A stretch of DNA of 64,000 nucleotides from Dyadobacter fermentans DSM 18053 (GTDB lineage: Bacteria; Bacteroidota; Bacteroidia; Cytophagales; Spirosomataceae): the NCBI RefSeq assembly GCF_000023125.1, contig NC_013037.1, forward strand, positions 1,240,001 through 1,304,000, written 5' to 3'. Numbering within the stretch: position 1 is the first letter of the stretch; every line of letters starts with the position of its first letter. The position numbers and the translations under genes are program-made. This document shows positions 1 to 64,000 of the stretch, one piece after another. The notes beneath the pieces were generated by a model. The model made no database searches and was not told where the DNA came from. It saw only the letters and a list, made by a program, of their open reading frames with translations.

Positions 1-1
1 C

Positions 2-22
2 GCGAGCCTGATCAAGAAGTAA
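2..22 (+). CDS. 3' end of an upstream plus-strand gene (partial)
   Basis: An open frame enters from the left edge and ends with Lys-Lys-stop at position 22. A strong terminator hairpin follows 18 bases later, which is what makes a real gene end likely. Only six residues are visible, so nothing can be said about its function. Confidence 0.3.
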   Translation, partial: ASLIKK

Positions 23-40
23 CTGCTAGTCAAATACTGA

Positions 41-75
41 AAAAGCCCGTTCTGGCATTGCCGGAACGGGCTTTT
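41..75. terminator. Bidirectional intrinsic terminator
   Basis: A 16-base-pair stem with one G-T pair has arms 41-56 and 60-75 around an ATT loop. The outer arms read AAAAGCCCGTTC and GAACGGGCTTTT, so both strands end in a T-rich tail. It lies between a plus-strand gene end (22) and the minus-strand trmB stop (93), so it can serve both. Confidence 0.85.
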
Positions 76-92
76 CTCTTTACTGGCGTCAC

Positions 93-752
93 CTAAACCA
101 GCTGCGCTTTAATGTATTTGATCGTGTAACCCTTCGCTGTGAAAATTGCTTCGTAATGTGTACGCACGCCGTGATGCTCATCTAACAAATGCGAGTGATA
201 CAAGTCGTCGGTATGTTCGAGTATCCTGAATTTCGGGTCCTCGCTCAACGTCTGCAAACTGTATTCGTAAAAAAACGTGTTATCTGTTTTCACGAAAAAC
301 ATCCCTCCCGGCTTCAAAAAATTGGCATACCTGCTCAAAAACGTGGGATTTGTGAGGCGATATTTCTCATAGCGGTTGCGAACCTGCGGGTCCGGATGAA
401 CGAGCCAGATTTCGCTTAGCTCGCCCTGGCCAAAAAACTCCTCGGAAAACTGGATGCCTGCCCGCAGAAATGCGACGTTCGTTAAATTCTGCTCGCTGGC
501 CATGGCACTCCCCCGCGCAATGCGGTCGCCTTTGATGTCCACGCCAATGAAGTTCTTATCAGGGAACTTCGCGCCTAGACCGATCGTGTATTCCCCCTTG
601 CCGCAGGCTAATTCCACGACGATCGGGTTCTCGTTGTTAAAGTAAAGTTTATTCCAATTGCCTTTGATTTCCGAATAAAGCGGTTTGCCCGCCTGCACTA
701 CATTGTCTGCTTCTTCACTAAACCTGTAAAACGCTAACTTTTTTCTGCCCAT
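93..752 (-). CDS. trmB: tRNA (guanine-46-N7)-methyltransferase TrmB
   Basis: This cytoplasmic enzyme methylates N7 of G46 in the variable loop of tRNAs, using S-adenosylmethionine. The SAM-binding motif ELACGKGEY is near residue 47, an acidic strand GVDIKGDR follows, and WLVHPDPQ near residue 115 matches the family's catalytic FPDPW-type motif. A longer frame opens with TTG at 782 but runs into the end of folC. The ATG at 752 gives the usual start (MGRKK) and 219 residues, so it is preferred. The gene is the last of a minus-strand group with folC and a TonB-like gene and is followed by a strong terminator. Confidence 0.93.
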   Translation of the reverse strand: MGRKKLAFYRFSEEADNVVQAGKPLYSEIKGNWNKLYFNNENPIVVELACGKGEYTIGLGAKFPDKNFIGVDIKGDRIARGSAMASEQNLTNVAFLRAGIQFSEEFFGQGELSEIWLVHPDPQVRNRYEKYRLTNPTFLSRYANFLKPGGMFFVKTDNTFFYEYSLQTLSEDPKFRILEHTDDLYHSHLLDEHHGVRTHYEAIFTAKGYTIKYIKAQLV

Positions 753-768
753 TATACTTGAATATGCT

Positions 769-2070
769 CTATAAATTCTCAATATCTGCTACGACGAATG
801 TACTGCCTCCCACATAGATCGCGTCCGTCGGTGCGGAATCCCGTAATGCCGCTGCAAGCGCTTCTTTCACATTTCCGAAGGTTTCGCCTGCCAAGCCGCA
901 TTCCAGTGCCCTGGCCTGCAATTCCGGCGCTTTTAATGCACGCATGTTGGAAGGTTCGCAAAAATAATATTGCGCATCGCGCGGGAACAGCGAAAGCATG
1001 GTCGAAATGTCCTTATCACCGACAAACCCGATCACAAACCGCTTTTTACCTTTGCAAACGCTTTCAAATTGTGCCAGGGTGGCTGTGAGCCCGGCCGTGT
1101 TGTGCGCCGTGTCGCAATAGACATTGGGGGCCTGGCCCAATTGCTGCCACCGTCCCTTCAAACCCGTGATGCTTCCCACAGCGCGTAACGCACGGATGAC
1201 GGCTTCATCGCAAATGTTCCAACCTTTCGACAAAAGGGCCTTTCTGGCGGCCCAAACGCCGGCAACGTTTTTCAATTGATAAGAACCGGTAAGGTCAAGA
1301 GCGAGATTTTCCGCCTCCAAATCACCCGACCCGCGGTTTTGGATATTCACCAGCATTAGTCCGTCGCGCATGCCCACGTATGTTACGTCGTACGCACGCG
1401 CAGCGAACGTCAATGGTGCCTGGGCATTTTCTGCCGCGGCTGTGATGACATCGGATATTTCCGCATTCTGGTCCTCGCTCACGACGACGGGCACGGCATT
1501 TTTGATAATACCGGCCTTTTCCGCCGCAATTTTGCCCAGCGTATCTCCAAGAAACTGCATGTGATCGAAACTGATGTTGGTAATCACTGACAGCTCAGGC
1601 GTAATCACATTGGTGGAATCCAGCCGCCCGCCCATGCCCACTTCGATTACGGCAACATCGACTTTCGATCGCCCGAAATACGAAAAAGCCATCGCAACTG
1701 TGACTTCGAAGAATGATGGAGATAATCTTTCAATGTTAGATTTCTGATCGTCGATAAAATCAACAATGAAATCTTCCGAAACCGGCACGCCATTAACGCG
1801 GATTCGCTCCCGAAAGTCCTTTAAATGAGGCGATGTGTACAATCCGACGCGGTAACCTGCTTCTTGGAGGATTGCCGCGAGCATATGAGAAGTGCTTCCC
1901 TTGCCATTAGTGCCTGCAATATGGATTGTGGGAAACTGATCCTGCGGATCGCCCAGGAGCTTACATAGCTCCCGTGTAGTATGAAGGCCCGGCTTGAAAG
2001 CACGGGCCCCGATATTCTGAAAAACCGGCAATCTGTCGTACAGATATTCGATCGTTTCCTGATATGTCAT
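769..2070 (-). CDS. folC: Bifunctional folylpolyglutamate/dihydrofolate synthase
   Basis: This Mur-ligase-family enzyme adds glutamate to folates and, in bacteria, also makes dihydrofolate from dihydropteroate. The ATP-binding loop GTNGKGST is at residues 53-60. The family signature with EVGMGGRLDSTN and the SFDHMQFLG stretch follow near residues 140-180. The length of 433 residues is typical. The gene starts 7 bases after the stop of the TonB-like gene, and its stop lies 16 bases before the trmB start, so the three are probably co-transcribed. Family knowledge does not let me separate a purely folylpolyglutamate enzyme from a bifunctional one. Confidence 0.93.
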   Translation of the reverse strand: MTYQETIEYLYDRLPVFQNIGARAFKPGLHTTRELCKLLGDPQDQFPTIHIAGTNGKGSTSHMLAAILQEAGYRVGLYTSPHLKDFRERIRVNGVPVSEDFIVDFIDDQKSNIERLSPSFFEVTVAMAFSYFGRSKVDVAVIEVGMGGRLDSTNVITPELSVITNISFDHMQFLGDTLGKIAAEKAGIIKNAVPVVVSEDQNAEISDVITAAAENAQAPLTFAARAYDVTYVGMRDGLMLVNIQNRGSGDLEAENLALDLTGSYQLKNVAGVWAARKALLSKGWNICDEAVIRALRAVGSITGLKGRWQQLGQAPNVYCDTAHNTAGLTATLAQFESVCKGKKRFVIGFVGDKDISTMLSLFPRDAQYYFCEPSNMRALKAPELQARALECGLAGETFGNVKEALAAALRDSAPTDAIYVGGSTFVVADIENL

Positions 2071-2077
2071 TTAAATA

Positions 2078-3004
2078 TTAACGTGAACGTATTTTAAAGG
2101 TAATTGTGCCGATTGATTCGTCGGGCACGTTGGCTGATTTCGGTACGAAAGTGAGGTCCCTCACGGCGGCTTTATACTTGTTTACCACGGCATAGTCAGT
2201 CACGGTAGTCGCCTGCGTGATCACACTTTTGACGCGGCCGTTGCGGTCCACAGTGATTTTAAAGGTGATATCCCCTGTTGCATCGGAATTATCATCCACG
2301 ACCGGCCGTCTCGACCAGCTCCACCCCGACAGGTTCAGGCCCACGTTCGTGCCGCCTCCGCCGCCTTCACCTTTGTAAGTTTTTGCGAAAAGGCTTCCCG
2401 TTTTAGAACCTTTGTCACCCACGCCTTCCGCGTCGTCGCCGTTATTGTTGCCGCCAATGCCGCTTCTGGTTCCATTTGTACCGTTGCTCCCCGACTTGCT
2501 GCCGGACGATTTGCTGAATAGCGCATCCTTATTAACCGCCTTCTCAGGGGCCGGCTTGGTCACTGGTGCGGAAGCATTCTCGCTACCTGTCGATTTTTTG
2601 ACGTCAGTCTTTTCGGGCGCCTCTACCGGGCTCTCTACCTTCGAAGTGATCGCGGGCTTCTCAGCGACCGTTTTTGTGGGCTTTGGCGACTCTATTTTAG
2701 GCGGTGTGGGAGGCGTCGGTTTCGGAGTAGCCACCGACTTGACCTTTTTAACCTCATCGGCATCGGCCTTCATGTTTTCGGCCACTTTGCTGTCGTTGGG
2801 CTTGTTGTAGGTTTGAATGTCCCCTCTGCCCACCTTGCTGGTTCCGTAGTTCACTTCCACGAACAGTTCCATAGGTTCCACTTTGGGAAGCGACGAGCTC
2901 AGCCGGATGAAGAAGAATATGCCCAACATGGCAGCGGTAATCCCGAAGGACCACGCCCATGAAATTGCGATTCGCTGCCGGTCTTCTGCCTGTAATGTGA
3001 TCAT
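2078..3004 (-). CDS. TonB-like energy-transducer protein
   Basis: A short cytoplasmic start is followed by one membrane helix (about residues 14-33), a long proline/lysine/threonine-rich periplasmic stretch (about 75-150) with TPPTPPKIESPKPTK-like repeats, a glycine/asparagine/serine-rich linker, and a C-terminal domain with VTVDRNGRVKSV, resembling TonB/TolA-type C-terminal domains. Such proteins link inner-membrane proton-driven motors to outer-membrane receptors. No exbB or exbD is adjacent. A weak promoter (TACTTTTA on the minus strand at 3036-3043, TTTG at 3061-3064) lies upstream, past the terminator of the preceding gene. The architecture is clear; the exact partner is unknown. Confidence 0.75.
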   Translation of the reverse strand: MITLQAEDRQRIAISWAWSFGITAAMLGIFFFIRLSSSLPKVEPMELFVEVNYGTSKVGRGDIQTYNKPNDSKVAENMKADADEVKKVKSVATPKPTPPTPPKIESPKPTKTVAEKPAITSKVESPVEAPEKTDVKKSTGSENASAPVTKPAPEKAVNKDALFSKSSGSKSGSNGTNGTRSGIGGNNNGDDAEGVGDKGSKTGSLFAKTYKGEGGGGGTNVGLNLSGWSWSRRPVVDDNSDATGDITFKITVDRNGRVKSVITQATTVTDYAVVNKYKAAVRDLTFVPKSANVPDESIGTITFKIRSR

Positions 3005-3061
3005 TTATCAATCTGGGTTTTTCTTTCGGAAAACGTAAAAGTAGTAAAAAACGTATGCAAC

Positions 3062-3088
3062 AAAAAAAGGAGGCCAATGACCTCCTTT
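3062..3088 (-). terminator. Intrinsic terminator of the HU-like/SPOR gene
   Basis: Arms AAAGGAGG and CCTCCTTT enclose a short loop. On the minus strand the stem is followed directly by a run of T. It sits just past the stop of the SPOR gene (3111) and before the TonB-like gene, so these two genes are separate transcription units or only partly coupled. Confidence 0.75.
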
Positions 3089-3110
3089 CTGTATTTGCTG
3101 GTTTAAAACC

Positions 3111-4187
3111 TTATTTTTTCTTGTAAACCCATCCCGCTTCTCCGATCACCGCTTTAAGCTGGTTGGAAGCACGGTACGCATCCGTTTCATTGTCAAATCC
3201 ATCCACGGCTACTTTCACTTTTTTGCTCCTCTCGTCGGCAGGAATGATCAATGCTTTGGAAAAACCTTTTTCATTCAGTTGCGCGAGTAAAACTTTCGCC
3301 TGTTTCGTGCCTTTGAATGCTCCTGCGATCACGTAAAACTTCCCGGATGCGATCTCCGCTGGTTTCGGTGCTGCTACCGCTGGCGCGGCAACCGGTGTGG
3401 CTGCTGGCGTTGCAACGGGGGTTTCAGGCGTGACAGCCACAGCTGAATCAACCGGCATCGGGTCCGCTTCAACCACAACCGTTTCAGTCACAGGATTGGG
3501 TGCAGGCGCTCCTTCATTTTTTACGATGGTCGTTTCCGCAGCCTTATTGCGGCTGAACATTTCCGCAAATGGGTTCAGCGTGCTCTGAATGTATTCGTTT
3601 TCGGTGTTAACCAGAAAGAAGCTCAGGCCGCACAGCAGACCGGCTATCACCGCTGCGGCTGCCCAGCCCGTCCAGCGGAACCGGCGTCTTTCCTCCGTTT
3701 CGAGTTCAACCACTTCCACTTCGTCGTTCACATAAGGCGCCGTGTTTAATGCGGCCGCTGTTTTCGGCTGTATTTCAATAGCTTTGATTTTTTCGAACCC
3801 GAACCACTCGTCTTTGAAATACTTACCAGTGTTAGGTTCGAACACCAGCTTCCCTTCCACATTCTGTTTGAAGTCACCGATTCCGGCAATGCTTGCCTCT
3901 CCGTTGATGTCCAGGCCGGATCTCAGGCGGTCGGTGTAGCCTTTAATGTACTCCACTGCATCGGCGTGCGTCACTTTTTCATGGCGCGAGATGTAATTTG
4001 CCAGCAGGCCGTCGTCCAGTTTCAGGTACTCATTAAACGCCAGGCGTTTAACCGGCGGCGCGAAAATGCCCGAATTCCCGTCATAAACTGCCGGAACCTG
4101 GTGTGAAAGCAAGGCTCCGAAGCCGGGAATGATCACGAATTCGTATTCTCCAATGAGTTTCCGGATGACTGTTTCGACTGCTATCAT
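3111..4187 (-). CDS. HU-like domain plus SPOR domain membrane protein
   Basis: The N-terminal part (about residues 1-135) resembles the Bacteroidota-specific HU/CCDC81-like pair of domains: it opens with a short helix, then FVIIPGFGALLS, and a second half with ASIAGIGDFKQNVEGKLVF. One membrane helix follows (about 172-193), then a proline/alanine/valine-rich linker, and a C-terminal SPOR domain (about 283-358, starting GKFYVIAGAFKGTKQA). SPOR domains bind peptidoglycan stripped of stem peptides, usually at division sites. The topology would put the HU-like part in the cytoplasm and the SPOR part in the periplasm. It lies 30 bases downstream of a beta-barrel gene. Confidence 0.8.
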   Translation of the reverse strand: MIAVETVIRKLIGEYEFVIIPGFGALLSHQVPAVYDGNSGIFAPPVKRLAFNEYLKLDDGLLANYISRHEKVTHADAVEYIKGYTDRLRSGLDINGEASIAGIGDFKQNVEGKLVFEPNTGKYFKDEWFGFEKIKAIEIQPKTAAALNTAPYVNDEVEVVELETEERRRFRWTGWAAAAVIAGLLCGLSFFLVNTENEYIQSTLNPFAEMFSRNKAAETTIVKNEGAPAPNPVTETVVVEADPMPVDSAVAVTPETPVATPAATPVAAPAVAAPKPAEIASGKFYVIAGAFKGTKQAKVLLAQLNEKGFSKALIIPADERSKKVKVAVDGFDNETDAYRASNQLKAVIGEAGWVYKKK

Positions 4188-4217
4188 GAAGCGAAGATTG
4201 GTGTTAACTCAGCGAAG

Positions 4218-5888
4218 TTAAAAAGAAAATGACAATCCGGCAATAAAGTTCAATCCCTGCTGCGGGTAATATTGGTAGCGCTGGTACCGCTTGCCCAATA
4301 CGTTGTTCAGGTTCACAAATGCAGAGAAGTTCCTGGTTAACAGGTAGTCGATTTTAAGATTGAGGTCGGTAATGACCGGCAATTTGGTGACTGCACCGGA
4401 CTGAAAATTTTTCGCTTTCAAGCCTCTCAACATATAAAAATCCGCCGTCACGAAGAGTTTTTTGCTGATCGTAAGCGCATTGAACCAGTTCAAAGTTAGG
4501 TCCGGACGGTGCCAGGGCTCCTCCACCATTTCTACGGCATAGTCGAAGAAATTGGCTTTAAGCGAGGTTTTGAACAGTTCATTGAAATTATAACCGGCCT
4601 GTGCCGAGATCGTTAGCACCTTGGTTTTTCCCGGGTCAAAAATAGCCGAGAAGCGCGACGTGTCCGAAAGCGAGTTGTTGTAAGAATAGAAATTGCGGTA
4701 AGAGGTGTAAGCGACTTTACCTTCGTAGTTGACGCCCGTAGCCGTTTCGCCTTTAACGCCTGCACTGATATCAGATGACTTTTCCGTATTCATTACCAGC
4801 ACATTAGGCCCCAGCCATTGATTTTCTGAAAGCATACTTCTCAACGTGTTTCGAACAATATCGCCGTTCCAGCCTGCGAAAATATGCAAGCCCGAGAATG
4901 GCGTTACGTCGAGGTTCACGGCCGGAAACGCTTTGGTACGGTTAATGTCAAGATGGCTGTCAGTCTCATTCACTGCATTAATCCCCGCCGAAACCGAGAA
5001 CATGTCGGTCACGTACTTGAAAGTAGGTTTAACACGGAACAAATTCCGATTGTAGGTGGACTGGTCGACACGCTGCGAGACGTACGCATCCGCTTCCAGC
5101 ATTGCGAAAAAGCTTTCCGAAATGGGTACAGAGGCCGTCAGATTGGTTCCCCAGTCAATTTCAGAAGCATTATAGCGGTCCTTCAAAGTGTTCAAACCGG
5201 TTTTTACCGAATAATCCACCAGTACCGACGCATCGGTATTCTCGAAGCCCAGGTTAAAGCCAAACTGGTTGATCGTCTGCCGGATCGTGTCGCGATCCAC
5301 GATCACGCCTTCCGGCTGCGGTTTGTAGCCGTAGAAATAGTAGTTCTTCCGATCAAAATTAAATCCTGCATCCACTTTGTATTTCGAACGGATATATTTC
5401 CCGCCGATTTTGAAACTTGTGGCGGCATTGGCCGAATTCTTGCCATCGACCGGCCCGTTGGCTGCCGACAGGTGTTTCAGCTGGGTAGTGAATGCGAGGT
5501 CTTCTTTGGGTCGTCCGCCCACGAACAATTCGCCGAGAAAACGGCCGTAATTACCGCCTCCCGCTTTCACGTAATTGTTCAGGGCATCGGGCTCGTCCTT
5601 CCGGCTTTGCTCGTCCGACGACGCTGCTACGGCTGGCGTAAGTTTGGGCGAAGCGATGTTGATCTCCGGATCGACGATCTGGTAAGAAACCTTCTTTTTG
5701 CCCGTTTCCCCCTTTACGGGCTGTACTTTATCAAAAACCCGGTTGGCGGGAGCGAACTCAATGCTTTTGTCCTTGATAATCTCGTAAGTCTGGCTCTCGA
5801 TCTCCCCCCGCTGTGCCAATGCGAATTGGGAAGAGAACCCGAGCGTCAGCAGCATCAGTGAAGAGCGTAATATCTTGGAATGCGTCAT
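4218..5888 (-). CDS. Outer-membrane beta-barrel protein, TonB-receptor-like
   Basis: The ATG at 5888 opens a clear signal peptide ending in FALAQ; an upstream in-frame start at 5921 would spoil it. The mature protein of about 530 residues is rich in alternating aromatic and polar strands and ends in a strand closing with F-S-F, as in outer-membrane barrels. No plug domain is evident, so it is shorter than true TonB-dependent receptors. The last third (RNFSAFVNLNNVLGKRYQRY) resembles the end of TonB-dependent receptor barrels. It follows the large TPR gene by about 40 bases, which suggests one envelope complex or transport unit. Its substrate cannot be told from sequence. Confidence 0.7.
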   Translation of the reverse strand: MTHSKILRSSLMLLTLGFSSQFALAQRGEIESQTYEIIKDKSIEFAPANRVFDKVQPVKGETGKKKVSYQIVDPEINIASPKLTPAVAASSDEQSRKDEPDALNNYVKAGGGNYGRFLGELFVGGRPKEDLAFTTQLKHLSAANGPVDGKNSANAATSFKIGGKYIRSKYKVDAGFNFDRKNYYFYGYKPQPEGVIVDRDTIRQTINQFGFNLGFENTDASVLVDYSVKTGLNTLKDRYNASEIDWGTNLTASVPISESFFAMLEADAYVSQRVDQSTYNRNLFRVKPTFKYVTDMFSVSAGINAVNETDSHLDINRTKAFPAVNLDVTPFSGLHIFAGWNGDIVRNTLRSMLSENQWLGPNVLVMNTEKSSDISAGVKGETATGVNYEGKVAYTSYRNFYSYNNSLSDTSRFSAIFDPGKTKVLTISAQAGYNFNELFKTSLKANFFDYAVEMVEEPWHRPDLTLNWFNALTISKKLFVTADFYMLRGLKAKNFQSGAVTKLPVITDLNLKIDYLLTRNFSAFVNLNNVLGKRYQRYQYYPQQGLNFIAGLSFSF

Positions 5889-5931
5889 TTTAATGAAGTT
5901 TTCTGTTGAATGAAACAGCAATGGTTCAATG

Positions 5932-8900
5932 CTATTTTTCGATTTGGTTCAATTTTTCTTTCGCGAGTTCTACGGCTTCCTTGTCATCCGAGTTCTCAAT
6001 AATCGAATTCAGCGTCGCTTTTGCCTGAACTTTCTCGTTCATGCCCACGTAAACGTCTGCGAGCAGAATGAACGAGCGCGCGCGCCAGTAATCAAACCCT
6101 TCGAAGTTCTTGCCCATATCGATGATAGCCGTCTCCGCCTCCTTGTATTTTTTCTCTTTGTAAAGGATCATGGCCGACCAGTATGCTGCTTCCGCACCAA
6201 ATTCATCCTTGGACGACGCCGATACCTTTTTGAATTCTTCCCCTGCCTTTCTCAGATCGCCTTTTTCGTAAGGCACTTTACCGAGGTAGAGCTGTGCCTT
6301 GCCAAGGTTTGCCGGCACGATATTACCCATGTTAATGATCTCCTTCGCATAGTAAAGCGTCGAATCGTAGCTCTTCAATGTGAAATAGGTGTCCATGAGG
6401 CCCGTCCACGCGGTTGCCTGGTCTTTTTTGTTTTCGGCATTGCGGGAAAGCACGCGGAAGTTCGTCACAGCGTTGTTGAAGTTGCCGCGTCCGATCTCGA
6501 GCTCGGCCGAACGCTGCGCGGCGGCGCCCACAAACTGCGACCTGTTTTGTTGAACCACTTTACTGTAATATTGAAGTGCTTCATTCACGCGATTAGTCTT
6601 GTCGTACGACGACGCGATGAAGTAGGTAGCATCATACTGGTGCTTGCTAGCCGGGTAACTTTTCAAAAACTCCTGCAATGAAGTGATCGCATTCTCGTAT
6701 TTCTCAGCATAATAGAGGTTGCGCACATTATCGAACTCAACGCCTTCGAGCTTCTCATTACCCGGGTTGTTCTTTCTTACCACTCCAAGCACCTGGTTGA
6801 ATTCCTCCGGACGCCCCACGGCCGAATAGCTTTCCTGGATACCTTCAAGCGCACTTTCCGCCGATGGTGAATCGGAATATTCGGTCAGGATTTTACGGAA
6901 ATCGACAATCGCCTGCTCGTAAACCTGCAAGTTGTAGTACGACTGTGCCCTGCGGAGCAATGCGGCTGGAATGAGCGTGCTTTTTGGTTTTTCATTAATC
7001 ATCCGTGTAAAGCCCTTCACGGCCGCCGAGTAGCTTTGGTTTTGGAAATCGATGTCGGCGAGCTGGAAATAGGCATTATCCAGGTGCTTCGACTGCGGGT
7101 ACTGGCTGATCAACAATTCAAACTGGCGTTTCGCTTCCGCCTCGCGGTTCATGTACACATACGCGCGGGCTTTCTGAAACAATGCGTAATCCTTGTCTAC
7201 TTTGCCCTTTGCAGCAACCTGCTCGTAGGTACGGATGGCCTCGTTGTAATTCTTGGCCGCCAGGTAACAGTCGGCCAGCCTTGCGTGCGCATCTTCGATC
7301 ATATCGGCCTCCATTCCCTCGATATTGTTGGTAAAATCGCGGAAGTAAGGCAGTGCCTGACTGTATTTTTTCTGGTTGTAGTAAATGTAACCCAAGGCAT
7401 AAAGGCTCTTACGTGCGTAAATGCCAGCTTTCGGATTCTTGGCAATCTGATTATACAATGTCGCGGCTTCATCCACGCGCTTCAACCCGTACACCGACTC
7501 CGCCTTGTAGAAAGATGCAGAGTTGAAAAGCTCAGCGTCGATCGGGTGTTTCAGTGATTTATCGAACATCTCAATCGCCTGCTCAAACCGGCCTGCATTG
7601 AAATCTACCACGCCCTGGTTGTAAGTAAGCCTCTGATATGTACTATTTATTTTAGCATTGCGCGTTTTTAGCGCCTCAATGTACTTTATGGCGGCCGAGC
7701 TGTTGCTTGCATTCGCGTATCCTTCTGCCACCAGTTCGGTCGCTTCCTCGGTGTGTTTGCTCTCCGGGTACTTAGCCATGTAATTGTTCAGCTCTTTTAC
7801 TGCATCGGCATTGTTACCGAGTTCCAGCTGCACCTTCGCATGATTATAGGCCGCTTCTTCCTTCACAACAGGGTTAAAGTCAAGAGATGCTGCGTTACCG
7901 AATGATGTTAAAGCATTAGTTAAACTATTCGTCTTTAAGTTACTGATTCCGAGGATGTAACTTGCATACTGCGAAACAGAGTCTTTGCCATTTCCGATGG
8001 GCTTTAAAGAGGTGATTGCACCCTCAAAGTTGTTATTACGGAACTGCGCATGGCCGTAATGCAATGCTACGGTTGGGGGGATCGCACCGGGCCGCATGCG
8101 CTTGTAGCGCTCGTAGGCTTTCACCGCATTAGCATAATCGCCTTTCTCGTAATAAACTTCGGCCACGTACAAGGCCACGTCGTCCAACTTGGTATTCCCA
8201 CGCTGCGAGCCGAGGATACGTTCTCCGTATGTGAGTAGCTCATCAAACTTTTTGAGCTGGTACAGCGACGAAATGATCCAGTTGGGCGCTTCGTTTTTAT
8301 AATAAGGATGATCCTCGATACGCTTGAAATCCTGGTACGCTTCCTCAAAGTTATTTTTCTGGTAGTTGATCACGCCTGCGTAGAACGATGCATCGCCGGC
8401 ATTATCGAAACCCGCCTCGTTTTTCACCTGATTAAACAACGGCAATGCAAGGTCGGGCTGCTTGGTGTTATGATACGACATAGCTAAGCGATAGGTGCTT
8501 TCCAGCCTCCCTGCTCCTGCCCCAGGCAGATCCACCGCCTTTTCAAGGTAGGTAATCGCCTTTTCATAGTTGCCGCTTTCATAATAGTATTTGCCCAGAT
8601 CACTGTAAATGAGCTGTGCCTTGGGGTGCTCCGCGTGGTTCTTTACAAACCGGTCGACCTGCACTTCCGCTTCGGGGTAATTGAGGTACAAGCCCGTAAC
8701 AGCCACATAATATTCCGCTGTAACCTTATTATAGTCGCTCGTACTGAGCAATTTGTCCTGCGTATTCAGGAACTCGCCGAATTCCTGCCTCGCAGCCACG
8801 TAGTTCGACTTTGCGTAATATTCGAGGCCGTTGCGAAAGTGTGCTTCCGGCTCCGTAATACTGAGCGTATTCTGGGCTACTACGGAAGACGCGCCTACAC

Positions 8901-8991
8901 ACACAAACATGCCGACGGTGGAGGCGCTGCGTTTAAAAACCATAGATACTGAGTTGGTGGAGTTTTGAATTAAGTTTTTGTGGTCTGCCAT
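5932..8991 (-). CDS. Large periplasmic TPR-repeat protein
   Basis: About 1000 residues consist almost entirely of tetratricopeptide-type helical repeats: units such as YESGNYEKAITYLEKAVDLP and YYNQKKYSQALPYF recur to the C-terminus. Such superhelices act as protein-binding scaffolds. Three in-frame starts are possible: 9021, 8991 and 8943. The last gives the cleanest signal peptide (ending in SVVAQ), the middle one is an ATG with a longer lead. Either way it should be exported. It is the first gene of a minus-strand run with a beta-barrel protein and the HU-like/SPOR protein. The function is unknown; the conserved-looking neighbourhood argues for an envelope scaffold. Confidence 0.8.
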   Translation of the reverse strand: MADHKNLIQNSTNSVSMVFKRSASTVGMFVCVGASSVVAQNTLSITEPEAHFRNGLEYYAKSNYVAARQEFGEFLNTQDKLLSTSDYNKVTAEYYVAVTGLYLNYPEAEVQVDRFVKNHAEHPKAQLIYSDLGKYYYESGNYEKAITYLEKAVDLPGAGAGRLESTYRLAMSYHNTKQPDLALPLFNQVKNEAGFDNAGDASFYAGVINYQKNNFEEAYQDFKRIEDHPYYKNEAPNWIISSLYQLKKFDELLTYGERILGSQRGNTKLDDVALYVAEVYYEKGDYANAVKAYERYKRMRPGAIPPTVALHYGHAQFRNNNFEGAITSLKPIGNGKDSVSQYASYILGISNLKTNSLTNALTSFGNAASLDFNPVVKEEAAYNHAKVQLELGNNADAVKELNNYMAKYPESKHTEEATELVAEGYANASNSSAAIKYIEALKTRNAKINSTYQRLTYNQGVVDFNAGRFEQAIEMFDKSLKHPIDAELFNSASFYKAESVYGLKRVDEAATLYNQIAKNPKAGIYARKSLYALGYIYYNQKKYSQALPYFRDFTNNIEGMEADMIEDAHARLADCYLAAKNYNEAIRTYEQVAAKGKVDKDYALFQKARAYVYMNREAEAKRQFELLISQYPQSKHLDNAYFQLADIDFQNQSYSAAVKGFTRMINEKPKSTLIPAALLRRAQSYYNLQVYEQAIVDFRKILTEYSDSPSAESALEGIQESYSAVGRPEEFNQVLGVVRKNNPGNEKLEGVEFDNVRNLYYAEKYENAITSLQEFLKSYPASKHQYDATYFIASSYDKTNRVNEALQYYSKVVQQNRSQFVGAAAQRSAELEIGRGNFNNAVTNFRVLSRNAENKKDQATAWTGLMDTYFTLKSYDSTLYYAKEIINMGNIVPANLGKAQLYLGKVPYEKGDLRKAGEEFKKVSASSKDEFGAEAAYWSAMILYKEKKYKEAETAIIDMGKNFEGFDYWRARSFILLADVYVGMNEKVQAKATLNSIIENSDDKEAVELAKEKLNQIEK

Positions 8992-9103
8992 ATCCTGATA
9001 AAAGAATATTCTGGTCCGCACTTACCGCTTAAAATTGTTTGCTATCTAACGAAAAGCGATTTAAAACCGTATACGTTCCATTGCCGGAACCTTGCCGAAA
9101 TGG

Positions 9104-9355
9104 CTAAAAAAGCACATTATGCCGTTGCAGCGTTCCGTTGAAATCGTCGTGCATGGCATCGAAACGATCTGCAATCGCCTTCGTGAATGCATCGTCCATA
9201 CACGCTTCGAGCTCGTCGGTGGACGTCACTTCGTAATCGTCGATTTTGTAAGTTTGCTCATACATTCCCGATTCAATTTTGATAATGTACTTGCTGTTCC
9301 ATTGGTAAAGACCGATTTTGTAGCGAGGGTTAGGGATGTCTTTAATGTACCTCAT
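9104..9355 (-). CDS. Small hypothetical protein
   Basis: This 83-residue frame starts MRYIKDIPNPRYKIGLYQW and has a balanced composition with an alternating, strand-like N-terminal half and a helical acidic C-terminal half (DELEACMDDAFTKAIADRFDAM). I do not recognise a family. There is no signal peptide or membrane segment. A plus-strand frame of similar length overlaps it, but its composition (many His, Val, Arg) looks like an antisense shadow. The gene is transcribed away from the TPR lipoprotein gene that begins a few bases beyond its start. Confidence 0.55.
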   Translation of the reverse strand: MRYIKDIPNPRYKIGLYQWNSKYIIKIESGMYEQTYKIDDYEVTSTDELEACMDDAFTKAIADRFDAMHDDFNGTLQRHNVLF

Positions 9356-9384
9356 AACTGATGTTACTTACTATTACTAAATAT

Positions 9385-10419
9385 ATGTTATTCAAAATCA
9401 ATACCTTATCTCAGCTATTTTTATTAGTACTAATATTACTAAACTGCACGAGTCAGCGTAAAAAGGATGCCGCCGATTTTTTCCTGAAAGGGAACCAGGC
9501 GTTAAATCAAAAGAACTATGCCGAAGCGCTGAGGCTCTACGACGAAGCGATTGCCAAAAATGCAGATTTTTCGGACGCCTATCTCAACAAGGGCATAACT
9601 TTGTTGAAATTGGGCCGCACAAATGATGCGCACGAGATTTTGTCAGAAGCGATCCGCATTGATCCTACCTTGGTACAGGCAAATCTCGTGCGGGCGGAAG
9701 CATCCCTTAATTTGGGCCGCCTGAACGACGCCAAAGCAGATCTCGAACAAATTGAAAAGGAATATAAGGACTCCACCCGCTTCCACCTCGTAAAAGGCAA
9801 CCTGCTCGACGCGCAAGGCAATTCATCGCAGGCGATACCCGAATACGACCGCGCCCTCCAACTCAGCAAGACGAACATCGAAGCTTACGTGAACCGCGGC
9901 GCCGTGTATTACCGCATGGGCTCCTACACCGAAGCCCGGTTGGATTTTGAAACGGCCGTCGCACTCGACCCCGCGCAGCCGCAGGCATTGAACAACCTTG
10001 GACTGATCGCTTCCAGGAATCACCAATGGCAGCAAGCCATCGCCTACTTCGACCAGGTGCTTAGCCGCGATCCTTCGGAGCCGTATTCACTCAATAATAA
10101 AGGGTATGCCCTGCTGCAATCCGGCAAGCCGGAGGAGGCGAAAGTGCTGATCGAGCGATCGCTCGAAAAGCTGCCTGAAAATGGTTATGCATTGCGTAAT
10201 CTGGGCATGTATTACCAGCAAAAGGGAAGCACGCAGGAAGCGCTGAAAAGCTTCAATAAAGCGATCGACATAGCCGAACCTGTGGAATTGCTCTACGGAT
10301 TGGCCGGCCAGGCCTATCACGCACAGAAAAACATGGCAGAGGCTTGCAGGATATGGAAGCAGGGAGTCGTGCTAAAAGACTCCCTGGCGATTGCGGAGGC
10401 GGGCAAATATTGTCGCTAA
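9385..10419 (+). CDS. TPR-repeat lipoprotein
   Basis: The ATG at 9385 gives a short basic start, a hydrophobic stretch and a lipobox-like LILLNC with the cysteine near residue 21; Asn before the Cys is unusual, so lipidation is likely but not certain. About eight or nine TPR units follow (for example YAEALRLYDEAIAKNADFSDAYLNKG and SYTEARLDFETAVALDPAQPQALNNLG). Such proteins serve as binding scaffolds at the envelope. It is convergent with menD, whose stop lies 6 bases beyond this stop codon, so the two transcripts must meet head-on. An in-frame ATG at 9361 is a possible longer start. Confidence 0.82.
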   Translation: MLFKINTLSQLFLLVLILLNCTSQRKKDAADFFLKGNQALNQKNYAEALRLYDEAIAKNADFSDAYLNKGITLLKLGRTNDAHEILSEAIRIDPTLVQANLVRAEASLNLGRLNDAKADLEQIEKEYKDSTRFHLVKGNLLDAQGNSSQAIPEYDRALQLSKTNIEAYVNRGAVYYRMGSYTEARLDFETAVALDPAQPQALNNLGLIASRNHQWQQAIAYFDQVLSRDPSEPYSLNNKGYALLQSGKPEEAKVLIERSLEKLPENGYALRNLGMYYQQKGSTQEALKSFNKAIDIAEPVELLYGLAGQAYHAQKNMAEACRIWKQGVVLKDSLAIAEAGKYCR

Positions 10420-10425
10420 GCACGG

Positions 10426-12135
10426 CTAGTGCAGCGCACGTTTGAGCGCTCTCCAAGCCCTGGTATTTTCGACGGGATCAGTGAAGCCTTCGAACAGGGC
10501 GATTCCGTCGAATGCCAAAAATTCGTTAACCGTCTGCTCCGCTGTGTCCAGGTTGGAAACATGGAAATATGCAATTCCCGAATCTTCACACGTGCGTCGT
10601 GCGGAAAAGGAATGCCTTGTTTCAAAATACGTTTCCAACTCCGGCAAGTTGCCCGGCCCGTCGATCATCCGGAAGATGTTTCCTCCCGCATTGTTCAGTA
10701 CGACGATTTTCAGGTTCTGCGGCAGCCGGTCGATCAGCAATCCGTTGCGATCATACAAAAATGCGACGTCGCCGACGATCAGCAAAGTTGGTTGGCCATT
10801 CACTTTTGCCGCCCCGATGGCCGTGCTTACGCAACCATCGATCCCGCTCGTTCCCCTATTCGCAAACACGCCTGCCCATTCAGTTTCCGTAGCCAGCACA
10901 TTTGCATAGCGTACAGACATGCTATTGGCTACATGTAACTGATATCTCTTTTCTGAACATTTAAACACACGATCTAACAAAGTTAAGTCACTTAACAATG
11001 GTAGATTTCGAAGTGTTTCATGCTTCTTTCGCCCCGCATTCCGATCATTTTCCTGCCATAGGGCATAAAAAGAAGTATCATGCCCAAGGTCAGCATTCTC
11101 AACAAAGGATTGATAATCAAGTTTTTCAAATAAACTCTCGAAGAACACAGCCGCTTTTCCCGGAATATCGCGAGTCACAGATTGAAACGGATCAGCCAGA
11201 AATGCATCTTGTCCAATATGCCAGTGATATTTGGGCGGGTTTTTTCGAATAAATTGCTTGAATTCCTTTGATACGAACGACATTCCGAAGGTAATCAGCA
11301 AATCGGGCCGTAGCTTTTCCGTCTCTGATTTGCCCAGAAACAAATCGTGATGGCGGATCATTTCAGCACCCGAAAGGTTTGAAATGCAATCCCCGAGAAC
11401 TGGGATCTGCCACTCCTCATTGATGCGGTTCAGTACCGCATTCAACGCTGCATCAGGCCTGCCTTGCCCGCCGGCAATCAGGATTCGCGGAGCACTCTCC
11501 CACTCGTCCAGCAATTCTTCCAAGACTTGCTGCGGCCATGTGATCGCATTTTCCAGCCGTTTGATAATCCTTACTTCATCAGAGGCGGCTAGCTCCTCCT
11601 GTGCAACGGGGTAAAACGGCTCGCGAATGGGGACATTGATGTGTACGGGCCCGTTTGGCGCGATAGACGCCAGGTTAATCGCCTCATTGGTGATCCGGTT
11701 GATCGCCCATTGAACATCCGGGTGGGCGTAGTCCGGCGAAACTTCGAACGAGCGCTTCACGTGCTGGCCGAAAATGGCCGTTTGGTAAATCGTCTGACCA
11801 TCATACTGATGCTGCCATTCCTTCGGCCGGTCCGCCGTCAGCACGAGCAACGGAATTTGCTGAAAAAACGCCTCAGAAACGGCCGGAGCGAAGTTATAGG
11901 CCGCACTGCCCGACGTGCATATCAAAACCACCGGAGCATCGATTTGCTGGGCTATTCCGAGGGCGATGAAGCCTGCCGGTCGCTCATCGATACACACATG
12001 CATTTGAAACCCGCCGTGACGTGCGAATGCGAGCGTAAGCGCGGCGCTGCGCGAGCCGGGAGATATCACCACATGCCGGATACCCTGCCGGTAGCAGATC
12101 TCGGCCATGTCGATCAAAGGTTGTAAAATAGCCAT
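10426..12135 (-). CDS. menD: SEPHCHC synthase MenD (menaquinone synthesis)
   Basis: MenD joins isochorismate and 2-oxoglutarate with thiamine diphosphate to make 2-succinyl-5-enolpyruvyl-6-hydroxy-3-cyclohexene-1-carboxylate, the first committed step of menaquinone synthesis. The start has the family hallmark ISPGSRSAALTLA near residue 25, followed by the cofactor-contacting CIDERPAGFIALG and LTADRP. The thiamine-binding motif near the C-terminus reads LIVGDVAFLYDRNGL then LNNAGGNIFRMI. The ATG at 12135 is preferred over a GTG two codons upstream. No other men gene is next to it, so the pathway genes are scattered. Confidence 0.95.
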   Translation of the reverse strand: MAILQPLIDMAEICYRQGIRHVVISPGSRSAALTLAFARHGGFQMHVCIDERPAGFIALGIAQQIDAPVVLICTSGSAAYNFAPAVSEAFFQQIPLLVLTADRPKEWQHQYDGQTIYQTAIFGQHVKRSFEVSPDYAHPDVQWAINRITNEAINLASIAPNGPVHINVPIREPFYPVAQEELAASDEVRIIKRLENAITWPQQVLEELLDEWESAPRILIAGGQGRPDAALNAVLNRINEEWQIPVLGDCISNLSGAEMIRHHDLFLGKSETEKLRPDLLITFGMSFVSKEFKQFIRKNPPKYHWHIGQDAFLADPFQSVTRDIPGKAAVFFESLFEKLDYQSFVENADLGHDTSFYALWQENDRNAGRKKHETLRNLPLLSDLTLLDRVFKCSEKRYQLHVANSMSVRYANVLATETEWAGVFANRGTSGIDGCVSTAIGAAKVNGQPTLLIVGDVAFLYDRNGLLIDRLPQNLKIVVLNNAGGNIFRMIDGPGNLPELETYFETRHSFSARRTCEDSGIAYFHVSNLDTAEQTVNEFLAFDGIALFEGFTDPVENTRAWRALKRALH

Positions 12136-12147
12136 AGTCACAAATGA

Positions 12148-12173
12148 AAATAGCCTCCCGAAAGAGGCTATTT
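12148..12173 (-). terminator. Terminator between sigma factor gene and menD
   Basis: A 10-base-pair stem (AAATAGCCTC, GAGGCTATTT) with a 6-base loop lies 33 bases beyond the sigma factor stop on the minus strand, with T-rich flanks on both sides. It separates rpoD from menD. Confidence 0.75.
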
Positions 12174-12206
12174 AAATGAATTACAAGGTTTGCATTAAAA
12201 TATGCA

Positions 12207-13070
12207 TTAACCCAAATAGGTTTTCAAAGCTTTGCTTCTGGAAACGTGGCGCAATCTGCGGATCGCTTTCTCCTTGATCTGGCGCACGCGCTCGCGGGTA
12301 AGGTTAAACTTCTCCCCAATCTCCTCCAAAGTCATCGCATGCTCGCCATTAAGGCCGAAATACAGGGCGATCACGTCCGCTTCGCGTTGGGTAAGCGTGC
12401 ACAATGCGCGTTGTACTTCCTTGCGGAGCGATTCGTTCACAAGGCCGGAATCCGGCTTATCTTCCAGGTCATTTTCCAGAACGTCCAGAAGGCTGTTTTC
12501 TTCACCTTGTACAAATGGCGCGTCCATAGAAACGTGACGACCGGAGATCTTCATCGTGTCCACTACTTCGGAAGAAGAAATTTCCAGTACTTCCGCCAAC
12601 TCTTCCGGCGATGGTTCGCGTTCGAAACGCTGTTCCAGTTCGGAGAAAGTTTTTGAAATTTTATTCAAAGAACCTACACGGTTGAGGGGTAAACGCACGA
12701 TACGTGACTGTTCCGCCAATGCTTGCAGGATCGACTGACGAATCCACCAAACCGCGTAAGAAATGAATTTAAAACCTCTTGTTTCATCGAAACGCTGTGC
12801 TGCCTTGATCAGACCGAGGTTTCCCTCGTTGATCAGGTCACCCAGCGACAAGCCTTGATTTTGATATTGCTTGGCAACAGACACCACGAAACGCAGGTTC
12901 GCCTTGGTCAGACGTTCCAAAGCCAGCTGGTCTCCATCCCTGATTTTCTGAGCTAACGTCACCTCCTCATCCGGCGTTAGCAAATCCACCTTACCGATCT
13001 CCTGCAAATATTTATCTAATGACTGACTTTCACGGTTGGTAATTTGCTTACTGATCTTTAGCTGTCTCAT
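12207..13070 (-). CDS. rpoD: Primary RNA polymerase sigma factor, Bacteroidota type
   Basis: This sigma-70 protein directs RNA polymerase to housekeeping promoters. It has region 1.2 ([18 protein letters not shown]), regions 2.1-2.4 including [29 protein letters not shown] and [13 protein letters not shown], regions 3.0-3.1, and a region 4 helix-turn-helix ([19 protein letters not shown]). Region 1.1 is absent and the total is only 287 residues, as is known for the primary sigma factor of Bacteroidota. These sigma factors recognise TTTG/TAnnTTTG, and such sites occur upstream of several genes here. It is followed by its own terminator. Confidence 0.93.
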
Positions 13071-13133
13071 CTATGTCTTTATTAAGTATGTTATATAACG
13101 ACGTTTACCGTTCCTGCCTAGAAGAACACTGAA

Positions 13134-15275
13134 TTAATCTTTTTTGTTCTCAGGCTTTGGTAACAATACTTTGCGTGAAAGGCGGTATTTGCCGGTTTTC
13201 TTGTCGATTTCGACGAGCTTCACCTGCACCTCTTCTCCTACTTCCAGAACGCCGTCCATTTTTTCGAGGCGCTCCCACTTGATCTCGGAAATGTGCAACA
13301 AACCGTCTTTGCCAGGGAGGAACTCGACGAACGCTCCGAAAGGCATGATAGACTTAACTTTACCGGAATAGATTTCACCGATTTCAGGGACCAGAATGAT
13401 GCCTTTAACCCGTGCAACTGCCTTATCCATGGAAGACTTATCAGCAGAGAATATACTTACGAAGCCTGCGCCATCTTTCTCTTCGATAGAGATCGTTGCG
13501 CCGGATTCTTTTTGAATGTCTTGTACAACTTTTCCGCCTGGTCCGATCACCGCACCGATCATCTCACGATCAATTTTGATCACGATAGCACGTGGCGTGT
13601 GTGGTTTCAGGTCAGGACGGCTTTCGGTGATGGTTTTGTTCATTTCACCGAGGATGTGCAGACGGCCCGCTTTGGCTTGCATCAATGCTTCTGTCAGCAC
13701 TTCAAATGAAAGGCCATTCACCTTCATATCCATCTGGCAGGCAGTGATACCTTCGGCCGTTCCGGTTACTTTGAAGTCCATATCGCCCAGGTGATCTTCA
13801 TCGCCGAGGATGTCCGAAAGAACCGCGTATTTGCCAGTAGCCTCGTCAGAGATAAGACCCATTGCGATACCCGACACCGGCGCTTTGATTTTCAAACCTG
13901 AGTCCATCAATGCCAAAGAACCTGCGCAAACAGTCGCCATCGACGACGAGCCATTTGATTCGAGGATATCGGAAACGATACGGATCGTGTATGGATTATC
14001 CCCCTCAGCAGGAAGTACTTTTTTCAATGCGCGCAATGCAAGGTTACCGTGACCTACTTCACGACGGCCGGGACCGCGGTTAGGCTTCACTTCGCCGGTT
14101 GAGAAGCCGGGGAAGTTATAGTGCAGCATAAACTTGCTGTAACCGTATTTCAATGGGGTGTCCACGATCTGCTCGTCCTGCTTGGTACCGAGCGTTACGG
14201 TAGTCAATGATTGCGTTTCACCGCGGGTAAACAATGCCGATCCGTGTGCGTTAGGAAGGAAGTCCACTTCCGAAGCGATCGGCCTCACCTGGTCCAGCGC
14301 GCGGCCGTCGAGGCGTTTTCTTTCGTCCAGTACCAGGCGGCGTGAAGCTTCCCAAACGAGGTCATTAAAATAACGTTTCGCAAGTCCTTCGTTGAATTCT
14401 GCGGCCTCTTCTTCGGTAATGGTTGTTTTGAATTCTTCCCAAACAGCTTTGAAACCGTCTTTTCTTACAGTTTTGTTGGTTGAACCCAGTTGCGTTACCG
14501 CGTATATTTTGCCATAAGCGAATTCGCGCAGACGTGCTTCAAGTGCATCGTCCGCAGGATCGCCTACGTATTCTCTTTTTTCAGTTTTGCCCACCGCCGC
14601 TTCGAATTCTTTCAAAGCAAGGCATTGGGTTTTGATAGCTTCGTGTGCGATTTTCAATGCTTCGATCACTTCCTCTTCTGAAACCTCGCTCATTTCACCT
14701 TCCACCATCGCGATATCGTTATACGTCGCGCCTACCATCAGGTCGAGAGTTGCATTAGCCAATGCAGTCGTGCCTGGGTTGATCACGTATTCGCCGTCGA
14801 TTTTCGCAACGCGAACTTCTGAAACCGGTCCGCCGAAAGGAATATCGGATGCGGCCAAAGCAGCTGATGCCGCCAGTGCAGCGAGTGCGTCAGGCAATGC
14901 TTCTGCGTCCGCAGAGATCAGAAGGATATTTACCTGAACTTCCGCATGGTAATCGTCGGGGAACAATGGGCGCAATACACGGTCAACGAGGCGGCTGGTC
15001 AATACTTCGTGATCGGAAAGTTTGCCCTCACGGCGCTGGAAGCTTCCGGGAATACGTCCGGCAGATGCGAATTTCTCCTGATAATCAACTGACAACGGAA
15101 GAAAGTCGAGACCTTCTTTAATATCCTTGTTAGCAACAACCGTAGCCAGCAACATGGTGTTACCCAGTCTGACAACCACCGATCCGTCGGCTTGCTTCGC
15201 TAATTTTCCTGTTTCAATTGTGATTTCCCTGCCGTCCGGTAAGGTTATAGTCTTGGTAACTATATTAAAGAGCAT
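13134..15275 (-). CDS. pnp: Polynucleotide phosphorylase
   Basis: PNPase degrades RNA 3' to 5' using phosphate, as a trimer in the RNA degradation machinery. Two RNase PH domains (about residues 1-225 and 310-545) flank a helical middle domain. The second carries the active-site acidic cluster [18 protein letters not shown] domain follows with the loop VIGPGGK near residue 560, then an S1 domain ([28 protein letters not shown]). The length, 713 residues, is normal. It lies downstream of rpsO, an arrangement found in many bacteria, but a strong terminator stands between them. Confidence 0.96.
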
Positions 15276-15344
15276 AGAATATTTGATTTTTGTAGCTGTG
15301 AGACGCCGTCCTGTCGCCCCGGTAATGTTCTGTTTTTCCGCAAA

Positions 15345-15383
15345 AAATCAGGGAACTTGCACATATGTCAAGTTCCCTGATTT
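15345..15383 (-). terminator. Intrinsic terminator between rpsO and pnp
   Basis: A perfect 15-base-pair stem has arms 15345-15359 and 15369-15383 around a 9-base loop, followed on the minus strand by a run of T. It lies 4 bases past the rpsO stop. In enterobacteria a hairpin in this same gap is the RNase III and PNPase control site, so this one may also act in RNA processing. Confidence 0.88.
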
Positions 15384-15387
15384 CAAA

Positions 15388-15663
15388 TTACTTACGTATG
15401 TTCAATTCGGCGATGATCGCACGATAGCGATTGATGTCTTTTTTGTAAAGATAATCCAACAATCTTCTGCGCTTTCCTACCATTTTGAGGAGGCCCAGAC
15501 GTGTATCATTATCTTTCTTGTGCGTTTTGAGGTGCTCGTTCAGATAATTGATACGGTACGTAAATAAAGCAATTTGTGATTCAGCAGAGCCCGTGTCGGT
15601 GCCCTCCTTTTTAAAACCTTTCGATTCGAAGATCTCGCTCTTCTTTTCCGCGGTTAAATACAT
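15388..15663 (-). CDS. rpsO: Small-subunit ribosomal protein S15
   Basis: S15 binds 16S rRNA early in assembly of the platform of the small subunit and contacts the large subunit. The 91 residues contain the family core [31 protein letters not shown] and the basic [16 protein letters not shown]. Length is two residues above the usual 89. An exact TACTTTTG element lies upstream on the minus strand (15726-15733). A small hairpin lies in the leader (15701-15713), where other bacteria have S15 autoregulatory structures; whether it does this here is not shown. Confidence 0.97.
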
Positions 15664-15725
15664 GATTGTAACAACAGATTAAAATGATATGTAGTAATAA
15701 CGGCACCTTGCCGCAAATAAGGATG

Positions 15726-15733
15726 CAAAAGTA
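15726..15733 (-). promoter_or_regulatory. Promoter -7 element for rpsO
   Basis: The minus strand reads TACTTTTG, an exact match to TAnnTTTG, about 63 bases before the rpsO start codon. No good -33 TTTG is visible at the usual distance. Confidence 0.5.
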
Positions 15734-15766
15734 GGGTTTTAAAACCGGTTTTTAAAATAATTTAAA

Positions 15767-17263
15767 TTAATTATGAGTGATAAGCTCCCTTTTGCCAAAT
15801 CTACTTGCCCATTTCGACTTAATTCTTTTGAAGAACATCTGATACACGTCCTTTTCGAACAGCCGGGAATCGCTGCGTGCGCGATCGATGAAATACATAC
15901 CTGTCAAAAAGAGAATGGTATTCGCCATCCACGCGCCCACCGGCACGGCTACCAGCCCTTCCTTCACCCATTTGTCCCCCTGGTTAGTCAAAACATACAA
16001 TAGGATAAAGAACAAAATCGAAACCAGCACCGGCACGCCGAAGCCTCCTTTCTTGATAATGGCCCCCAGCGGCGCGCCGATGAGAAACATGATCAGGCAG
16101 GAAAGTGCCTGGGTGTATTTGTGATGCTTTTCGAGCTCGTATTTGCTCGCGTCTTTCAGCTTCGTTTGCAGGTAATCCTGCTGCGACTTGATGTAGCTCA
16201 GCATGCTGTTCGACGCCGCTTTTGTGTTCGTCAGGATTTCTTTCTTCAAACTATCCGAAACCGGCCGGGTCACCAGCGAATCGATCCATTTGCCAGGCTT
16301 GATCGTCTTGTCAGTCCCCTCCCGATAGTTGTACGAGTAATATTGCTGACTACCCGACACAAGGTTTTTCTTCGTTTCCTGGTATGAAGTGCGCAGCGAA
16401 TCGGCCGTGTGCGTGAGGTCGCTGATGTTCTTCATGAACTCGTGGTACTTAAACTGCCCTTCGTCCGTACGTTTCATCCCAAAAGAAGCGAGGCTTTCCG
16501 TCATCCGGTAATGCCTGAACGACTGCCGGTTGAAATTCGAGTAAGGCGTTTGGGTGCCGGCGGGCGACGAAATGTAAACGGGCCGCGAACTTGCCGAGCC
16601 CTGCTCGTCCGTGTAGCGTGTACCGTTGTAAAGCTCAATCACCAGGTAACGGTTCTCATTAATCGAATACATTCTGCCCGAGTCGGCGAGGATGATTTCC
16701 GTATTCCCGAACTCGTACGACCGGCTGTTGTGCTTGTAGATCACCATGCCGGTCATCTTGCCATTTTCTAGCTTTTCGTCCACTTTGATACTATATCCCG
16801 GCAGGTCATTATAAAAAATCCCTTCCTTGATTTTCAGCGTCGCCTTGGTCGTTTTGATATCGTAGAGCAGGCTATAACCCTTCAAATTGGCCCAGGGCGA
16901 CACCCTATCATTGAAATAAAAGGAAAAAACGCTGATCCCGACGGCTACGATGAACAACGGCGCCATGGCCCGCACCACCGAAATACCAGCACTTTTGATG
17001 GCCGTAAGCTCAAAGAATTCGCCCAGGTTACCGAATGCCATCAGCGAGGAAAGCAGCATTGCGAGCGGCAGTGCCGTGGGAACGGTAATGAGGCTGAAAA
17101 AGAAGAATAGCTGTGCATAGTCCATGACATTCAGGTCTTTGGACACGAAGTCATCTATATAAAAGATCATGATCCGCATCAGAAAGACGAACACCACGAC
17201 CGACATTGTAATCACAAAAGGTCCCCAAAAGGACGTTAAAATAAGCTTATCCAGCTTTTTCAT
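15767..17263 (-). CDS. LptF/LptG-type permease (lipopolysaccharide export)
   Basis: This YjgP/YjgQ-family inner-membrane protein is a permease half of the LptB2FG machine that extracts lipopolysaccharide and sends it to the outer membrane. Three membrane segments lie at the N-terminus (about residues 10-130), then a long periplasmic jellyroll region (about 130-390), then three more near the C-terminus (about 395-480). The inserted region rich in Ser/Thr/Lys around 270-350 is longer than in enterobacterial relatives. The ATG at 17263 overlaps the stop of the upstream START-like gene as ATGA, so the two are coupled. LptF versus LptG cannot be decided by eye. Confidence 0.88.
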   Translation of the reverse strand: MKKLDKLILTSFWGPFVITMSVVVFVFLMRIMIFYIDDFVSKDLNVMDYAQLFFFFSLITVPTALPLAMLLSSLMAFGNLGEFFELTAIKSAGISVVRAMAPLFIVAVGISVFSFYFNDRVSPWANLKGYSLLYDIKTTKATLKIKEGIFYNDLPGYSIKVDEKLENGKMTGMVIYKHNSRSYEFGNTEIILADSGRMYSINENRYLVIELYNGTRYTDEQGSASSRPVYISSPAGTQTPYSNFNRQSFRHYRMTESLASFGMKRTDEGQFKYHEFMKNISDLTHTADSLRTSYQETKKNLVSGSQQYYSYNYREGTDKTIKPGKWIDSLVTRPVSDSLKKEILTNTKAASNSMLSYIKSQQDYLQTKLKDASKYELEKHHKYTQALSCLIMFLIGAPLGAIIKKGGFGVPVLVSILFFILLYVLTNQGDKWVKEGLVAVPVGAWMANTILFLTGMYFIDRARSDSRLFEKDVYQMFFKRIKSKWASRFGKRELITHN

Positions 17264-17655
17264 CAACTACCTACTATTTCTCTTAAATTATCAATAAACC
17301 CCTCCCACAAGGAAGTCAGCTCGTCCTTATCCTTGTTCGACGAATAGTCGATAATGCGCAGGAAGGTCGTTTGCGTTAACTCGCTAACTTCTAATTTTAG
17401 TTCCAGATGGTTGTTGTCAAGGTTATCTTCACTGGTGTCCTCAAAATCAAAACGAACGGCTTTGTTAATCCTCAGTCCGGTTTGGCGGGCAATGTGGCTG
17501 TCGCCGTCCCATTGAAAATCGAACCGGTGATCGGGCAGCACAGTAACCTTCTCGGCAAACCATTGTTCAAGGCCCGAGGGCGTGGAAATATATGGAAAGA
17601 GAACTTTAGGGGAGGAACGCAACTCAAATTCTTTAACAAATTTATATTTTTCCAT
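17263..17655 (-). CDS. START-like (SRPBCC-fold) domain protein
   Basis: From the ATG at 17655 the protein has 130 residues and starts MEKYKFVKEFELRSSPKVLFPYISTPSGLEQWFA, the typical opening of AHSA1/START-like small proteins with a hydrophobic ligand cavity. It lacks signals for export. A longer frame to 17751 adds a low-complexity N-terminus that does not fit the fold. Its stop overlaps the start of the Lpt permease gene, so it is translated with an envelope lipid exporter; a lipid-related role is possible but not shown. Confidence 0.8.
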   Translation of the reverse strand: MEKYKFVKEFELRSSPKVLFPYISTPSGLEQWFAEKVTVLPDHRFDFQWDGDSHIARQTGLRINKAVRFDFEDTSEDNLDNNHLELKLEVSELTQTTFLRIIDYSSNKDKDELTSLWEGFIDNLREIVGS

Positions 17656-17808
17656 ACGTGCTGAAATTAAAGGAGCAGCCTCATTAGTGCTTACCTTATG
17701 TGCTGATTTAAAAGTTGTAATATAACATAAATCGACAATAAAAGCGTGCAAATGTAAATTTGTTGTTTTAAAAATATTCGAAATTTACGCTAAAAATGGA
17801 CAAACCGG

Positions 17809-17839
17809 TTGCATCGTAACATTCTTTAACATACTTTTG
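17809..17839 (+). promoter_or_regulatory. Promoter of the tRNA-Met gene
   Basis: TTG at 17809-17811 and an exact TACTTTTG at 17832-17839, separated by 20 bases, match the Bacteroidota -33/-7 pattern. The tRNA begins 15 bases after the element. Confidence 0.65.
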
Positions 17840-17854
17840 CACCACAATTACGAC

Positions 17855-17928
17855 GGCGGGGTAGCTCAGATGGTTAGAGCGTAGGATTCATAACCCTAAG
17901 GTCGGCAGTTCGATCCTGCTCCCCGCTA
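17855..17928 (+). tRNA. tRNA-Met (anticodon CAT)
   Basis: A full 74-base cloverleaf can be drawn by hand. The acceptor arms are GGCGGGG and CCCCGCT, the D arm is GCTC/GAGC, the anticodon loop is TTCATAA, and the T loop is TTCGATC. The discriminator base is A and no CCA is encoded. The first acceptor pair is G-T and the anticodon stem lacks three consecutive G-C pairs, so this is not the initiator. Elongator Met is most likely; an Ile tRNA with lysidine at the CAT anticodon is the alternative. The stem has one A-C mismatch next to the anticodon loop. Confidence 0.93.
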
Positions 17929-17935
17929 CATTGTC

Positions 17936-17964
17936 AAAGACATCCCTTCCGGATGTCTTTTTTG
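17936..17964 (+). terminator. Terminator after tRNA-Met
   Basis: Arms AAAGACATCC and GGATGTCTTT enclose a 5-base loop and are followed by four further T. It ends the tRNA transcript before the ABC transporter gene. Confidence 0.85.
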
Positions 17965-18057
17965 TTTGCCCTGCATTTTACGCATTCAACGAGAATTAAA
18001 ATCCGCGCGTTTCGGTTTACAGTAATTGGTAACACCACCGAATCACCTCACAACTGT

Positions 18058-19836
18058 ATGAAATTATTGATCCAATACCTGAGCAGGTACAAAGGGCTCA
18101 TTTTCCTTGCCCTCGTGATGGCCGCCATCAACCAGATATTTTCCTTGCTCAATCCCTACATCCTCGGTAATTACCTCATTGACCCCTACGCCAACAAAGC
18201 CGCCGAATTTCGTTCCAAAGACCTGGGCGACGAGTTTTTCAAAGGCGTGCTGCTCGGGCTGCTGATGATCATCGGCGTGGCGATGGTGTCGCGTATTGCC
18301 AAGGCGTTCCAGGATTACCTGGTAAATGTGGTGATTCAGAAATTTGGCGCTGCCCTGTATACGGACGGTCTGCGCCACGCGCTCCGGCTCCCTTTCCAGG
18401 ACTTTGAGGATCAGCGCTCGGGCGAAACGCTTTCCGTGCTCCTGAAAGTCCGCGCCGATTGCGAGAAGTTCATTCTTAATTTCGTTAACGTGCTGTTTTT
18501 CACCTCGGTGGGAATTGTGTTTGTGGTAATCGTCGCATTCCGGCTCAGCCCGATGCTGCCGCTGATTTACCTGGTCGGCGCGGTTATCCTGGCGTTTTTA
18601 ACGAGTGTTTTAAGCAGGAAAATCAAAACGATACAAAAGAATATCGTCAAGGAAACCACTGCACTGGCGGGCTCCACAACTGAATCGCTGCGCAATATCG
18701 AGCTGGTTAAAAGCCTTGGGCTAACGCAGCAGGAAATCGGCCGGTTGAACACCACCACCTACAAAATCCTGCAACTGGAACTCAAAAAGGTAAAAAGCAT
18801 CCGTTCGGTAAGTTTCATTCAAGGGACATTCGTCAATTTTCTACAACAATGCGTGATGTTCGCATTACTGTTTTTCGTGTTCCGGGATAAAATTACCGTG
18901 GGGCAAATGATGATGATGCAATTCTACTCGTTCTTCATTTTCGGGCCATTGCAGGAGCTGGGCAATGTGATACTCTCCTACCGCGAGGCCGAGGCTTCGC
19001 TAAACAACCTGCAAGGGCTTTTGGCCCGTCCGGTGGAACACAAACCGGCTGATCCGGCGAGCATTACCGACATCCGGGAGTTGCAGTTCGATCACGTGAA
19101 GTTCCAGCACCAAACCGCCAAACGTCCCGCTTTAGAAGACATTTCGTTTAATGTAAAGCGTGGCGAAACCATCGCATTCGTAGGACCGTCGGGTTCCGGA
19201 AAAACCACCCTCGTGAAATTGCTCGTGGGCCTTTACCAGCCCAACGACGGCACCGTATTCTATAATGGTATCAATGGCAAAGAAATTGATTTTGACGAAA
19301 TCAGGCATAAAATCGGCTTCGTGACGCAGGATACGCAGCTTTTTTCGGGTACGATCAAAGAAAACCTGCTGTTTGTAAACCCGGAAGCGACCGACGAAAT
19401 GATCAACAATGTGCTGCTCAAAGCGGCCTGCTTCAACCTCCTCGCACGCGCCGAGAACGGCATCGACACGGTAATCGGCGAAGGCGGACTGAAATTATCA
19501 GGCGGCGAACGGCAGCGCCTTTCCATCGCGCGTGCGCTCCTGCGTAATCCGCACCTGATCATCTTCGACGAAGCCACTTCGGCGCTCGATTCCCTCACGG
19601 AAGAGGAAATTTCCAACACGATTCGCGACATCACCGACCAGCGTCAGCACATTACCGTCATGATCGCCCACCGCCTGTCCACCGTCATGTACGCCGACCG
19701 CATCTACGTCCTCGAAAAAGGCCGCGTAGTCGAAACCGGCAACCACCACGCCTTACTGGAAGAAAAAGGTCTCTACTACGCCATGTGGCGCCAGCAGATT
19801 GGCGAAAGGAAGGACGAGACGGTGCTTTCGGCTTAG
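18058..19836 (+). CDS. ABC exporter, fused membrane and ATPase domains
   Basis: The 592-residue protein joins a six-helix membrane domain (about residues 1-320) to an ATPase domain. Walker A GPSGSGKTT is at about 376-384, the signature LSGGERQRLS at about 480, and Walker B LIIFDEATSALD at about 500-511, with the switch histidine in IAHRLST. This is the homodimeric or heterodimeric exporter type (MsbA, multidrug or lipid exporters). The ATG at 18058 gives a normal start; an upstream in-frame start at 17953 lies inside the tRNA terminator. The substrate is unknown, and no accessory membrane-fusion protein is nearby. Confidence 0.9.
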   Translation: MKLLIQYLSRYKGLIFLALVMAAINQIFSLLNPYILGNYLIDPYANKAAEFRSKDLGDEFFKGVLLGLLMIIGVAMVSRIAKAFQDYLVNVVIQKFGAALYTDGLRHALRLPFQDFEDQRSGETLSVLLKVRADCEKFILNFVNVLFFTSVGIVFVVIVAFRLSPMLPLIYLVGAVILAFLTSVLSRKIKTIQKNIVKETTALAGSTTESLRNIELVKSLGLTQQEIGRLNTTTYKILQLELKKVKSIRSVSFIQGTFVNFLQQCVMFALLFFVFRDKITVGQMMMMQFYSFFIFGPLQELGNVILSYREAEASLNNLQGLLARPVEHKPADPASITDIRELQFDHVKFQHQTAKRPALEDISFNVKRGETIAFVGPSGSGKTTLVKLLVGLYQPNDGTVFYNGINGKEIDFDEIRHKIGFVTQDTQLFSGTIKENLLFVNPEATDEMINNVLLKAACFNLLARAENGIDTVIGEGGLKLSGGERQRLSIARALLRNPHLIIFDEATSALDSLTEEEISNTIRDITDQRQHITVMIAHRLSTVMYADRIYVLEKGRVVETGNHHALLEEKGLYYAMWRQQIGERKDETVLSA

Positions 19837-19840
19837 TTTT

Positions 19841-19954
19841 AATGATTGAATGATTGAATGATTGAGTAAAGATTCTCTCATTCGTCATTCCATCATTCAC
19901 ACATTCACACATTCAATCATTCAATCATTCAATCATTCAATCATTCAATCATTC
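19841..19954. repeat. Octamer tandem repeats in inverted arrangement
   Basis: Three copies of AATGATTG (19841-19864) are followed 46 bases later by five and a half copies of ATTCAATC (19911-19954), the reverse complement in another phase, with degenerate CATTCACA units between. The whole can fold into a long hairpin just after the ABC exporter stop. A second locus with the same unit lies at 24283-24358. Confidence 0.9.
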
Positions 19955-19979
19955 TCCTCCCAATCAAGCAAGATTCAGG

Positions 19980-20010
19980 TTTCCCGCCCGCCGCGGGCCT
20001 GGTAATTTTG
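19980..20010 (+). promoter_or_regulatory. Promoter of the oxygenase/Ada-like operon
   Basis: TTTC at 19980-19983 and TAATTTTG at 20003-20010 are 19 bases apart, matching the TTTG/TAnnTTTG pattern at seven or more fixed positions. A start about 7 bases downstream would leave a 20-base leader before the ATG at 20038. Confidence 0.6.
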
Positions 20011-20037
20011 GTTTATTAAATCAAAAAATCACTTGCT

Positions 20038-20739
20038 ATGATCAATTTGGAAGACCTTGACTGGGCGGATGTACGGGATAACCTGCACCGGCGTGGCTAT
20101 GCGCGGCTGACGGGGGTTTTGAATGCGGAAGAATGCGACGACCTCGTTTCCGCCTACGACGATTCGACGCATTATCGCAAAACGATCGTCATGGAACGTT
20201 ATCGGTTTGGCCTTGGTGAATACAAGTATTTCTCCTACCCGTTACCACCAATTATCCATCGGATTCGCGAGAGTGTGTATCCGCAGCTGGCGCCGGTGGC
20301 TAATCAATGGATGAATGTGCTGACGAAGACGCAGCCCTACCCTGCTCGTTTTCAAGACTTTCAGGAGCTCTGCCGCTCGCATGGGCAAATGCAGCCTACT
20401 GTCCTCATTCTGAAATACGGCCAGGGCGGCCATAATACCCTGCATCAGGATCTTTACGGCGAGTTGTTCTTTCCGATTCAAATGGTGCTGTTTCTCAACG
20501 ACCCGGAGCAGGACTATACCGGCGGAGAGTTCGTAATGACCGAACAAATCCCGCGTGCGCAATCCAAAGCCATTGTTTCGAAACCTCAAAAAGGTGATGC
20601 ACTGCTATTCACGACCAATTTCAGACCGGTAAAAGGAAGCAAAGGCTATTACCGGGTGAATATGAAACACGGCGTAAGCGAGGTGCACAAAGGCCGGCGG
20701 TATACATTAGGCATTATCTTTCACGATGCATTGAGCTAG
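20038..20739 (+). CDS. 2-oxoglutarate/Fe(II) dioxygenase, Oxygenase-NA type
   Basis: This protein matches what I remember of the Oxygenase-NA family, which is assigned to oxidative demethylation of damaged DNA. The iron ligands are visible as HQD (H136, D138) and a distal His (H211) in MKHGVSEV, with Arg 220/221 in RRYTLGIIFH placed to bind 2-oxoglutarate. The stretch YTGGEFVMTEQIPRAQSKA is also family-like. It is not a close AlkB relative. The gene is followed after 3 bases by a free-standing Ada zinc domain and then, convergently, by alkA, which supports a role in alkylation damage repair. The substrate is inferred from context and family only. Confidence 0.85.
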   Translation: MINLEDLDWADVRDNLHRRGYARLTGVLNAEECDDLVSAYDDSTHYRKTIVMERYRFGLGEYKYFSYPLPPIIHRIRESVYPQLAPVANQWMNVLTKTQPYPARFQDFQELCRSHGQMQPTVLILKYGQGGHNTLHQDLYGELFFPIQMVLFLNDPEQDYTGGEFVMTEQIPRAQSKAIVSKPQKGDALLFTTNFRPVKGSKGYYRVNMKHGVSEVHKGRRYTLGIIFHDALS

Positions 20740-20742
20740 CCG

Positions 20743-21006
20743 ATGATCCGACACGACGATATAGGTCCTCAACATTTCGGCACAAGCCGGAAACTGAGCG
20801 TAATGATTAGCAGCCGGCAGATCACCATTGCCGGGAACTGCAAACTGAAAATTTACGGCCAGTTATCATGCGGTTCAGGCAAGCGCATGAAACGTAAAAA
20901 CCGCGTCTTCTTCGAGGATGTGCGCGACGCGCTCGCACACGGTTACCGGCCATGCGGGCATTGCATGCGCCAGGAATATCTGGAATGGAAGCGGCGGCAA
21001 TCCTAA
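20743..21006 (+). CDS. Free-standing Ada-type zinc-binding domain protein
   Basis: The 87 residues correspond to the N-terminal zinc domain of Ada and nothing else: IYGQLSCGSGKRMKRKNRVF, then GYRPCGHC. In Ada four cysteines bind zinc and one of them takes the methyl group from phosphotriesters. Here C43, C71 and C74 align, but the partner expected four residues before C43 is absent; C33 may stand in. There are no helix-turn-helix, AraC or methyltransferase domains. It starts 3 bases after the oxygenase stop, so they form one operon, and its end overlaps the alkA stop by 4 bases on the other strand. Confidence 0.85.
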   Translation: MIRHDDIGPQHFGTSRKLSVMISSRQITIAGNCKLKIYGQLSCGSGKRMKRKNRVFFEDVRDALAHGYRPCGHCMRQEYLEWKRRQS

Positions 21007-21905
21007 CGTTTCATAGCGAGGCTGCGCCATAAATAGAATGTCAGGTAAGTTTCCCAGCCGGGAAATGCATGGAAGAGCGCCTCAATTTTTTCCTTCTCAC
21101 TCCGATCCCCAATGATACCATGCCCAGCGAGCGCATTTAGCAGGCCTACATCGCCGTGCGGAATGCCTTCGGGCATGCGGAACGTTTTCATGAGCACATA
21201 ATTGGCCGTCCAGATACCCACACCCTTGTACGCAACCAGCACTTTTTGCCGCGACGCGAAATCGGGTAATGCGCTGATCACTTCCGCATTCAGTTTTCCA
21301 TCGGCGAATGCTTGTGCAATGCCTACCACGTATTCCGCCTTTTTTTGAGAAAATTGCATGGCACGCAGCTCGTCGATGCCGGCATTGGCCAGCGCCTCGG
21401 GGGTTGGAAAAACCGGGAAGACCTCGCCGTTCCACTCCACGTGCGTGCCGTAGCGTTCCACCATCCGCCGTTTCAGCTTGTACGCGAATGTGAGGTTGAT
21501 TTGCTGACCGATAATGGACCAGCAAATCGCTTCGAACATGTCCGAAATGCCGACCAATCGTAAACCCCGGAAGGCGTCGGTCATGTAAGCGAGGCGGGAA
21601 TCGGCTGCCAAAAGGTCGTAAAACGGCTCGATATCACGGTTCAGGTCGAACCAGTTGGCCACGTAACCGACAACGAGGTCACGCGCTTCGGGGGCTGCGG
21701 CTCCGTACAAAATCTCGGTTTTCAGGAAATTAGCTTCTTCACTCACCCGAAACAGGATATCGCCAAACGACGTCCGGATTGCTTTCAGAACCGCATTGCC
21801 GCGAATGGTGTGCATGCAATCGTCAAAATCGCGGTCGAGAAACCAGTGGCATTCGCGGAAACTGAACAGCGGCGGATTCGGGATAAGAATAGTTTGTTGA
21901 TCCAT
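21003..21905 (-). CDS. alkA: DNA-3-methyladenine glycosylase II (AlkA-like)
   Basis: This monofunctional glycosylase removes alkylated purines from DNA. The N-terminal part (about residues 1-110) matches the AlkA accessory domain. The helix-hairpin-helix region reads VLVAYKGVGIWTANYVLMKTF, followed by the catalytic aspartate in IPHGDVGLLNAL. Length, 300 residues, is normal. The gene is convergent with the oxygenase/Ada-domain operon and shares 4 bases with its end, a compact layout that suggests common purpose. No strong promoter was seen upstream; a TAATTTTC sequence lies too close to the start to serve. Confidence 0.9.
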   Translation of the reverse strand: MDQQTILIPNPPLFSFRECHWFLDRDFDDCMHTIRGNAVLKAIRTSFGDILFRVSEEANFLKTEILYGAAAPEARDLVVGYVANWFDLNRDIEPFYDLLAADSRLAYMTDAFRGLRLVGISDMFEAICWSIIGQQINLTFAYKLKRRMVERYGTHVEWNGEVFPVFPTPEALANAGIDELRAMQFSQKKAEYVVGIAQAFADGKLNAEVISALPDFASRQKVLVAYKGVGIWTANYVLMKTFRMPEGIPHGDVGLLNALAGHGIIGDRSEKEKIEALFHAFPGWETYLTFYLWRSLAMKR

Positions 21906-21980
21906 TTTCGAAAATTACACCGGTCCTGATTATGTTTTGAACCCGTTTCTTGCGGAAATCATGCGAAATGTACATTGCCG

Positions 21981-23000
21981 TCAATGCACGATTTTGAAAA
22001 CAAGCTCGCGCAGCAGCTCGCCTTCGGGCACACTGTTGCCGTCGAGCCCTTTCAGGCGTCCGTCACATTCGCGCAGGTAATGGATCACGTCGGCGACCTT
22101 TCCCATCGGATAATTACGCGCAGCCAGCAGATAATCTTTAACGAAATAAGGATTGACCCCCAGCTCGGCAGCCAGGCCCTTCTCCGACTTATCGCGAGCG
22201 GCATGCGTAAGGAGCAATTTTGAAAAGAACCCGAAAAGAATGATCAACACCGGGGCCAGCGGGTTGTCTTTGGGATTAGAGGCAAAAAATGCGGCTATCT
22301 GGTTCGCTTTCAGCACGTCGCGATGCATGAGCGCTTTCTGGAATTCGAACACATTGTATTCCTTGCTGATGCCGACGAATTTCTCGATCGCCGAGGCGTC
22401 GATGCCCTCATCCACCCGCAGATTTACCATAATTTTACGGATCTCGTTCGAAAGGCGTTTCAAGTCATTTCCAATGTTGTCCACCAGCATTTGCACCGCT
22501 TTCGGACTGATTTTTACACCTTCATGCTGACAAAAGGAAGCCACCCAGTCGGGTAACTTGTTGTCATACATCTTCTTGGACTGCACCACCACGCCGTTCG
22601 CATTGCAGGCTTTCAGGTACGACTTGCGCTCGTCCGCATTGGCATGATAGCAAAAAACCAGCACGGTGCTCGGCACCGGGTTCAATGCATAATCTTCCAG
22701 GCGCTGCTGTTGTTCCTTCTGCTCAATGCCATTGAGCCGGTGCGCTTCTTTCACGAGCACGAGCTGCCGCTCTGCCATGAACGGAAAACGGCGCGCGTAG
22801 CTCAGCACACCGGCCATATCCGTGTCCTTCCCGTAAAGCACAAATTGGTTAAAACCGCGCTCCGATTCCGGAACGACCTTGTTTTCAAGCTCTTCCGCAA
22901 TCGCATCAATGTAATAGGGCTCGTCGCCATGCAGAAAATAGAGCGGCCGGAACTTCTTGCTTCTCAGCTCTTTGAGAATGATATCGGGTGTTTGTGCCAT
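21981..23000 (-). CDS. holA: DNA polymerase III delta subunit (clamp loader)
   Basis: The delta subunit opens the sliding clamp as part of the clamp loader. The N-terminus has the family pattern LKELRSKKFRPLYFLHGDEPYYIDAIAEEL, followed by an AAA-like fold lacking the P-loop, and the C-terminal helical domain with PYFVKDYLLAARNY. The ATG at 23000 is chosen; an in-frame start at 23039 would lie upstream of the promoter-like element at 23037-23044. Length, 339 residues, is usual. Confidence 0.9.
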   Translation of the reverse strand: MAQTPDIILKELRSKKFRPLYFLHGDEPYYIDAIAEELENKVVPESERGFNQFVLYGKDTDMAGVLSYARRFPFMAERQLVLVKEAHRLNGIEQKEQQQRLEDYALNPVPSTVLVFCYHANADERKSYLKACNANGVVVQSKKMYDNKLPDWVASFCQHEGVKISPKAVQMLVDNIGNDLKRLSNEIRKIMVNLRVDEGIDASAIEKFVGISKEYNVFEFQKALMHRDVLKANQIAAFFASNPKDNPLAPVLIILFGFFSKLLLTHAARDKSEKGLAAELGVNPYFVKDYLLAARNYPMGKVADVIHYLRECDGRLKGLDGNSVPEGELLRELVFKIVH

Positions 23001-23036
23001 TAGTTTGCAGATTGGACCGGTCTGTAATCCGGACAT

Positions 23037-23044
23037 CAAATTTA
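23037..23044 (-). promoter_or_regulatory. Promoter -7 element for holA
   Basis: The minus strand reads TAAATTTG, an exact match to TAnnTTTG, 36 bases before the holA ATG. The -33 box is not recognisable. Confidence 0.5.
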
Positions 23045-23059
23045 CCTTTCCGCACCGAT

Positions 23060-23662
23060 TTATGCCGCGTTTTCGACGATAAATTGACCTGCCTGACGGC
23101 GCAGTTCCGGGAAAAAGGAAAGGAATTTGGTATAATAAAACTCCTCATTGGCCCGCAAATCGCTGACAGCCCCGGAGATAGGTGCCAAAAACCCGGCGCG
23201 CCGCGAGAGCCTATGAAAGGTAGTATCGATGCCGCCGAGTGTGGCGTAGGTGGTGAGCCAATCCTGCCGGATCATCGAGCGGACCATCGGTACCATCGTT
23301 TCCGGGATCAGGTGCTCGTTTTTCTCGATCACCGAGTAAATCCGGTGCGCGTATAAATGCAGCGGTTCCGAATGATAATGCTCGAAATTTTTGGCAAGGA
23401 AATAATCGAAATAAATGTCCATGACAATCCCCGCCAGCTTGCCCTGGGTAACGGCCGCCACATCCTTGGCATCGAGCACGTCGGGATGCTTGTCGGTGAA
23501 AGAATCGATGAAACGGTGCAGTTTAAGTCCCAGCACATAATCCGGGTTCCAGCTGGCGGTCTTTTCATCAGTTAACCGCCCTTTGATGAAGTCGCCCACA
23601 TAATTTCCCATCATCACCCCCTCGTTCTCACCCGACAGCAAAATATGCGCTAAAAAATTCAT
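23060..23662 (-). CDS. acpH: Acyl-carrier-protein phosphodiesterase family protein
   Basis: The 200-residue protein fits the ACP phosphodiesterase (DUF479) family, which removes the phosphopantetheine arm from acyl carrier protein. It opens MNFLAHILLSGENEGVMMGN with the conserved His and GNYVGDFIKG, has LKLHRFIDSFTDKHP and later MDIYFDYFLAKNF, all hallmarks of this HD-like metal-dependent fold. It ends 19 bases before the holA -7 element. In many Bacteroidota this annotation rests on homology alone, so the substrate is not certain. Confidence 0.85.
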   Translation of the reverse strand: MNFLAHILLSGENEGVMMGNYVGDFIKGRLTDEKTASWNPDYVLGLKLHRFIDSFTDKHPDVLDAKDVAAVTQGKLAGIVMDIYFDYFLAKNFEHYHSEPLHLYAHRIYSVIEKNEHLIPETMVPMVRSMIRQDWLTTYATLGGIDTTFHRLSRRAGFLAPISGAVSDLRANEEFYYTKFLSFFPELRRQAGQFIVENAA

Positions 23663-23689
23663 CTAAATGACATTTTGACAAAATTGCCG

Positions 23690-23697
23690 TACGTTTG
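23690..23697 (+). promoter_or_regulatory. Promoter -7 element for the SlyD-like gene
   Basis: TACGTTTG is an exact TAnnTTTG match, about 60 bases before the start at 23759. A TTTG lies only 12 bases upstream, which is too close for the usual spacing. Confidence 0.5.
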
Positions 23698-23758
23698 TTC
23701 CGTATTCATCCAGGGAACAATTCTTTTACAACAACCATTATTTTAATCAAACTAGCAA

Positions 23759-24274
23759 ATGAAAGTCGAAAAAAATAACGTCGTAGCGTTAACATATAGC
23801 CTCAGCATTCCGGACTCGGAAGGCGAAACGGATGTGGTGGAAGTGGTAACTGAAAACGATCCCATGTATTTCATCCACGGTATCAGCGGCCTTCCCGAAG
23901 GCTTCGAAAATCAGATCGAAGGCCTCGCTGCCGGCGACACTTTCGATTTCACGGTAGCGCCCGAAGAAGGTTATGGTGAATATGACGAAGAGGCGGTTGT
24001 AGACCTGCCGAAATCGGTGTTCCAAAACAGTGAGGTAGATCAAAACGAGCTGCTCCAAGTAGGGAACATCATCCCGATGACCAACGAAGACGGCGAGCGC
24101 CTGCACGGCCAGATCGTCGAAATCCAAGACGAAGTCGTAATCATGAACTTCAACCACCCGCTTGCAGGCAAGGAGATGCATTTTTCAGGCAAAATCCTCA
24201 GCATCCGCGCAGCAACAGCAGAAGAGCTCGATCACGGCCATGTGCACGGTACGGGCGGAGTGCATCATCATTGA
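23759..24274 (+). CDS. slyD: SlyD-like FKBP-type peptidyl-prolyl isomerase
   Basis: This enzyme speeds cis-trans isomerisation of proline bonds and acts as a chaperone. The FKBP half opens MKVEKNNVVALTYSLSIPDSEG and contains FIHGISGLPEGFENQIEGL and the PEEGYGEYDEEAV motif. An insert-in-flap chaperone domain lies at about residues 75-130, followed by NFNHPLAGKEMHFSGKI. The tail is histidine-rich (HGHVHGTGGVHHH), as in metal-binding SlyD proteins. The gene is convergent with the deaminase gene across a repeat hairpin. Confidence 0.92.
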   Translation: MKVEKNNVVALTYSLSIPDSEGETDVVEVVTENDPMYFIHGISGLPEGFENQIEGLAAGDTFDFTVAPEEGYGEYDEEAVVDLPKSVFQNSEVDQNELLQVGNIIPMTNEDGERLHGQIVEIQDEVVIMNFNHPLAGKEMHFSGKILSIRAATAEELDHGHVHGTGGVHHH

Positions 24275-24282
24275 TGTAATTT

Positions 24283-24358
24283 TGAATGACTGAATGATTG
24301 AATGACCGAATAACGCCTTATCCAATCATTCAGTCATTCAATCATTCAATCATTATTC
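24283..24358. repeat. Hairpin of octamer repeats, second locus
   Basis: An 18-base arm at 24283-24300 is exactly complementary to 24323-24340, with a 22-base loop, and further ATTCAATC-like units continue to 24358. The unit is the same as at 19841-19954. The repeat runs into the deaminase gene and supplies its stop codon and last two or three codons (Asn-Asn-Asp). Confidence 0.9.
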
Positions 24359-24840
24359 AGCCCTTCCAACGCCCGATACTGCTCCACCTCCACCCCGAAT
24401 CTTCTCAAAAACTCCACGCCCTCTTCCACGGCTATGCCTTTGTATGCGGCGTAGGAATGCAGGAAAATTACTTTCTTGATTTTCATCGTGTAAATCACCC
24501 TTGCGCAGGCAATGCAAGGCGCCAGCGTAACAAAAAGTGTTGATCCTTCGATGTTTGAGCCGTTTTTGACGGCGAAAAGAATGGCGTTTTGCTCGGCGTG
24601 CAGCGCGAGTGAGCAACTGCCTTTCGCATCACGCGGACAACCTACTCCCGGAAATTCTTCGTCGCAGTTGTGCGTGCCCGCGGGAGGGCCATTGTAGCCG
24701 ATGGAAATAATCCGCGTGTCCTTCGTTAGCACCGCCCCCACCTGCGCTTTTATACAATGCGAACGCTTGGCAAGATTTTTTGCCAGGTCCATATAAATGT
24801 CATCAAATTCCGGCCGCAAATTCGTTGTAGGTAATGTCAT
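24346..24840 (-). CDS. dCMP/cytidine deaminase family protein
   Basis: The 164-residue protein has the zinc-deaminase motifs HAEQNAI (about 81-87) and LAPCIACARVI (about 106-116), with the ComEB/dCMP deaminase pattern KRSHCIKAQVGAVL and GYNGPPAGTHNCDEE near the N-terminus. It should turn dCMP into dUMP for thymidylate synthesis. A longer open frame reaches 25503 but crosses the next gene on the other strand and has no family likeness, so the ATG at 24840 is chosen. The C-terminal residues are encoded by a repeat. An upstream promoter fits this start. Confidence 0.9.
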   Translation of the reverse strand: MTLPTTNLRPEFDDIYMDLAKNLAKRSHCIKAQVGAVLTKDTRIISIGYNGPPAGTHNCDEEFPGVGCPRDAKGSCSLALHAEQNAILFAVKNGSNIEGSTLFVTLAPCIACARVIYTMKIKKVIFLHSYAAYKGIAVEEGVEFLRRFGVEVEQYRALEGLNND

Positions 24841-24867
24841 TCTCTGTTCAATCCAAAATCCAGGGTA

Positions 24868-24898
24868 CAAACTTAGGGAAATGACGGCTGGATTCAAC
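24868..24898 (-). promoter_or_regulatory. Promoter of the deaminase gene
   Basis: On the minus strand, GTTG (24895-24898) and TAAGTTTG (24868-24875) are 19 bases apart. The -7 box is exact and 28 bases before the ATG at 24840, which supports that start. Confidence 0.6.
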
Positions 24899-24912
24899 GC
24901 AGTTTGAAAAGT

Positions 24913-25998
24913 ATGACCAAAAGCATCGCGCTTATTTTCCTTCTGAGCATTACCCTGAGCCCGCTGTTCGCGCAGCAGGACAAGTCGGTTGTTACCCTCA
25001 CCAGGGATCCTGCCGGCCTTTTTAAATCCTACAAATTCTTCATTCAAAGCGTCGAAGACCAGCGTGCCCAGCCCGGCGCAGCGCTCGGAAAAGTGATTGC
25101 ATTGGGCAAGGAAATTCCTGCCATGCTGCCGGGAAAGGCAGAAAGCGAGCTGTTTAGCTACTGGTCGTACCTTGCGCCGAAAAAAGAACAGACCTACCTG
25201 CCGCTCTACATTACTGTGAAAGAGCTTTCGGTAAGTGAAAAACGCGTCGGGCCCAACCGCGTGACGGGCGAGGTACGCCTGCACGTGCGCTTTCGATGGT
25301 ATCGGAATATGCAGCCTGTGGAGCTGACGGGTTATCAAACGGCTGCAAACTATACGCGGCCTGAAACAGCTTTCACGCACGACAAGCTCATCAAGCAACT
25401 GGTGGATCAGGCATTGAGCCATTTTCAAAAATGGATGGCCACTAATTCCGGGAAAACGCCCGCATTGGCCCGTAATCTCGTGCTTGCATTTAAGGAAATC
25501 CACAGCGCTGGGTCGGAAGACACTGTTTTCTACTCTCCCAAACGGCCTTTGGTGTGGGATGATTTCAAGGTAAGAAGTGCCAAACCGGGAAGCCGGTATG
25601 CGGCGGCAGTATTTACCAGCTTTGGCTATGAGGGCCGTTCCTATCCGAAAGATGATGATCTGGTAGTTGAAATAGGTTTAAAAACATTCATGGTCAAAAG
25701 CATGTCGTGGGGCCGGCCCGAGTCGCGCAATGCGGGCACATTGCGCCATGAACAGATCCATTTCGACATTACCCGGCTGGTGGTCGAGAAGTTCAAGGAC
25801 CGGCTTCGCAAGGCTGAACTGACCATCGAAGATTATGACAGCGAAATCCAGTACCAGTTTCTGGAAGCATTCCGCGAAATGAACCGCGACCAGGAACAAT
25901 ACGACGGCGAAACCGGCCACGGCCTGAATGCAGGCGCGCAGGCAGCCTGGGATAAAAAGGTAGCGCAGCAGATCGAGGCGCTTTACTCGGTGCAATGA
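24913..25998 (+). CDS. Secreted DUF922-like protein with HExxH motif
   Basis: The ATG at 24913 (or a TTG three codons earlier) opens a signal peptide ending in PLFAQQ. The 361-residue protein has an N-terminal alpha/beta part (about residues 25-180) of unknown role and a C-terminal part that recalls DUF922, a predicted zinc-protease family. That part holds RHEQIHFDIT with HEQIH at residues 279-283, the zinc-ligand motif, followed by many helical charged residues and a possible third ligand in a later Asp/Glu-rich stretch. Activity is inferred from the motif only. It is transcribed divergently from the deaminase gene. Confidence 0.7.
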   Translation: MTKSIALIFLLSITLSPLFAQQDKSVVTLTRDPAGLFKSYKFFIQSVEDQRAQPGAALGKVIALGKEIPAMLPGKAESELFSYWSYLAPKKEQTYLPLYITVKELSVSEKRVGPNRVTGEVRLHVRFRWYRNMQPVELTGYQTAANYTRPETAFTHDKLIKQLVDQALSHFQKWMATNSGKTPALARNLVLAFKEIHSAGSEDTVFYSPKRPLVWDDFKVRSAKPGSRYAAAVFTSFGYEGRSYPKDDDLVVEIGLKTFMVKSMSWGRPESRNAGTLRHEQIHFDITRLVVEKFKDRLRKAELTIEDYDSEIQYQFLEAFREMNRDQEQYDGETGHGLNAGAQAAWDKKVAQQIEALYSVQ

Positions 25999-26011
25999 GG
26001 CTCTTTTGTAG

Positions 26012-27793
26012 CTAAGGAGCAATTACATTTATAATGCGCTCAATTTCCATGCTGACCGCGTAGTTTCTGACATTAAAATCAAATGCGCGGGCGTCGTCCG
26101 AAAACGACCTGTCGCTAACCAGGTAAAGCACATTCCCGCGTTTAAAAGCTGTTGCATGATGGCCTGGAATGGTAAATGTCAAGGCTGCGGGTTTTAAGTA
26201 GGTATTCAAACTGCTCATTACAGAACTAGCAGCGAATAGCATGACCACTACAAACGATGCTTTCAGATACGATAGCGAACGCGAATGCAGCGTGTACCAA
26301 ACCAGGAAAATTAAAGCATACAAAAGTATCACCTCAAAAATCTCAAGATGCAGGTTTTCCAGCAAATGTCCCGGTAGCGCGCGCGGGATCGACGCGGCCC
26401 AGTCGGTGAGCCAGGCGGATAATCCTGCCACCTTTCCTACCAGCCATGCCAGCCACGGAAGGCCGCACGCACTCACCAGCAACAAGAGTAATGCAGCAGG
26501 CAGCAACACATTCGTAAACACGACAACCAGCGGATTGACGAGCCAGAAGTACGTTGGAAATTGGTGAAAGTAATAGAGACTGAGCGGAAATGTGGCGATT
26601 TGCGCGGCTAATGACAGGGCCGTTACCTGCCAGACAAACCGCAGCGCCCGATTTTGCGGAAACACGATTCGCTCAATCGGGCCGTAAAGCAGGAAAATAC
26701 CGGCCATTGCCAGGTAAGACAGCTGAAAACCGACGTCGTACAATGCGCAAGGATCGCAAAGCAAAATGACCAGCGCGGAAAACGCCAGCGTATTCATGGG
26801 ATAATGCCTCCTCCCGGCTACCTCGGCTATAACGAGCATCATGCACATTAATGCGGCCCGCTGCACGGAGGGCGGCAGGCCCGTCACCAAGGCATAAAAG
26901 CCCAGCAGACCCGCCATGATCAGCAGATAAACCCATTTCCCGAATTCCCATTTCCGCAACCAACCGAATGCGGCGCTGATGGCGAGAAAGATAATGGCCA
27001 CATGCATGCCCGACACCGAAAGAATGTGGACTGCGCCGGAGATCGTATAGTCGCTCGTTTGCTCCGCCAGCAGATCGTCGCGGCGGCCGAGCAGCATGGC
27101 CTTTACCAGTCCGTAGGCCGCACGATCATTGATATGCGTCCCGAACTGCTCATCCGCCCATTTGGAGACGGCTTCCGGCCAGTACAATGGCCCGCTTTTC
27201 GCAGGCTTGGAGACGATCGCAAAAGAGCCACTCCGCACAAACGCAGTGAAAAGAATGCCTTTGTTTCGCAAATAGCGTGCATAATCGAATTGCTCCGGGT
27301 TTTGGGGTGGCTCCGGTTGCTGCAAATGGCCTTGAATGACGATGTGATCGCCCGGCTGAGGAAGCTCGCGAAGACTGTCGGGCAGGTAAAGCAATGCACG
27401 GACTGGCTGCCCGATCCACCGCCCACCGGAAAGGAACGAGCGTGCATCTACTTCAAAGCGAATGGAATTGGCGCGTTTTTCAGGTAGTGACGTTACTTCG
27501 GCGGTAAAAGATGTGTATTCCAAAGCATCCAGCGCTGCAATACTGGCATCCTTCCCTTCCTCGACTGTAATCTGGCACACAGCGCCCAACAGCACCATCC
27601 AAGCGCCCAGGCCCACGGCGAACGCAGTCCTGTTTTTGAAATGATAAAACAGCCCGCAGCCAATGCCCAGAAGGCCTGAAACCGCCCAAAACAAAGCCAC
27701 CGGCACGTGTACGGCCGCACGTAAAGTGTCGCCGAACAATATGCCGGTGGCTAAGAATATGACTACGCTGACAAACGGAGCGCGTGGTAGCAT
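26012..27793 (-). CDS. ComEC/Rec2-like membrane protein without nuclease domain
   Basis: The N-terminal DUF4131 part with membrane segments (about 1-80) is followed by an OB-like region with QPGDHIVIQGHLQQPEPPQNPEQFDYARYLRNKGI, the ComEC hallmark, and then the competence domain with AVHILSVSGMHVAIIFLAI and many membrane helices to about residue 520. ComEC forms the DNA channel of natural transformation. The C-terminal metallo-beta-lactamase domain of full-length ComEC is missing; the protein ends with a short extracytoplasmic stretch. Such short forms are known in Bacteroidota. Whether this organism is competent cannot be told. Confidence 0.85.
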   Translation of the reverse strand: MLPRAPFVSVVIFLATGILFGDTLRAAVHVPVALFWAVSGLLGIGCGLFYHFKNRTAFAVGLGAWMVLLGAVCQITVEEGKDASIAALDALEYTSFTAEVTSLPEKRANSIRFEVDARSFLSGGRWIGQPVRALLYLPDSLRELPQPGDHIVIQGHLQQPEPPQNPEQFDYARYLRNKGILFTAFVRSGSFAIVSKPAKSGPLYWPEAVSKWADEQFGTHINDRAAYGLVKAMLLGRRDDLLAEQTSDYTISGAVHILSVSGMHVAIIFLAISAAFGWLRKWEFGKWVYLLIMAGLLGFYALVTGLPPSVQRAALMCMMLVIAEVAGRRHYPMNTLAFSALVILLCDPCALYDVGFQLSYLAMAGIFLLYGPIERIVFPQNRALRFVWQVTALSLAAQIATFPLSLYYFHQFPTYFWLVNPLVVVFTNVLLPAALLLLLVSACGLPWLAWLVGKVAGLSAWLTDWAASIPRALPGHLLENLHLEIFEVILLYALIFLVWYTLHSRSLSYLKASFVVVMLFAASSVMSSLNTYLKPAALTFTIPGHHATAFKRGNVLYLVSDRSFSDDARAFDFNVRNYAVSMEIERIINVIAP

Positions 27794-27799
27794 GTGTGG

Positions 27800-29077
27800 T
27801 TATCGTACAACAAAACGTTTGGTAACTGTCTGATTAGCAGTCTTGACCTTATAGAAGTACAAGCCGCTTGGAAAGTTTCGAACGTTGAGGTAAGTACGAT
27901 TGACGGTCTCGCCCGTCATCTGTTGTCCCTTATGGTTATAAACGGACACGGTATAATTTTCAAAATCCGGCGTGAAAACGTTGGCTGTCAACGTTTCGCG
28001 GACCGGGTTGGGGTAAATATCGACGAGGAGCCCATCTGTCGATATCCTCGAATATTCAACCATCTTAGCGCGCCGCGGACTGAGTGCAAGCACTGCATGC
28101 ATCCGCTCTTTCTGATCGTTTGTGAAAACGCTCATACAAACGTCCGGAGAGTAATCCATGTAGTTTTCGATCATGTTGCGCGTCACCGCGTTTCCCCGGC
28201 ATTGCGAATACACGGGCGAGCACGAAATGTCGGTTGTTTCGTTTTTCGTATTGGCCACAGGCGTATCGTCGCAATAATCTGTGCCGCAGGTCGCGTCGCC
28301 CCAAATGTGGATTAACCCCAGCCAATGCCCTACCTCGTGAGTGGTGGTGCGGCCGAGGTTGTAGATCCTGCTCGTAATGGCGTCTGAGTTCCTTCCGAAG
28401 TAGCGGAAATCAATGATCACACCATCTGTAAGGGCATCTCTTTCTTCATTCTCTGTCGTCGCGAGGCCTTGGGTGCGGTCGGTCAGTTCGGAAACGACGG
28501 GGAATTGCGACGTGCCGAGATATCGGTCGTTCAGGCGCGTCACCCAGATATTGAGGTAACGGTTGGTAAACCACGCAGGCGAAATTTCGGCCAGTTTGGT
28601 CGCGTCGGTAATCGGGCTGAACTGCGAAGCCGTATTATAGGTCCGCACCACCGATACCAGTTTGAAACGAATGCGGGTATCCACCGCCAGTGAATCGGTA
28701 TAAAAGCCTTTGTAGCCCGACGTGTTGCCATAGTCCTCATTCAGGACGTCGATCTGGCTCTGGATCTGCGCTTCGCTGATATTCCCGTTGGAGGCTCCGC
28801 CGATTACATTGTCGGAACGGTTATGCACTACATGCACCACCACGGGTATGGTTACGATCTCGTCCGCGTGCGTACGCGCAGCTTTCTGCTCACGCAGGTA
28901 GTTCTGGATCGCTCCTTCCGAGCGCATGCGCAGGTTGCGCAATACAGGGTTTTTCAGCAAACGCACCGAATCGCGTTCGGTGCTCGCACAGCGCGTCACA
29001 GGCACCTCCTGCGCCTGCCCGAGCAGCGACAGGGCCAACAAGCCAGCCAGCAGCAAGCTATTTCTCCGATTTTTCAT
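27800..29077 (-). CDS. Secreted M43 metalloprotease with type IX sorting tail
   Basis: A signal peptide ends in LLGQAQ. The catalytic region holds HEVGHWLGLIH (residues 247-257), the extended zinc motif HExxHxxGxxH of the pappalysin (M43) family, followed by cysteine-containing CGTDYCDDTP and the Met-turn region NYMDYSPDVCMSVFTNDQ. The C-terminus (about 345-425) begins VDIYPNPVRETLT and ends in KRFVVR, the type A signal for type IX secretion. The ATG at 29077 overlaps the 3' end of phoH by 20 bases. It is probably released or anchored at the cell surface to digest proteins. Confidence 0.9.
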   Translation of the reverse strand: MKNRRNSLLLAGLLALSLLGQAQEVPVTRCASTERDSVRLLKNPVLRNLRMRSEGAIQNYLREQKAARTHADEIVTIPVVVHVVHNRSDNVIGGASNGNISEAQIQSQIDVLNEDYGNTSGYKGFYTDSLAVDTRIRFKLVSVVRTYNTASQFSPITDATKLAEISPAWFTNRYLNIWVTRLNDRYLGTSQFPVVSELTDRTQGLATTENEERDALTDGVIIDFRYFGRNSDAITSRIYNLGRTTTHEVGHWLGLIHIWGDATCGTDYCDDTPVANTKNETTDISCSPVYSQCRGNAVTRNMIENYMDYSPDVCMSVFTNDQKERMHAVLALSPRRAKMVEYSRISTDGLLVDIYPNPVRETLTANVFTPDFENYTVSVYNHKGQQMTGETVNRTYLNVRNFPSGLYFYKVKTANQTVTKRFVVR

Positions 29078-30005
29078 AGGCAGCAAGAATGTCCTTCACC
29101 AAACGGTGCCTTACAACATCCGACCCGTCGAGTTCCACGAAGCTGATCCCTTTAATGCCCTTCAAAACCGTCAGCGAGTCAATCAGACCCGATTTGAGGT
29201 TTTTGGGAAGGTCAATCTGCGATTTGTCCCCGGTGATGATCGCTTTCGAGCTGGGGCCCATACGCGTCAGGAACATCTTCATCTGCATCGGCGTAGTGTT
29301 TTGCGCCTCGTCGAGCAGAATGAATGCGTTGTTCAGCGTTCGCCCGCGCATGTAGGCCAGCGGGGCGATTTCGATCACCCGGCTTTCCAGGTACAATTTC
29401 AGTTTTTCGGGCGCGATCATGTCGTCGAGCGCGTCGTAGATCGGGCGCAGGTACGGGTCGATCTTCTCTTTCAGATCGCCGGGCAGAAATCCGAGGTTTT
29501 CACCAGCTTCCACCGCCGGGCGGGTAATGATAATCTTCCTTACTTCTTTGTTTTTCAATGCCTTCACCGCAATGGCCACCGCGGTATAGGTTTTACCGGT
29601 ACCCGCCGGACCGATCGCGAACACGAGGTCGTATTTGGCGGCCTGCTCCACGAGCAGCTTCTGGTTGGGCGTTTTGGCCTTCACCACCAGGCCCTTGTTG
29701 CCGTAGAGGATCACGTCGTCGTCGTCCTCACCGGTGGCCACCGGCATTTTCGCAATGCCGTTCAGATAGCCCTTGACATTGTCGTTCGTTATTTTTCCAT
29801 ACTTCTGGTAATGCGCCAGAAGGGAGTCGATTACATCTGTGATTCGGATAATTTCGGGGGCAGTCCCCTGGATGCGGATCTCGTTTCCGCGTGAAATAAT
29901 TTTACTTTCGGGGAAAGCTGCGGCGACTTCCTTGATATTCGAGTTATGAATCCCGAGAAAATCTACCATGGATACGTCTTCGAGCGTGATGATTTTTTCC
30001 AGCAA
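29058..30005 (-). CDS. phoH: PhoH-family ATPase
   Basis: The P-loop GPAGTGKT lies at residues 132-139 and the Walker B region ILLDEAQNTTPMQMKMFLTRMG near residue 223, followed by ITGDKSQIDLP. The N-terminal part (about 1-110) resembles the RNA-binding-like region of PhoH proteins. Family members are RNA-related ATPases or helicases linked to phosphate starvation or ribosome assembly. The start at 30005 gives 315 residues, normal for the family. It overlaps the downstream protease gene, so both may be on one transcript. Confidence 0.9.
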   Translation of the reverse strand: MLEKIITLEDVSMVDFLGIHNSNIKEVAAAFPESKIISRGNEIRIQGTAPEIIRITDVIDSLLAHYQKYGKITNDNVKGYLNGIAKMPVATGEDDDDVILYGNKGLVVKAKTPNQKLLVEQAAKYDLVFAIGPAGTGKTYTAVAIAVKALKNKEVRKIIITRPAVEAGENLGFLPGDLKEKIDPYLRPIYDALDDMIAPEKLKLYLESRVIEIAPLAYMRGRTLNNAFILLDEAQNTTPMQMKMFLTRMGPSSKAIITGDKSQIDLPKNLKSGLIDSLTVLKGIKGISFVELDGSDVVRHRLVKDILAAYEKSEK

Positions 30006-30215
30006 ATGAATCAGAGTTTAATGTTTGTCTTAATCGTTGTAAAATTTAGTAATAATAACCAACATTTGTAAAACATAATTGCCGAAAAAACAATTGCGCC
30101 GCTAAATGTGCGGCCAAAAAATAAGTGTTTTCCGACCAAGTCTTTCATTATCAGACTGCCACAAATCGGCGCTTTCGGAGAAAAAAATTTAATGCTTCAA
30201 ACAGCCCCGCCGTCC

Positions 30216-30246
30216 TTTTCTCAGAGGTGTCCAATCATTAACTTTG
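30216..30246 (+). promoter_or_regulatory. Promoter of dnaB
   Basis: TTTT at 30216-30219 and an exact TAACTTTG at 30239-30246 are 19 bases apart. Transcription would start almost at the ATG (30254), giving a nearly leaderless mRNA. Confidence 0.55.
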
Positions 30247-30253
30247 TCTTAAT

Positions 30254-31873
30254 ATGGAAAACGATAAGGCACCAAACAACTACCCCAGGGGCGGGTCCAA
30301 GGCCGGCAACGGCACCAAGCGGTCATCCCCCCCTAAGACGCCATCCAACGATCAGATATTCAGCAAATTACCACCACAGGCGATTGACCTGGAAGAGGCG
30401 GTTCTGGGCGCTTTGATGATCGAAAAGGATGCGCTTACGGCGGTGGCGGATATCCTCCGTCCGGATAGTTTTTACAAGGAGTCGCACGTGCGCATTTACA
30501 GCGCCATCGTTACGCTTTTCGCCGACTCCGAGCCGATTGATATGCTCACCGTTACTTCCAAGTTGCGGAGCACCGGCGAGCTCGAACTCGTCGGCGGCGC
30601 GTCATACATTATGGAGCTGACCAGCAAGGTCAACTCCGCCGCCAACATCGAATTCCACGCCCGCATCATTTCGCAGGCTTACATTAAAAGAGAGCTGATT
30701 AAAGTAGCTTCCGAAATCCAGCGCGACGCTTACGAGGACACGACCGACGTGTTCCGCCTGCTCGACAAAACTGAGCAATCGCTGTTCGAAATTTCGGAAT
30801 CCAATATCAAGAAAAACTACGCCGACATGGGCGCGCTCATGCGCCAGGCGCTGGCCGAGCTCGACCAGAAAAAGAACAACAAAGACGGCCTCACCGGTGT
30901 ACCATCCGGTTTCAGCGCGCTCGACAGGCTTACTTCGGGTTGGCAGAAAACGGAATTGATGATCCTTGCGGCACGTCCGGGTATGGGAAAAACGGCATTC
31001 GTCGTTTCCTCGTTGCGGAATGCGGCGGTGGACTTTAACATTCCGGTGGCTATCTTTTCTTTGGAGATGTCGTCGGTACAGCTGGTAAATCGTTTGATTT
31101 CCGCTGAGGCTGAGATCGATAGTGAGAAAATCCGTAAAGGAAGCCTTGCCCCGCACGAATGGGAGCAGCTGCACCACCGCATTCACCGTCTCACCAATGC
31201 ACCCATTTACATTGACGACACCCCTGCCCTCTCCGTGCTCGAACTGCGCGCGAAATGCCGCCGTTTGAAAGCCCAGCATGACATTCAGATGATCGTAATC
31301 GACTACCTGCAGCTTATGACGGGCGACACAGGCGGCAAGAGCCCGGGTAACCGCGAGCAGGAAATTGCGATGATCTCCCGGTCGTTGAAAAACCTTGCAA
31401 AAGAGCTCGATGTGCCGGTAATCGCCCTTTCTCAGCTCAGCCGGGCCGTGGAAACGCGCGGAGGCGAAAAGCGCCCGCAGCTCTCCGATTTGAGGGAATC
31501 CGGGTCGATCGAGCAGGATGCGGATATGGTAATCTTCTTGTATCGTCCTGAATATTACGGCATTACAGAGGACGAAGCAGGTAATTCGGTAGCCGGTGTG
31601 GGTGAAGTGATTTTGGCTAAAAACCGTGCAGGTTCGCTGGATACCATTCAGCTGCGCTTTATTGGTAAATACACGAAGTTCGCCGACCTCGATTCCGGCT
31701 TCACGCCAGCGCCATTCTCTATCGACCGCCCGATCCAAACCTCGAATCCAATATCATCATTCGAAAACCAGGCCAAACCGACAGCCCCGCCGATGGGCGG
31801 AACGCTCCGCAGCCGCGCGAATGACCTGAGTAATTTCGATTACAAAGGCCCTGACTCGGAACCGCCGTTCTGA
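30254..31873 (+). CDS. dnaB: Replicative DNA helicase DnaB
   Basis: DnaB is the hexameric helicase that unwinds DNA at the replication fork. A low-complexity start of about 40 residues precedes the N-terminal DnaB domain (PPQAIDLEEAVLGALMIEKDAL). The RecA-like domain has Walker A ARPGMGKTA near residue 240, IFSLEMS, MIVIDYLQLM as Walker B, and the arginine-containing SDLRESGSIEQDADMV. No intein is present. The length, 539 residues, reflects extra N- and C-terminal low-complexity tails. Confidence 0.95.
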   Translation: MENDKAPNNYPRGGSKAGNGTKRSSPPKTPSNDQIFSKLPPQAIDLEEAVLGALMIEKDALTAVADILRPDSFYKESHVRIYSAIVTLFADSEPIDMLTVTSKLRSTGELELVGGASYIMELTSKVNSAANIEFHARIISQAYIKRELIKVASEIQRDAYEDTTDVFRLLDKTEQSLFEISESNIKKNYADMGALMRQALAELDQKKNNKDGLTGVPSGFSALDRLTSGWQKTELMILAARPGMGKTAFVVSSLRNAAVDFNIPVAIFSLEMSSVQLVNRLISAEAEIDSEKIRKGSLAPHEWEQLHHRIHRLTNAPIYIDDTPALSVLELRAKCRRLKAQHDIQMIVIDYLQLMTGDTGGKSPGNREQEIAMISRSLKNLAKELDVPVIALSQLSRAVETRGGEKRPQLSDLRESGSIEQDADMVIFLYRPEYYGITEDEAGNSVAGVGEVILAKNRAGSLDTIQLRFIGKYTKFADLDSGFTPAPFSIDRPIQTSNPISSFENQAKPTAPPMGGTLRSRANDLSNFDYKGPDSEPPF

Positions 31874-31981
31874 TCTGCACGGCATTAACATTTTGATCTG
31901 GCTGGGAACAAGTAAACCGTTCGGGAATTCATCGGTTGCCGCCTGATCATCCCATTAGGTTCTCCCCTGCCTATATATATT

Positions 31982-32020
31982 CATTTGGATAGTCATCCAA
32001 TTAAATCGACTATCCAAATG
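31982..32020. promoter_or_regulatory. Perfect inverted repeat over the C10 protease start codon
   Basis: Arms CATTTGGATAGTC (31982-31994) and GACTATCCAAATG (32008-32020) are perfect 13-base complements around a 13-base AT-rich spacer. The last three bases of the right arm are the start codon. In mRNA this would hide the start in a stem; as DNA it is a good operator. Confidence 0.75.
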
Positions 32021-33315
32021 AAAAACTTTATCAGCCAACTACTGGTTGCACTACTGGTAACTTTCCCGCTGCTTCAATGCCAGCATGACAGGCCTACTCC
32101 TTCTCCCGGAGAAAGTCCGCAATCCGTTTCAATGGTTATTACCGCCAAAGATGCGGAAAGACTTGTTCTTGCCGGACTTTCGGAAGCCACGAATGCTACT
32201 TCCAGAACTTCTGCTGCAAATGCCGGTGCCTCCAAACGAATCAAAAACGTTCGTACTTTGAACGACGACGAGGGCAGTCCCTTAATGCACATCATTCATT
32301 TTGAGTCGGATACAAGTCCTGATGCAGGTTTTGTGATCATTGCAGGTGATAGACGTGTCATCCCGATTCTGGCAAAAGGCGACAGCGGCACATTCGAACC
32401 GGACGGCGAGAATCCCGGGCCCCGCATCTGGATCGAGCATGTAAAGGTTGAAGTGGCGGAGGGTAAAAAGCACGTCAACGAGCCCGGCAAGGGTATCGAA
32501 TTAATGTGGCGGAAGCTGGAAGACGGAAATGCGTTGACATGGGGAAAAAGGAATAGTGAACCACCCATTGACCCTACTAACTGCCCGGCGGATACGTATT
32601 ACAGTAGCGGGCTGCTCATCACGTCGCAATGGATGTCAAAAAAGGCGTACAGCATGTACTGTCCATCCAAAAGTTGCGATGGTTGCCCTACGGCAAATGC
32701 AGGTTGTGGCGCAGTTGCTATCGCCCAGGTTTGGAATGCCTCGTGCAATCAAAAGCCCGCGACATATTCAATTGCACCGGGGCCGGTTACGAATTACAAT
32801 TTCCCCTTAAACGATAAGATTTTACGACTAACTGTTCATCAGCGAATCTTGCCGATCAGCAGATTGCGAACATGATACGCGTGGCTGGAATGTTCGCCGG
32901 CTCCAATTACAACCTGCTCGGGTGCAACACATTCACTTTGCGTGAGAACATTAAGTTGGCATTCCAGGCAGCCGGCTATTCCAATTCGGGAAAAAGGTCG
33001 GCGTTCAACAATGTATTGAATGAAGTTAGGTCAGAACTTATGAGTGGTCACCCCGTTATCATGGACGGTACGAACCAGTTTCTTGGATTTAACAATTGGC
33101 ACATTTGGGTGATTGCCGGTATACAGGAAACGATTCTGCACGGAGTGGTTGAATTAAACGGGGCGGCAACTTGCATGGCCTGGACTTACAACTTGTACTA
33201 CCTCAATTGGGGCTGGGAAGGAAGTTCAGACGGGTGGTATGCCGGCGGAAATTTCATGGGTGGCAACCAAAATTATGATACGGCGCTGAATGTAACTTAC
33301 GGCATGCGGAAATAA
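32018..33315 (+). pseudogene. C10 (streptopain-like) cysteine protease, frameshifted
   Basis: The first frame (32018-32875) has a lipoprotein signal (PLLQC), a propeptide-like part, and the catalytic cysteine region NAGCGAVAIAQVW near residue 230. The second frame (to 33315) has NWHIWVIAG with the catalytic His and LNWGWEGSSDGWY, typical of the C10 family. The frames join if one base is added at about 32816: downstream the other frame reads DFTTNCSSANLADQQIANMI, a natural continuation. One A may have been lost from an A run. It is therefore a recent pseudogene or a sequencing error. Neither half alone could be active. Confidence 0.8.
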
Positions 33316-33317
33316 TT

Positions 33318-33785
33318 ATGAATAACAAAAACTGTACAACATGGCTGATTTTCACCGCACTATTATGCGGTTGTGAATACAAGTATGGCCCGCAAATATC
33401 GTCAATGACTAACCGATCCACCTACGAGGCGGATCGGACTTACCATCGAAAGTCTGACAGAAACTTCTACTACGACAGCACACACACCCGGCGAATCATA
33501 TTCAAAGGGTTTGATACGATAATGGTGGAAGACAACGGCAAAATCAGTGCGGTCATTTTTAAGATTACCAGGAAGATGATGCCTGGAACCGGGGAAGAAG
33601 AATCTCCTCATAGGATTTACCAGGGACGAGACTCGGTACATAATAGAAAATGCCTCCGGCTAACGCTTGAAGACGTCGACATAAACAAGCCCAGAATTGT
33701 AACCAGTGAGGTAATGGACGGCGAGTATAATCCCGCCGCCGATTCAATATGGACTTACTACAAATATCTAAATTTGAACAAGTAA
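33318..33785 (+). CDS. Small putative lipoprotein behind the C10 protease
   Basis: The 155-residue protein has a signal with lipobox LLCGC (Cys near residue 19), then a polar, beta-rich body without a recognised family. It starts 3 bases after the protease stop, so they are probably one transcript. C10 proteases of streptococci and Bacteroides often have small inhibitor genes next to them, and this position invites the same idea, but no sequence likeness to a known inhibitor was recognised. Confidence 0.65.
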   Translation: MNNKNCTTWLIFTALLCGCEYKYGPQISSMTNRSTYEADRTYHRKSDRNFYYDSTHTRRIIFKGFDTIMVEDNGKISAVIFKITRKMMPGTGEEESPHRIYQGRDSVHNRKCLRLTLEDVDINKPRIVTSEVMDGEYNPAADSIWTYYKYLNLNK

Positions 33786-33819
33786 TGTGCACTAACAATT
33801 ACTAAGAAACGTCCGGTAA

Positions 33820-33864
33820 GGGATGTTCATTTATTGCGTATAGCGATCTGCAAATGAACATCCC
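33820..33864. terminator. Inverted repeat between convergent genes, possible terminator
   Basis: Arms GGGATGTTCATTT (33820-33832) and AAATGAACATCCC (33852-33864) are perfect over 13 bases with a 19-base loop. It lies between the lipoprotein stop (33785) and the rlmD stop (33875). No T run follows, so termination is likely but not certain. Confidence 0.5.
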
Positions 33865-33874
33865 TGTCCAAAAC

Positions 33875-35272
33875 CTATTTCCTAACCAGCAACGCCACGT
33901 TCTCCACATGGTGCGTGTTCGGGAACATATCTACCGGTTGCACGCGGGTGACTTCGTAGTCTTCCGACATTAGCGCCAGATCCCGTGCCTGGGTAGCCGT
34001 ATTGCAGCTAACGTACACGACGCGGTCGGGGGCGGCTTTGAGGATCGTTTCGATCACGGGCACGTCCATGCCCGCGCGCGGCGGGTCGGTGATGATCACG
34101 TCGGGGCGGCCATGCGTGTGCAGGAAGCTCTCGTTCATAATCGCGCGCATGTCGCCGGCAAAGAATGCAGTGTTGGTAATGCCGTTCAGTTGGGAGTTAA
34201 TGCGGGCGTCCTGGACCGCTGCTTCCACATATTCCACGCCTACCACTTTTTTGGCGCTGCGCGCGACGAAGTTGGCAATTGTGCCCGTTCCCGTGTAAAG
34301 ATCGTAAACCGATTCGTTGCCCGTCAGCTGTGCGTAGTCGCGGGCGACGCTGAACAGTTTGTAGGCCTGCTCGGAGTTCGTTTGGTAAAACGATTTCGGC
34401 CCGACCAGGAACGTCAGGTCCTCCATTGTCTCACGGATCACCTTATCTCCCGCGTAATGGATCACTTCCTGATCCTGGTAGGAATCATTCCCCTTTAAGT
34501 TCACGATGTAATTCAGCGAGGTGATTTCCGGGTGGTTCTCATGCAGGAACGCCATCACTTCTGCAATAATATCGTCGTTCTGCTCGCCGAATTGCACGAT
34601 CACCATCACGTCGCCGGAGTTGGCTGTGCGGATGATCACATTGCGCATAACACCCACATTGAAACGGACATCATAATAAGGATAGCCCTTTTCCTCCGAG
34701 AAACGGTGCAGCGAATTGCGGATCGCATTCGACGGGTCGGGTTGCAGGTGGCAGTGGTCTACGGTGAAGATTTTGTCAAAACGTTTTGGCACGTGGAATC
34801 CCAGCGCGGTTTTAGCAAAAGGCTGTCCCGAATCGAGCTGCTCCTTGGTCAGCCAGCGCCAGTTCGAGAAAGTGAATTCCAACTTATTGCGGTAATATTC
34901 AGTCTTAGGGGCAGCGAGAATCTCGTTGATCTCAACATTCCTGATCTTTCCTATCCTTTCAAAATGATCCACAACCTGCTGCCTTTTGAACCTGAGCTGG
35001 TGGTCGTAGCCGATATGCTGCCACTTACAGCCCCCGCAAAACCCGAAATGTTCGCAATAGGGTTCCGTACGTAGCGGGGATTGCGAATGGATTTTGGTGA
35101 CGATCGCTTCCTTCAATTTCTTCTTCGTGCGGACCACCTGAAGATCGACGATGTCACCGGGAGCCACATTTCCTTCTACAAAGATTACGCCGTCTTCCGA
35201 TTTAAATATACATTTGCCTTCTGCCGCAAAATCGGTAATTTCAACGTACTCGTACTTGTTACTCTTAGACAT
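33875..35272 (-). CDS. rlmD: 23S rRNA (uracil-5-)-methyltransferase RlmD-like
   Basis: This SAM-dependent enzyme methylates uracil C5 in 23S rRNA. An N-terminal TRAM domain (about residues 1-60) is followed by the iron-sulfur cysteines in YCEHFGFCGGCKWQH, then the SAM-binding YDLYTGTGTIANF, DPPRAGMD and the catalytic cysteine in VVYVSCNTATQARDL. Length is 465 residues. Bacteroidota have one such protein; RlmD is the most likely match, although RlmC-type specificity cannot be excluded from sequence. Confidence 0.87.
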   Translation of the reverse strand: MSKSNKYEYVEITDFAAEGKCIFKSEDGVIFVEGNVAPGDIVDLQVVRTKKKLKEAIVTKIHSQSPLRTEPYCEHFGFCGGCKWQHIGYDHQLRFKRQQVVDHFERIGKIRNVEINEILAAPKTEYYRNKLEFTFSNWRWLTKEQLDSGQPFAKTALGFHVPKRFDKIFTVDHCHLQPDPSNAIRNSLHRFSEEKGYPYYDVRFNVGVMRNVIIRTANSGDVMVIVQFGEQNDDIIAEVMAFLHENHPEITSLNYIVNLKGNDSYQDQEVIHYAGDKVIRETMEDLTFLVGPKSFYQTNSEQAYKLFSVARDYAQLTGNESVYDLYTGTGTIANFVARSAKKVVGVEYVEAAVQDARINSQLNGITNTAFFAGDMRAIMNESFLHTHGRPDVIITDPPRAGMDVPVIETILKAAPDRVVYVSCNTATQARDLALMSEDYEVTRVQPVDMFPNTHHVENVALLVRK

Positions 35273-35337
35273 TATTTCCTGTTTTAATTACTAAATCCCA
35301 ATATCCTATCGGATCAATTTTACTGCCGCATCATTCC

Positions 35338-37545
35338 ATGAAAAAACGGTTCATCTTATTCATTCTGATGCTGTTTGCCATTTGCGAAGCCCGTGCGACG
35401 CACATCGTCGGCGGACAGCTCTTCATCACGCACAACCAGGACAGCTATTACAACTATAACATGGGCCTTACGATGTACTTCGACGCCCTGAATGGCAATC
35501 CCGGCGCGGAAGATCCGTTTGTTACGATTTATGTCTTCAGAAAGCGCGACAACCAGGCCGTAGGGTATCTTGAAGCCCCAAAAATAGAACGAAAATCGGT
35601 CAACTACGCAAACCCGCTCTGCGGAATCTCAACACTGCAAACTTACCAGATCACATATAGCGCCACCGTGCACCTCACACCGACCGAATTCAGCGATCCG
35701 CAGGGCTATTACATGGTGTGGGACCGGTGCTGCCGGAACGGGACGATCACGAACATACAGGCGCCCGGCGACGCAGGCAGTTTGTTTTACCTCGAATTCC
35801 CGCCGCTTTTCAAAAACAATGCAAATTTCAAAAACTCCTCCCCCGTTTTTCCTGAAATCAAAGGAGATTATGCGTGTGTGAATTCGCCATTCTTGTTCGA
35901 TTTTGGCGGCACCGATGCCGATGGCGACAGCCTGGTATATTCGCTGATCACGCCCATGCAGGGCTATGCCGACAAATCCAACCCCAGCGCACCTGCCCGC
36001 GGCTCATCAAACTACCCGCGCCTGACTTGGGTCAACGGCATTACGGTCGATAACATGATCCCCGGCCCCGCGCCATTGAAGGTGAACCGCACCAATGGCA
36101 TGCTGTCCGTCACCGCCGGGTCTATCGGATTGTACGTGTTTGCCGTGCAGGTGGATGAATACCGCAATGGCCAGAAAATCGGTACGCTCACGCGGGATTT
36201 CCAGCTCAAAGTCGTCGACTGCCCCAAAATGGACCCGCCCAAACTGTTATTCAAACCAAAAGGGAAGAACACTTATTACACGGAAAATGAAATAATTACC
36301 GTCAAAAAAGATGATCCCAATTGCTTCGAAGTAATGGTGACCGACCCGACGGTAAACCAGATCGTAAGCGTTGAGGGCGCGACGGTCAACAACTCCAAGA
36401 ACTACTTTACCGTGCTTCCGGCCCAGTTTACCACGAAAGTCCCCAACGACACGCTGAAATTCCAGGTCTGCCTGGAAGACTGCTTCGTCACCTACGACAA
36501 CCGCCCGATCCGTATCAGGCTGGTGGCGCAGGACGGCAGCTGCCCCTTTCCGCTTACCGACACCCTCAACATCTACATTCGCCGCGAAAACAGCAGCAAC
36601 AATGCTCCGAGCGTGTCAACGTCGCTCGGGGGCGACTACGTGCACGTGAAGGCGGGCGTGCCTGTGACGTTCGATGTATTCGGCAAGGACCCCGACAAAG
36701 ACAAGCTCGCGCTTTCGGGCCGCGGCCAGGATTTCAATATGACCGATATGGGAATGGAGTTCAAACCCGTGAGCGGCCAGGCCAGCGTACAGCAGAAATT
36801 CACCTGGGTGCCGCCCTGCAATGCCAAACAGGGGGACACGCTCGCCGTCGATTTCAAGGTGGAGGACATGCGGTGCGAAGGCAACCCGATGCCGGTTTCG
36901 AAGCCCGTGTATTTTATCGTCGACGAATCGCCGAATCGCCCCCCTGCCGTGCGCACCTCTCTGCCGATCCAGGAGATCACTTATCAGATTGGCAGTCCGC
37001 AGGGAATCACGTTCGATGTGCTGGCGACCGATCCCGACACCAATACGATCGTTCTGACGGCCGCAGGCCGCGGCTTCGACATGAAGAATGCCGGAATGAT
37101 TTTCGAGGCCAAATCGGGCGTCAATTCCATCACTTCGCCGTATGCCTGGAACCCCGAATGCATATTGCTCGACGGCCAGCCCGAGCAGGCCTTCCTGGTC
37201 GACTTCATCACGCAGGACAAGAGCTGCGCCGCGGCCACCGACACGACCACCGTGAAGGTCATTTTAAAAGACAGCGGCACCACCCCTTTCCCCGAATTCC
37301 CGAACGTAATCACGCCCAACGGAGATGGAAAAAACGACTGCTTCGTATTCCAGGAACTCCCGGCCGACAACTGCCAGGATTATTTCAAGGACGTCACGAT
37401 CTTCAACCGCTGGGGAAAACAGGTCTACTATTCCAAAGTACGCCCAAACGACTGGTGCCCCGACAAAATATCCGGCGGCTACTATTATTATGTGATCCAG
37501 TATACCAAACGCTCGTATAAAGGCGGGCTCACAATTCTTAAATAG
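35338..37545 (+). CDS. Large type IX cargo protein, type B sorting tail
   Basis: A signal peptide ends near residue 21 (EARAT). The 735-residue body has cadherin/PKD-like beta modules: PSVSTSLGGDYVHVKAGVPVTFDVFGKDPDKDKL and a second similar module starting VRTSLPIQEITYQIGSPQGITFDVLATDPD. The C-terminus (about 650-735) matches the gliding-motility-associated C-terminal (type B) type IX secretion domain: NVITPNGDGKNDCF, IFNRWGKQVY and YYYVIQYT...YKGGLTILK. It should be surface-exposed, probably in adhesion or polymer binding. The start at 35338 follows rlmD on the other strand. Confidence 0.88.
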   Translation: MKKRFILFILMLFAICEARATHIVGGQLFITHNQDSYYNYNMGLTMYFDALNGNPGAEDPFVTIYVFRKRDNQAVGYLEAPKIERKSVNYANPLCGISTLQTYQITYSATVHLTPTEFSDPQGYYMVWDRCCRNGTITNIQAPGDAGSLFYLEFPPLFKNNANFKNSSPVFPEIKGDYACVNSPFLFDFGGTDADGDSLVYSLITPMQGYADKSNPSAPARGSSNYPRLTWVNGITVDNMIPGPAPLKVNRTNGMLSVTAGSIGLYVFAVQVDEYRNGQKIGTLTRDFQLKVVDCPKMDPPKLLFKPKGKNTYYTENEIITVKKDDPNCFEVMVTDPTVNQIVSVEGATVNNSKNYFTVLPAQFTTKVPNDTLKFQVCLEDCFVTYDNRPIRIRLVAQDGSCPFPLTDTLNIYIRRENSSNNAPSVSTSLGGDYVHVKAGVPVTFDVFGKDPDKDKLALSGRGQDFNMTDMGMEFKPVSGQASVQQKFTWVPPCNAKQGDTLAVDFKVEDMRCEGNPMPVSKPVYFIVDESPNRPPAVRTSLPIQEITYQIGSPQGITFDVLATDPDTNTIVLTAAGRGFDMKNAGMIFEAKSGVNSITSPYAWNPECILLDGQPEQAFLVDFITQDKSCAAATDTTTVKVILKDSGTTPFPEFPNVITPNGDGKNDCFVFQELPADNCQDYFKDVTIFNRWGKQVYYSKVRPNDWCPDKISGGYYYYVIQYTKRSYKGGLTILK

Positions 37546-37969
37546 CTGATAATCAATTCTATAATCCTGCCACATTTAATATTTTTGTAGCGATATATAT
37601 TTTTCATATGTATTTAACATTCAATACTTTTAAAACATATTTCTTTACCTAAATGTATTTTGCATACTATACTTTTGTTTGCAATCACTTAGTAAGGCCG
37701 ATTTCGATGGCGACGCAATCCTTTAATTACATTTTTTACAGTATAGAAATATGTTAAATATTAAACATACATTACTTTTTATACTTAATAAACATATAAA
37801 AAGTATTTTACGTTAAAAATGTATTTTGATCCGGCAACTACTGTCAGGCCTATGTTTCGATCTAACATTTCCCACTCGGAAGCTTGCATCAAATCAGCTA
37901 ACAATCCCTCACTTCTTGCATTTCTAAAAAATTCCTGCACCTTCATACTGTAATAATAAACATTACAGT
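37546..37969. other. AT-rich intergenic island with ATACTTTT-like words
   Basis: This 424-base gap is strongly AT-rich and contains repeated TACTTTT, ACATAT and TTAAAC words, for instance near 37624, 37668 and 37770. No gene was found. Two similar islands lie at 39098-39719 and 56327-56791. The right end holds the palindrome at 37944-37972. Confidence 0.7.
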
Positions 37970-37972
37970 ATG
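37944..37972. promoter_or_regulatory. Operator-like palindrome over the Rrf2 start codon
   Basis: CATACTGTAAT (37944-37954) and ATTACAGTATG (37962-37972) are perfect 11-base inverted arms around a 7-base spacer. The right arm ends in the start codon of the Rrf2 gene. A degenerate copy with identical geometry lies at 38392-38420, in front of the next gene, suggesting that the regulator controls both. Confidence 0.75.
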
Positions 37973-38380
37973 AACAGCGGCCGCTTTGCCATTTCGGTAC
38001 ACATTCTCACTTTACTGGCTTTCTCGGAAGACGAATGGACGTCGTCGGAATATCTGGCGGGGAGCATTAACATTAACCCCGTGCTGGTGCGGAAAGAACT
38101 GGGCAATCTTCGTGAGCGCGGGTTGGTGGCGAGCAAGGAGGGGAAGTCTGGCGGCAGCCGTCTTGCGAAACCCGCCGGCCAGATATTTATGTCGGAAGTG
38201 TACGAGGCGGTGAGGCAAAAAGACCTGCTCGGAAAGGGTATCAACTCCCCCAACCCCGACTGCCCTGTCGGCCGGAAGATCAACGATCATTTGGACGGTC
38301 TTTATGACGCCGCTGAGCAGACTTTGCTGGCTAGCCTGGGTAAAGTATCGCTCGCGGAGTTTTGCGCCAAATTCGGGTAG
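37970..38380 (+). CDS. Rrf2-family transcription regulator
   Basis: The 136-residue protein has the winged-helix DNA-binding region TSSEYLAGSININPVLVRKELGNLRERGLV with the wing GKSGGSRLAK. It has only two cysteines, C98 in PDCPVG and C132 near the end, so the three-cysteine iron-sulfur cluster of IscR is absent. A single-cysteine or thiol-based redox switch is possible, as in some Rrf2 relatives of the YwnA type. A palindrome covers its own start codon. The next gene is an NAD(P)-binding oxidoreductase, an arrangement also found in Bacillus (ywnA-ywnB). Confidence 0.88.
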   Translation: MNSGRFAISVHILTLLAFSEDEWTSSEYLAGSININPVLVRKELGNLRERGLVASKEGKSGGSRLAKPAGQIFMSEVYEAVRQKDLLGKGINSPNPDCPVGRKINDHLDGLYDAAEQTLLASLGKVSLAEFCAKFG

Positions 38381-38391
38381 TTTATTTAACC

Positions 38392-38420
38392 AAAACTGTC
38401 ACATTTTTTATTTCAGTAAT
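38392..38420. promoter_or_regulatory. Second operator-like site before the NAD(P)-binding gene
   Basis: Half-sites AAAACTGTCAC (38392-38402) and ATTTCAGTAAT (38410-38420) match the arms at 37944-37972 at about 7 of 11 positions each, with the same 7-base spacer. Both keep the ACTG/CAGT core. It lies 24 bases before the start at 38444. Confidence 0.55.
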
Positions 38421-38443
38421 ATTTAATCTTAAAATCAACACTT

Positions 38444-39097
38444 ATGAAAATTGCATTGATCGGCGCTACGGGATTCGTGGGCAGCCATGTTTTGACGGAA
38501 CTCGTGTCACGCGGCCACCAGGTGACGGCCATTGCCCGTAATATCGACAAGATCGACGCCAGCAGCGGCCTGGTGACGGCGCAGGCGGCAGACGTAACCA
38601 ATGCCGATGAAGTTGCCGCTGTCGTTGCGGGGCATGATGCGGTCATCAGCACGTTCAATTCGGGCTGGACGAACCCGAATATCTACAACGACTTCCTGAA
38701 TGGAGCAAAGGCGATCCAGGCCGGCGTGAAGCAGGCAGGTGTAAAACGCTTCCTCACAGTGGGCGGTGCGGGGAGTCTGGAAATCAAGCCCGGCGTGCAG
38801 CTGGTGGACACGCCCACTTTCCCCGAATCTTATAAAGCGGGGGCGACAGCAGCACGCGACTATCTGAATTACCTCAAAACCGAAACAGATCTCGATTGGA
38901 CTTTTCTAAGTCCGGCTATCGAGATGTCTCCCGCACATCCGGGTGAGCGTACCGGCAAATACCGCACCGCTCTTGACACCCCGGTGCTCGATGAACACCA
39001 GCGCAGCCGCCTGTCCGTAGGCGACACGGCCGTCGCGATCGTGGACGAGATAGAGCAAGGATACTTCATTAAGAAGCGCTTCACCGCTGCCTATTAG
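38444..39097 (+). CDS. NAD(P)-binding atypical short-chain dehydrogenase
   Basis: The Rossmann motif GATGFVGSHV lies at residues 7-16. RNIDKID follows as a cofactor-selecting strand end. The 217-residue length, GHDAVISTFNSGW and FLTVGGAGSLE fit the NmrA/YwnB-like atypical SDR group. The usual catalytic Tyr-xxx-Lys is not obvious, with SYKAGATAARDYL near the expected place. These proteins often act in redox sensing or quinone reduction. The gene is 63 bases downstream of the Rrf2 regulator and has an operator-like site in that gap. Confidence 0.85.
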   Translation: MKIALIGATGFVGSHVLTELVSRGHQVTAIARNIDKIDASSGLVTAQAADVTNADEVAAVVAGHDAVISTFNSGWTNPNIYNDFLNGAKAIQAGVKQAGVKRFLTVGGAGSLEIKPGVQLVDTPTFPESYKAGATAARDYLNYLKTETDLDWTFLSPAIEMSPAHPGERTGKYRTALDTPVLDEHQRSRLSVGDTAVAIVDEIEQGYFIKKRFTAAY

Positions 39098-39719
39098 GTG
39101 ATTACATTTGATACATTCATAATGTATTAAATAGTGAGATACGTATCAAATGTACGTGGCTTTCTGAACATTCTTTCAATATCAAACTTTCAGTTAGTCC
39201 CTTACATTTGAACTGAGTGGTTGGTGCAAATAAGCTGTATACTTTTCTAGTGCATGAAAAGTATACAGCTTATTTTACTTTTCATACATTTTATTCATTT
39301 AAAACGTGACGTTCATATCCGTAATTTTGACTCAAATGGTTCATATGTTACTTTTTATCCTTTAATTACTTTTGATGCTTTTATCACATTATATACATTA
39401 CATACTTTTACTACTATTATTCATTTAGATACTTATATTTAGTATTAAACATTTGCTGTTCTTCCCTGTTAACACTTTTAATACATTAACTGCATCTAAT
39501 AATACAATCAATACTATAAATATTATAAGTATTAAATATATAGATGCTTACATCCTTCTGGCAGTCAATTATTTAAACCACAAAATAACTCACACCTGCC
39601 GTTCAGCATCCTACAAACTCACATGCAACCTGCTTTGCTCACGCTGGCATTCCTGGCGGTTTAGCGTGCGTTGCGGGGTTGTTTTTTGGCTAACTTTGTG
39701 CTCTTAAAATCCCCAAAAC
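39098..39719. other. AT-rich intergenic island
   Basis: The 622-base gap holds no convincing gene. Open frames inside it are of low complexity (Phe, Ile, Leu, His, Thr). It has many TACTTTT, TACATT and AAGTAT words, as in the other two islands. Near its left end a perfect 12-base inverted repeat TACATTTGATAC/GTATCAAATGTA (39103-39114, 39143-39154) encloses a 7-base-pair hairpin (ATACATT/AATGTAT at 39111-39127), which may end the upstream transcript. Confidence 0.65.
39671..39698 (+). promoter_or_regulatory. Promoter of the SRPBCC gene
   Basis: TTG at 39671-39673 and TAACTTTG at 39691-39698 (exact -7 match) are 17 bases apart, slightly close. The -7 box ends 21 bases before the ATG. Confidence 0.5.
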
Positions 39720-40364
39720 ATGGAAACAAGTGAGAAAAAATCTTCGAAAGAACAGCTGGCCAGGCTCTCGGCGGCGGCATTAAAGAACAAAACAGGCCGT
39801 GGATGGAAAGAATGGATCCAGTGGCTGGACGACCTTGGCGCTGATAAAAAGACTCCGAGGGAGGTGCAAGCTGCGCTGGCCGAACATGTGGACAATGTGT
39901 GGTACCGGCAGAAAATCGCGCTCGGCTACCGCGAAGCCAGGGGCCTGCGCGGCGTGGGGGAGCTCGAATCTGGTTATGAAATCGGCGTTACAAGGACTTT
40001 TCCGATCCATTCGAGCAAGGCATGGGAGGTGCTGACGTCCGAAGAAGGACTGGCTGCATGGGTCGGCGATCTGGAAAACGGCACCATCGGCCCGGCCGAA
40101 TCATTCACTACCAAAGAAGGCATTACCGGCACGATCACCGTCCTCCAACCCGGCTCGCATTTCCGCATCGCATGGCAACCGCTGCATTGGCGCCAAAGCT
40201 CGATATTGCAGGTGCGCGTAATAGGCAGCAAAAGCAAAAATGCAGGCAAAAGCGTGATCAGCTTCCATCACGAAAAGCTTCCGGGCGCCGGCGACCGCTC
40301 CGCCATGAAGCAGCGTTGGGAAGAAAAACTATCGCATCTGGCTGAAATAATTAAGGGAAAATAA
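39720..40364 (+). CDS. SRPBCC-fold protein with N-terminal DUF4287-like region
   Basis: The first 80 residues (KTGRGWKEWIQWLDDLGADKK...) resemble the DUF4287 region seen in small Bacteroidota proteins. The rest (about residues 88-214) is an AHSA1/START-like domain: IGVTRTFPIHSSKAWEVLTSEEGLAAWVGD and KQRWEEKLSHLAEIIKGK. No export signal is seen. The fold binds small hydrophobic ligands; no ligand can be assigned. It is the first of three SRPBCC-fold genes in 3 kb. Confidence 0.78.
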   Translation: METSEKKSSKEQLARLSAAALKNKTGRGWKEWIQWLDDLGADKKTPREVQAALAEHVDNVWYRQKIALGYREARGLRGVGELESGYEIGVTRTFPIHSSKAWEVLTSEEGLAAWVGDLENGTIGPAESFTTKEGITGTITVLQPGSHFRIAWQPLHWRQSSILQVRVIGSKSKNAGKSVISFHHEKLPGAGDRSAMKQRWEEKLSHLAEIIKGK

Positions 40365-40406
40365 GGTTCTTTGTACCCCGATTTCATAGCCACCAATTAT
40401 ATACCA

Positions 40407-41729
40407 ATGACGTTCCGTGTTGCCAGCCTAATTTTACTTTTTATACTTTTAAGCCATTCAAACCTTTTTGCCCAGCGCTTCCTAATGGACCTTGTGGACA
40501 CTACAAACCAGATGGGAAAAGGAATGCTATCGATCTACGAACGTTATAACCGGGTGAGAATCAGCGGTTATATTCAGCCGCAGTTCCAGGTTATTTCCAA
40601 AGAGGGCGCAGAAACATACGCAGGAGGGAATTTCTCGGGGCTTTCCAATAACCGCTTCATGCTCCGGCGCGGGCGCCTTCGCGTGGACTATGCCCACCTG
40701 AACAAAAACAATGATCCGACTTCCTATTTCGTATTTCAGTTTGACGGCACCGAACGCGGCGTGGCCATCCGCGACTTCTGGGGAAGGTTTTATGAAAACA
40801 AGTTCAAGATTTTTGCATTGACTACCGGGATGTTCGCTCGGCCATTCGGACATGAAGTGAACCTGTCGTCGGCCAACCGCGAAACGCCCGAACGCGGGCG
40901 CATGTCGCAGATCCTGATGCGAACCGAGCGCGACATTGGTGCGATGCTTACCGTAGCCAGCCGCAAATCGGACCTGTGGCACCAGAAGCTCAAATTCGAC
41001 ATCGGGGTGTTTAACGGACAGGGAATGTCCGGACCGATGGATTACGACAGCCACAAGGACGTGGTCAGCCGCCTGAGTATGAAACCGACCAAGATCCGCG
41101 CGCTGGGTAATGCCACGCTCTCCGCGGCCATGTCGGGCTACGCGGGCGGCATTGTGAGCCAGGGCAACATATTATATAAAACCGAAAGACTGGGCAGCGA
41201 ATACCAGGTCGTGCGGGACTCGTCGGCTTCTAACCTGCACAAAGTAAGGCCTCGCAACTATGCCGGTGCCGATTTCCAGCTCGCTTTCCCGAACCGGAAG
41301 GGCGAAACGGAGTTCCGTGCGGAATACATTAAAGGACAACAAACGGCGACGTTCGGCACGAGCGAAACGCCCGGCACGTACCCGACCACCAACGGCGTGA
41401 AAGATCCGCTCTACACCCGCAGCTTCGATGGTGCCTATTTCTATTATCTCCAGCACCTCGGCAGCCTGGACCATCAGTTCATCATGAAATACGACTGGTA
41501 TGATCCCAACACCAAGGTTTCGGGCCGGGAAATTTCGGCAGACAATGGGTTCGGAAAGGCTGATCTGAAATATAACACGCTGGGAATGGGCTATGTATAC
41601 ATGGCCAACGAGTCGCTGAAATTCGTTTTTTACTACGAGTTTGTGCGTAATGAAAAGTCGTCGCTTGCCGGTTACGAAAGCGACGTTTCCGACGACGTAT
41701 TCACTGCGCGCGTCCAATACAACTTCTAG
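40407..41729 (+). CDS. Phosphate-selective porin O/P-like outer-membrane protein
   Basis: The ATG at 40407 gives a signal peptide ending in LFAQ. The 440-residue protein starts the barrel with YNRVRISGYIQPQFQVISKEG and RFMLRRGRLRVDYAHL, a pattern known from the OprO/OprP porin family, and ends in FTARVQYNF, a final barrel strand. This family is named after phosphate porins, but specificity in Bacteroidota is mostly unknown. It lies 42 bases after the SRPBCC gene and meets the next gene end to end with a small overlap. Confidence 0.85.
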   Translation: MTFRVASLILLFILLSHSNLFAQRFLMDLVDTTNQMGKGMLSIYERYNRVRISGYIQPQFQVISKEGAETYAGGNFSGLSNNRFMLRRGRLRVDYAHLNKNNDPTSYFVFQFDGTERGVAIRDFWGRFYENKFKIFALTTGMFARPFGHEVNLSSANRETPERGRMSQILMRTERDIGAMLTVASRKSDLWHQKLKFDIGVFNGQGMSGPMDYDSHKDVVSRLSMKPTKIRALGNATLSAAMSGYAGGIVSQGNILYKTERLGSEYQVVRDSSASNLHKVRPRNYAGADFQLAFPNRKGETEFRAEYIKGQQTATFGTSETPGTYPTTNGVKDPLYTRSFDGAYFYYLQHLGSLDHQFIMKYDWYDPNTKVSGREISADNGFGKADLKYNTLGMGYVYMANESLKFVFYYEFVRNEKSSLAGYESDVSDDVFTARVQYNF

Positions 41730-42181
41730 GAGCCGAATCTTTCGGACAATACCTTTTTCCGGTAGACAAAAATCGCATTCACTTCCCGGTTCACGATCAT
41801 CCGGTCTACCAGATTTCCCAACACGCCGAAAGGCACTTTATAATGCAGGATATCTTCCATCAGCACGCCGCCGTTTTGCTCTGTGAACCGGTGCTGGTGG
41901 TGCCAGAATGCATAGGGACCAAAGCGCTGTTCATCCACAAAATACTGTTTATCAACCACATGCGTGATTTCCGTACACCATTTGAGCGGAATACCCATGA
42001 GGGGCTTAACGATGTAGCGGATGATCTGGCCGGCGTACATGCGGTCGCCGTGCGCCGATGAGGTCACCACAAAACCCATGTGAGGCGGCGTGATGTCTTT
42101 GAGATTCGAGGGGTTGGAAAAAAAGTCCCAGGCCTCGTCGAGGCTGATCGGGAACCATTGCTTGAAATACAGCTCGCGCAT
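41726..42181 (-). CDS. SRPBCC-fold protein, cell-division-inhibitor-like
   Basis: The 151-residue protein opens ELYFKQWFPISLDEAWDFFSNPSNLKDITPPHMGFVV, the typical start of the coenzyme-Q-binding/SulA-like SRPBCC subgroup, and continues FGPYAFWHHQHRFTEQNGGVLMEDI and VPFGVLGNLVDRMIV. No signal peptide. It is convergent with the porin gene and overlaps its 3' end by 4 bases. No ligand or pathway can be named. Confidence 0.78.
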   Translation of the reverse strand: MRELYFKQWFPISLDEAWDFFSNPSNLKDITPPHMGFVVTSSAHGDRMYAGQIIRYIVKPLMGIPLKWCTEITHVVDKQYFVDEQRFGPYAFWHHQHRFTEQNGGVLMEDILHYKVPFGVLGNLVDRMIVNREVNAIFVYRKKVLSERFGS

Positions 42182-42294
42182 GTCAACTTGTTTACCTTAA
42201 TATACGTTAAATGAATGATCCGGATTAAAAATCCGGGCCGAAACTTTCTGGCACAGTTTTCTCACATTCAAAACAGTACTTAACTCCCAAGGAC

Positions 42295-42741
42295 ATGAAC
42301 AGAAAACAGCTTGCAACCACAACCATTTCTATCCATGCAAGCCCTTCTGCGGTGTGGAAGGCATTGGTAGATCCCGAACTCGTCAAAAAGTATTTTCACG
42401 GCACCGAAATGCGTTCCGACTTCGAAATTGGCAGCCCTATTACCTTCGAAGGTGTCTGGCAGGGCCAGCATTATGTCGATAAGGGGGAAATCCTGCGGAT
42501 TACGCCCGAGCGCGAACTCAGCTATTCGTTCTGGAGCCCGCTATCCGGTACCGAGGATTTTGAGGATAATTATACTCATGTAACCTTCCATTTGTCGGAA
42601 TATCACGACAACACGACGCTGGTAGTAACCCAGGATAACCTGGACGACGACGAGGCCGTGGTGAAGGCCGAAGGGAACTGGATGAAAGTGCTGCACGATC
42701 TGAAAAGGGTTGTGGAGGAAGAACGGCTGCACGTGCTTTGA
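42295..42741 (+). CDS. SRPBCC-fold (AHSA1-like) protein
   Basis: The 148-residue protein starts NRKQLATTTISIHASPSAVWKALVDPELVKKYFHGTEM, the usual AHSA1 opening, and ends in the helix GNWMKVLHDLKRVVEEE. Such proteins are called activators of Hsp90 ATPase by homology only; most bind small ligands. It is transcribed divergently from the previous SRPBCC gene and followed by a strong terminator. Confidence 0.82.
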   Translation: MNRKQLATTTISIHASPSAVWKALVDPELVKKYFHGTEMRSDFEIGSPITFEGVWQGQHYVDKGEILRITPERELSYSFWSPLSGTEDFEDNYTHVTFHLSEYHDNTTLVVTQDNLDDDEAVVKAEGNWMKVLHDLKRVVEEERLHVL

Positions 42742-42756
42742 CCGCCCGGAGATATG

Positions 42757-42789
42757 CAAAACCCGTCGGCAGCGAGCCGGCGGGTTTTG
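42757..42789. terminator. Bidirectional terminator between AHSA1-like gene and tex
   Basis: A 14-base-pair stem (42757-42770 with 42776-42789, one G-T pair) with a 5-base loop carries AAAA on one side and TTTT on the other. It lies between the two convergent stops and can serve both strands. Confidence 0.85.
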
Positions 42790-42795
42790 TATTTT

Positions 42796-44913
42796 TCAAA
42801 GTTTCATCGACAATGCGATCCGCTTCCTGGCGAGGTCTACCTCGGTGACTTTCACGGTCACGTGCTGCTGCAACTTCACGACTTCGTTCGGATCTTTCAC
42901 AAACTTCTCGGCCATTTGTGACACGTGCACCAGGCCGTCCTGCTTCACGCCCACATCGACAAACGCGCCGAAGGCTGTGATGTTGGTGACGATGCCCGGG
43001 AGCACCATTCCGACTTTCAGGTCCTCGGGCTTCCGGACGGAACTGTCGAACTCAAACTTCTTGATTTCCGCGCGCGGGTCACGCGACGGTTTTTCCAACT
43101 CGGCCAGGATGTCCTTTAACGTAGGCAACCCCACCGACTCCGAAACATACTTTTCGATCCTGACCTGCCGCCTCAGCTCGGCTTTCTGCATCAGATCCTT
43201 CACAGTACTGCCTGCATCCTTCGCCATTTGCTCTACGAGGGCATATCGCTCCGGGTGTACTGCGCTGTTATCCAATGGATTAGCTCCATTTTCAATACGC
43301 AGGAAGCCTGCGGCCTGCTCGAAAGCCTTGGCCCCGAGGCGCGGCACTTTCAATAATTGCTGGCGTGATTTGAAATTTCCGTTTTTAGCCCGAAAATCCA
43401 CGATATTCTGCGCCAAAGCGGGCCCAAGGCCCGAAACATAGCGCAGCAAATGCTTGCTCGACGTGTTGAGATTTACGCCTACGGAATTCACGCAGCTTTC
43501 TACGACTATATCCAAAGCATTTCGCAATGAATTCTGATCAACATCGTGCTGGTACTGGCCTACACCAATGGATTTCGGATCGATCTTCACGAGCTCCGCA
43601 AGCGGGTCCATAAGCCTGCGCCCGATCGACACAGAGCCGCGAACGGTAACATCCTTATCGGGGAATTCCTCCCGCGCCACTTCCGACGCCGAGTAGATGG
43701 ACGCGCCCTGCTCGCTCACCATGAAAAGCCCGATTTCCGAAGATTTTTCCGAACCGTCGAGCAGCTTCTTTACAAAATCCTCCGTCTCGCGCCCAGCCGT
43801 TCCATTACCGACGGCGATGGCCTCCACCTTGTGCTTACGGATGAGCTCGCTGATACGTGCGGCGGCATCAGCCGGCTTGTCGAAAGGATAAATGACGTGG
43901 TCGGCCATGAGGTTGCCTTGGCCATCGAGCACCACTACTTTGCAGCCCGTGCGGTAGCCCGGGTCGATCGCCAGCACGGTTTTCTGGCCTAATGGCGATG
44001 CGAGCAGCAGCTGCCGCAGGTTTTCCGAGAAGACCTGGATCGCGGCCACGTCGGCTTTTTCCTTGGACAAATTGGCAAACTCCGTTTCAATGGACGGTTT
44101 CAGCAACCGCTTGTAACTATCGCCAATCGCGAGTTCGAGCTGGTCTTTACAGGCCTCCGTCCCAAACATAAATAGCCGGTCCAGCGCTTCGAGCGCCGAG
44201 TCCTCGTCCGGCGAAATATCCACGCTCAGGATTCCCTCTTCCTCGCCCCGGCGCAATGCCAGCAGCCTGTGGGAAGGTATTTTGGCCAAAGGCTCCGAAA
44301 ACTCGAAATAATCGCGGTATTTGGCCCCTTCCTCCTCTTTTTTCTTTTTGACTTTCGACGTGATGACCGCCCCCTTCTGAAAAGTATACCGGATCTTCGT
44401 CCGCGCTTCCTGATTCTCGTTGATCCATTCGGCGATAATATCCCTCGCGCCCTGCAATGCATCGGCCGCATTGGCCACCTGATCATTCAGGAACGATGCT
44501 GCCTTGCCTTCCGGATCGCGCTCTTTTCCTTCAAAAATCAGCTTTGCAAGCGGTTCCAGACCCTTTTCAATGGCAATGGTTGCGCGGGTCTTTCTTTTCT
44601 GTTTATAGGGCAAGTAAAGGTCTTCGAGCTCAGTCAGTGAAAAAACGGCTTCAATCTTCTTTTTCAGATCGGGAGTGAGTTTCCCCTGCTCCCCGATACT
44701 CTTCAAAATAGCCTCACGCCGTTTCTCGACTTCCTGCTGCTTCTGCCAGGCGTCCCGGACGTTGCCGATCTGTACCTCGTCGAGCCCGCCGGTCGCTTCC
44801 TTCCGATACCGGGCGATAAACGGCACCGTGGCGCCTTCTTCGAACAGCGCAATGGTATTCCGCGCTTGCTTGTCGCTCACGCCGGCCTGTTGTGCAATTA
44901 GGGTGTAGTTCAT
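42796..44913 (-). CDS. tex: Tex-family transcription accessory RNA-binding protein
   Basis: From the ATG at 44913 the protein has 705 residues. The N-terminal helical part begins with TLIAQQAGVSDKQARNTIALFEEGATVPFIARYRKEATGG. A YqgF/RNase-H-like domain holds VLAIDPGYRTGCKVVV near residue 318. Helix-hairpin-helix units follow (SGLGPALAQNIVDFRAKNG), and an S1 domain closes the protein (PGIVTNITAFGAFVDVGVKQDGLVHVSQ). All are in the usual order. Tex binds nucleic acid and is linked to transcription and RNA fitness. Confidence 0.94.
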   Translation of the reverse strand: MNYTLIAQQAGVSDKQARNTIALFEEGATVPFIARYRKEATGGLDEVQIGNVRDAWQKQQEVEKRREAILKSIGEQGKLTPDLKKKIEAVFSLTELEDLYLPYKQKRKTRATIAIEKGLEPLAKLIFEGKERDPEGKAASFLNDQVANAADALQGARDIIAEWINENQEARTKIRYTFQKGAVITSKVKKKKEEEGAKYRDYFEFSEPLAKIPSHRLLALRRGEEEGILSVDISPDEDSALEALDRLFMFGTEACKDQLELAIGDSYKRLLKPSIETEFANLSKEKADVAAIQVFSENLRQLLLASPLGQKTVLAIDPGYRTGCKVVVLDGQGNLMADHVIYPFDKPADAAARISELIRKHKVEAIAVGNGTAGRETEDFVKKLLDGSEKSSEIGLFMVSEQGASIYSASEVAREEFPDKDVTVRGSVSIGRRLMDPLAELVKIDPKSIGVGQYQHDVDQNSLRNALDIVVESCVNSVGVNLNTSSKHLLRYVSGLGPALAQNIVDFRAKNGNFKSRQQLLKVPRLGAKAFEQAAGFLRIENGANPLDNSAVHPERYALVEQMAKDAGSTVKDLMQKAELRRQVRIEKYVSESVGLPTLKDILAELEKPSRDPRAEIKKFEFDSSVRKPEDLKVGMVLPGIVTNITAFGAFVDVGVKQDGLVHVSQMAEKFVKDPNEVVKLQQHVTVKVTEVDLARKRIALSMKL

Positions 44914-45007
44914 GCTTACTAATGAAATTGGAACCGGCAAATAAAGCGGATATTCACGGTTTTCAAAACTAAAATTACCGGACGAACGACCAACGCACTT
45001 AACCGAT

Positions 45008-45015
45008 TATATTTG
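45008..45015 (+). promoter_or_regulatory. Promoter -7 element for the ThuA-like gene
   Basis: TATATTTG is an exact TAnnTTTG match, 35 bases before the ATG at 45051. No clear -33 box is seen. Confidence 0.5.
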
Positions 45016-45050
45016 GCTGGATTTAATGCGCTTCCCTAACCCTTACTGAC

Positions 45051-45902
45051 ATGAAATACCTTTCCGGAAAACCGCTGGCGATCGCATTCTTTGTGCTGTG
45101 CGTCCTGCTCGGTTCGCACTCTTCTTTCGCCCAAAACAATCCCAAAATCAATGTAATCGCCTTTTTCACGGGCAAGAACGATCGGGCACACGTCAGTTTT
45201 GTGCATGAGGCAAACCGGCGATTGCCCGAACTGGGCGCGCAAAATGGTTTTACTTATGATTCTACTTCCAATTGGGACAATCTGAATGCGGCATTCCTTT
45301 CCAAATACCAGGTCGTGCTCTTCCTGGATACAAGGCCGGAGACACCCGGCCAACGTGCTGCATTTCGGCAATATATGGAAAATGGTGGCGGGTGGATCGG
45401 CTTCCATTTCGCTGCATTCGCATTGACACCCTCGGCATACCCGCAGAACTGGGATTGGTACCACGAGCATTTCCTCGGCTCGGGGCAATACCAAAGCAAC
45501 ACCTGGCGCCCGACTTCGGCCATTTTGAAGGTGGAAGATTCGACAAGCCCGGCCACCAGGGGCTTAGGAAACACTTTTAAAGCATCGGCCAATGAATGGT
45601 ACCGCTGGGAGAAAGACCTCTCCAAAAATCCTGATATTCAGATACTTTTATCCATTGATTCATCCAGCTTCCCGCTGGGCACCGGGCCGAAGCAGCACGA
45701 GATCTGGCACAGCGGCTATTATCCCGTGGCGTGGACCAATAAGAAGTACAAGATGCTTTATATCAATATGGGGCACAATGACATTGACTATGAAAACAAG
45801 ACCAACAAGGAGCTTTCTTTGACATTCGATAACGATGTGCAAAACAGGTTTCTTGTGAATGCTATCCTGTGGCTGGGCACTAAAAAGCGGGGCCACCGGT
45901 AA
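45051..45902 (+). CDS. Secreted ThuA-like domain protein
   Basis: A signal peptide ends in SSFAQ. The 255-residue mature part is a ThuA-like, class-I glutamine-amidotransferase-type fold: INVIAFFTGKNDRAHVSFVHEANRRLPEL, YQVVLFLDTRPETPGQRAAFRQYMENGGGWIGFHFA, and later PVAWTNKKYKMLYINMGHND. In Bacteroidota these are found with sugar-degradation genes, but no catalytic Cys-His pair is obvious, and no sugar gene is next to this one. Role unknown. Confidence 0.85.
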   Translation: MKYLSGKPLAIAFFVLCVLLGSHSSFAQNNPKINVIAFFTGKNDRAHVSFVHEANRRLPELGAQNGFTYDSTSNWDNLNAAFLSKYQVVLFLDTRPETPGQRAAFRQYMENGGGWIGFHFAAFALTPSAYPQNWDWYHEHFLGSGQYQSNTWRPTSAILKVEDSTSPATRGLGNTFKASANEWYRWEKDLSKNPDIQILLSIDSSSFPLGTGPKQHEIWHSGYYPVAWTNKKYKMLYINMGHNDIDYENKTNKELSLTFDNDVQNRFLVNAILWLGTKKRGHR

Positions 45903-45921
45903 TCGGCAACCCCGTGTTAGT

Positions 45922-46158
45922 TTAAGGATTTTGAGATTCGATCTCGCCTACTTCATCTTCATCCGTTTCCTGCGCAGGCTCGTCGTCATCGATCCTTGAA
46001 CCGGTGCTGACCTCCGGCGCGTCGGTGCCGGGCACGTCCGGGGTTGGGTTCAATGGGCCCGTATCACGCGGCTTTTCGGGATAACTGGGTGATGGCGGCT
46101 GGTGGCTCGGCCTCACCGCGGTTGGTGTGGTCGTATCGTTTTTGGTTTGGAAGTCCAT
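45922..46158 (-). CDS. Small proline/acid-rich hypothetical protein
   Basis: The 78 residues are rich in Pro, Thr, Asp and Glu and look disordered, ending in EDEVGEIESQNP. There is no signal or membrane segment. It is kept because the frame is open, sits in a clean gap between two genes and does not lie opposite another gene. No family is recognised. Confidence 0.5.
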   Translation of the reverse strand: MDFQTKNDTTTPTAVRPSHQPPSPSYPEKPRDTGPLNPTPDVPGTDAPEVSTGSRIDDDEPAQETDEDEVGEIESQNP

Positions 46159-46249
46159 GATCTTGTTTGTTAATGTAAATCCACCCCATCCTCAAAAACC
46201 ATGCCTTAGCAGCCCGCTAATGCGCATTTAAATGCATTTGAAAGCGAAA

Positions 46250-47482
46250 TCACGCACCTTTGCGTTCCAGCAAGGCCATATAGAAGCCGTCGAAACCGTC
46301 GCGCGCAGGCGATGACCGGTGTTCGGACACGAAGTTCCAGTCGGCCTGATGCCGCTTCATGAACGACCTTACTTGCTCTTCTGATTCGGAAGGCAGAATG
46401 CTGCACGTGGCATACACCATCTTACCTCCCTTTTTAACCATTTTCGAATAATTTTCCAGAATCTGGGCCTGTACCTTGCGGATTTTGTCCAGAAATTCGG
46501 GTTTTAGCTTCCATTTGCTGTCCGGATTCCGCCTCAGCACACCAAGCCCCGAGCAAGGGACGTCGAGTAGAAGCCGGTCGGTCGTTTCTGCAAGGTTTTC
46601 AATGATTTTATCGGAATTGATCAGCATTGTCGAAAGGTTGGTGACGCCGTTTCGGGCTGCGCGGCGTTCCAGTTCCTGTAATTTATGGTGTTCGATGTCC
46701 ATTGCGAGAATGGAGCCGGTATTGCCCAGCAAAGCCGCCAAATGCAGGGATTTCCCGCCCGCCCCGGCGCACGCATCGATTACCGACATGCCCTCACGAA
46801 TATCCAGATAGGGAGCGATCCATTGTGAACCAGCGTCCTGGACCTCAAAAAAGCCACTCTTAAAGCTGTCGAGCCCGGAAACGTTCAGGCGCTTTTTCAG
46901 AACAAGCGCTTCGGGTACGCTAGGAACAGGCTCGGCAATGTCCGCTCCAAGCAATTCTCTGACTGTTGACACATCGGTTTTCAGGGTATTCACCCGCAGG
47001 ACAACCGGCGCGGTATGGTTCAGCGCCGCGAGTTCGGCGTCCCAAGCGGCTCCTAGTTCGGCCGCGCCTGTTTCATCGATCCAGTCGGGAATGGATTGGG
47101 CGATCTTGCGGGTGTTCAATCCCTCGCGGTATCGCTCGAAGACTATTTCAGCATTGATAGGGACGAACTCCGGCCATTCTGGGAGGCTGTCGGGTGCTTC
47201 AAGGCCATCCAGATGCACCGGCCGGATGAGCTGCCACACGCCCATAATCCGCCAAAAATCATCGCTTTCGACAGCTTTGTCTATCTGCGCAGCATATTTC
47301 ACCAGCCGCCACCAGCGGACGATGCCGTACACATTCTCGGCAATGAAGGCACGATCGCGGGCACCCCACTTTTTGTTGGATTTCAATAGCTGTTCAACCA
47401 CGCGGTCCGCTTGCCGGTTTTTGATAAAAATATCCTGCAATGCCTCGACACTAGCCGCAACAAGTCCTTTATGTAGTTTCAA
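46250..47482 (-). CDS. RsmB/NOP2-family rRNA cytosine methyltransferase
   Basis: The SAM-binding motif is VIDACAGAGGKSLHLAALLG, followed by AMDIEHHKLQELERR, LLLDVPCSGLGVLRRNPDSKW with the PC motif cysteine, and MVYATCSILPSESEEQV with the catalytic TC cysteine. The N-terminal NusB-like RNA-binding part (about residues 1-140) is also present. It most resembles enzymes that methylate C5 of cytosine in 16S rRNA. The specific site cannot be told. Confidence 0.9.
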   Translation of the reverse strand: MKLHKGLVAASVEALQDIFIKNRQADRVVEQLLKSNKKWGARDRAFIAENVYGIVRWWRLVKYAAQIDKAVESDDFWRIMGVWQLIRPVHLDGLEAPDSLPEWPEFVPINAEIVFERYREGLNTRKIAQSIPDWIDETGAAELGAAWDAELAALNHTAPVVLRVNTLKTDVSTVRELLGADIAEPVPSVPEALVLKKRLNVSGLDSFKSGFFEVQDAGSQWIAPYLDIREGMSVIDACAGAGGKSLHLAALLGNTGSILAMDIEHHKLQELERRAARNGVTNLSTMLINSDKIIENLAETTDRLLLDVPCSGLGVLRRNPDSKWKLKPEFLDKIRKVQAQILENYSKMVKKGGKMVYATCSILPSESEEQVRSFMKRHQADWNFVSEHRSSPARDGFDGFYMALLERKGA

Positions 47483-47553
47483 AATTCAATTTTCCAGGTG
47501 AAACAAGACCACAAAATTGGCAATAGATCGCCTGGAAAGCAAAAGCATTTTGA

Positions 47554-48783
47554 TTAGTAAATACTTTGGGGAAGGTCAATTGCGAAGGTAGTGCCGACAC
47601 CGGGCTCGGACGTGATCTGGATCGTGCCACCGAGGCTATCGACCAGATGCCGCACCAGCGCCAGCCCGAAGCCAAAGCCCTGCTCGCCGCCCGTACCGCC
47701 GGTAGACGACGCCGTGCCGGACAGGATCGCCTCGATGTTTTCCCCCGAAATGCCTACGCCCGAATCGCCCACAGCAATGCGTAAAACGGGCTTTGCCTGG
47801 TCGATCAGTAATTGCAGGTCCACCACCACACGGCCACCCACAGGCGTGAATTTGATCGCGTTGGAGATCAGGTTACCGGTGATTTGCAGGAGTTTATTCT
47901 TAGAAAAATGGATATTTTCCGTCAACAGGCTCGTATTTACCTCGAATGCGATGCGCTTGTGCTTCGCCTGCGGTCCATACAGCTTTTCCAGCTTATCCTT
48001 GAAAATCGCTAATGTAAATCCCTGTCCATTAGCGACTTGTGGAGTACTCGCCGGTTTCGCCTTATCCTTATGCGATTCCAGGATTTCCTCGGCCAGGTCC
48101 AGGATGGAGTTTCCGCTTTTATGGATGAGGTTTATGAATTCCAGCACTTCGTCCATCCGGTTTTCTTCGCCCTGGTCGCGGATAATCTGCGCCAGACCTA
48201 CGATCCCGCCCAATGGGCCACGGATGTCGTGCGCGACCTTTTTCTGCGTCTGCCGTGCTTCGAGCAGCCTGGATTTGAGGTTTTCCAAAACCTTGTGTGT
48301 TTTAAGGCGCGAAACAATCTCGTCGGCAATGATTTTCAGCAGCTCTATTTTCTCCGGTTCCAACGTTTTGCGCTCCTGGTCCAGCACGCACAATGCGCCG
48401 ATATGCAACCCTTCGGTCGTTTTGAGCGGGATTCCATAATAGTACCGGACATTAGGGTCGCCGGTAACATAGAATTTGTCCTTGAAACGTTCGTCCACAC
48501 TCAGGTCACCTACCTCGAAATGATCCGTTTCCATGATGGTGTACTGACAAACGGAATCCTCACGGAGCATTTGTTCAATGTCCAGACCATAATTTGAGAT
48601 TGTCCATTGGGTAAGCGAGTCGATCAGATTGACCAGCGAAATGCGGGTTCCGGTAACTTTGGCGGCCAGTTTGGCCAGGTCCTGAAAAGTTACCTGGTAG
48701 TCCGAATAATCGATATCCAATTCGGCAAGGCTGAGCAAACGATCCATTTCATTGGCAGGAACCGGTGCATTAGAAGTACTCAT
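47554..48783 (-). CDS. Soluble GAF-domain histidine kinase
   Basis: From the ATG at 48783 the protein has 409 residues. A GAF domain (about 25-170) is followed by a HisKA-like region with the phospho-acceptor HDIRGPLGG near residue 190, and a HATPase domain with NLISNAIKFTPVGG, VGDSGVGI and GFGFGLALVRHLVDSLGG. There is no membrane segment and no response regulator beside it, so it is an orphan cytoplasmic kinase. The longer frame to 49050 adds an unrelated tail. The ligand sensed by the GAF domain is unknown. Confidence 0.88.
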   Translation of the reverse strand: MSTSNAPVPANEMDRLLSLAELDIDYSDYQVTFQDLAKLAAKVTGTRISLVNLIDSLTQWTISNYGLDIEQMLREDSVCQYTIMETDHFEVGDLSVDERFKDKFYVTGDPNVRYYYGIPLKTTEGLHIGALCVLDQERKTLEPEKIELLKIIADEIVSRLKTHKVLENLKSRLLEARQTQKKVAHDIRGPLGGIVGLAQIIRDQGEENRMDEVLEFINLIHKSGNSILDLAEEILESHKDKAKPASTPQVANGQGFTLAIFKDKLEKLYGPQAKHKRIAFEVNTSLLTENIHFSKNKLLQITGNLISNAIKFTPVGGRVVVDLQLLIDQAKPVLRIAVGDSGVGISGENIEAILSGTASSTGGTGGEQGFGFGLALVRHLVDSLGGTIQITSEPGVGTTFAIDLPQSIY

Positions 48784-49294
48784 ATAGCATGCATTTTCGC
48801 TGATTCTACAATCGATCTTTAAAAATAGAGAACTACTTCGATAAAAAACAATTCCAGCTGGCCGGGTCATCAGAATTTGGGAAAGAAATCTCACGGGGAA
48901 ATCCTCTGTAAAATGTAAACAAATGCGGGAATAACTTTTGCTATTTATGAACGGCAGCCTCAAGCCGACAGGCCCTGCACCAGGTCGCCATCGTAAGCCT
49001 TCTTGGAATAATTCTGTTTTGGAATTAGCTGAACAGTTGTATATTGTCACACCAACTAAATGCAGCGATTGGATTTTAACGAGCGCACGAAGACCTCAGA
49101 ATCAACTTAACAACGTTAAGTACCAAATCTATCATTGTTAAATATAAAACCGTTGTTAAAATTAGCCGAATGAGCCACATATTGACAGTTTTGATTTTTA
49201 CAACAGTTACCACTGTTAAATTTCAATTAATTTAATCTTGCATATTTTTAAGACCCAAAAATATCACGAAGTTCCTCCGACACGGATTATAAGA
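48784..49294. other. Intergenic region with TGTTAA motifs
   Basis: This 511-base gap contains no supported gene. Its right part has a palindrome ACTTAAC/GTTAAGT (49105-49111, 49115-49121), two direct TTGTTAAA words (from 49135 and 49153) and the palindrome AACAGT/ACTGTT (49202-49217). These may be sites for a regulator of the DUF2147 gene that follows. A short open frame at 48938-49141 has no family-like features. Confidence 0.55.
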
Positions 49295-49732
49295 ATGATA
49301 AAAATACTTTTTACTATATTTTTTTTAGCGGGATTTGCGCCGGCAGGGTCGCAGATTATCGTAGCTGACAGGATCATTGGTGAGTGGATCAATGAAGAGA
49401 AAGATACCCGGATCGAGATCTATAAGGAAGGCGAAGAATATTTCGGACGGCTGCTCTGGTCGGAGGACCTGTATGAAGCCGATGGAAAAACTTCCCGCAA
49501 GGATGTCCGTAACACAAATGAAAAACTGCGGGGCAGAAACCTGCTTCATGTGAACCTGCTAAACAACTTCGTTTTTAGCGAAGACCTTTGGGACGACGGC
49601 AAAATGTACGACCCGAAGAGTGGCAAGACTTACCATTGCCTCATTCGATTGCGGCAGGAAAAAATGGAAGTCCGCAGCTACGTCGGCTTTCCATTGCTCG
49701 GCAGGAGCACCTATTGGGACCGCGCCCGCTAA
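49295..49732 (+). CDS. Secreted DUF2147-family protein
   Basis: The ATG at 49295 opens a hydrophobic signal peptide ending in PAGSQ. The mature part matches DUF2147: ADRIIGEWINEEKDTRIEIYKEGEEYFGRLLWSED and GKMYDPKSGKTYHCLIRLRQEKMEVRSYVGFPLLGRSTYWDR. The function of the family is unknown. In-frame starts upstream give a worse signal peptide. The promoter region contains the TGTTAA motif cluster. Confidence 0.82.
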   Translation: MIKILFTIFFLAGFAPAGSQIIVADRIIGEWINEEKDTRIEIYKEGEEYFGRLLWSEDLYEADGKTSRKDVRNTNEKLRGRNLLHVNLLNNFVFSEDLWDDGKMYDPKSGKTYHCLIRLRQEKMEVRSYVGFPLLGRSTYWDRAR

Positions 49733-49846
49733 GCTCCCCTACCCCGTCCGCGAACGTTACTATACCCGCAGAAAGGACATTTTTGGCCAAAGAAATGAAT
49801 ACAATTGGCCTCAGCCGTGTTATGCTTCAAATCACGTATTGATCTT

Positions 49847-50860
49847 ATGAAGCATTTCAAACTCGGCATTCTCGACCAGTCCGTCGTACGACGCGGCGCC
49901 AGCGTCGGGGAAGCCATTCAGGAAACCATTGCCACGGCCAGGCTGGCCGAAGAACTTGGTTACAGCCGTTTCTGGGTTTCCGAACACCATAATTCCACAT
50001 TTATCGCCGGTTCCGCACCGGAAATGCTGATGGTAAAACTGGCCGATGTAACGCGCCAGATCCGCATCGGTTCGGGCGGGATAATGCTGCCCAACCACAG
50101 CGCGTTGAAGGTAGCGGAGAATTTCAGGATGCTCGAAACGCTCTATCCCGGCCGCATTGACCTCGGCATGGGCCGTGCGCCGGGCACCGACCGGCTCACA
50201 TCATCGCTTCTCAACCCGTCCAACGATTTCAGCGAAAGCAGCTACCTCCGCCAGCTCGAACATTTGCAGCACTTTTTCAGGGACACGGCCGGCACCGAAC
50301 GCGGGTTCATTTACGCCACACCCCAGTCGCCGACCATTCCCGAGCAATGGATTTTGAGTTCCAGCGGGGGCAGCAGCGCCATCGCCGCCCGTTTCGGCAT
50401 GGGCCTCGCGGTGGCGAAGTTCATCAACGGGTTTGTGAAGCCGGACGTGGTGGAGGAATACAAGCGAAATTTCAGGCCATCGGACCAGCTCGAAAAGCCC
50501 AAAGTGATCATCTCCGCATTCACATTGTGTGGCGAAACGGAGGAAAAAGCGGCCGAAATGCGCAAGATGATGGACTACGTGCTCGTGGAATTCGAACGCG
50601 GCAAATTCGGGCCGTTCCCCGACCCCGAAACGGTGCGCAAATACCAGTTCAGCTTCGGTGAGCTCGACCGCATCCGCTACAACAGCGGGCGGATCGTTTC
50701 GGGCACCCCGGAATCGGTGAAAGAGCAGCTTACCAAACTCGCCGTCGATTTCGAAGCCGACGAGGTGATGGTCTCGACCATGGCCGATACATTTGAAAAC
50801 CGCATCAAATCCTTCGAACTGATTTCGGAAGCATTTAATTTGAGAGAACCGGTTCTTTAA
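49847..50860 (+). CDS. Luciferase-like (LLM) flavin-dependent oxidoreductase
   Basis: The 337-residue protein has the LLM opening KLGILDQSVV..GEAIQETIATARLAEELGYSRFWVSEHHN, then IRIGSGGIMLPNHSALKVAENFRMLETLYPGRIDLGMGRAPG. It probably uses FMN or F420-like cofactors; which one cannot be said. The substrate is unknown. The ATG at 49847 is used; the longer start adds residues unlike the family. The next gene, a WYL regulator, lies 35 bases downstream with its own promoter. Confidence 0.9.
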   Translation: MKHFKLGILDQSVVRRGASVGEAIQETIATARLAEELGYSRFWVSEHHNSTFIAGSAPEMLMVKLADVTRQIRIGSGGIMLPNHSALKVAENFRMLETLYPGRIDLGMGRAPGTDRLTSSLLNPSNDFSESSYLRQLEHLQHFFRDTAGTERGFIYATPQSPTIPEQWILSSSGGSSAIAARFGMGLAVAKFINGFVKPDVVEEYKRNFRPSDQLEKPKVIISAFTLCGETEEKAAEMRKMMDYVLVEFERGKFGPFPDPETVRKYQFSFGELDRIRYNSGRIVSGTPESVKEQLTKLAVDFEADEVMVSTMADTFENRIKSFELISEAFNLREPVL

Positions 50861-50870
50861 CCTTAATTTG
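50839..50870 (+). promoter_or_regulatory. Promoter of the WYL regulator gene
   Basis: TTTG at 50839-50842 and TTAATTTG at 50863-50870 (one mismatch to TAnnTTTG) are 20 bases apart. The -33 box lies inside the end of the LLM gene. Confidence 0.5.
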
Positions 50871-50895
50871 TGCGGACATTCCTTAGCCGACACTC

Positions 50896-51843
50896 ATGAA
50901 CCGTTTCGACCGCATTACAGCCATCCTGATCCAACTTCAATCCCGCAAAATTGTCAAGGCCCAGGACCTGGCGGAACGTTTCGAGATCAGTCTGAGGACG
51001 GTGTACCGCGACATCAATTCGCTTGCGGAAGCGGGCGTACCCATTATCGGCGAGGCAGGCGTGGGCTATTCCATTATGGATGGCTACCGCCTGCCTCCCG
51101 TCATGTTTACCAAGGAAGAAGCGCGTACATTCATCACCGCCGAAAAGCTGATGGAGAAATTCACTGATCTTTCGACGCAATCGCATTACCAATCGGCGAT
51201 GTACAAAATCAAGGCGGTATTGCGGAGCACGGAAAAATCGATGGTAGAGAACTTGGAAAACCACATTGAAGTGCGCAGCCGACCGAGGGCATTCCACCAG
51301 CCCGACAGCAACACGCTCGATGTGCTGCTCAGAAGCATTTCCGAACGCAAAATCGCCAAGATCCTCTACGTCGCATTGAGCGCCTCCGAGCCGGTGGAGC
51401 GGGTAATCGAGCCGGTGGGCGTTTACCACGAAAACAATTACTGGTACACGATCGCATTCTGCCATCTCCGGAACGACTACCGCAACTTCCGCTCCGACCG
51501 CATACTGCAATGCGACATCACCGAGCGCCCGTTTGTGCACAAGCACGGCCCGCTGAAAGACTTCATGCACGATAGCTGGGAGAATGAAAACATCCGCCTC
51601 GTACGCGTGCGGGTGAACAAGCGCGCGGCGCGTTACATCCGCGAGCAGCGGACCGCCTACGGCTTCGCATCCGAAACCGAAACGGACGAATACGTTGAAA
51701 TGACATTCCTCAGTCCATCGCTGGAATGGTTTGCGCGCTGGTACATGATGATCGCGCCGGAGGCCTGCATTATGGAGCCGGAATCGCTTAAAACGATCGT
51801 CCGGCAGCTGAATGAAAAAATCCTGGAAAATTTAAGTCACTGA
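50896..51843 (+). CDS. YafY-type HTH-WYL transcription regulator
   Basis: The winged-helix part at the N-terminus (MNRFDRITAILIQLQSRKIVKAQDLAERFEISLRTVYRDINSL, about residues 1-60) is followed by a WYL domain with NYWYTIAFCHLRNDYRNFRSDRI near residue 180-200 and a C-terminal WCX-like part. WYL domains sense ligands such as nucleic acids or small molecules. It is placed between the LLM oxidoreductase and a DinB protein; either could be a target. The start follows its promoter closely. Confidence 0.9.
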   Translation: MNRFDRITAILIQLQSRKIVKAQDLAERFEISLRTVYRDINSLAEAGVPIIGEAGVGYSIMDGYRLPPVMFTKEEARTFITAEKLMEKFTDLSTQSHYQSAMYKIKAVLRSTEKSMVENLENHIEVRSRPRAFHQPDSNTLDVLLRSISERKIAKILYVALSASEPVERVIEPVGVYHENNYWYTIAFCHLRNDYRNFRSDRILQCDITERPFVHKHGPLKDFMHDSWENENIRLVRVRVNKRAARYIREQRTAYGFASETETDEYVEMTFLSPSLEWFARWYMMIAPEACIMEPESLKTIVRQLNEKILENLSH

Positions 51844-51890
51844 TAATTGCTCCTGACAAAGGGTTGTCATAAACATATATTTTCTTTGTA

Positions 51891-53839
<1,949 letters not shown>

Positions 53840-54181
53840 TGAGTGAATTTTGAATGAGTGACCGGGTCGCCGGAGCGATGAGGGACCGGGTCGCCGGAGC
53901 GATGGTTGATCGGGTCGCAGGAGCAATGAGGTCGCAGGAGTACTGGTGGCGCGAGGAATGCCATTAGGCATGTAATATTGGTAGCAAAGAGCGGAATTGT
54001 TTTGCCAGGAATGCCCTTGGGCATGCAACAACAGCGCACAGCTAGCTACGTCGTCAGAAGGGTTGTTACATCCCTACCGGGATTCTGGCTATCCTTCTTC
54101 CACCTGTTTTTTCTACCAATATTACATCGCTACGCGATTTATTCAATCATCGCTCCGGCTACCCGGTCACTCGTTCAAAAT
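53840..54181. repeat. Composite inverted-repeat element, MITE-like
   Basis: The gap between the metY and oligopeptidase stops is filled by repeats. The outer arms, 53841-53881 and 54147-54187, are about 41-base imperfect inverted repeats that differ at only a few places. Inside are three to four tandem units of about 24 bases (ACCGGGTCGCCGGAGCGATG type, from 53861). Short hairpins follow, and a perfect 15-base inverted pair ATGTAATATTGGTAG (53970-53984) and CTACCAATATTACAT (54113-54127). No gene is supported inside. The right arm runs into the oligopeptidase 3' end by 6 bases. Confidence 0.85.
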
Positions 54182-56326
54182 TCATTCCCCAACGCCTTCC
54201 AGCGCGAACATAAATGCGAACTGCAAGGCGATTTCCTTCAAGTAATCGAACCGGCCGGAGGCGCCGCCGTGGCCGGCTTCCATGTTTGTTTTCAGGAGCA
54301 GCACATTGTTGTCGGTTTTGTGCGTTCGCAGGCGGGCTACCCATTTGGCGGGCTCGAAATATTGCACCTGGCTGTCGTGTAGGCCCGTGGTGATGAGCAT
54401 GTTGGGATATGCCTTTCTTTCTACATTATCGTACGGCGAATAGGACTTCATGTAGTCGTAGGATTCTTTGCTCTTCGGGTTACCCCATTCATCGAACTCA
54501 TTGGTTGTCAATGGAATGCTTTCATCCAGCATGGTGGTCACCACGTCCACAAACGGCACGTCCGCGATGATGCCGTGCCAAAGTTCCGGCCGCATGTTGC
54601 TGATCGCGCCCATGAGGAGCCCTCCGGCGCTGCCGCCTTCGGCATACAAATGTGCCGGAGAAGTGTATTTTTCACGGATAAGGAACTCGGCGCAGTCGAT
54701 GAAATCGTTGAAGGTATTCTTCTTTTTAAACATCTTACCGTCTTCATACCACTTGCGCCCCATTTCCTGGCCGCCGCGTATATGCACGAGGGCGTATATA
54801 AATCCACGATTGAGCAGGCTCAGTCGCGTGCTGCTGAACGAAGCATCCATGCTGTTGCCATACGAGCCGTAGGCGTACATGAGCAGCGGCGTTTCAGGGC
54901 TCTTGGGCGTATCCTTTTTGTACACCACCGAAATGGGCACTTTCACGCCGTCGCGCACGGTGGCATACAAACGTTCCGTCACATATTCGCCCGGATCGTA
55001 CCCTCCTACCACTTCCTGCCGCTTTTTCAGGTCTTTTTCACGGCTTTGCATGTCATAATCATACACCGAGCCCGGCGTTGTGAGGGACGTGTAAACGTAG
55101 CGAAGTTTCGAACTGTTATATTCCGGATTTGAGCCGGCATAGGCGGTGTAGGCGGGTTCGCCGAAATCCACGTAATGCTCTGCCTGGCTGGCCACATCGC
55201 GGATACGAAGCTGCAACAGGCCATTTTTGCGCTCGGTGATCACGAGGTAATCCTTAAAAACGTCTATTCCTTCCAGCAGCACATCCGCGCGGTTCGGGAT
55301 CACTTCTTTCCAGTTTTCAACGCCGGTTTTGTTTAATGGCGTTTCCATCAGCCTGAAATTCAGCGCGTCCTTGTTCGTTACGATGAGGAACTTGTCGCCC
55401 TGGTGGTCCACATCGTACAGCACATCCTTCATGCGTGGCTGAAACACTTCAAACTGGCCCTCGGGCTTGTCCGCGTCGAGGATCAGGTACTCGGACGACA
55501 TCGTGGCCGACGATGTGATCACAATGTATTTCTCCGACTTCGTCTTCCCAACGCCGATATAGTTGCTTTTATCCTTCTCGTTATAAACCACTACGTCCTT
55601 CTTGGCGTCCGTGCCGAGTGTATGGCGTTTGATTTTCTCGCTGAGCAGCGTCTTCGGATTGGTGGCCGTGTAGAATAGCGTTTTGTTATCATTTCCCCAT
55701 TCGGAACCGCCGCTGGCCGGGTAAATTTTGTCGTCAAAATGCTCCCCCGTTTCCAGGTTCTTAATGTAAATGGTGTACTGCCGCCGTGAAACGGTGTCGA
55801 CACCGTAGGCCAGTAGCTTGTTATCCGGACTCACATTGAAACCGACGGCCGAGTAATACGGATGCCCTTCCGCCATTTCATCGATGTCGAGCAGGATTTC
55901 TTCGGGCGCTTCGAGCGAGCCCCTTTTGCGGCAATATTTGAAATACTGTTCTCCCTCCTCGCTGCGGGTGTAGTACCAATATCCATTGCTGAACACCGGC
56001 ACCGATTCGTCCTTCTCCTTGATCCGGCCTTTCATTTCCGCGAAAAGCTGCTCCTGAAATTTTGCCGTGCCGGCCATCATCGTGTCGGTGTAAGCGTTCT
56101 CTGCATTCAGGTATTCGACGACCTGCTCGCTGTCGGGGCCTTCGCGGAAGAAGTCGCCCATCCAGTAATATTCATCGTTGCGCTTGTCGCCATGCATTCC
56201 GGTTTCATGGTCTTTCTTAGCTGCTACGGGAGGTGTGGCTCCCGGCCATTGATATGCTTGTTTCACGGGTTTGTTTTGATTACAGGAAAAAATGATAACA
56301 GCTAAAAATAAGCAAATAATTCTCAT
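54182..56326 (-). CDS. S9 oligopeptidase B-like lipoprotein
   Basis: The 714-residue protein has a lipoprotein signal (FSCNQ, Cys near residue 15), an N-terminal beta-propeller part (about 70-430), and a hydrolase domain with the nucleophile in GGSAGGLLMGA near residue 555 and the Asp/His region TGLHDSQVQYFEPAKW...EAGHGGASGRFD. It cleaves short peptides after basic residues if it is a true oligopeptidase B. The end is close to the composite repeat. The upstream gap to polA is an AT-rich island. Confidence 0.9.
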   Translation of the reverse strand: MRIICLFLAVIIFSCNQNKPVKQAYQWPGATPPVAAKKDHETGMHGDKRNDEYYWMGDFFREGPDSEQVVEYLNAENAYTDTMMAGTAKFQEQLFAEMKGRIKEKDESVPVFSNGYWYYTRSEEGEQYFKYCRKRGSLEAPEEILLDIDEMAEGHPYYSAVGFNVSPDNKLLAYGVDTVSRRQYTIYIKNLETGEHFDDKIYPASGGSEWGNDNKTLFYTATNPKTLLSEKIKRHTLGTDAKKDVVVYNEKDKSNYIGVGKTKSEKYIVITSSATMSSEYLILDADKPEGQFEVFQPRMKDVLYDVDHQGDKFLIVTNKDALNFRLMETPLNKTGVENWKEVIPNRADVLLEGIDVFKDYLVITERKNGLLQLRIRDVASQAEHYVDFGEPAYTAYAGSNPEYNSSKLRYVYTSLTTPGSVYDYDMQSREKDLKKRQEVVGGYDPGEYVTERLYATVRDGVKVPISVVYKKDTPKSPETPLLMYAYGSYGNSMDASFSSTRLSLLNRGFIYALVHIRGGQEMGRKWYEDGKMFKKKNTFNDFIDCAEFLIREKYTSPAHLYAEGGSAGGLLMGAISNMRPELWHGIIADVPFVDVVTTMLDESIPLTTNEFDEWGNPKSKESYDYMKSYSPYDNVERKAYPNMLITTGLHDSQVQYFEPAKWVARLRTHKTDNNVLLLKTNMEAGHGGASGRFDYLKEIALQFAFMFALEGVGE

Positions 56327-56791
56327 GACATAGCCTGGTTAGGTATATAATTGATTATCAATAATATGCTAAATTTAAAAGTATTCTTCTAATCATACAT
56401 AAAGTACTTTTGAAACTAAAAATGTACAGTACTTACTATACTTTTAAACCAATTTCAAGTACTATACTTTTTATACATTTAATACAATTATATCGATTTG
56501 AATGTATTGAAAGTTTTCTGCTTTTGATACTTTAACACATTCCTAATGTATGATCCTTGCCATACATTAAAGCCATTCAACACATACCTTATGTATTATC
56601 CTTTCAAAAAGTTTAGAATTATATAAAATTATTAAAAGTATTATAAGTATAAAAAAACCATATACTTTTTGTAAGTACTAAAAGATACTCCCGGTCAATA
56701 CATCTTATTTAAATCTTCAAAAAACAATCCGGTAATCCTTCCCCGTCGTGGGAGTTGCATTATATTTGAGTTTCGATCATAAACTTACCTC
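56327..56791. other. AT-rich intergenic island upstream of polA
   Basis: This 465-base gap is very AT-rich, has no supported gene and carries several ATACTTTT/AAAAGTAT words, for instance ACTATACTTTTAAACC, ACTATACTTTTTATAC and AAGTACTTTTGAA. The polA promoter element TATATTTG lies at its right end (56761-56768). Confidence 0.7.
56761..56768 (+). promoter_or_regulatory. Promoter -7 element for polA
   Basis: TATATTTG is an exact TAnnTTTG match, 23 bases before the polA ATG. The -33 box is unclear. Confidence 0.55.
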
Positions 56792-59683
56792 ATGGAAAAA
56801 CCCATTCATAAGCTGTTCCTGCTGGACGCTATGGCCTTGATTTACAGGGCACATTTCGCGTTCATCAAGGCGCCGCGCATCACTTCAAAGGGACTGAATA
56901 CCAGCGCCGTTTTCGGCTTTACCAACACACTGCTGGAAGTACTGCAAAAAGAGAAACCTACCCATATCGGCGTTGCATTCGATACCGCCGCGCCGACATT
57001 CCGCCATGTGCAGTTTGAAGCCTACAAGGCGCAGCGCGAGGCGCAGCCGGAGGATATTACCGTAGCGATCCCACTCGTGAAGCGGCTTTTGCGCGGTATG
57101 TGCATTCCCATTCTCGAACTCGACGGCTACGAGGCAGATGACATCATCGGCACCATTGCCAAGGAGGCTTCGCGGGAAGGTTTCGAGGTTTACATGATGA
57201 CGCCCGACAAGGATTACGGGCAATTGGTCGAACAATACATTCACATTTACAAACCCGCATTCCTCGGCAAAGGCGCCGAAGTGCTGGGCGTGCAGCAAAT
57301 ACTCGACCGCTGGCAGATCCAGCGCATCGACCAGGTGATCGACATTCTCGGATTGATGGGCGACGCGGTCGACAACATTCCGGGCATTCCGGGCGTTGGC
57401 GAAAAAACGGCACAGAAACTCATCCAGGAATACGACACGATCGAAAACCTGATCACACATGCCGGCGAAATCAAAGGGAAACTCGGTGAAAAAATCCGTG
57501 AAAACTTCGATAAAGCGGTGCTTAGCAAGCAGCTTGCAACGATCGATTGCAAAGTGCCGGTGCCATTTGATGCCGAAGATCTCACCATTTGCTCACCCAA
57601 TGCGGAACTGATCGCAGAGCTTTTCGATGAACTCGAATTCAAAACACTCAAAACCCGCATCCTGGGCGGCCAGCCAGGCGGTTCCGCAGGAGCACTAAGT
57701 CCGCGCCCAGCAAGCGCGCAGGCTCCCGCACGCAAAAACGCCAAAGGCCAACTCGACATTTTCGGTAATCCAACGGAAGAAATCGGCCAGCAACCGGCGG
57801 CTGTGAGCGGCGACCTTGCAGATGGTGAACTCACCGAAGACACGTCCGAAATCCGCATTCCGACATCCAAAAGGACGATCGACAATACTTTCCACCGCTA
57901 CCACACGGTGGACACCCCGGAACTGATGACGAGCCTGGCGCATTACCTGAGCTTGCAGGACGCATTCTGCTTCGACACCGAAACCACCTCGCTCGATACG
58001 ACGGACGCCGAGCTTGTAGGGCTGTCGTTTTCGTACCTGGCCGGCGAGGCTTTCTACATTCCCGTGCCCGCCGACCGTCAGCAAGCCGAGGAGATTGTAG
58101 GGTATTTCAGGGCGGTTTTTGAGAATGAAAACATTGAAAAAATCGGGCAGAACATCAAGTACGACATGCTCGTGCTGAAAAACTACGGCATCGAAGTGCA
58201 CGGCAAGCTGAGCGATACCATGCTCGCCCATTACCTGCTCGAACCGGATAAGCGCCACGGCATGGACATTCTTGCCGCTTCCTACCTGAACTACGAACCG
58301 GTGTCGATCACGTCGCTGATCGGCAAAAAAGGCGGGAAACAGGGCAATATGCGCGACGTCGCTATTCCCGAAATCACGCAGTATGCCGGAGAGGATGCCG
58401 ATATTACGTTCCAGCTGCATTCGATTTTCAGTCGGGAATTACCCAAAGTGAATGCGGCGAAGCTGTTCAACGAAGTGGAAATGCCGCTCACGAAAGTGCT
58501 GGCTTCTATGGAAAATACCGGCGTGCGGCTGGACATCAATGCATTGAAGGAAATGTCGGCCGTGCTCGAATCCGACCTTCGGCAAACCGAGTCGGAGATT
58601 TACGAAGCGGCCGGTCAATCGTTCAACATCAGCTCGCCCAAGCAGCTCGGAGAAGTTCTCTTCGAGAAAATGAAGCTGATTGAAAAGCCTAAAAAAACCA
58701 AAACAGGGCAATACGCGACAGGCGAAGAAATCCTCTCCGATCTGGAAGCCAACCACCTGATCGCACGCAAAATACTCGACTACCGCGAGTTACAGAAACT
58801 CAAATCCACTTACGTAGATGCATTACCGACGATGGTAAGCAGCCGCACCGGCCGCATTCACACGTCTTACAACCAGGCCGTTGCAGCCACGGGGCGGCTC
58901 AGTTCCACCAACCCAAACCTGCAAAACATCCCGATACGCACGCCGCGCGGCCGAGAGATCCGCAAGGCATTTGTGCCTGATTCCGCAGATTTCCAGATCC
59001 TTTCCGCGGATTACTCGCAGATCGAATTGCGCATTATGGCGGCATTCAGCGGCGACGCGAGTATGACGGAAGCGTTCAACCAGGGCCGCGACATCCACGC
59101 TACCACGGCCAGCAAGGTGTTCCAGGTGCCATTGGAAGAAGTGACTTCGGACATGCGCCGGAAATCTAAAATGGTCAATTTCGGTATCATTTACGGCATT
59201 TCGGCATTCGGCCTTGCACAGCGCCTGGGCATCCCGCGCGGGGAAGCGAGCGAGATCATCCGCGCCTATTTCGAAGAATTCCCGGCCGTGAAAGGTTACA
59301 TGGACAAAGTCGTGAACGACGCCCGCGAGCGCGAATATGTAGAAACGATCCTGGGCCGCCGCCGCTATCTGCCGGATATCAACTCCCGCAACCAGACCAA
59401 CCGCGGCTACGCCGAACGAAACGCCATCAACGCCCCGATCCAGGGCTCGGCCGCCGACATGATCAAAGTCGCGATGATCAACATCCACGACTTCATGGCA
59501 AAAGAAAAGCTCAAATCGCGGATGATCCTGCAAGTGCATGACGAACTCGTCTTCGACGCGCATTACAGCGAAATCGACCTCCTGAAAGAACGGGTGGACG
59601 AACTGATGCGAAACGCAATCCCGATGGCCGTTCGCATGGAAACCGGCATCGGCGTCGGTGCGAACTGGTTAGAGGCGCATTGA
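56792..59683 (+). CDS. polA: DNA polymerase I
   Basis: The 963 residues comprise a 5'-3' exonuclease domain (about 1-300; FLLDAMALIYRAHFA, DGYEADDIIGT, GIPGVGEKTAQKLIQEYDTI), a linker with low-complexity Ala/Pro, a 3'-5' exonuclease domain with DTETTSLD near residue 393 so it appears proofreading-active, and the polymerase domain with DYSQIELRIMAAFSGD, RRKSKMVNFGIIYGISAFGLAQRLG and QVHDELVFDA. It fills gaps and removes primers. The linker inserts make it a little longer than the enterobacterial enzyme. Confidence 0.96.
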   Translation: MEKPIHKLFLLDAMALIYRAHFAFIKAPRITSKGLNTSAVFGFTNTLLEVLQKEKPTHIGVAFDTAAPTFRHVQFEAYKAQREAQPEDITVAIPLVKRLLRGMCIPILELDGYEADDIIGTIAKEASREGFEVYMMTPDKDYGQLVEQYIHIYKPAFLGKGAEVLGVQQILDRWQIQRIDQVIDILGLMGDAVDNIPGIPGVGEKTAQKLIQEYDTIENLITHAGEIKGKLGEKIRENFDKAVLSKQLATIDCKVPVPFDAEDLTICSPNAELIAELFDELEFKTLKTRILGGQPGGSAGALSPRPASAQAPARKNAKGQLDIFGNPTEEIGQQPAAVSGDLADGELTEDTSEIRIPTSKRTIDNTFHRYHTVDTPELMTSLAHYLSLQDAFCFDTETTSLDTTDAELVGLSFSYLAGEAFYIPVPADRQQAEEIVGYFRAVFENENIEKIGQNIKYDMLVLKNYGIEVHGKLSDTMLAHYLLEPDKRHGMDILAASYLNYEPVSITSLIGKKGGKQGNMRDVAIPEITQYAGEDADITFQLHSIFSRELPKVNAAKLFNEVEMPLTKVLASMENTGVRLDINALKEMSAVLESDLRQTESEIYEAAGQSFNISSPKQLGEVLFEKMKLIEKPKKTKTGQYATGEEILSDLEANHLIARKILDYRELQKLKSTYVDALPTMVSSRTGRIHTSYNQAVAATGRLSSTNPNLQNIPIRTPRGREIRKAFVPDSADFQILSADYSQIELRIMAAFSGDASMTEAFNQGRDIHATTASKVFQVPLEEVTSDMRRKSKMVNFGIIYGISAFGLAQRLGIPRGEASEIIRAYFEEFPAVKGYMDKVVNDAREREYVETILGRRRYLPDINSRNQTNRGYAERNAINAPIQGSAADMIKVAMINIHDFMAKEKLKSRMILQVHDELVFDAHYSEIDLLKERVDELMRNAIPMAVRMETGIGVGANWLEAH

Positions 59684-59719
59684 TTTGCGCTAAACTAAGA
59701 GAGAAACGGGCATGCAGTA

Positions 59720-59800
59720 TGTCATGCTGAGCGGAGTCGAAGCACTTGCACGACGGCACAATCACCGTACGGACTGTCTTCGACTTCGCTCAGACTGACA
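59720..59800. repeat. Dispersed hairpin element with TGAGCGNAGTCGAAG core
   Basis: Arms 59720-59742 and 59778-59800 are 23 bases long with three mismatches and a 35-base loop. The arms contain TGAGCGGAGTCGAAG and its complement. This core is common as an intergenic hairpin in many bacterial genomes, from memory. It lies between convergent polA and the SusD gene and may end both transcripts. Confidence 0.75.
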
Positions 59801-59806
59801 TCTAAC

Positions 59807-61333
59807 TTATTTCGCCACCCAGGTCCGGGTGTTCAAATCATCGGTTCCCTGGCGTTTTACGGCCTCTTCGCGGTTGGGGCCGTTGAGGGATTGTTCGGAG
59901 AGCGGATAAATGAAGCGTACCGGCACGCGGTTCTGGTTCAGGTTGTCGGGGCCGGGTTTGATCTCCGGCAGGCCGGTGCGGCGCCAGTCGAACCATGCTT
60001 CCAGACCGTTGAAATAGTACGCGATCCACTTTTGCAGCGCAATTTTGCCGAGTTTTTCGGCGCTTGTACCGGTGTAGGCAACGGCCGGCTGCGTGTAGTA
60101 CGATGCGTCGGGTGTTACATCAATGCCGTACGACGAAGGCACGACGCTTTTCCAGTATTCGAAATTGCTCTGAACGCCTTTGGTATAATAACCTTCTGCT
60201 GTTCCGGTGGTGATCAGGCCTTTCTCGCGCGCTTCGGCGAGGGTGAACTGCAATTCGGAATAGTTCATCAGGATACCGCGCGGCGCAGCAGGGTCCGGCG
60301 GTGCCTGGCCGGGATCGTTGCAAACCAGGCACGCAAACGTGTAACCTATGCGCGACACGCCCTGCGGACCGCCGTTGTAGTTCAATGCAGGCACATCTCC
60401 AAGGCCATTGGGCACACCTTCGATCACCGGCTTACCGGCCGTCACCGACGATTGTGAAGGACGACCAAAAACCGTCAAACGCGGATCTTTCAATGCCGTG
60501 AGGCGGTCGCTGAGGGTTTTGCTCACGCGGAATTCGTCGAACGAGCCCACGCGTGCGCCGTATAGCGCCCATTGGTTAGGGGCTGCCGCCAGGTATTTCA
60601 ATTCGGCATTGTCCTGATTACCTTCGAAAATGGGGTTTTTAGCGGGATCGGCAAGGATAGCCTGCATTTCTGCTTTCACATCCTTTTGCTTTGAAATACG
60701 CATTAAATAACGCAACCGCAGCGAGTTGGCCAGTTTGCGCCATTTGATCAGCGAGCCTGTGCCGCCACCGAAAAGGATGTCGCCGGAAACCGCTGTCGAG
60801 CTTGCAGCGAGGATGTTGTTAGCCGTGCTAAGGTCGGCTAAAATGCCTGCGTACACGCTTTCCTGGGTGTCGTATTTGGGCAGGTAAACGCCGTCGGTTT
60901 TGCCTTTGGTCGCTTCGGTGTATGGAATGTCGCCATAAGCGTCGGTCGCCAGTGCAAACATCCATGATTTGAGGATCAGCGCGATGCCTTTGTAGCCGTT
61001 GGCATCGTCGGTGCCCACCTGGTCGAGGATGTTTTTGACATTACGCATATTGCCGTACACATTGTCCCAAATGCCGTTCTGCTGTCCCCAGAGGTAGCGG
61101 TCCTCGTTCACGAACTGGATTTTGGCATGGTGCTGCACCACAATGTTGCCAATGCCCCAGGCGTCGTTCACCTGGCTATTGACCATGTTTCGGATAACGC
61201 CGGCAAGCAGCAGGTCGGGCGTCACATTGTTCGGTACGTTGTCGTTGGTATTGACTTCCTCAAAGTCGTTGGTACATGAACCTGCCGACAACGTCAGCGC
61301 AGCAATGAGATATATCGGAATTAGCTTTTTCAT
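59807..61333 (-). CDS. SusD/RagB-family outer-membrane lipoprotein
   Basis: SusD-type proteins sit on top of a SusC channel and bind glycans or peptides. The ATG at 61333 gives a lipoprotein signal with lipobox SAGSC (Cys near residue 20) and then FEEVNTNDNVPNNVTPDLLLAG. The SusD fold is shown by the TPR-like ILKSWMFALATDAYGDIPYTEA and the C-terminal ARNGLEAWFDWRRTGLPEIKPG-type stretch (here YYFNGLEAWFDWRRTG) and RFIYPLSEQSLN. It is the SusD-like_2-type form (short, glycan site unknown). It follows SusC by 11 bases. A frame extending to 61474 lies within the susC end and is not used. Confidence 0.92.
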   Translation of the reverse strand: MKKLIPIYLIAALTLSAGSCTNDFEEVNTNDNVPNNVTPDLLLAGVIRNMVNSQVNDAWGIGNIVVQHHAKIQFVNEDRYLWGQQNGIWDNVYGNMRNVKNILDQVGTDDANGYKGIALILKSWMFALATDAYGDIPYTEATKGKTDGVYLPKYDTQESVYAGILADLSTANNILAASSTAVSGDILFGGGTGSLIKWRKLANSLRLRYLMRISKQKDVKAEMQAILADPAKNPIFEGNQDNAELKYLAAAPNQWALYGARVGSFDEFRVSKTLSDRLTALKDPRLTVFGRPSQSSVTAGKPVIEGVPNGLGDVPALNYNGGPQGVSRIGYTFACLVCNDPGQAPPDPAAPRGILMNYSELQFTLAEAREKGLITTGTAEGYYTKGVQSNFEYWKSVVPSSYGIDVTPDASYYTQPAVAYTGTSAEKLGKIALQKWIAYYFNGLEAWFDWRRTGLPEIKPGPDNLNQNRVPVRFIYPLSEQSLNGPNREEAVKRQGTDDLNTRTWVAK

Positions 61334-61344
61334 TGTTTGAAATA

Positions 61345-64000
61345 TTACAGTTTGAAACTCACATTGAAACCATAGCTGCGGCTGGAAGGGATCGACATGT
61401 ATTCGATACCCGGCAATGCAGTTCCGCCGTTGTAAGCCATTGTTTCTGGGTCCACGTGCGGCACTTTCGACCACAATGCAAGGTTACGTCCCACGAACGA
61501 AACAGTGATGTTCTTGATCGGCGAGCGGCCCAGCAGGCGGTTCGGGATCGAGTAGCCCAGCTGTACTTCGCGGAGTTTCACGAAAGACGCGTCGTACATC
61601 ACCCCTTCGGCAATGTTACGGCCGCCGGTGTAGGCGGTATGCCATGCGCGGGCGGTCAGTTTCACTTCATTTTTGCTGTAAGAACCGTCTGCATTCTGCA
61701 CCACGCCGTCGCCGATCACCCCATTGCCCGGTTTGCTCAGGTCGTAGCCGTCTGCACGTCCTTCGAGGGTTTCTTTGATGATACCACCTTCACGACCAAC
61801 GGTTTGTGTATGAGAATACAGCTTTCCTCCATGACGCACATCAAACAAAAAGCTCAGTTTCAAATTCTTGTAATTGAACTGATTGGAAATACCTGCCAGC
61901 CAGTCGGGATTGTAGTTACCCATTTTCTGAACATTGGTGGTAGGCACCGGACGACCGTCTTTGTAAACGATCTGGCCCACATTCTGGCCCGTAGCATCGT
62001 AATATGGCGCCGAAGGGTTTGTGTTCTGCACACGTGCGAACGCGATCCCATACATATCGCCCATCCGCTCGCCTACGCGCGCCTCTATGCTGACACCCTT
62101 GCTGGCCATTACGAAGTTGGTGATGCCGTCGGACAGTTCGAGCACCTTGCTGCGGTTGGCCGAGAAGTTTACGCCGATATTCCATTTGAAATCATTGATT
62201 TCCACCGGGGTTACATTCAGCATGGTTTCAAATCCCCAGTTTTTGATCTCACCTGCATTGAAGAAACGGCCATTATACCCTGTCGTCTGCGAAAGCGGGA
62301 TTTGAAGGATCTGATTTTTGGTTTTGCTTTGATAGAATGTAAAATCCAATCCCACGCGGTTTTTGAAAAAACGCAGGTCGGCGCCCAGTTCGTAAGCCGT
62401 ACTGATCTCCGGTTTCAGGTTCAGGTTAGCCAAACGGTCTGTTTCGCCGTAGATCTGCGAGCTGCCGTAAGGCGTGCTGGGATTGTAGGCCTGGGTGAAC
62501 GTGAAAGGATCGGTATCATTACCCACCTGGGCGAAGCTGGCGCGCAGCTTGGCAAAGGACATTACCTCCGGAAGTTTCACCATATCGCTCACTACGGCGC
62601 TTAATGCTACCGATGGATAGAAGTAAGAGTTGTTTTCGGTACCGAACGCTTTCAGGGCTGTGGGGAGCGTCAATGCGCTGCTCCAGTCGTTGCGTGCGGT
62701 AACGTCGAGGAACAAATAATTGCGGAAAGAAACCGATGCCGATCCATACAAGCTGTTGATGCGCTTGCCGACTTTGCTCTGTGACGCTACCAGCTGAATG
62801 CGCGAGTTGGTAAGGTTATAAATGCCCGGCAGGTTGAGCTGGCCCGCATTTTCTTCGTCGTAAATCGAGCTTTGACGGTTCTGGTTACCACCGAATGTAG
62901 CCGAAATATTGATGTCCTTGCTCACATCCTTGTTGAACGACAGCAGGAAATCGGAGTTGCGCTCTTCGGTGTTGATCTTCACCTCGCGGTACTGCCCGAA
63001 CGGGAAGCGCTGGGTGCTGAACCCACGGCGATATTCGCGGCGCTCGTTGCCCCAGTCGGTGGCCGTGCGCACTTGCAGGCTCAGCCAGTCGGTAAAATCG
63101 TATTTCAGGATCACATTGCCGATGATGCGGTTCACGTCCTGACTGTTGGTGTTTTCAAAAACCGTCAGATAAGGGTTATCGTGGTAGTTGTAGTTCCAGC
63201 TGAACTGGCGCTGGTCTTCCAGTCCGTTCATCCATAAACGTTTCATATCCGAAACCTTCACCGACCGCGGCAGCCAGCAGTTGAAGAGGTACATAATGCT
63301 CTCGGTACCATAGCTGATGGACGGCCGGTTACCGCTCGCGCCCTTCACGTAACTCACGAAAGTCTTGGCCGAAAACTTCTTGGTAAGGTTGTAACCCGCA
63401 CTCAATGAGACGGTATTGCGTTTCAGATCGGTGTTCGGCACGATCCCTGTCTGGTCCAGATTTGTATACGACAGGCGGAAATTACCCTGGCCGTTGTTGC
63501 CGATCAATGCGATGTTATTCGTGAGCGTGCGGCCGGTTTGGAGGAAGTCTTTCAATCCGTCGACATCCGCTTCCCACGGCGTAGCGGTAATCACGCTGCC
63601 TGCGGGGGCATTGAGGTCGCCGCCGAGGTATGGGATCGGCTGTCCGTTCAGTGTGCGTGGTGAGTTGTATTGCGGGTAGCTTTGTCCTTTAAATTCCGGC
63701 CCCCAGCCTTCGTCGGTACCGTCAGTTAGGCCACCGCCTCCGCCATTCACGAATGCGAAATCGCCGCCGTTACCGTTGCCCTGGCCGTATTTGTTTTGAT
63801 ATTCAGGGAGTTTTAATGCGCGTTCGAAGGTTGTATTGCTGTTAACCTCCACGCCGATGCCCTTGTTGCCCTTGCCGGATTTGGTGGTGATGAGGATCAC
63901 CCCGTTGGCCGCTCTCGAACCATACAAAGCCGCTGCGGCAGGTCCTTTGAGCACACTCATTGTTTCCACATCGTCGGGGTTGATGAAGCTAGCGCCATTC
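61345..64000 (-). CDS. SusC/RagA-family TonB-dependent receptor (5' end outside window)
   Basis: The frame is open to the right edge, so the signal peptide and the carboxypeptidase-like and early plug parts are missing. What is visible opens within the plug (NPDDVETMSVLKGPAAAALYGSRAANGVILITTKSGKG) and continues through the SusC barrel to the C-terminal aromatic strand ending FNVSFKL. SusC channels import glycans or peptides by TonB energy and pair with the SusD lipoprotein next to it. The substrate is unknown; no degradative enzyme is visible on this side. Confidence 0.95.
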   Translation of the reverse strand, partial: NGASFINPDDVETMSVLKGPAAAALYGSRAANGVILITTKSGKGNKGIGVEVNSNTTFERALKLPEYQNKYGQGNGNGGDFAFVNGGGGGLTDGTDEGWGPEFKGQSYPQYNSPRTLNGQPIPYLGGDLNAPAGSVITATPWEADVDGLKDFLQTGRTLTNNIALIGNNGQGNFRLSYTNLDQTGIVPNTDLKRNTVSLSAGYNLTKKFSAKTFVSYVKGASGNRPSISYGTESIMYLFNCWLPRSVKVSDMKRLWMNGLEDQRQFSWNYNYHDNPYLTVFENTNSQDVNRIIGNVILKYDFTDWLSLQVRTATDWGNERREYRRGFSTQRFPFGQYREVKINTEERNSDFLLSFNKDVSKDINISATFGGNQNRQSSIYDEENAGQLNLPGIYNLTNSRIQLVASQSKVGKRINSLYGSASVSFRNYLFLDVTARNDWSSALTLPTALKAFGTENNSYFYPSVALSAVVSDMVKLPEVMSFAKLRASFAQVGNDTDPFTFTQAYNPSTPYGSSQIYGETDRLANLNLKPEISTAYELGADLRFFKNRVGLDFTFYQSKTKNQILQIPLSQTTGYNGRFFNAGEIKNWGFETMLNVTPVEINDFKWNIGVNFSANRSKVLELSDGITNFVMASKGVSIEARVGERMGDMYGIAFARVQNTNPSAPYYDATGQNVGQIVYKDGRPVPTTNVQKMGNYNPDWLAGISNQFNYKNLKLSFLFDVRHGGKLYSHTQTVGREGGIIKETLEGRADGYDLSKPGNGVIGDGVVQNADGSYSKNEVKLTARAWHTAYTGGRNIAEGVMYDASFVKLREVQLGYSIPNRLLGRSPIKNITVSFVGRNLALWSKVPHVDPETMAYNGGTALPGIEYMSIPSSRSYGFNVSFKL

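Follow-up and report, generated by a model that had tools for sequence, protein, structure and literature searches.

The window analysed here, a 64,000-nucleotide stretch of the Dyadobacter fermentans DSM 18053 genome, contains three adjoining genes, each defined by an open reading frame and a profile match. The first encodes a member of the Oxygenase-NA family of 2OG-Fe(II) dioxygenases (PF09859; 20038..20739, plus strand, 233 amino acids) and is followed, after a gap of 3 bases (20740-20742), by the gene for a small protein resembling the Ada N-terminal domain (20743..21006, plus strand, 87 amino acids). The third gene, encoding an AlkA-like DNA glycosylase (21003..21905, minus strand, 300 amino acids), meets the small protein gene tail to tail with a 4-base overlap; the original prediction had placed the genes, the gap and the overlap correctly to the base. 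The module is flanked on one side by an ABC transporter gene (17953-19836) and on the other by holA, encoding the DNA polymerase III delta subunit (21981-23039, minus strand). A Cada2-type box, GCAAGATTCAGGTT, stands 5' of the oxygenase gene (19968..19981, plus strand), with a -7-type promoter element, TAATTTTG, 21 bases downstream of it (20003..20010, plus strand), and another such box, GCAAGAAACGGGTT, stands 5' of the glycosylase gene (21940..21953, minus strand). Short repeats with runs of the ATTGAATG / CATTCAAT type were seen by eye between the ABC transporter gene and the oxygenase box (19842-19955).

The oxygenase matches Pfam Oxygenase-NA over its full length (265.7 bits against a cut-off of 26.2, covering domain positions 1-172 of 172), and its H136-x-D138 motif, H211 and R221 are invariant in an alignment of 42 sequences; we take H136, D138 and H211 to be the putative Fe(II) ligands and R221 the 2OG-binding arginine. 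Its closest named relatives among the matches listed are from Dyadobacter, at 80-82% identity. Two Dyadobacter records, which may come from a single species, have the gene interrupted by an in-frame stop (L129 5827-6690; G253:C8), which would be consistent with ongoing loss. Pfam describes PF09859 as acting on damaged DNA, and the family is reportedly covered in a prediction paper by Iyer and colleagues; no experiment on any PF09859 member was found in listings of the open-licence literature. A sequence search for solved structures returned none at E up to 1, and the AlphaFold2 model (pLDDT 88.3) has prolyl-4-hydroxylases as its nearest solved folds, its fold neighbours being mostly protein hydroxylases. 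No AlkB entry was among the 50 fold matches shown, an absence that proves nothing. Because the fold is closest to that of prolyl-4-hydroxylases, action of the oxygenase on alkylated DNA is something that we infer, and a less probable alternative is that the enzyme is a protein hydroxylase of the prolyl type, co-regulated with repair genes and directed at a regulator, a translation factor or a repair enzyme. Function is not shown by a shared fold, however; most oxygenase contexts, in three phyla, are those of alkylation repair, and some genomes that gave no PF13532 match still carry the oxygenase (G127, G010, G029).

The small protein matches PF02805 (Ada_Zn_binding) with 35.7 bits against a cut-off of 23, and its model (pLDDT 91.4) matches the N-Ada fold and gave no other convincing match. 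Its Gly39 aligns with Cys38, the methyl-accepting residue of Ada (1adn). Among 197 matches, 120 were listed and 96 aligned; together with the window protein these gave 97 sequences, all of which have glycine in the Cys38 column, as do 94 of 95 in the locus set. The cysteines C43, C71 and C74 are retained in the window protein and throughout the alignment (97/97), and His4 (91/97) and His73 (96/97) are candidates for the fourth zinc ligand. C33 is unlikely to be a substitute methyl acceptor, with cysteine at that column in 11/97. By contrast, the pattern CxxxC...PCxxC was seen in 14 of the 17 order loci with strong PF02805 matches, mostly full-length Ada, the remaining three loci not having been inspected. 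With glycine where Ada has Cys38, a sensing role for the small protein is improbable; of the two roles originally offered for it, sensor or accessory factor, the first finds no support. A change of the methyl-accepting cysteine to glycine makes E. coli Ada constitutively active, according to Kamat et al. (2024; PMC10957082), which suggests by analogy that the small protein represents a sensing domain locked permanently in its active state. Having lost its sensing residue, it may serve only as a DNA-binding helper. Records named Acinetobacter (P0047, P0083) contain the protein as well, which suggests transfer outside Bacteroidota.

The glycosylase resembles AlkA / DNA-3-methyladenine glycosylase II in its HhH-GPD domain (PF00730, 52.6 bits against a cut-off of 26.2) and in its best PDB matches, which are 3-methyladenine DNA glycosylases (2jhj, 1.5e-22; 1diz, 8.7e-16), but scores 75.5 bits against the 229 bits that the NCBIfam equivalog PRK10308 requires for E. 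coli-type AlkA; its N-terminal part passed OGG_N and missed AlkA_N. "AlkA-like" is therefore the safe name, and with this amendment the predicted families of all three proteins are borne out by their profile matches. PF09859 is present in 40 of 48 Dyadobacter genomes. In the eight genomes without it, alkA lies between the ABC transporter gene and holA in three, and the two flanking genes adjoin each other in five, so alkA can exist there alone, and components of the module are gained and lost. The three genomes with alkA alone fit the view that this gene has no part in the module and is simply a long-standing neighbour of holA, next to which the oxygenase/small-protein pair was inserted. That view is improbable, being weakened by the distribution of the box, which was found with at most one mismatch at alkA in 21 of 26 Dyadobacter loci with an adjoining oxygenase (window included; several copies have one mismatch, and for each of the 21, 0 of 500 shuffles were as good) and in none of three loci without one, these being small numbers.

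The open reading frames of the three-gene locus include no regulator gene. Outside the locus, the same genome encodes an AraC-HTH/methyltransferase regulator (start codon at C1:616092; HTH and methyltransferase domains by Pfam) and a classical AlkB (C1:1135646, by Pfam). The regulator has no PF02805 match and contains the HFQR and PCHR motifs, with RVYD where Cada2 has RLHD. The earlier statement that no Ada regulator with a DNA-binding domain is present thus holds at the locus and fails for the genome as a whole. It had been proposed that the three genes stand in for the Ada/AlkB/AlkA regulon as an independent unit, with damage sensed by the zinc protein, a view in line with the lack of a regulator gene among the locus's reading frames. 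With a regulator under the same box and an AlkB in the genome, the module is an addition to a regulon and no substitute for one, and, the acceptor cysteine also being missing, the proposal is now very hard to sustain.

The box links the locus to this regulator. A consensus of GCAAG-WWW-CRG-RTT was spotted by eye upstream of many regulator genes. In the 6.97-Mb genome the exact sequence GCAAGWWWCRGGTT occurs four times, 5' of the regulator gene (at 616027), the oxygenase gene and alkA, and once inside a coding reading frame; the reversed pattern has zero copies. Across the 48 Dyadobacter genomes the pattern occurs 164 times, versus 22 for a reversed control, and the exact box stands 5' of the oxygenase gene in 28 of 30 Dyadobacter loci (window included). 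In a set of 120 loci (1,451,185 bp), a relaxed form occurs 113 times, versus 1 to 3 times in three Markov simulations, and 97 of the 113 occurrences stand 5' of a gene from the families discussed here. The box is not universal: in the same set it is present at 61 of 79 Cada2-like regulator genes (absent from 18), at 28 of 50 oxygenase genes that have no regulator upstream (absent from 22) and at 4 of 17 high-scoring alkA genes (absent from 13), and no exact copy lies in the 10.5-kb locus of the genome's own alkB (L241). The box was first noticed by eye in a promoter set that contained the oxygenase and alkA promoters of the window, and the hits in the window are therefore no independent test. 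Closer to one are the promoter spacing and the further genus loci. The distance from the box to the TTTG of the presumed -7 element is identical for 91 of the 104 distinct boxes found in the 120 loci, and the same spacing was seen at all 24 oxygenase boxes in 26 further loci of the genus (L281-L306). The TTTG-containing element is presumably the Bacteroidota -7 promoter element.

Some Flavobacterium, Lacihabitans and Aquimarina genomes have, between the regulator and the oxygenase genes, a gene for a short-chain dehydrogenase or an alpha/beta hydrolase that is preceded by a Cada2-type box of its own (L140 5213-5992; L132 4865-5689; L165 5244-5876; L183 5230-5994; L210, box at 5000), as assigned by Pfam for L140 and L183 and by eye for the others. 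The encoded enzymes may serve to break down the alkylating agent.

Gene neighbourhoods tie the oxygenase firmly to the small gene and more loosely to alkA, and chance adjacency of the first two is ruled out by their co-occurrence across both the order and the phylum. In 395 genomes drawn evenly from the phylum, PF09859 was found in 23 (four of them seen before, including the window's own), and within about 1.5 kb of the oxygenase lay the small gene in 22 of 23, a Cada2-like regulator (AraC HTH plus methyltransferase) in 17, AlkB in 13 and an AlkA-like gene in 3, window included. Twelve of the 148 genomes in the order sample have PF09859, and the small gene adjoins the oxygenase in all 11 full-length cases; the twelfth locus (L012/L212), an oxygenase fragment without the small gene, was left out. 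At the family level, 26 of 81 genomes carry the oxygenase, with the small gene adjoining in 21 of the 26 (16 of 21, plus 5) and not near it in the other five, one of which is at a contig end. Thirty of the 40 oxygenase-bearing Dyadobacter genomes were analysed at the locus level, and 26 of these loci have the small gene (absent from 4) and 26 have alkA. The 80 named loci are the best 80 of 588, a choice that favours close relatives; 65 of them carry the small gene no more than 1.5 kb from the oxygenase (15 do not), and a Cada2-like regulator was found in 50, an AlkB gene in 48 and an AlkA-like gene in 11. The profiles used to annotate the loci were built from matches within those same loci. 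The co-occurrence of three families in relatives that the original prediction had envisaged is thus strong for the oxygenase and the small gene, and looser for alkA.

Similar associations were seen on plasmids, in the 6 records inspected of 88 with a match: the oxygenase adjoins ada or lies one gene off in Paracoccus, Azospirillum, Acetobacter, Thalassospira and Pseudosulfitobacter, and in Staphylococcus saprophyticus its near neighbours include genes for an Ada-domain protein, a glycosylase and a methyltransferase. In this last plasmid (L245, NZ_CP022057.1, 12241-20915), the oxygenase, the DNA glycosylase, the Ada-domain protein, the methyltransferase and an alpha/beta hydrolase are found near a recombinase and a restriction gene. 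A locus labelled as from an archaeal MAG (L145, Candidatus Nitrosopolaris) has a Bacteroidota-like oxygenase/AlkB arrangement with a weak small-gene match and is probably a contaminating contig.

The commonest gene order is regulator - oxygenase - small protein - AlkB, and in this order the small gene lies between two dioxygenase genes. In one genome (L322, reverse complement 2088-2966) the small protein and AlkB form one continuous reading frame, which could be a true fusion or the result of a single indel. Its usual place between two dioxygenase genes and this continuity with AlkB favour a role for the small protein as an enzyme helper. The main rival, a rather doubtful one, is that it works in regulation, supplying the N-domain that a split Ada would lack and assisting the Cada2-type regulator at promoters instead of the dioxygenases. 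Both Cada2-type regulators scanned (2/2) lack the Ada N-domain, the small gene accompanies the regulator and AlkB even where the oxygenase is absent (G004, G055, G051, G097), and in G019 it has its own box and is divergent from an alkA-like gene (L238 5793-6153), in a 12-kb stretch in which no oxygenase or AlkB was found. N-Ada is also reported to be active with glycine at the Cys38 position. Against a regulatory role, the Caulobacter A-box protein Cada1 is reported to be dispensable for induction (PMC10957082). No AAT element was seen by eye next to the boxes, and the L322 reading frame points to an enzyme partner.

The Caulobacter Cada2 response, as described by Kamat et al. (2024; PMC10957082), offers the closest parallel to this arrangement. 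Its regulator likewise combines an AraC-type HTH with an O6-methylguanine methyltransferase and has no A-box domain, its box has a comparable layout and lies 5' of the regulator's own gene, and a dioxygenase gene and an Ada A-box-domain protein share one operon. In Caulobacter, the PCHR cysteine of Cada2 is reported to take up the methyl groups. The site published there consists of GCAA, an AT-rich 3-bp spacer and CGG, with which the alkA box (GCAAG-AAA-CGGG) agrees, whereas the oxygenase box (GCAAG-ATT-CAGG) has CAG where the published X-box has CGG; the box here is best written GCAAG-WWW-CRGGTT. The systems differ further in that the pair in the window lies apart from the gene for the regulator, AlkB is next in the operon of many relatives, and the A-box-like protein, which here has glycine at the acceptor position, is free-standing. 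PF09859 also has a match in the Caulobacter vibrioides control genome, at the level of the genome and not tied to ccna_00745.

The E. coli Ada regulon comprises ada, alkB, alkA and aidB. The module shares with it a set of repair activities and, in the small protein, the fold of the Ada N-terminal domain; it differs in that this protein lacks the acceptor Cys38, the regulator is of the Cada2 type and an Oxygenase-NA enzyme is added.

Comparison of the sequences establishes the gene order, the shared box, the -7 spacing and the existence of a regulator gene and an AlkB gene at other places in the genome, and, judged by their promoters, the three genes are very probably co-regulated. The same box at the regulator, oxygenase and alkA genes, together with the fixed promoter spacing, indicates a detached part of a Cada2-type regulon. 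The preferred reading, to which we assign a probability of roughly 0.6, is that two promoters in the window belong to an adaptive response of the Cada2 type: the regulator would act through them to induce alkA and the operon of the oxygenase and the small protein, and the latter would be a locked DNA-binding helper. The function is most likely inducible alkylation repair with the small protein as a permanently active DNA-binding accessory. The alkylation-repair module that was originally proposed is upheld in this sense, the pair being tied to adaptive-response operons across Bacteroidota and both window promoters sharing the regulator's box. Counted against this reading are RVYD in place of RLHD, CAG in place of CGG, the boxless genes and the alkB without an exact box, as well as the protein-hydroxylase fold neighbours of the oxygenase and the loci without a small gene near it.

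In the mechanism envisaged, the PCHR cysteine of the regulator would accept methyl damage, as is reported for Caulobacter Cada2, and the methylated regulator would bind GCAAGWWWCRGGTT and thereby induce alkA together with the operon of the oxygenase and the small protein. Alkyl groups on bases that AlkA leaves would be stripped off oxidatively by the oxygenase, and AlkA would excise other bases. The small protein, with glycine at the Cys38 position, would take up no methyl group there and, by analogy with the Cys-to-Gly form of Ada, may be locked in a DNA-binding state, aiding the dioxygenases or the regulator on DNA. More tentatively, Bacteroidota may have domesticated an Ada sensor domain, with glycine for Cys38, as a free-standing zinc module locked in the 'methylated', DNA-binding state and devoted to clamping DNA for AlkB and Oxygenase-NA, the latter representing a second, prolyl-hydroxylase-like lineage of DNA dealkylases separate from AlkB.

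In summary, the pathway is an ordinary one; what is new is that a Cada2-type adaptive response includes an Ada domain lacking its methyl acceptor, and what is unusual in the module is the small protein and an oxygenase with a presumed DNA substrate. The little-studied Oxygenase-NA family and the small zinc protein thereby gain a concrete pathway, a promoter site and a prediction. The same Cys-to-Gly change that locks Ada on appears to have been fixed in nature, which suggests the conversion of a sensor into a tool, and the box lets the alkylation regulon of many Bacteroidota be predicted from sequence.
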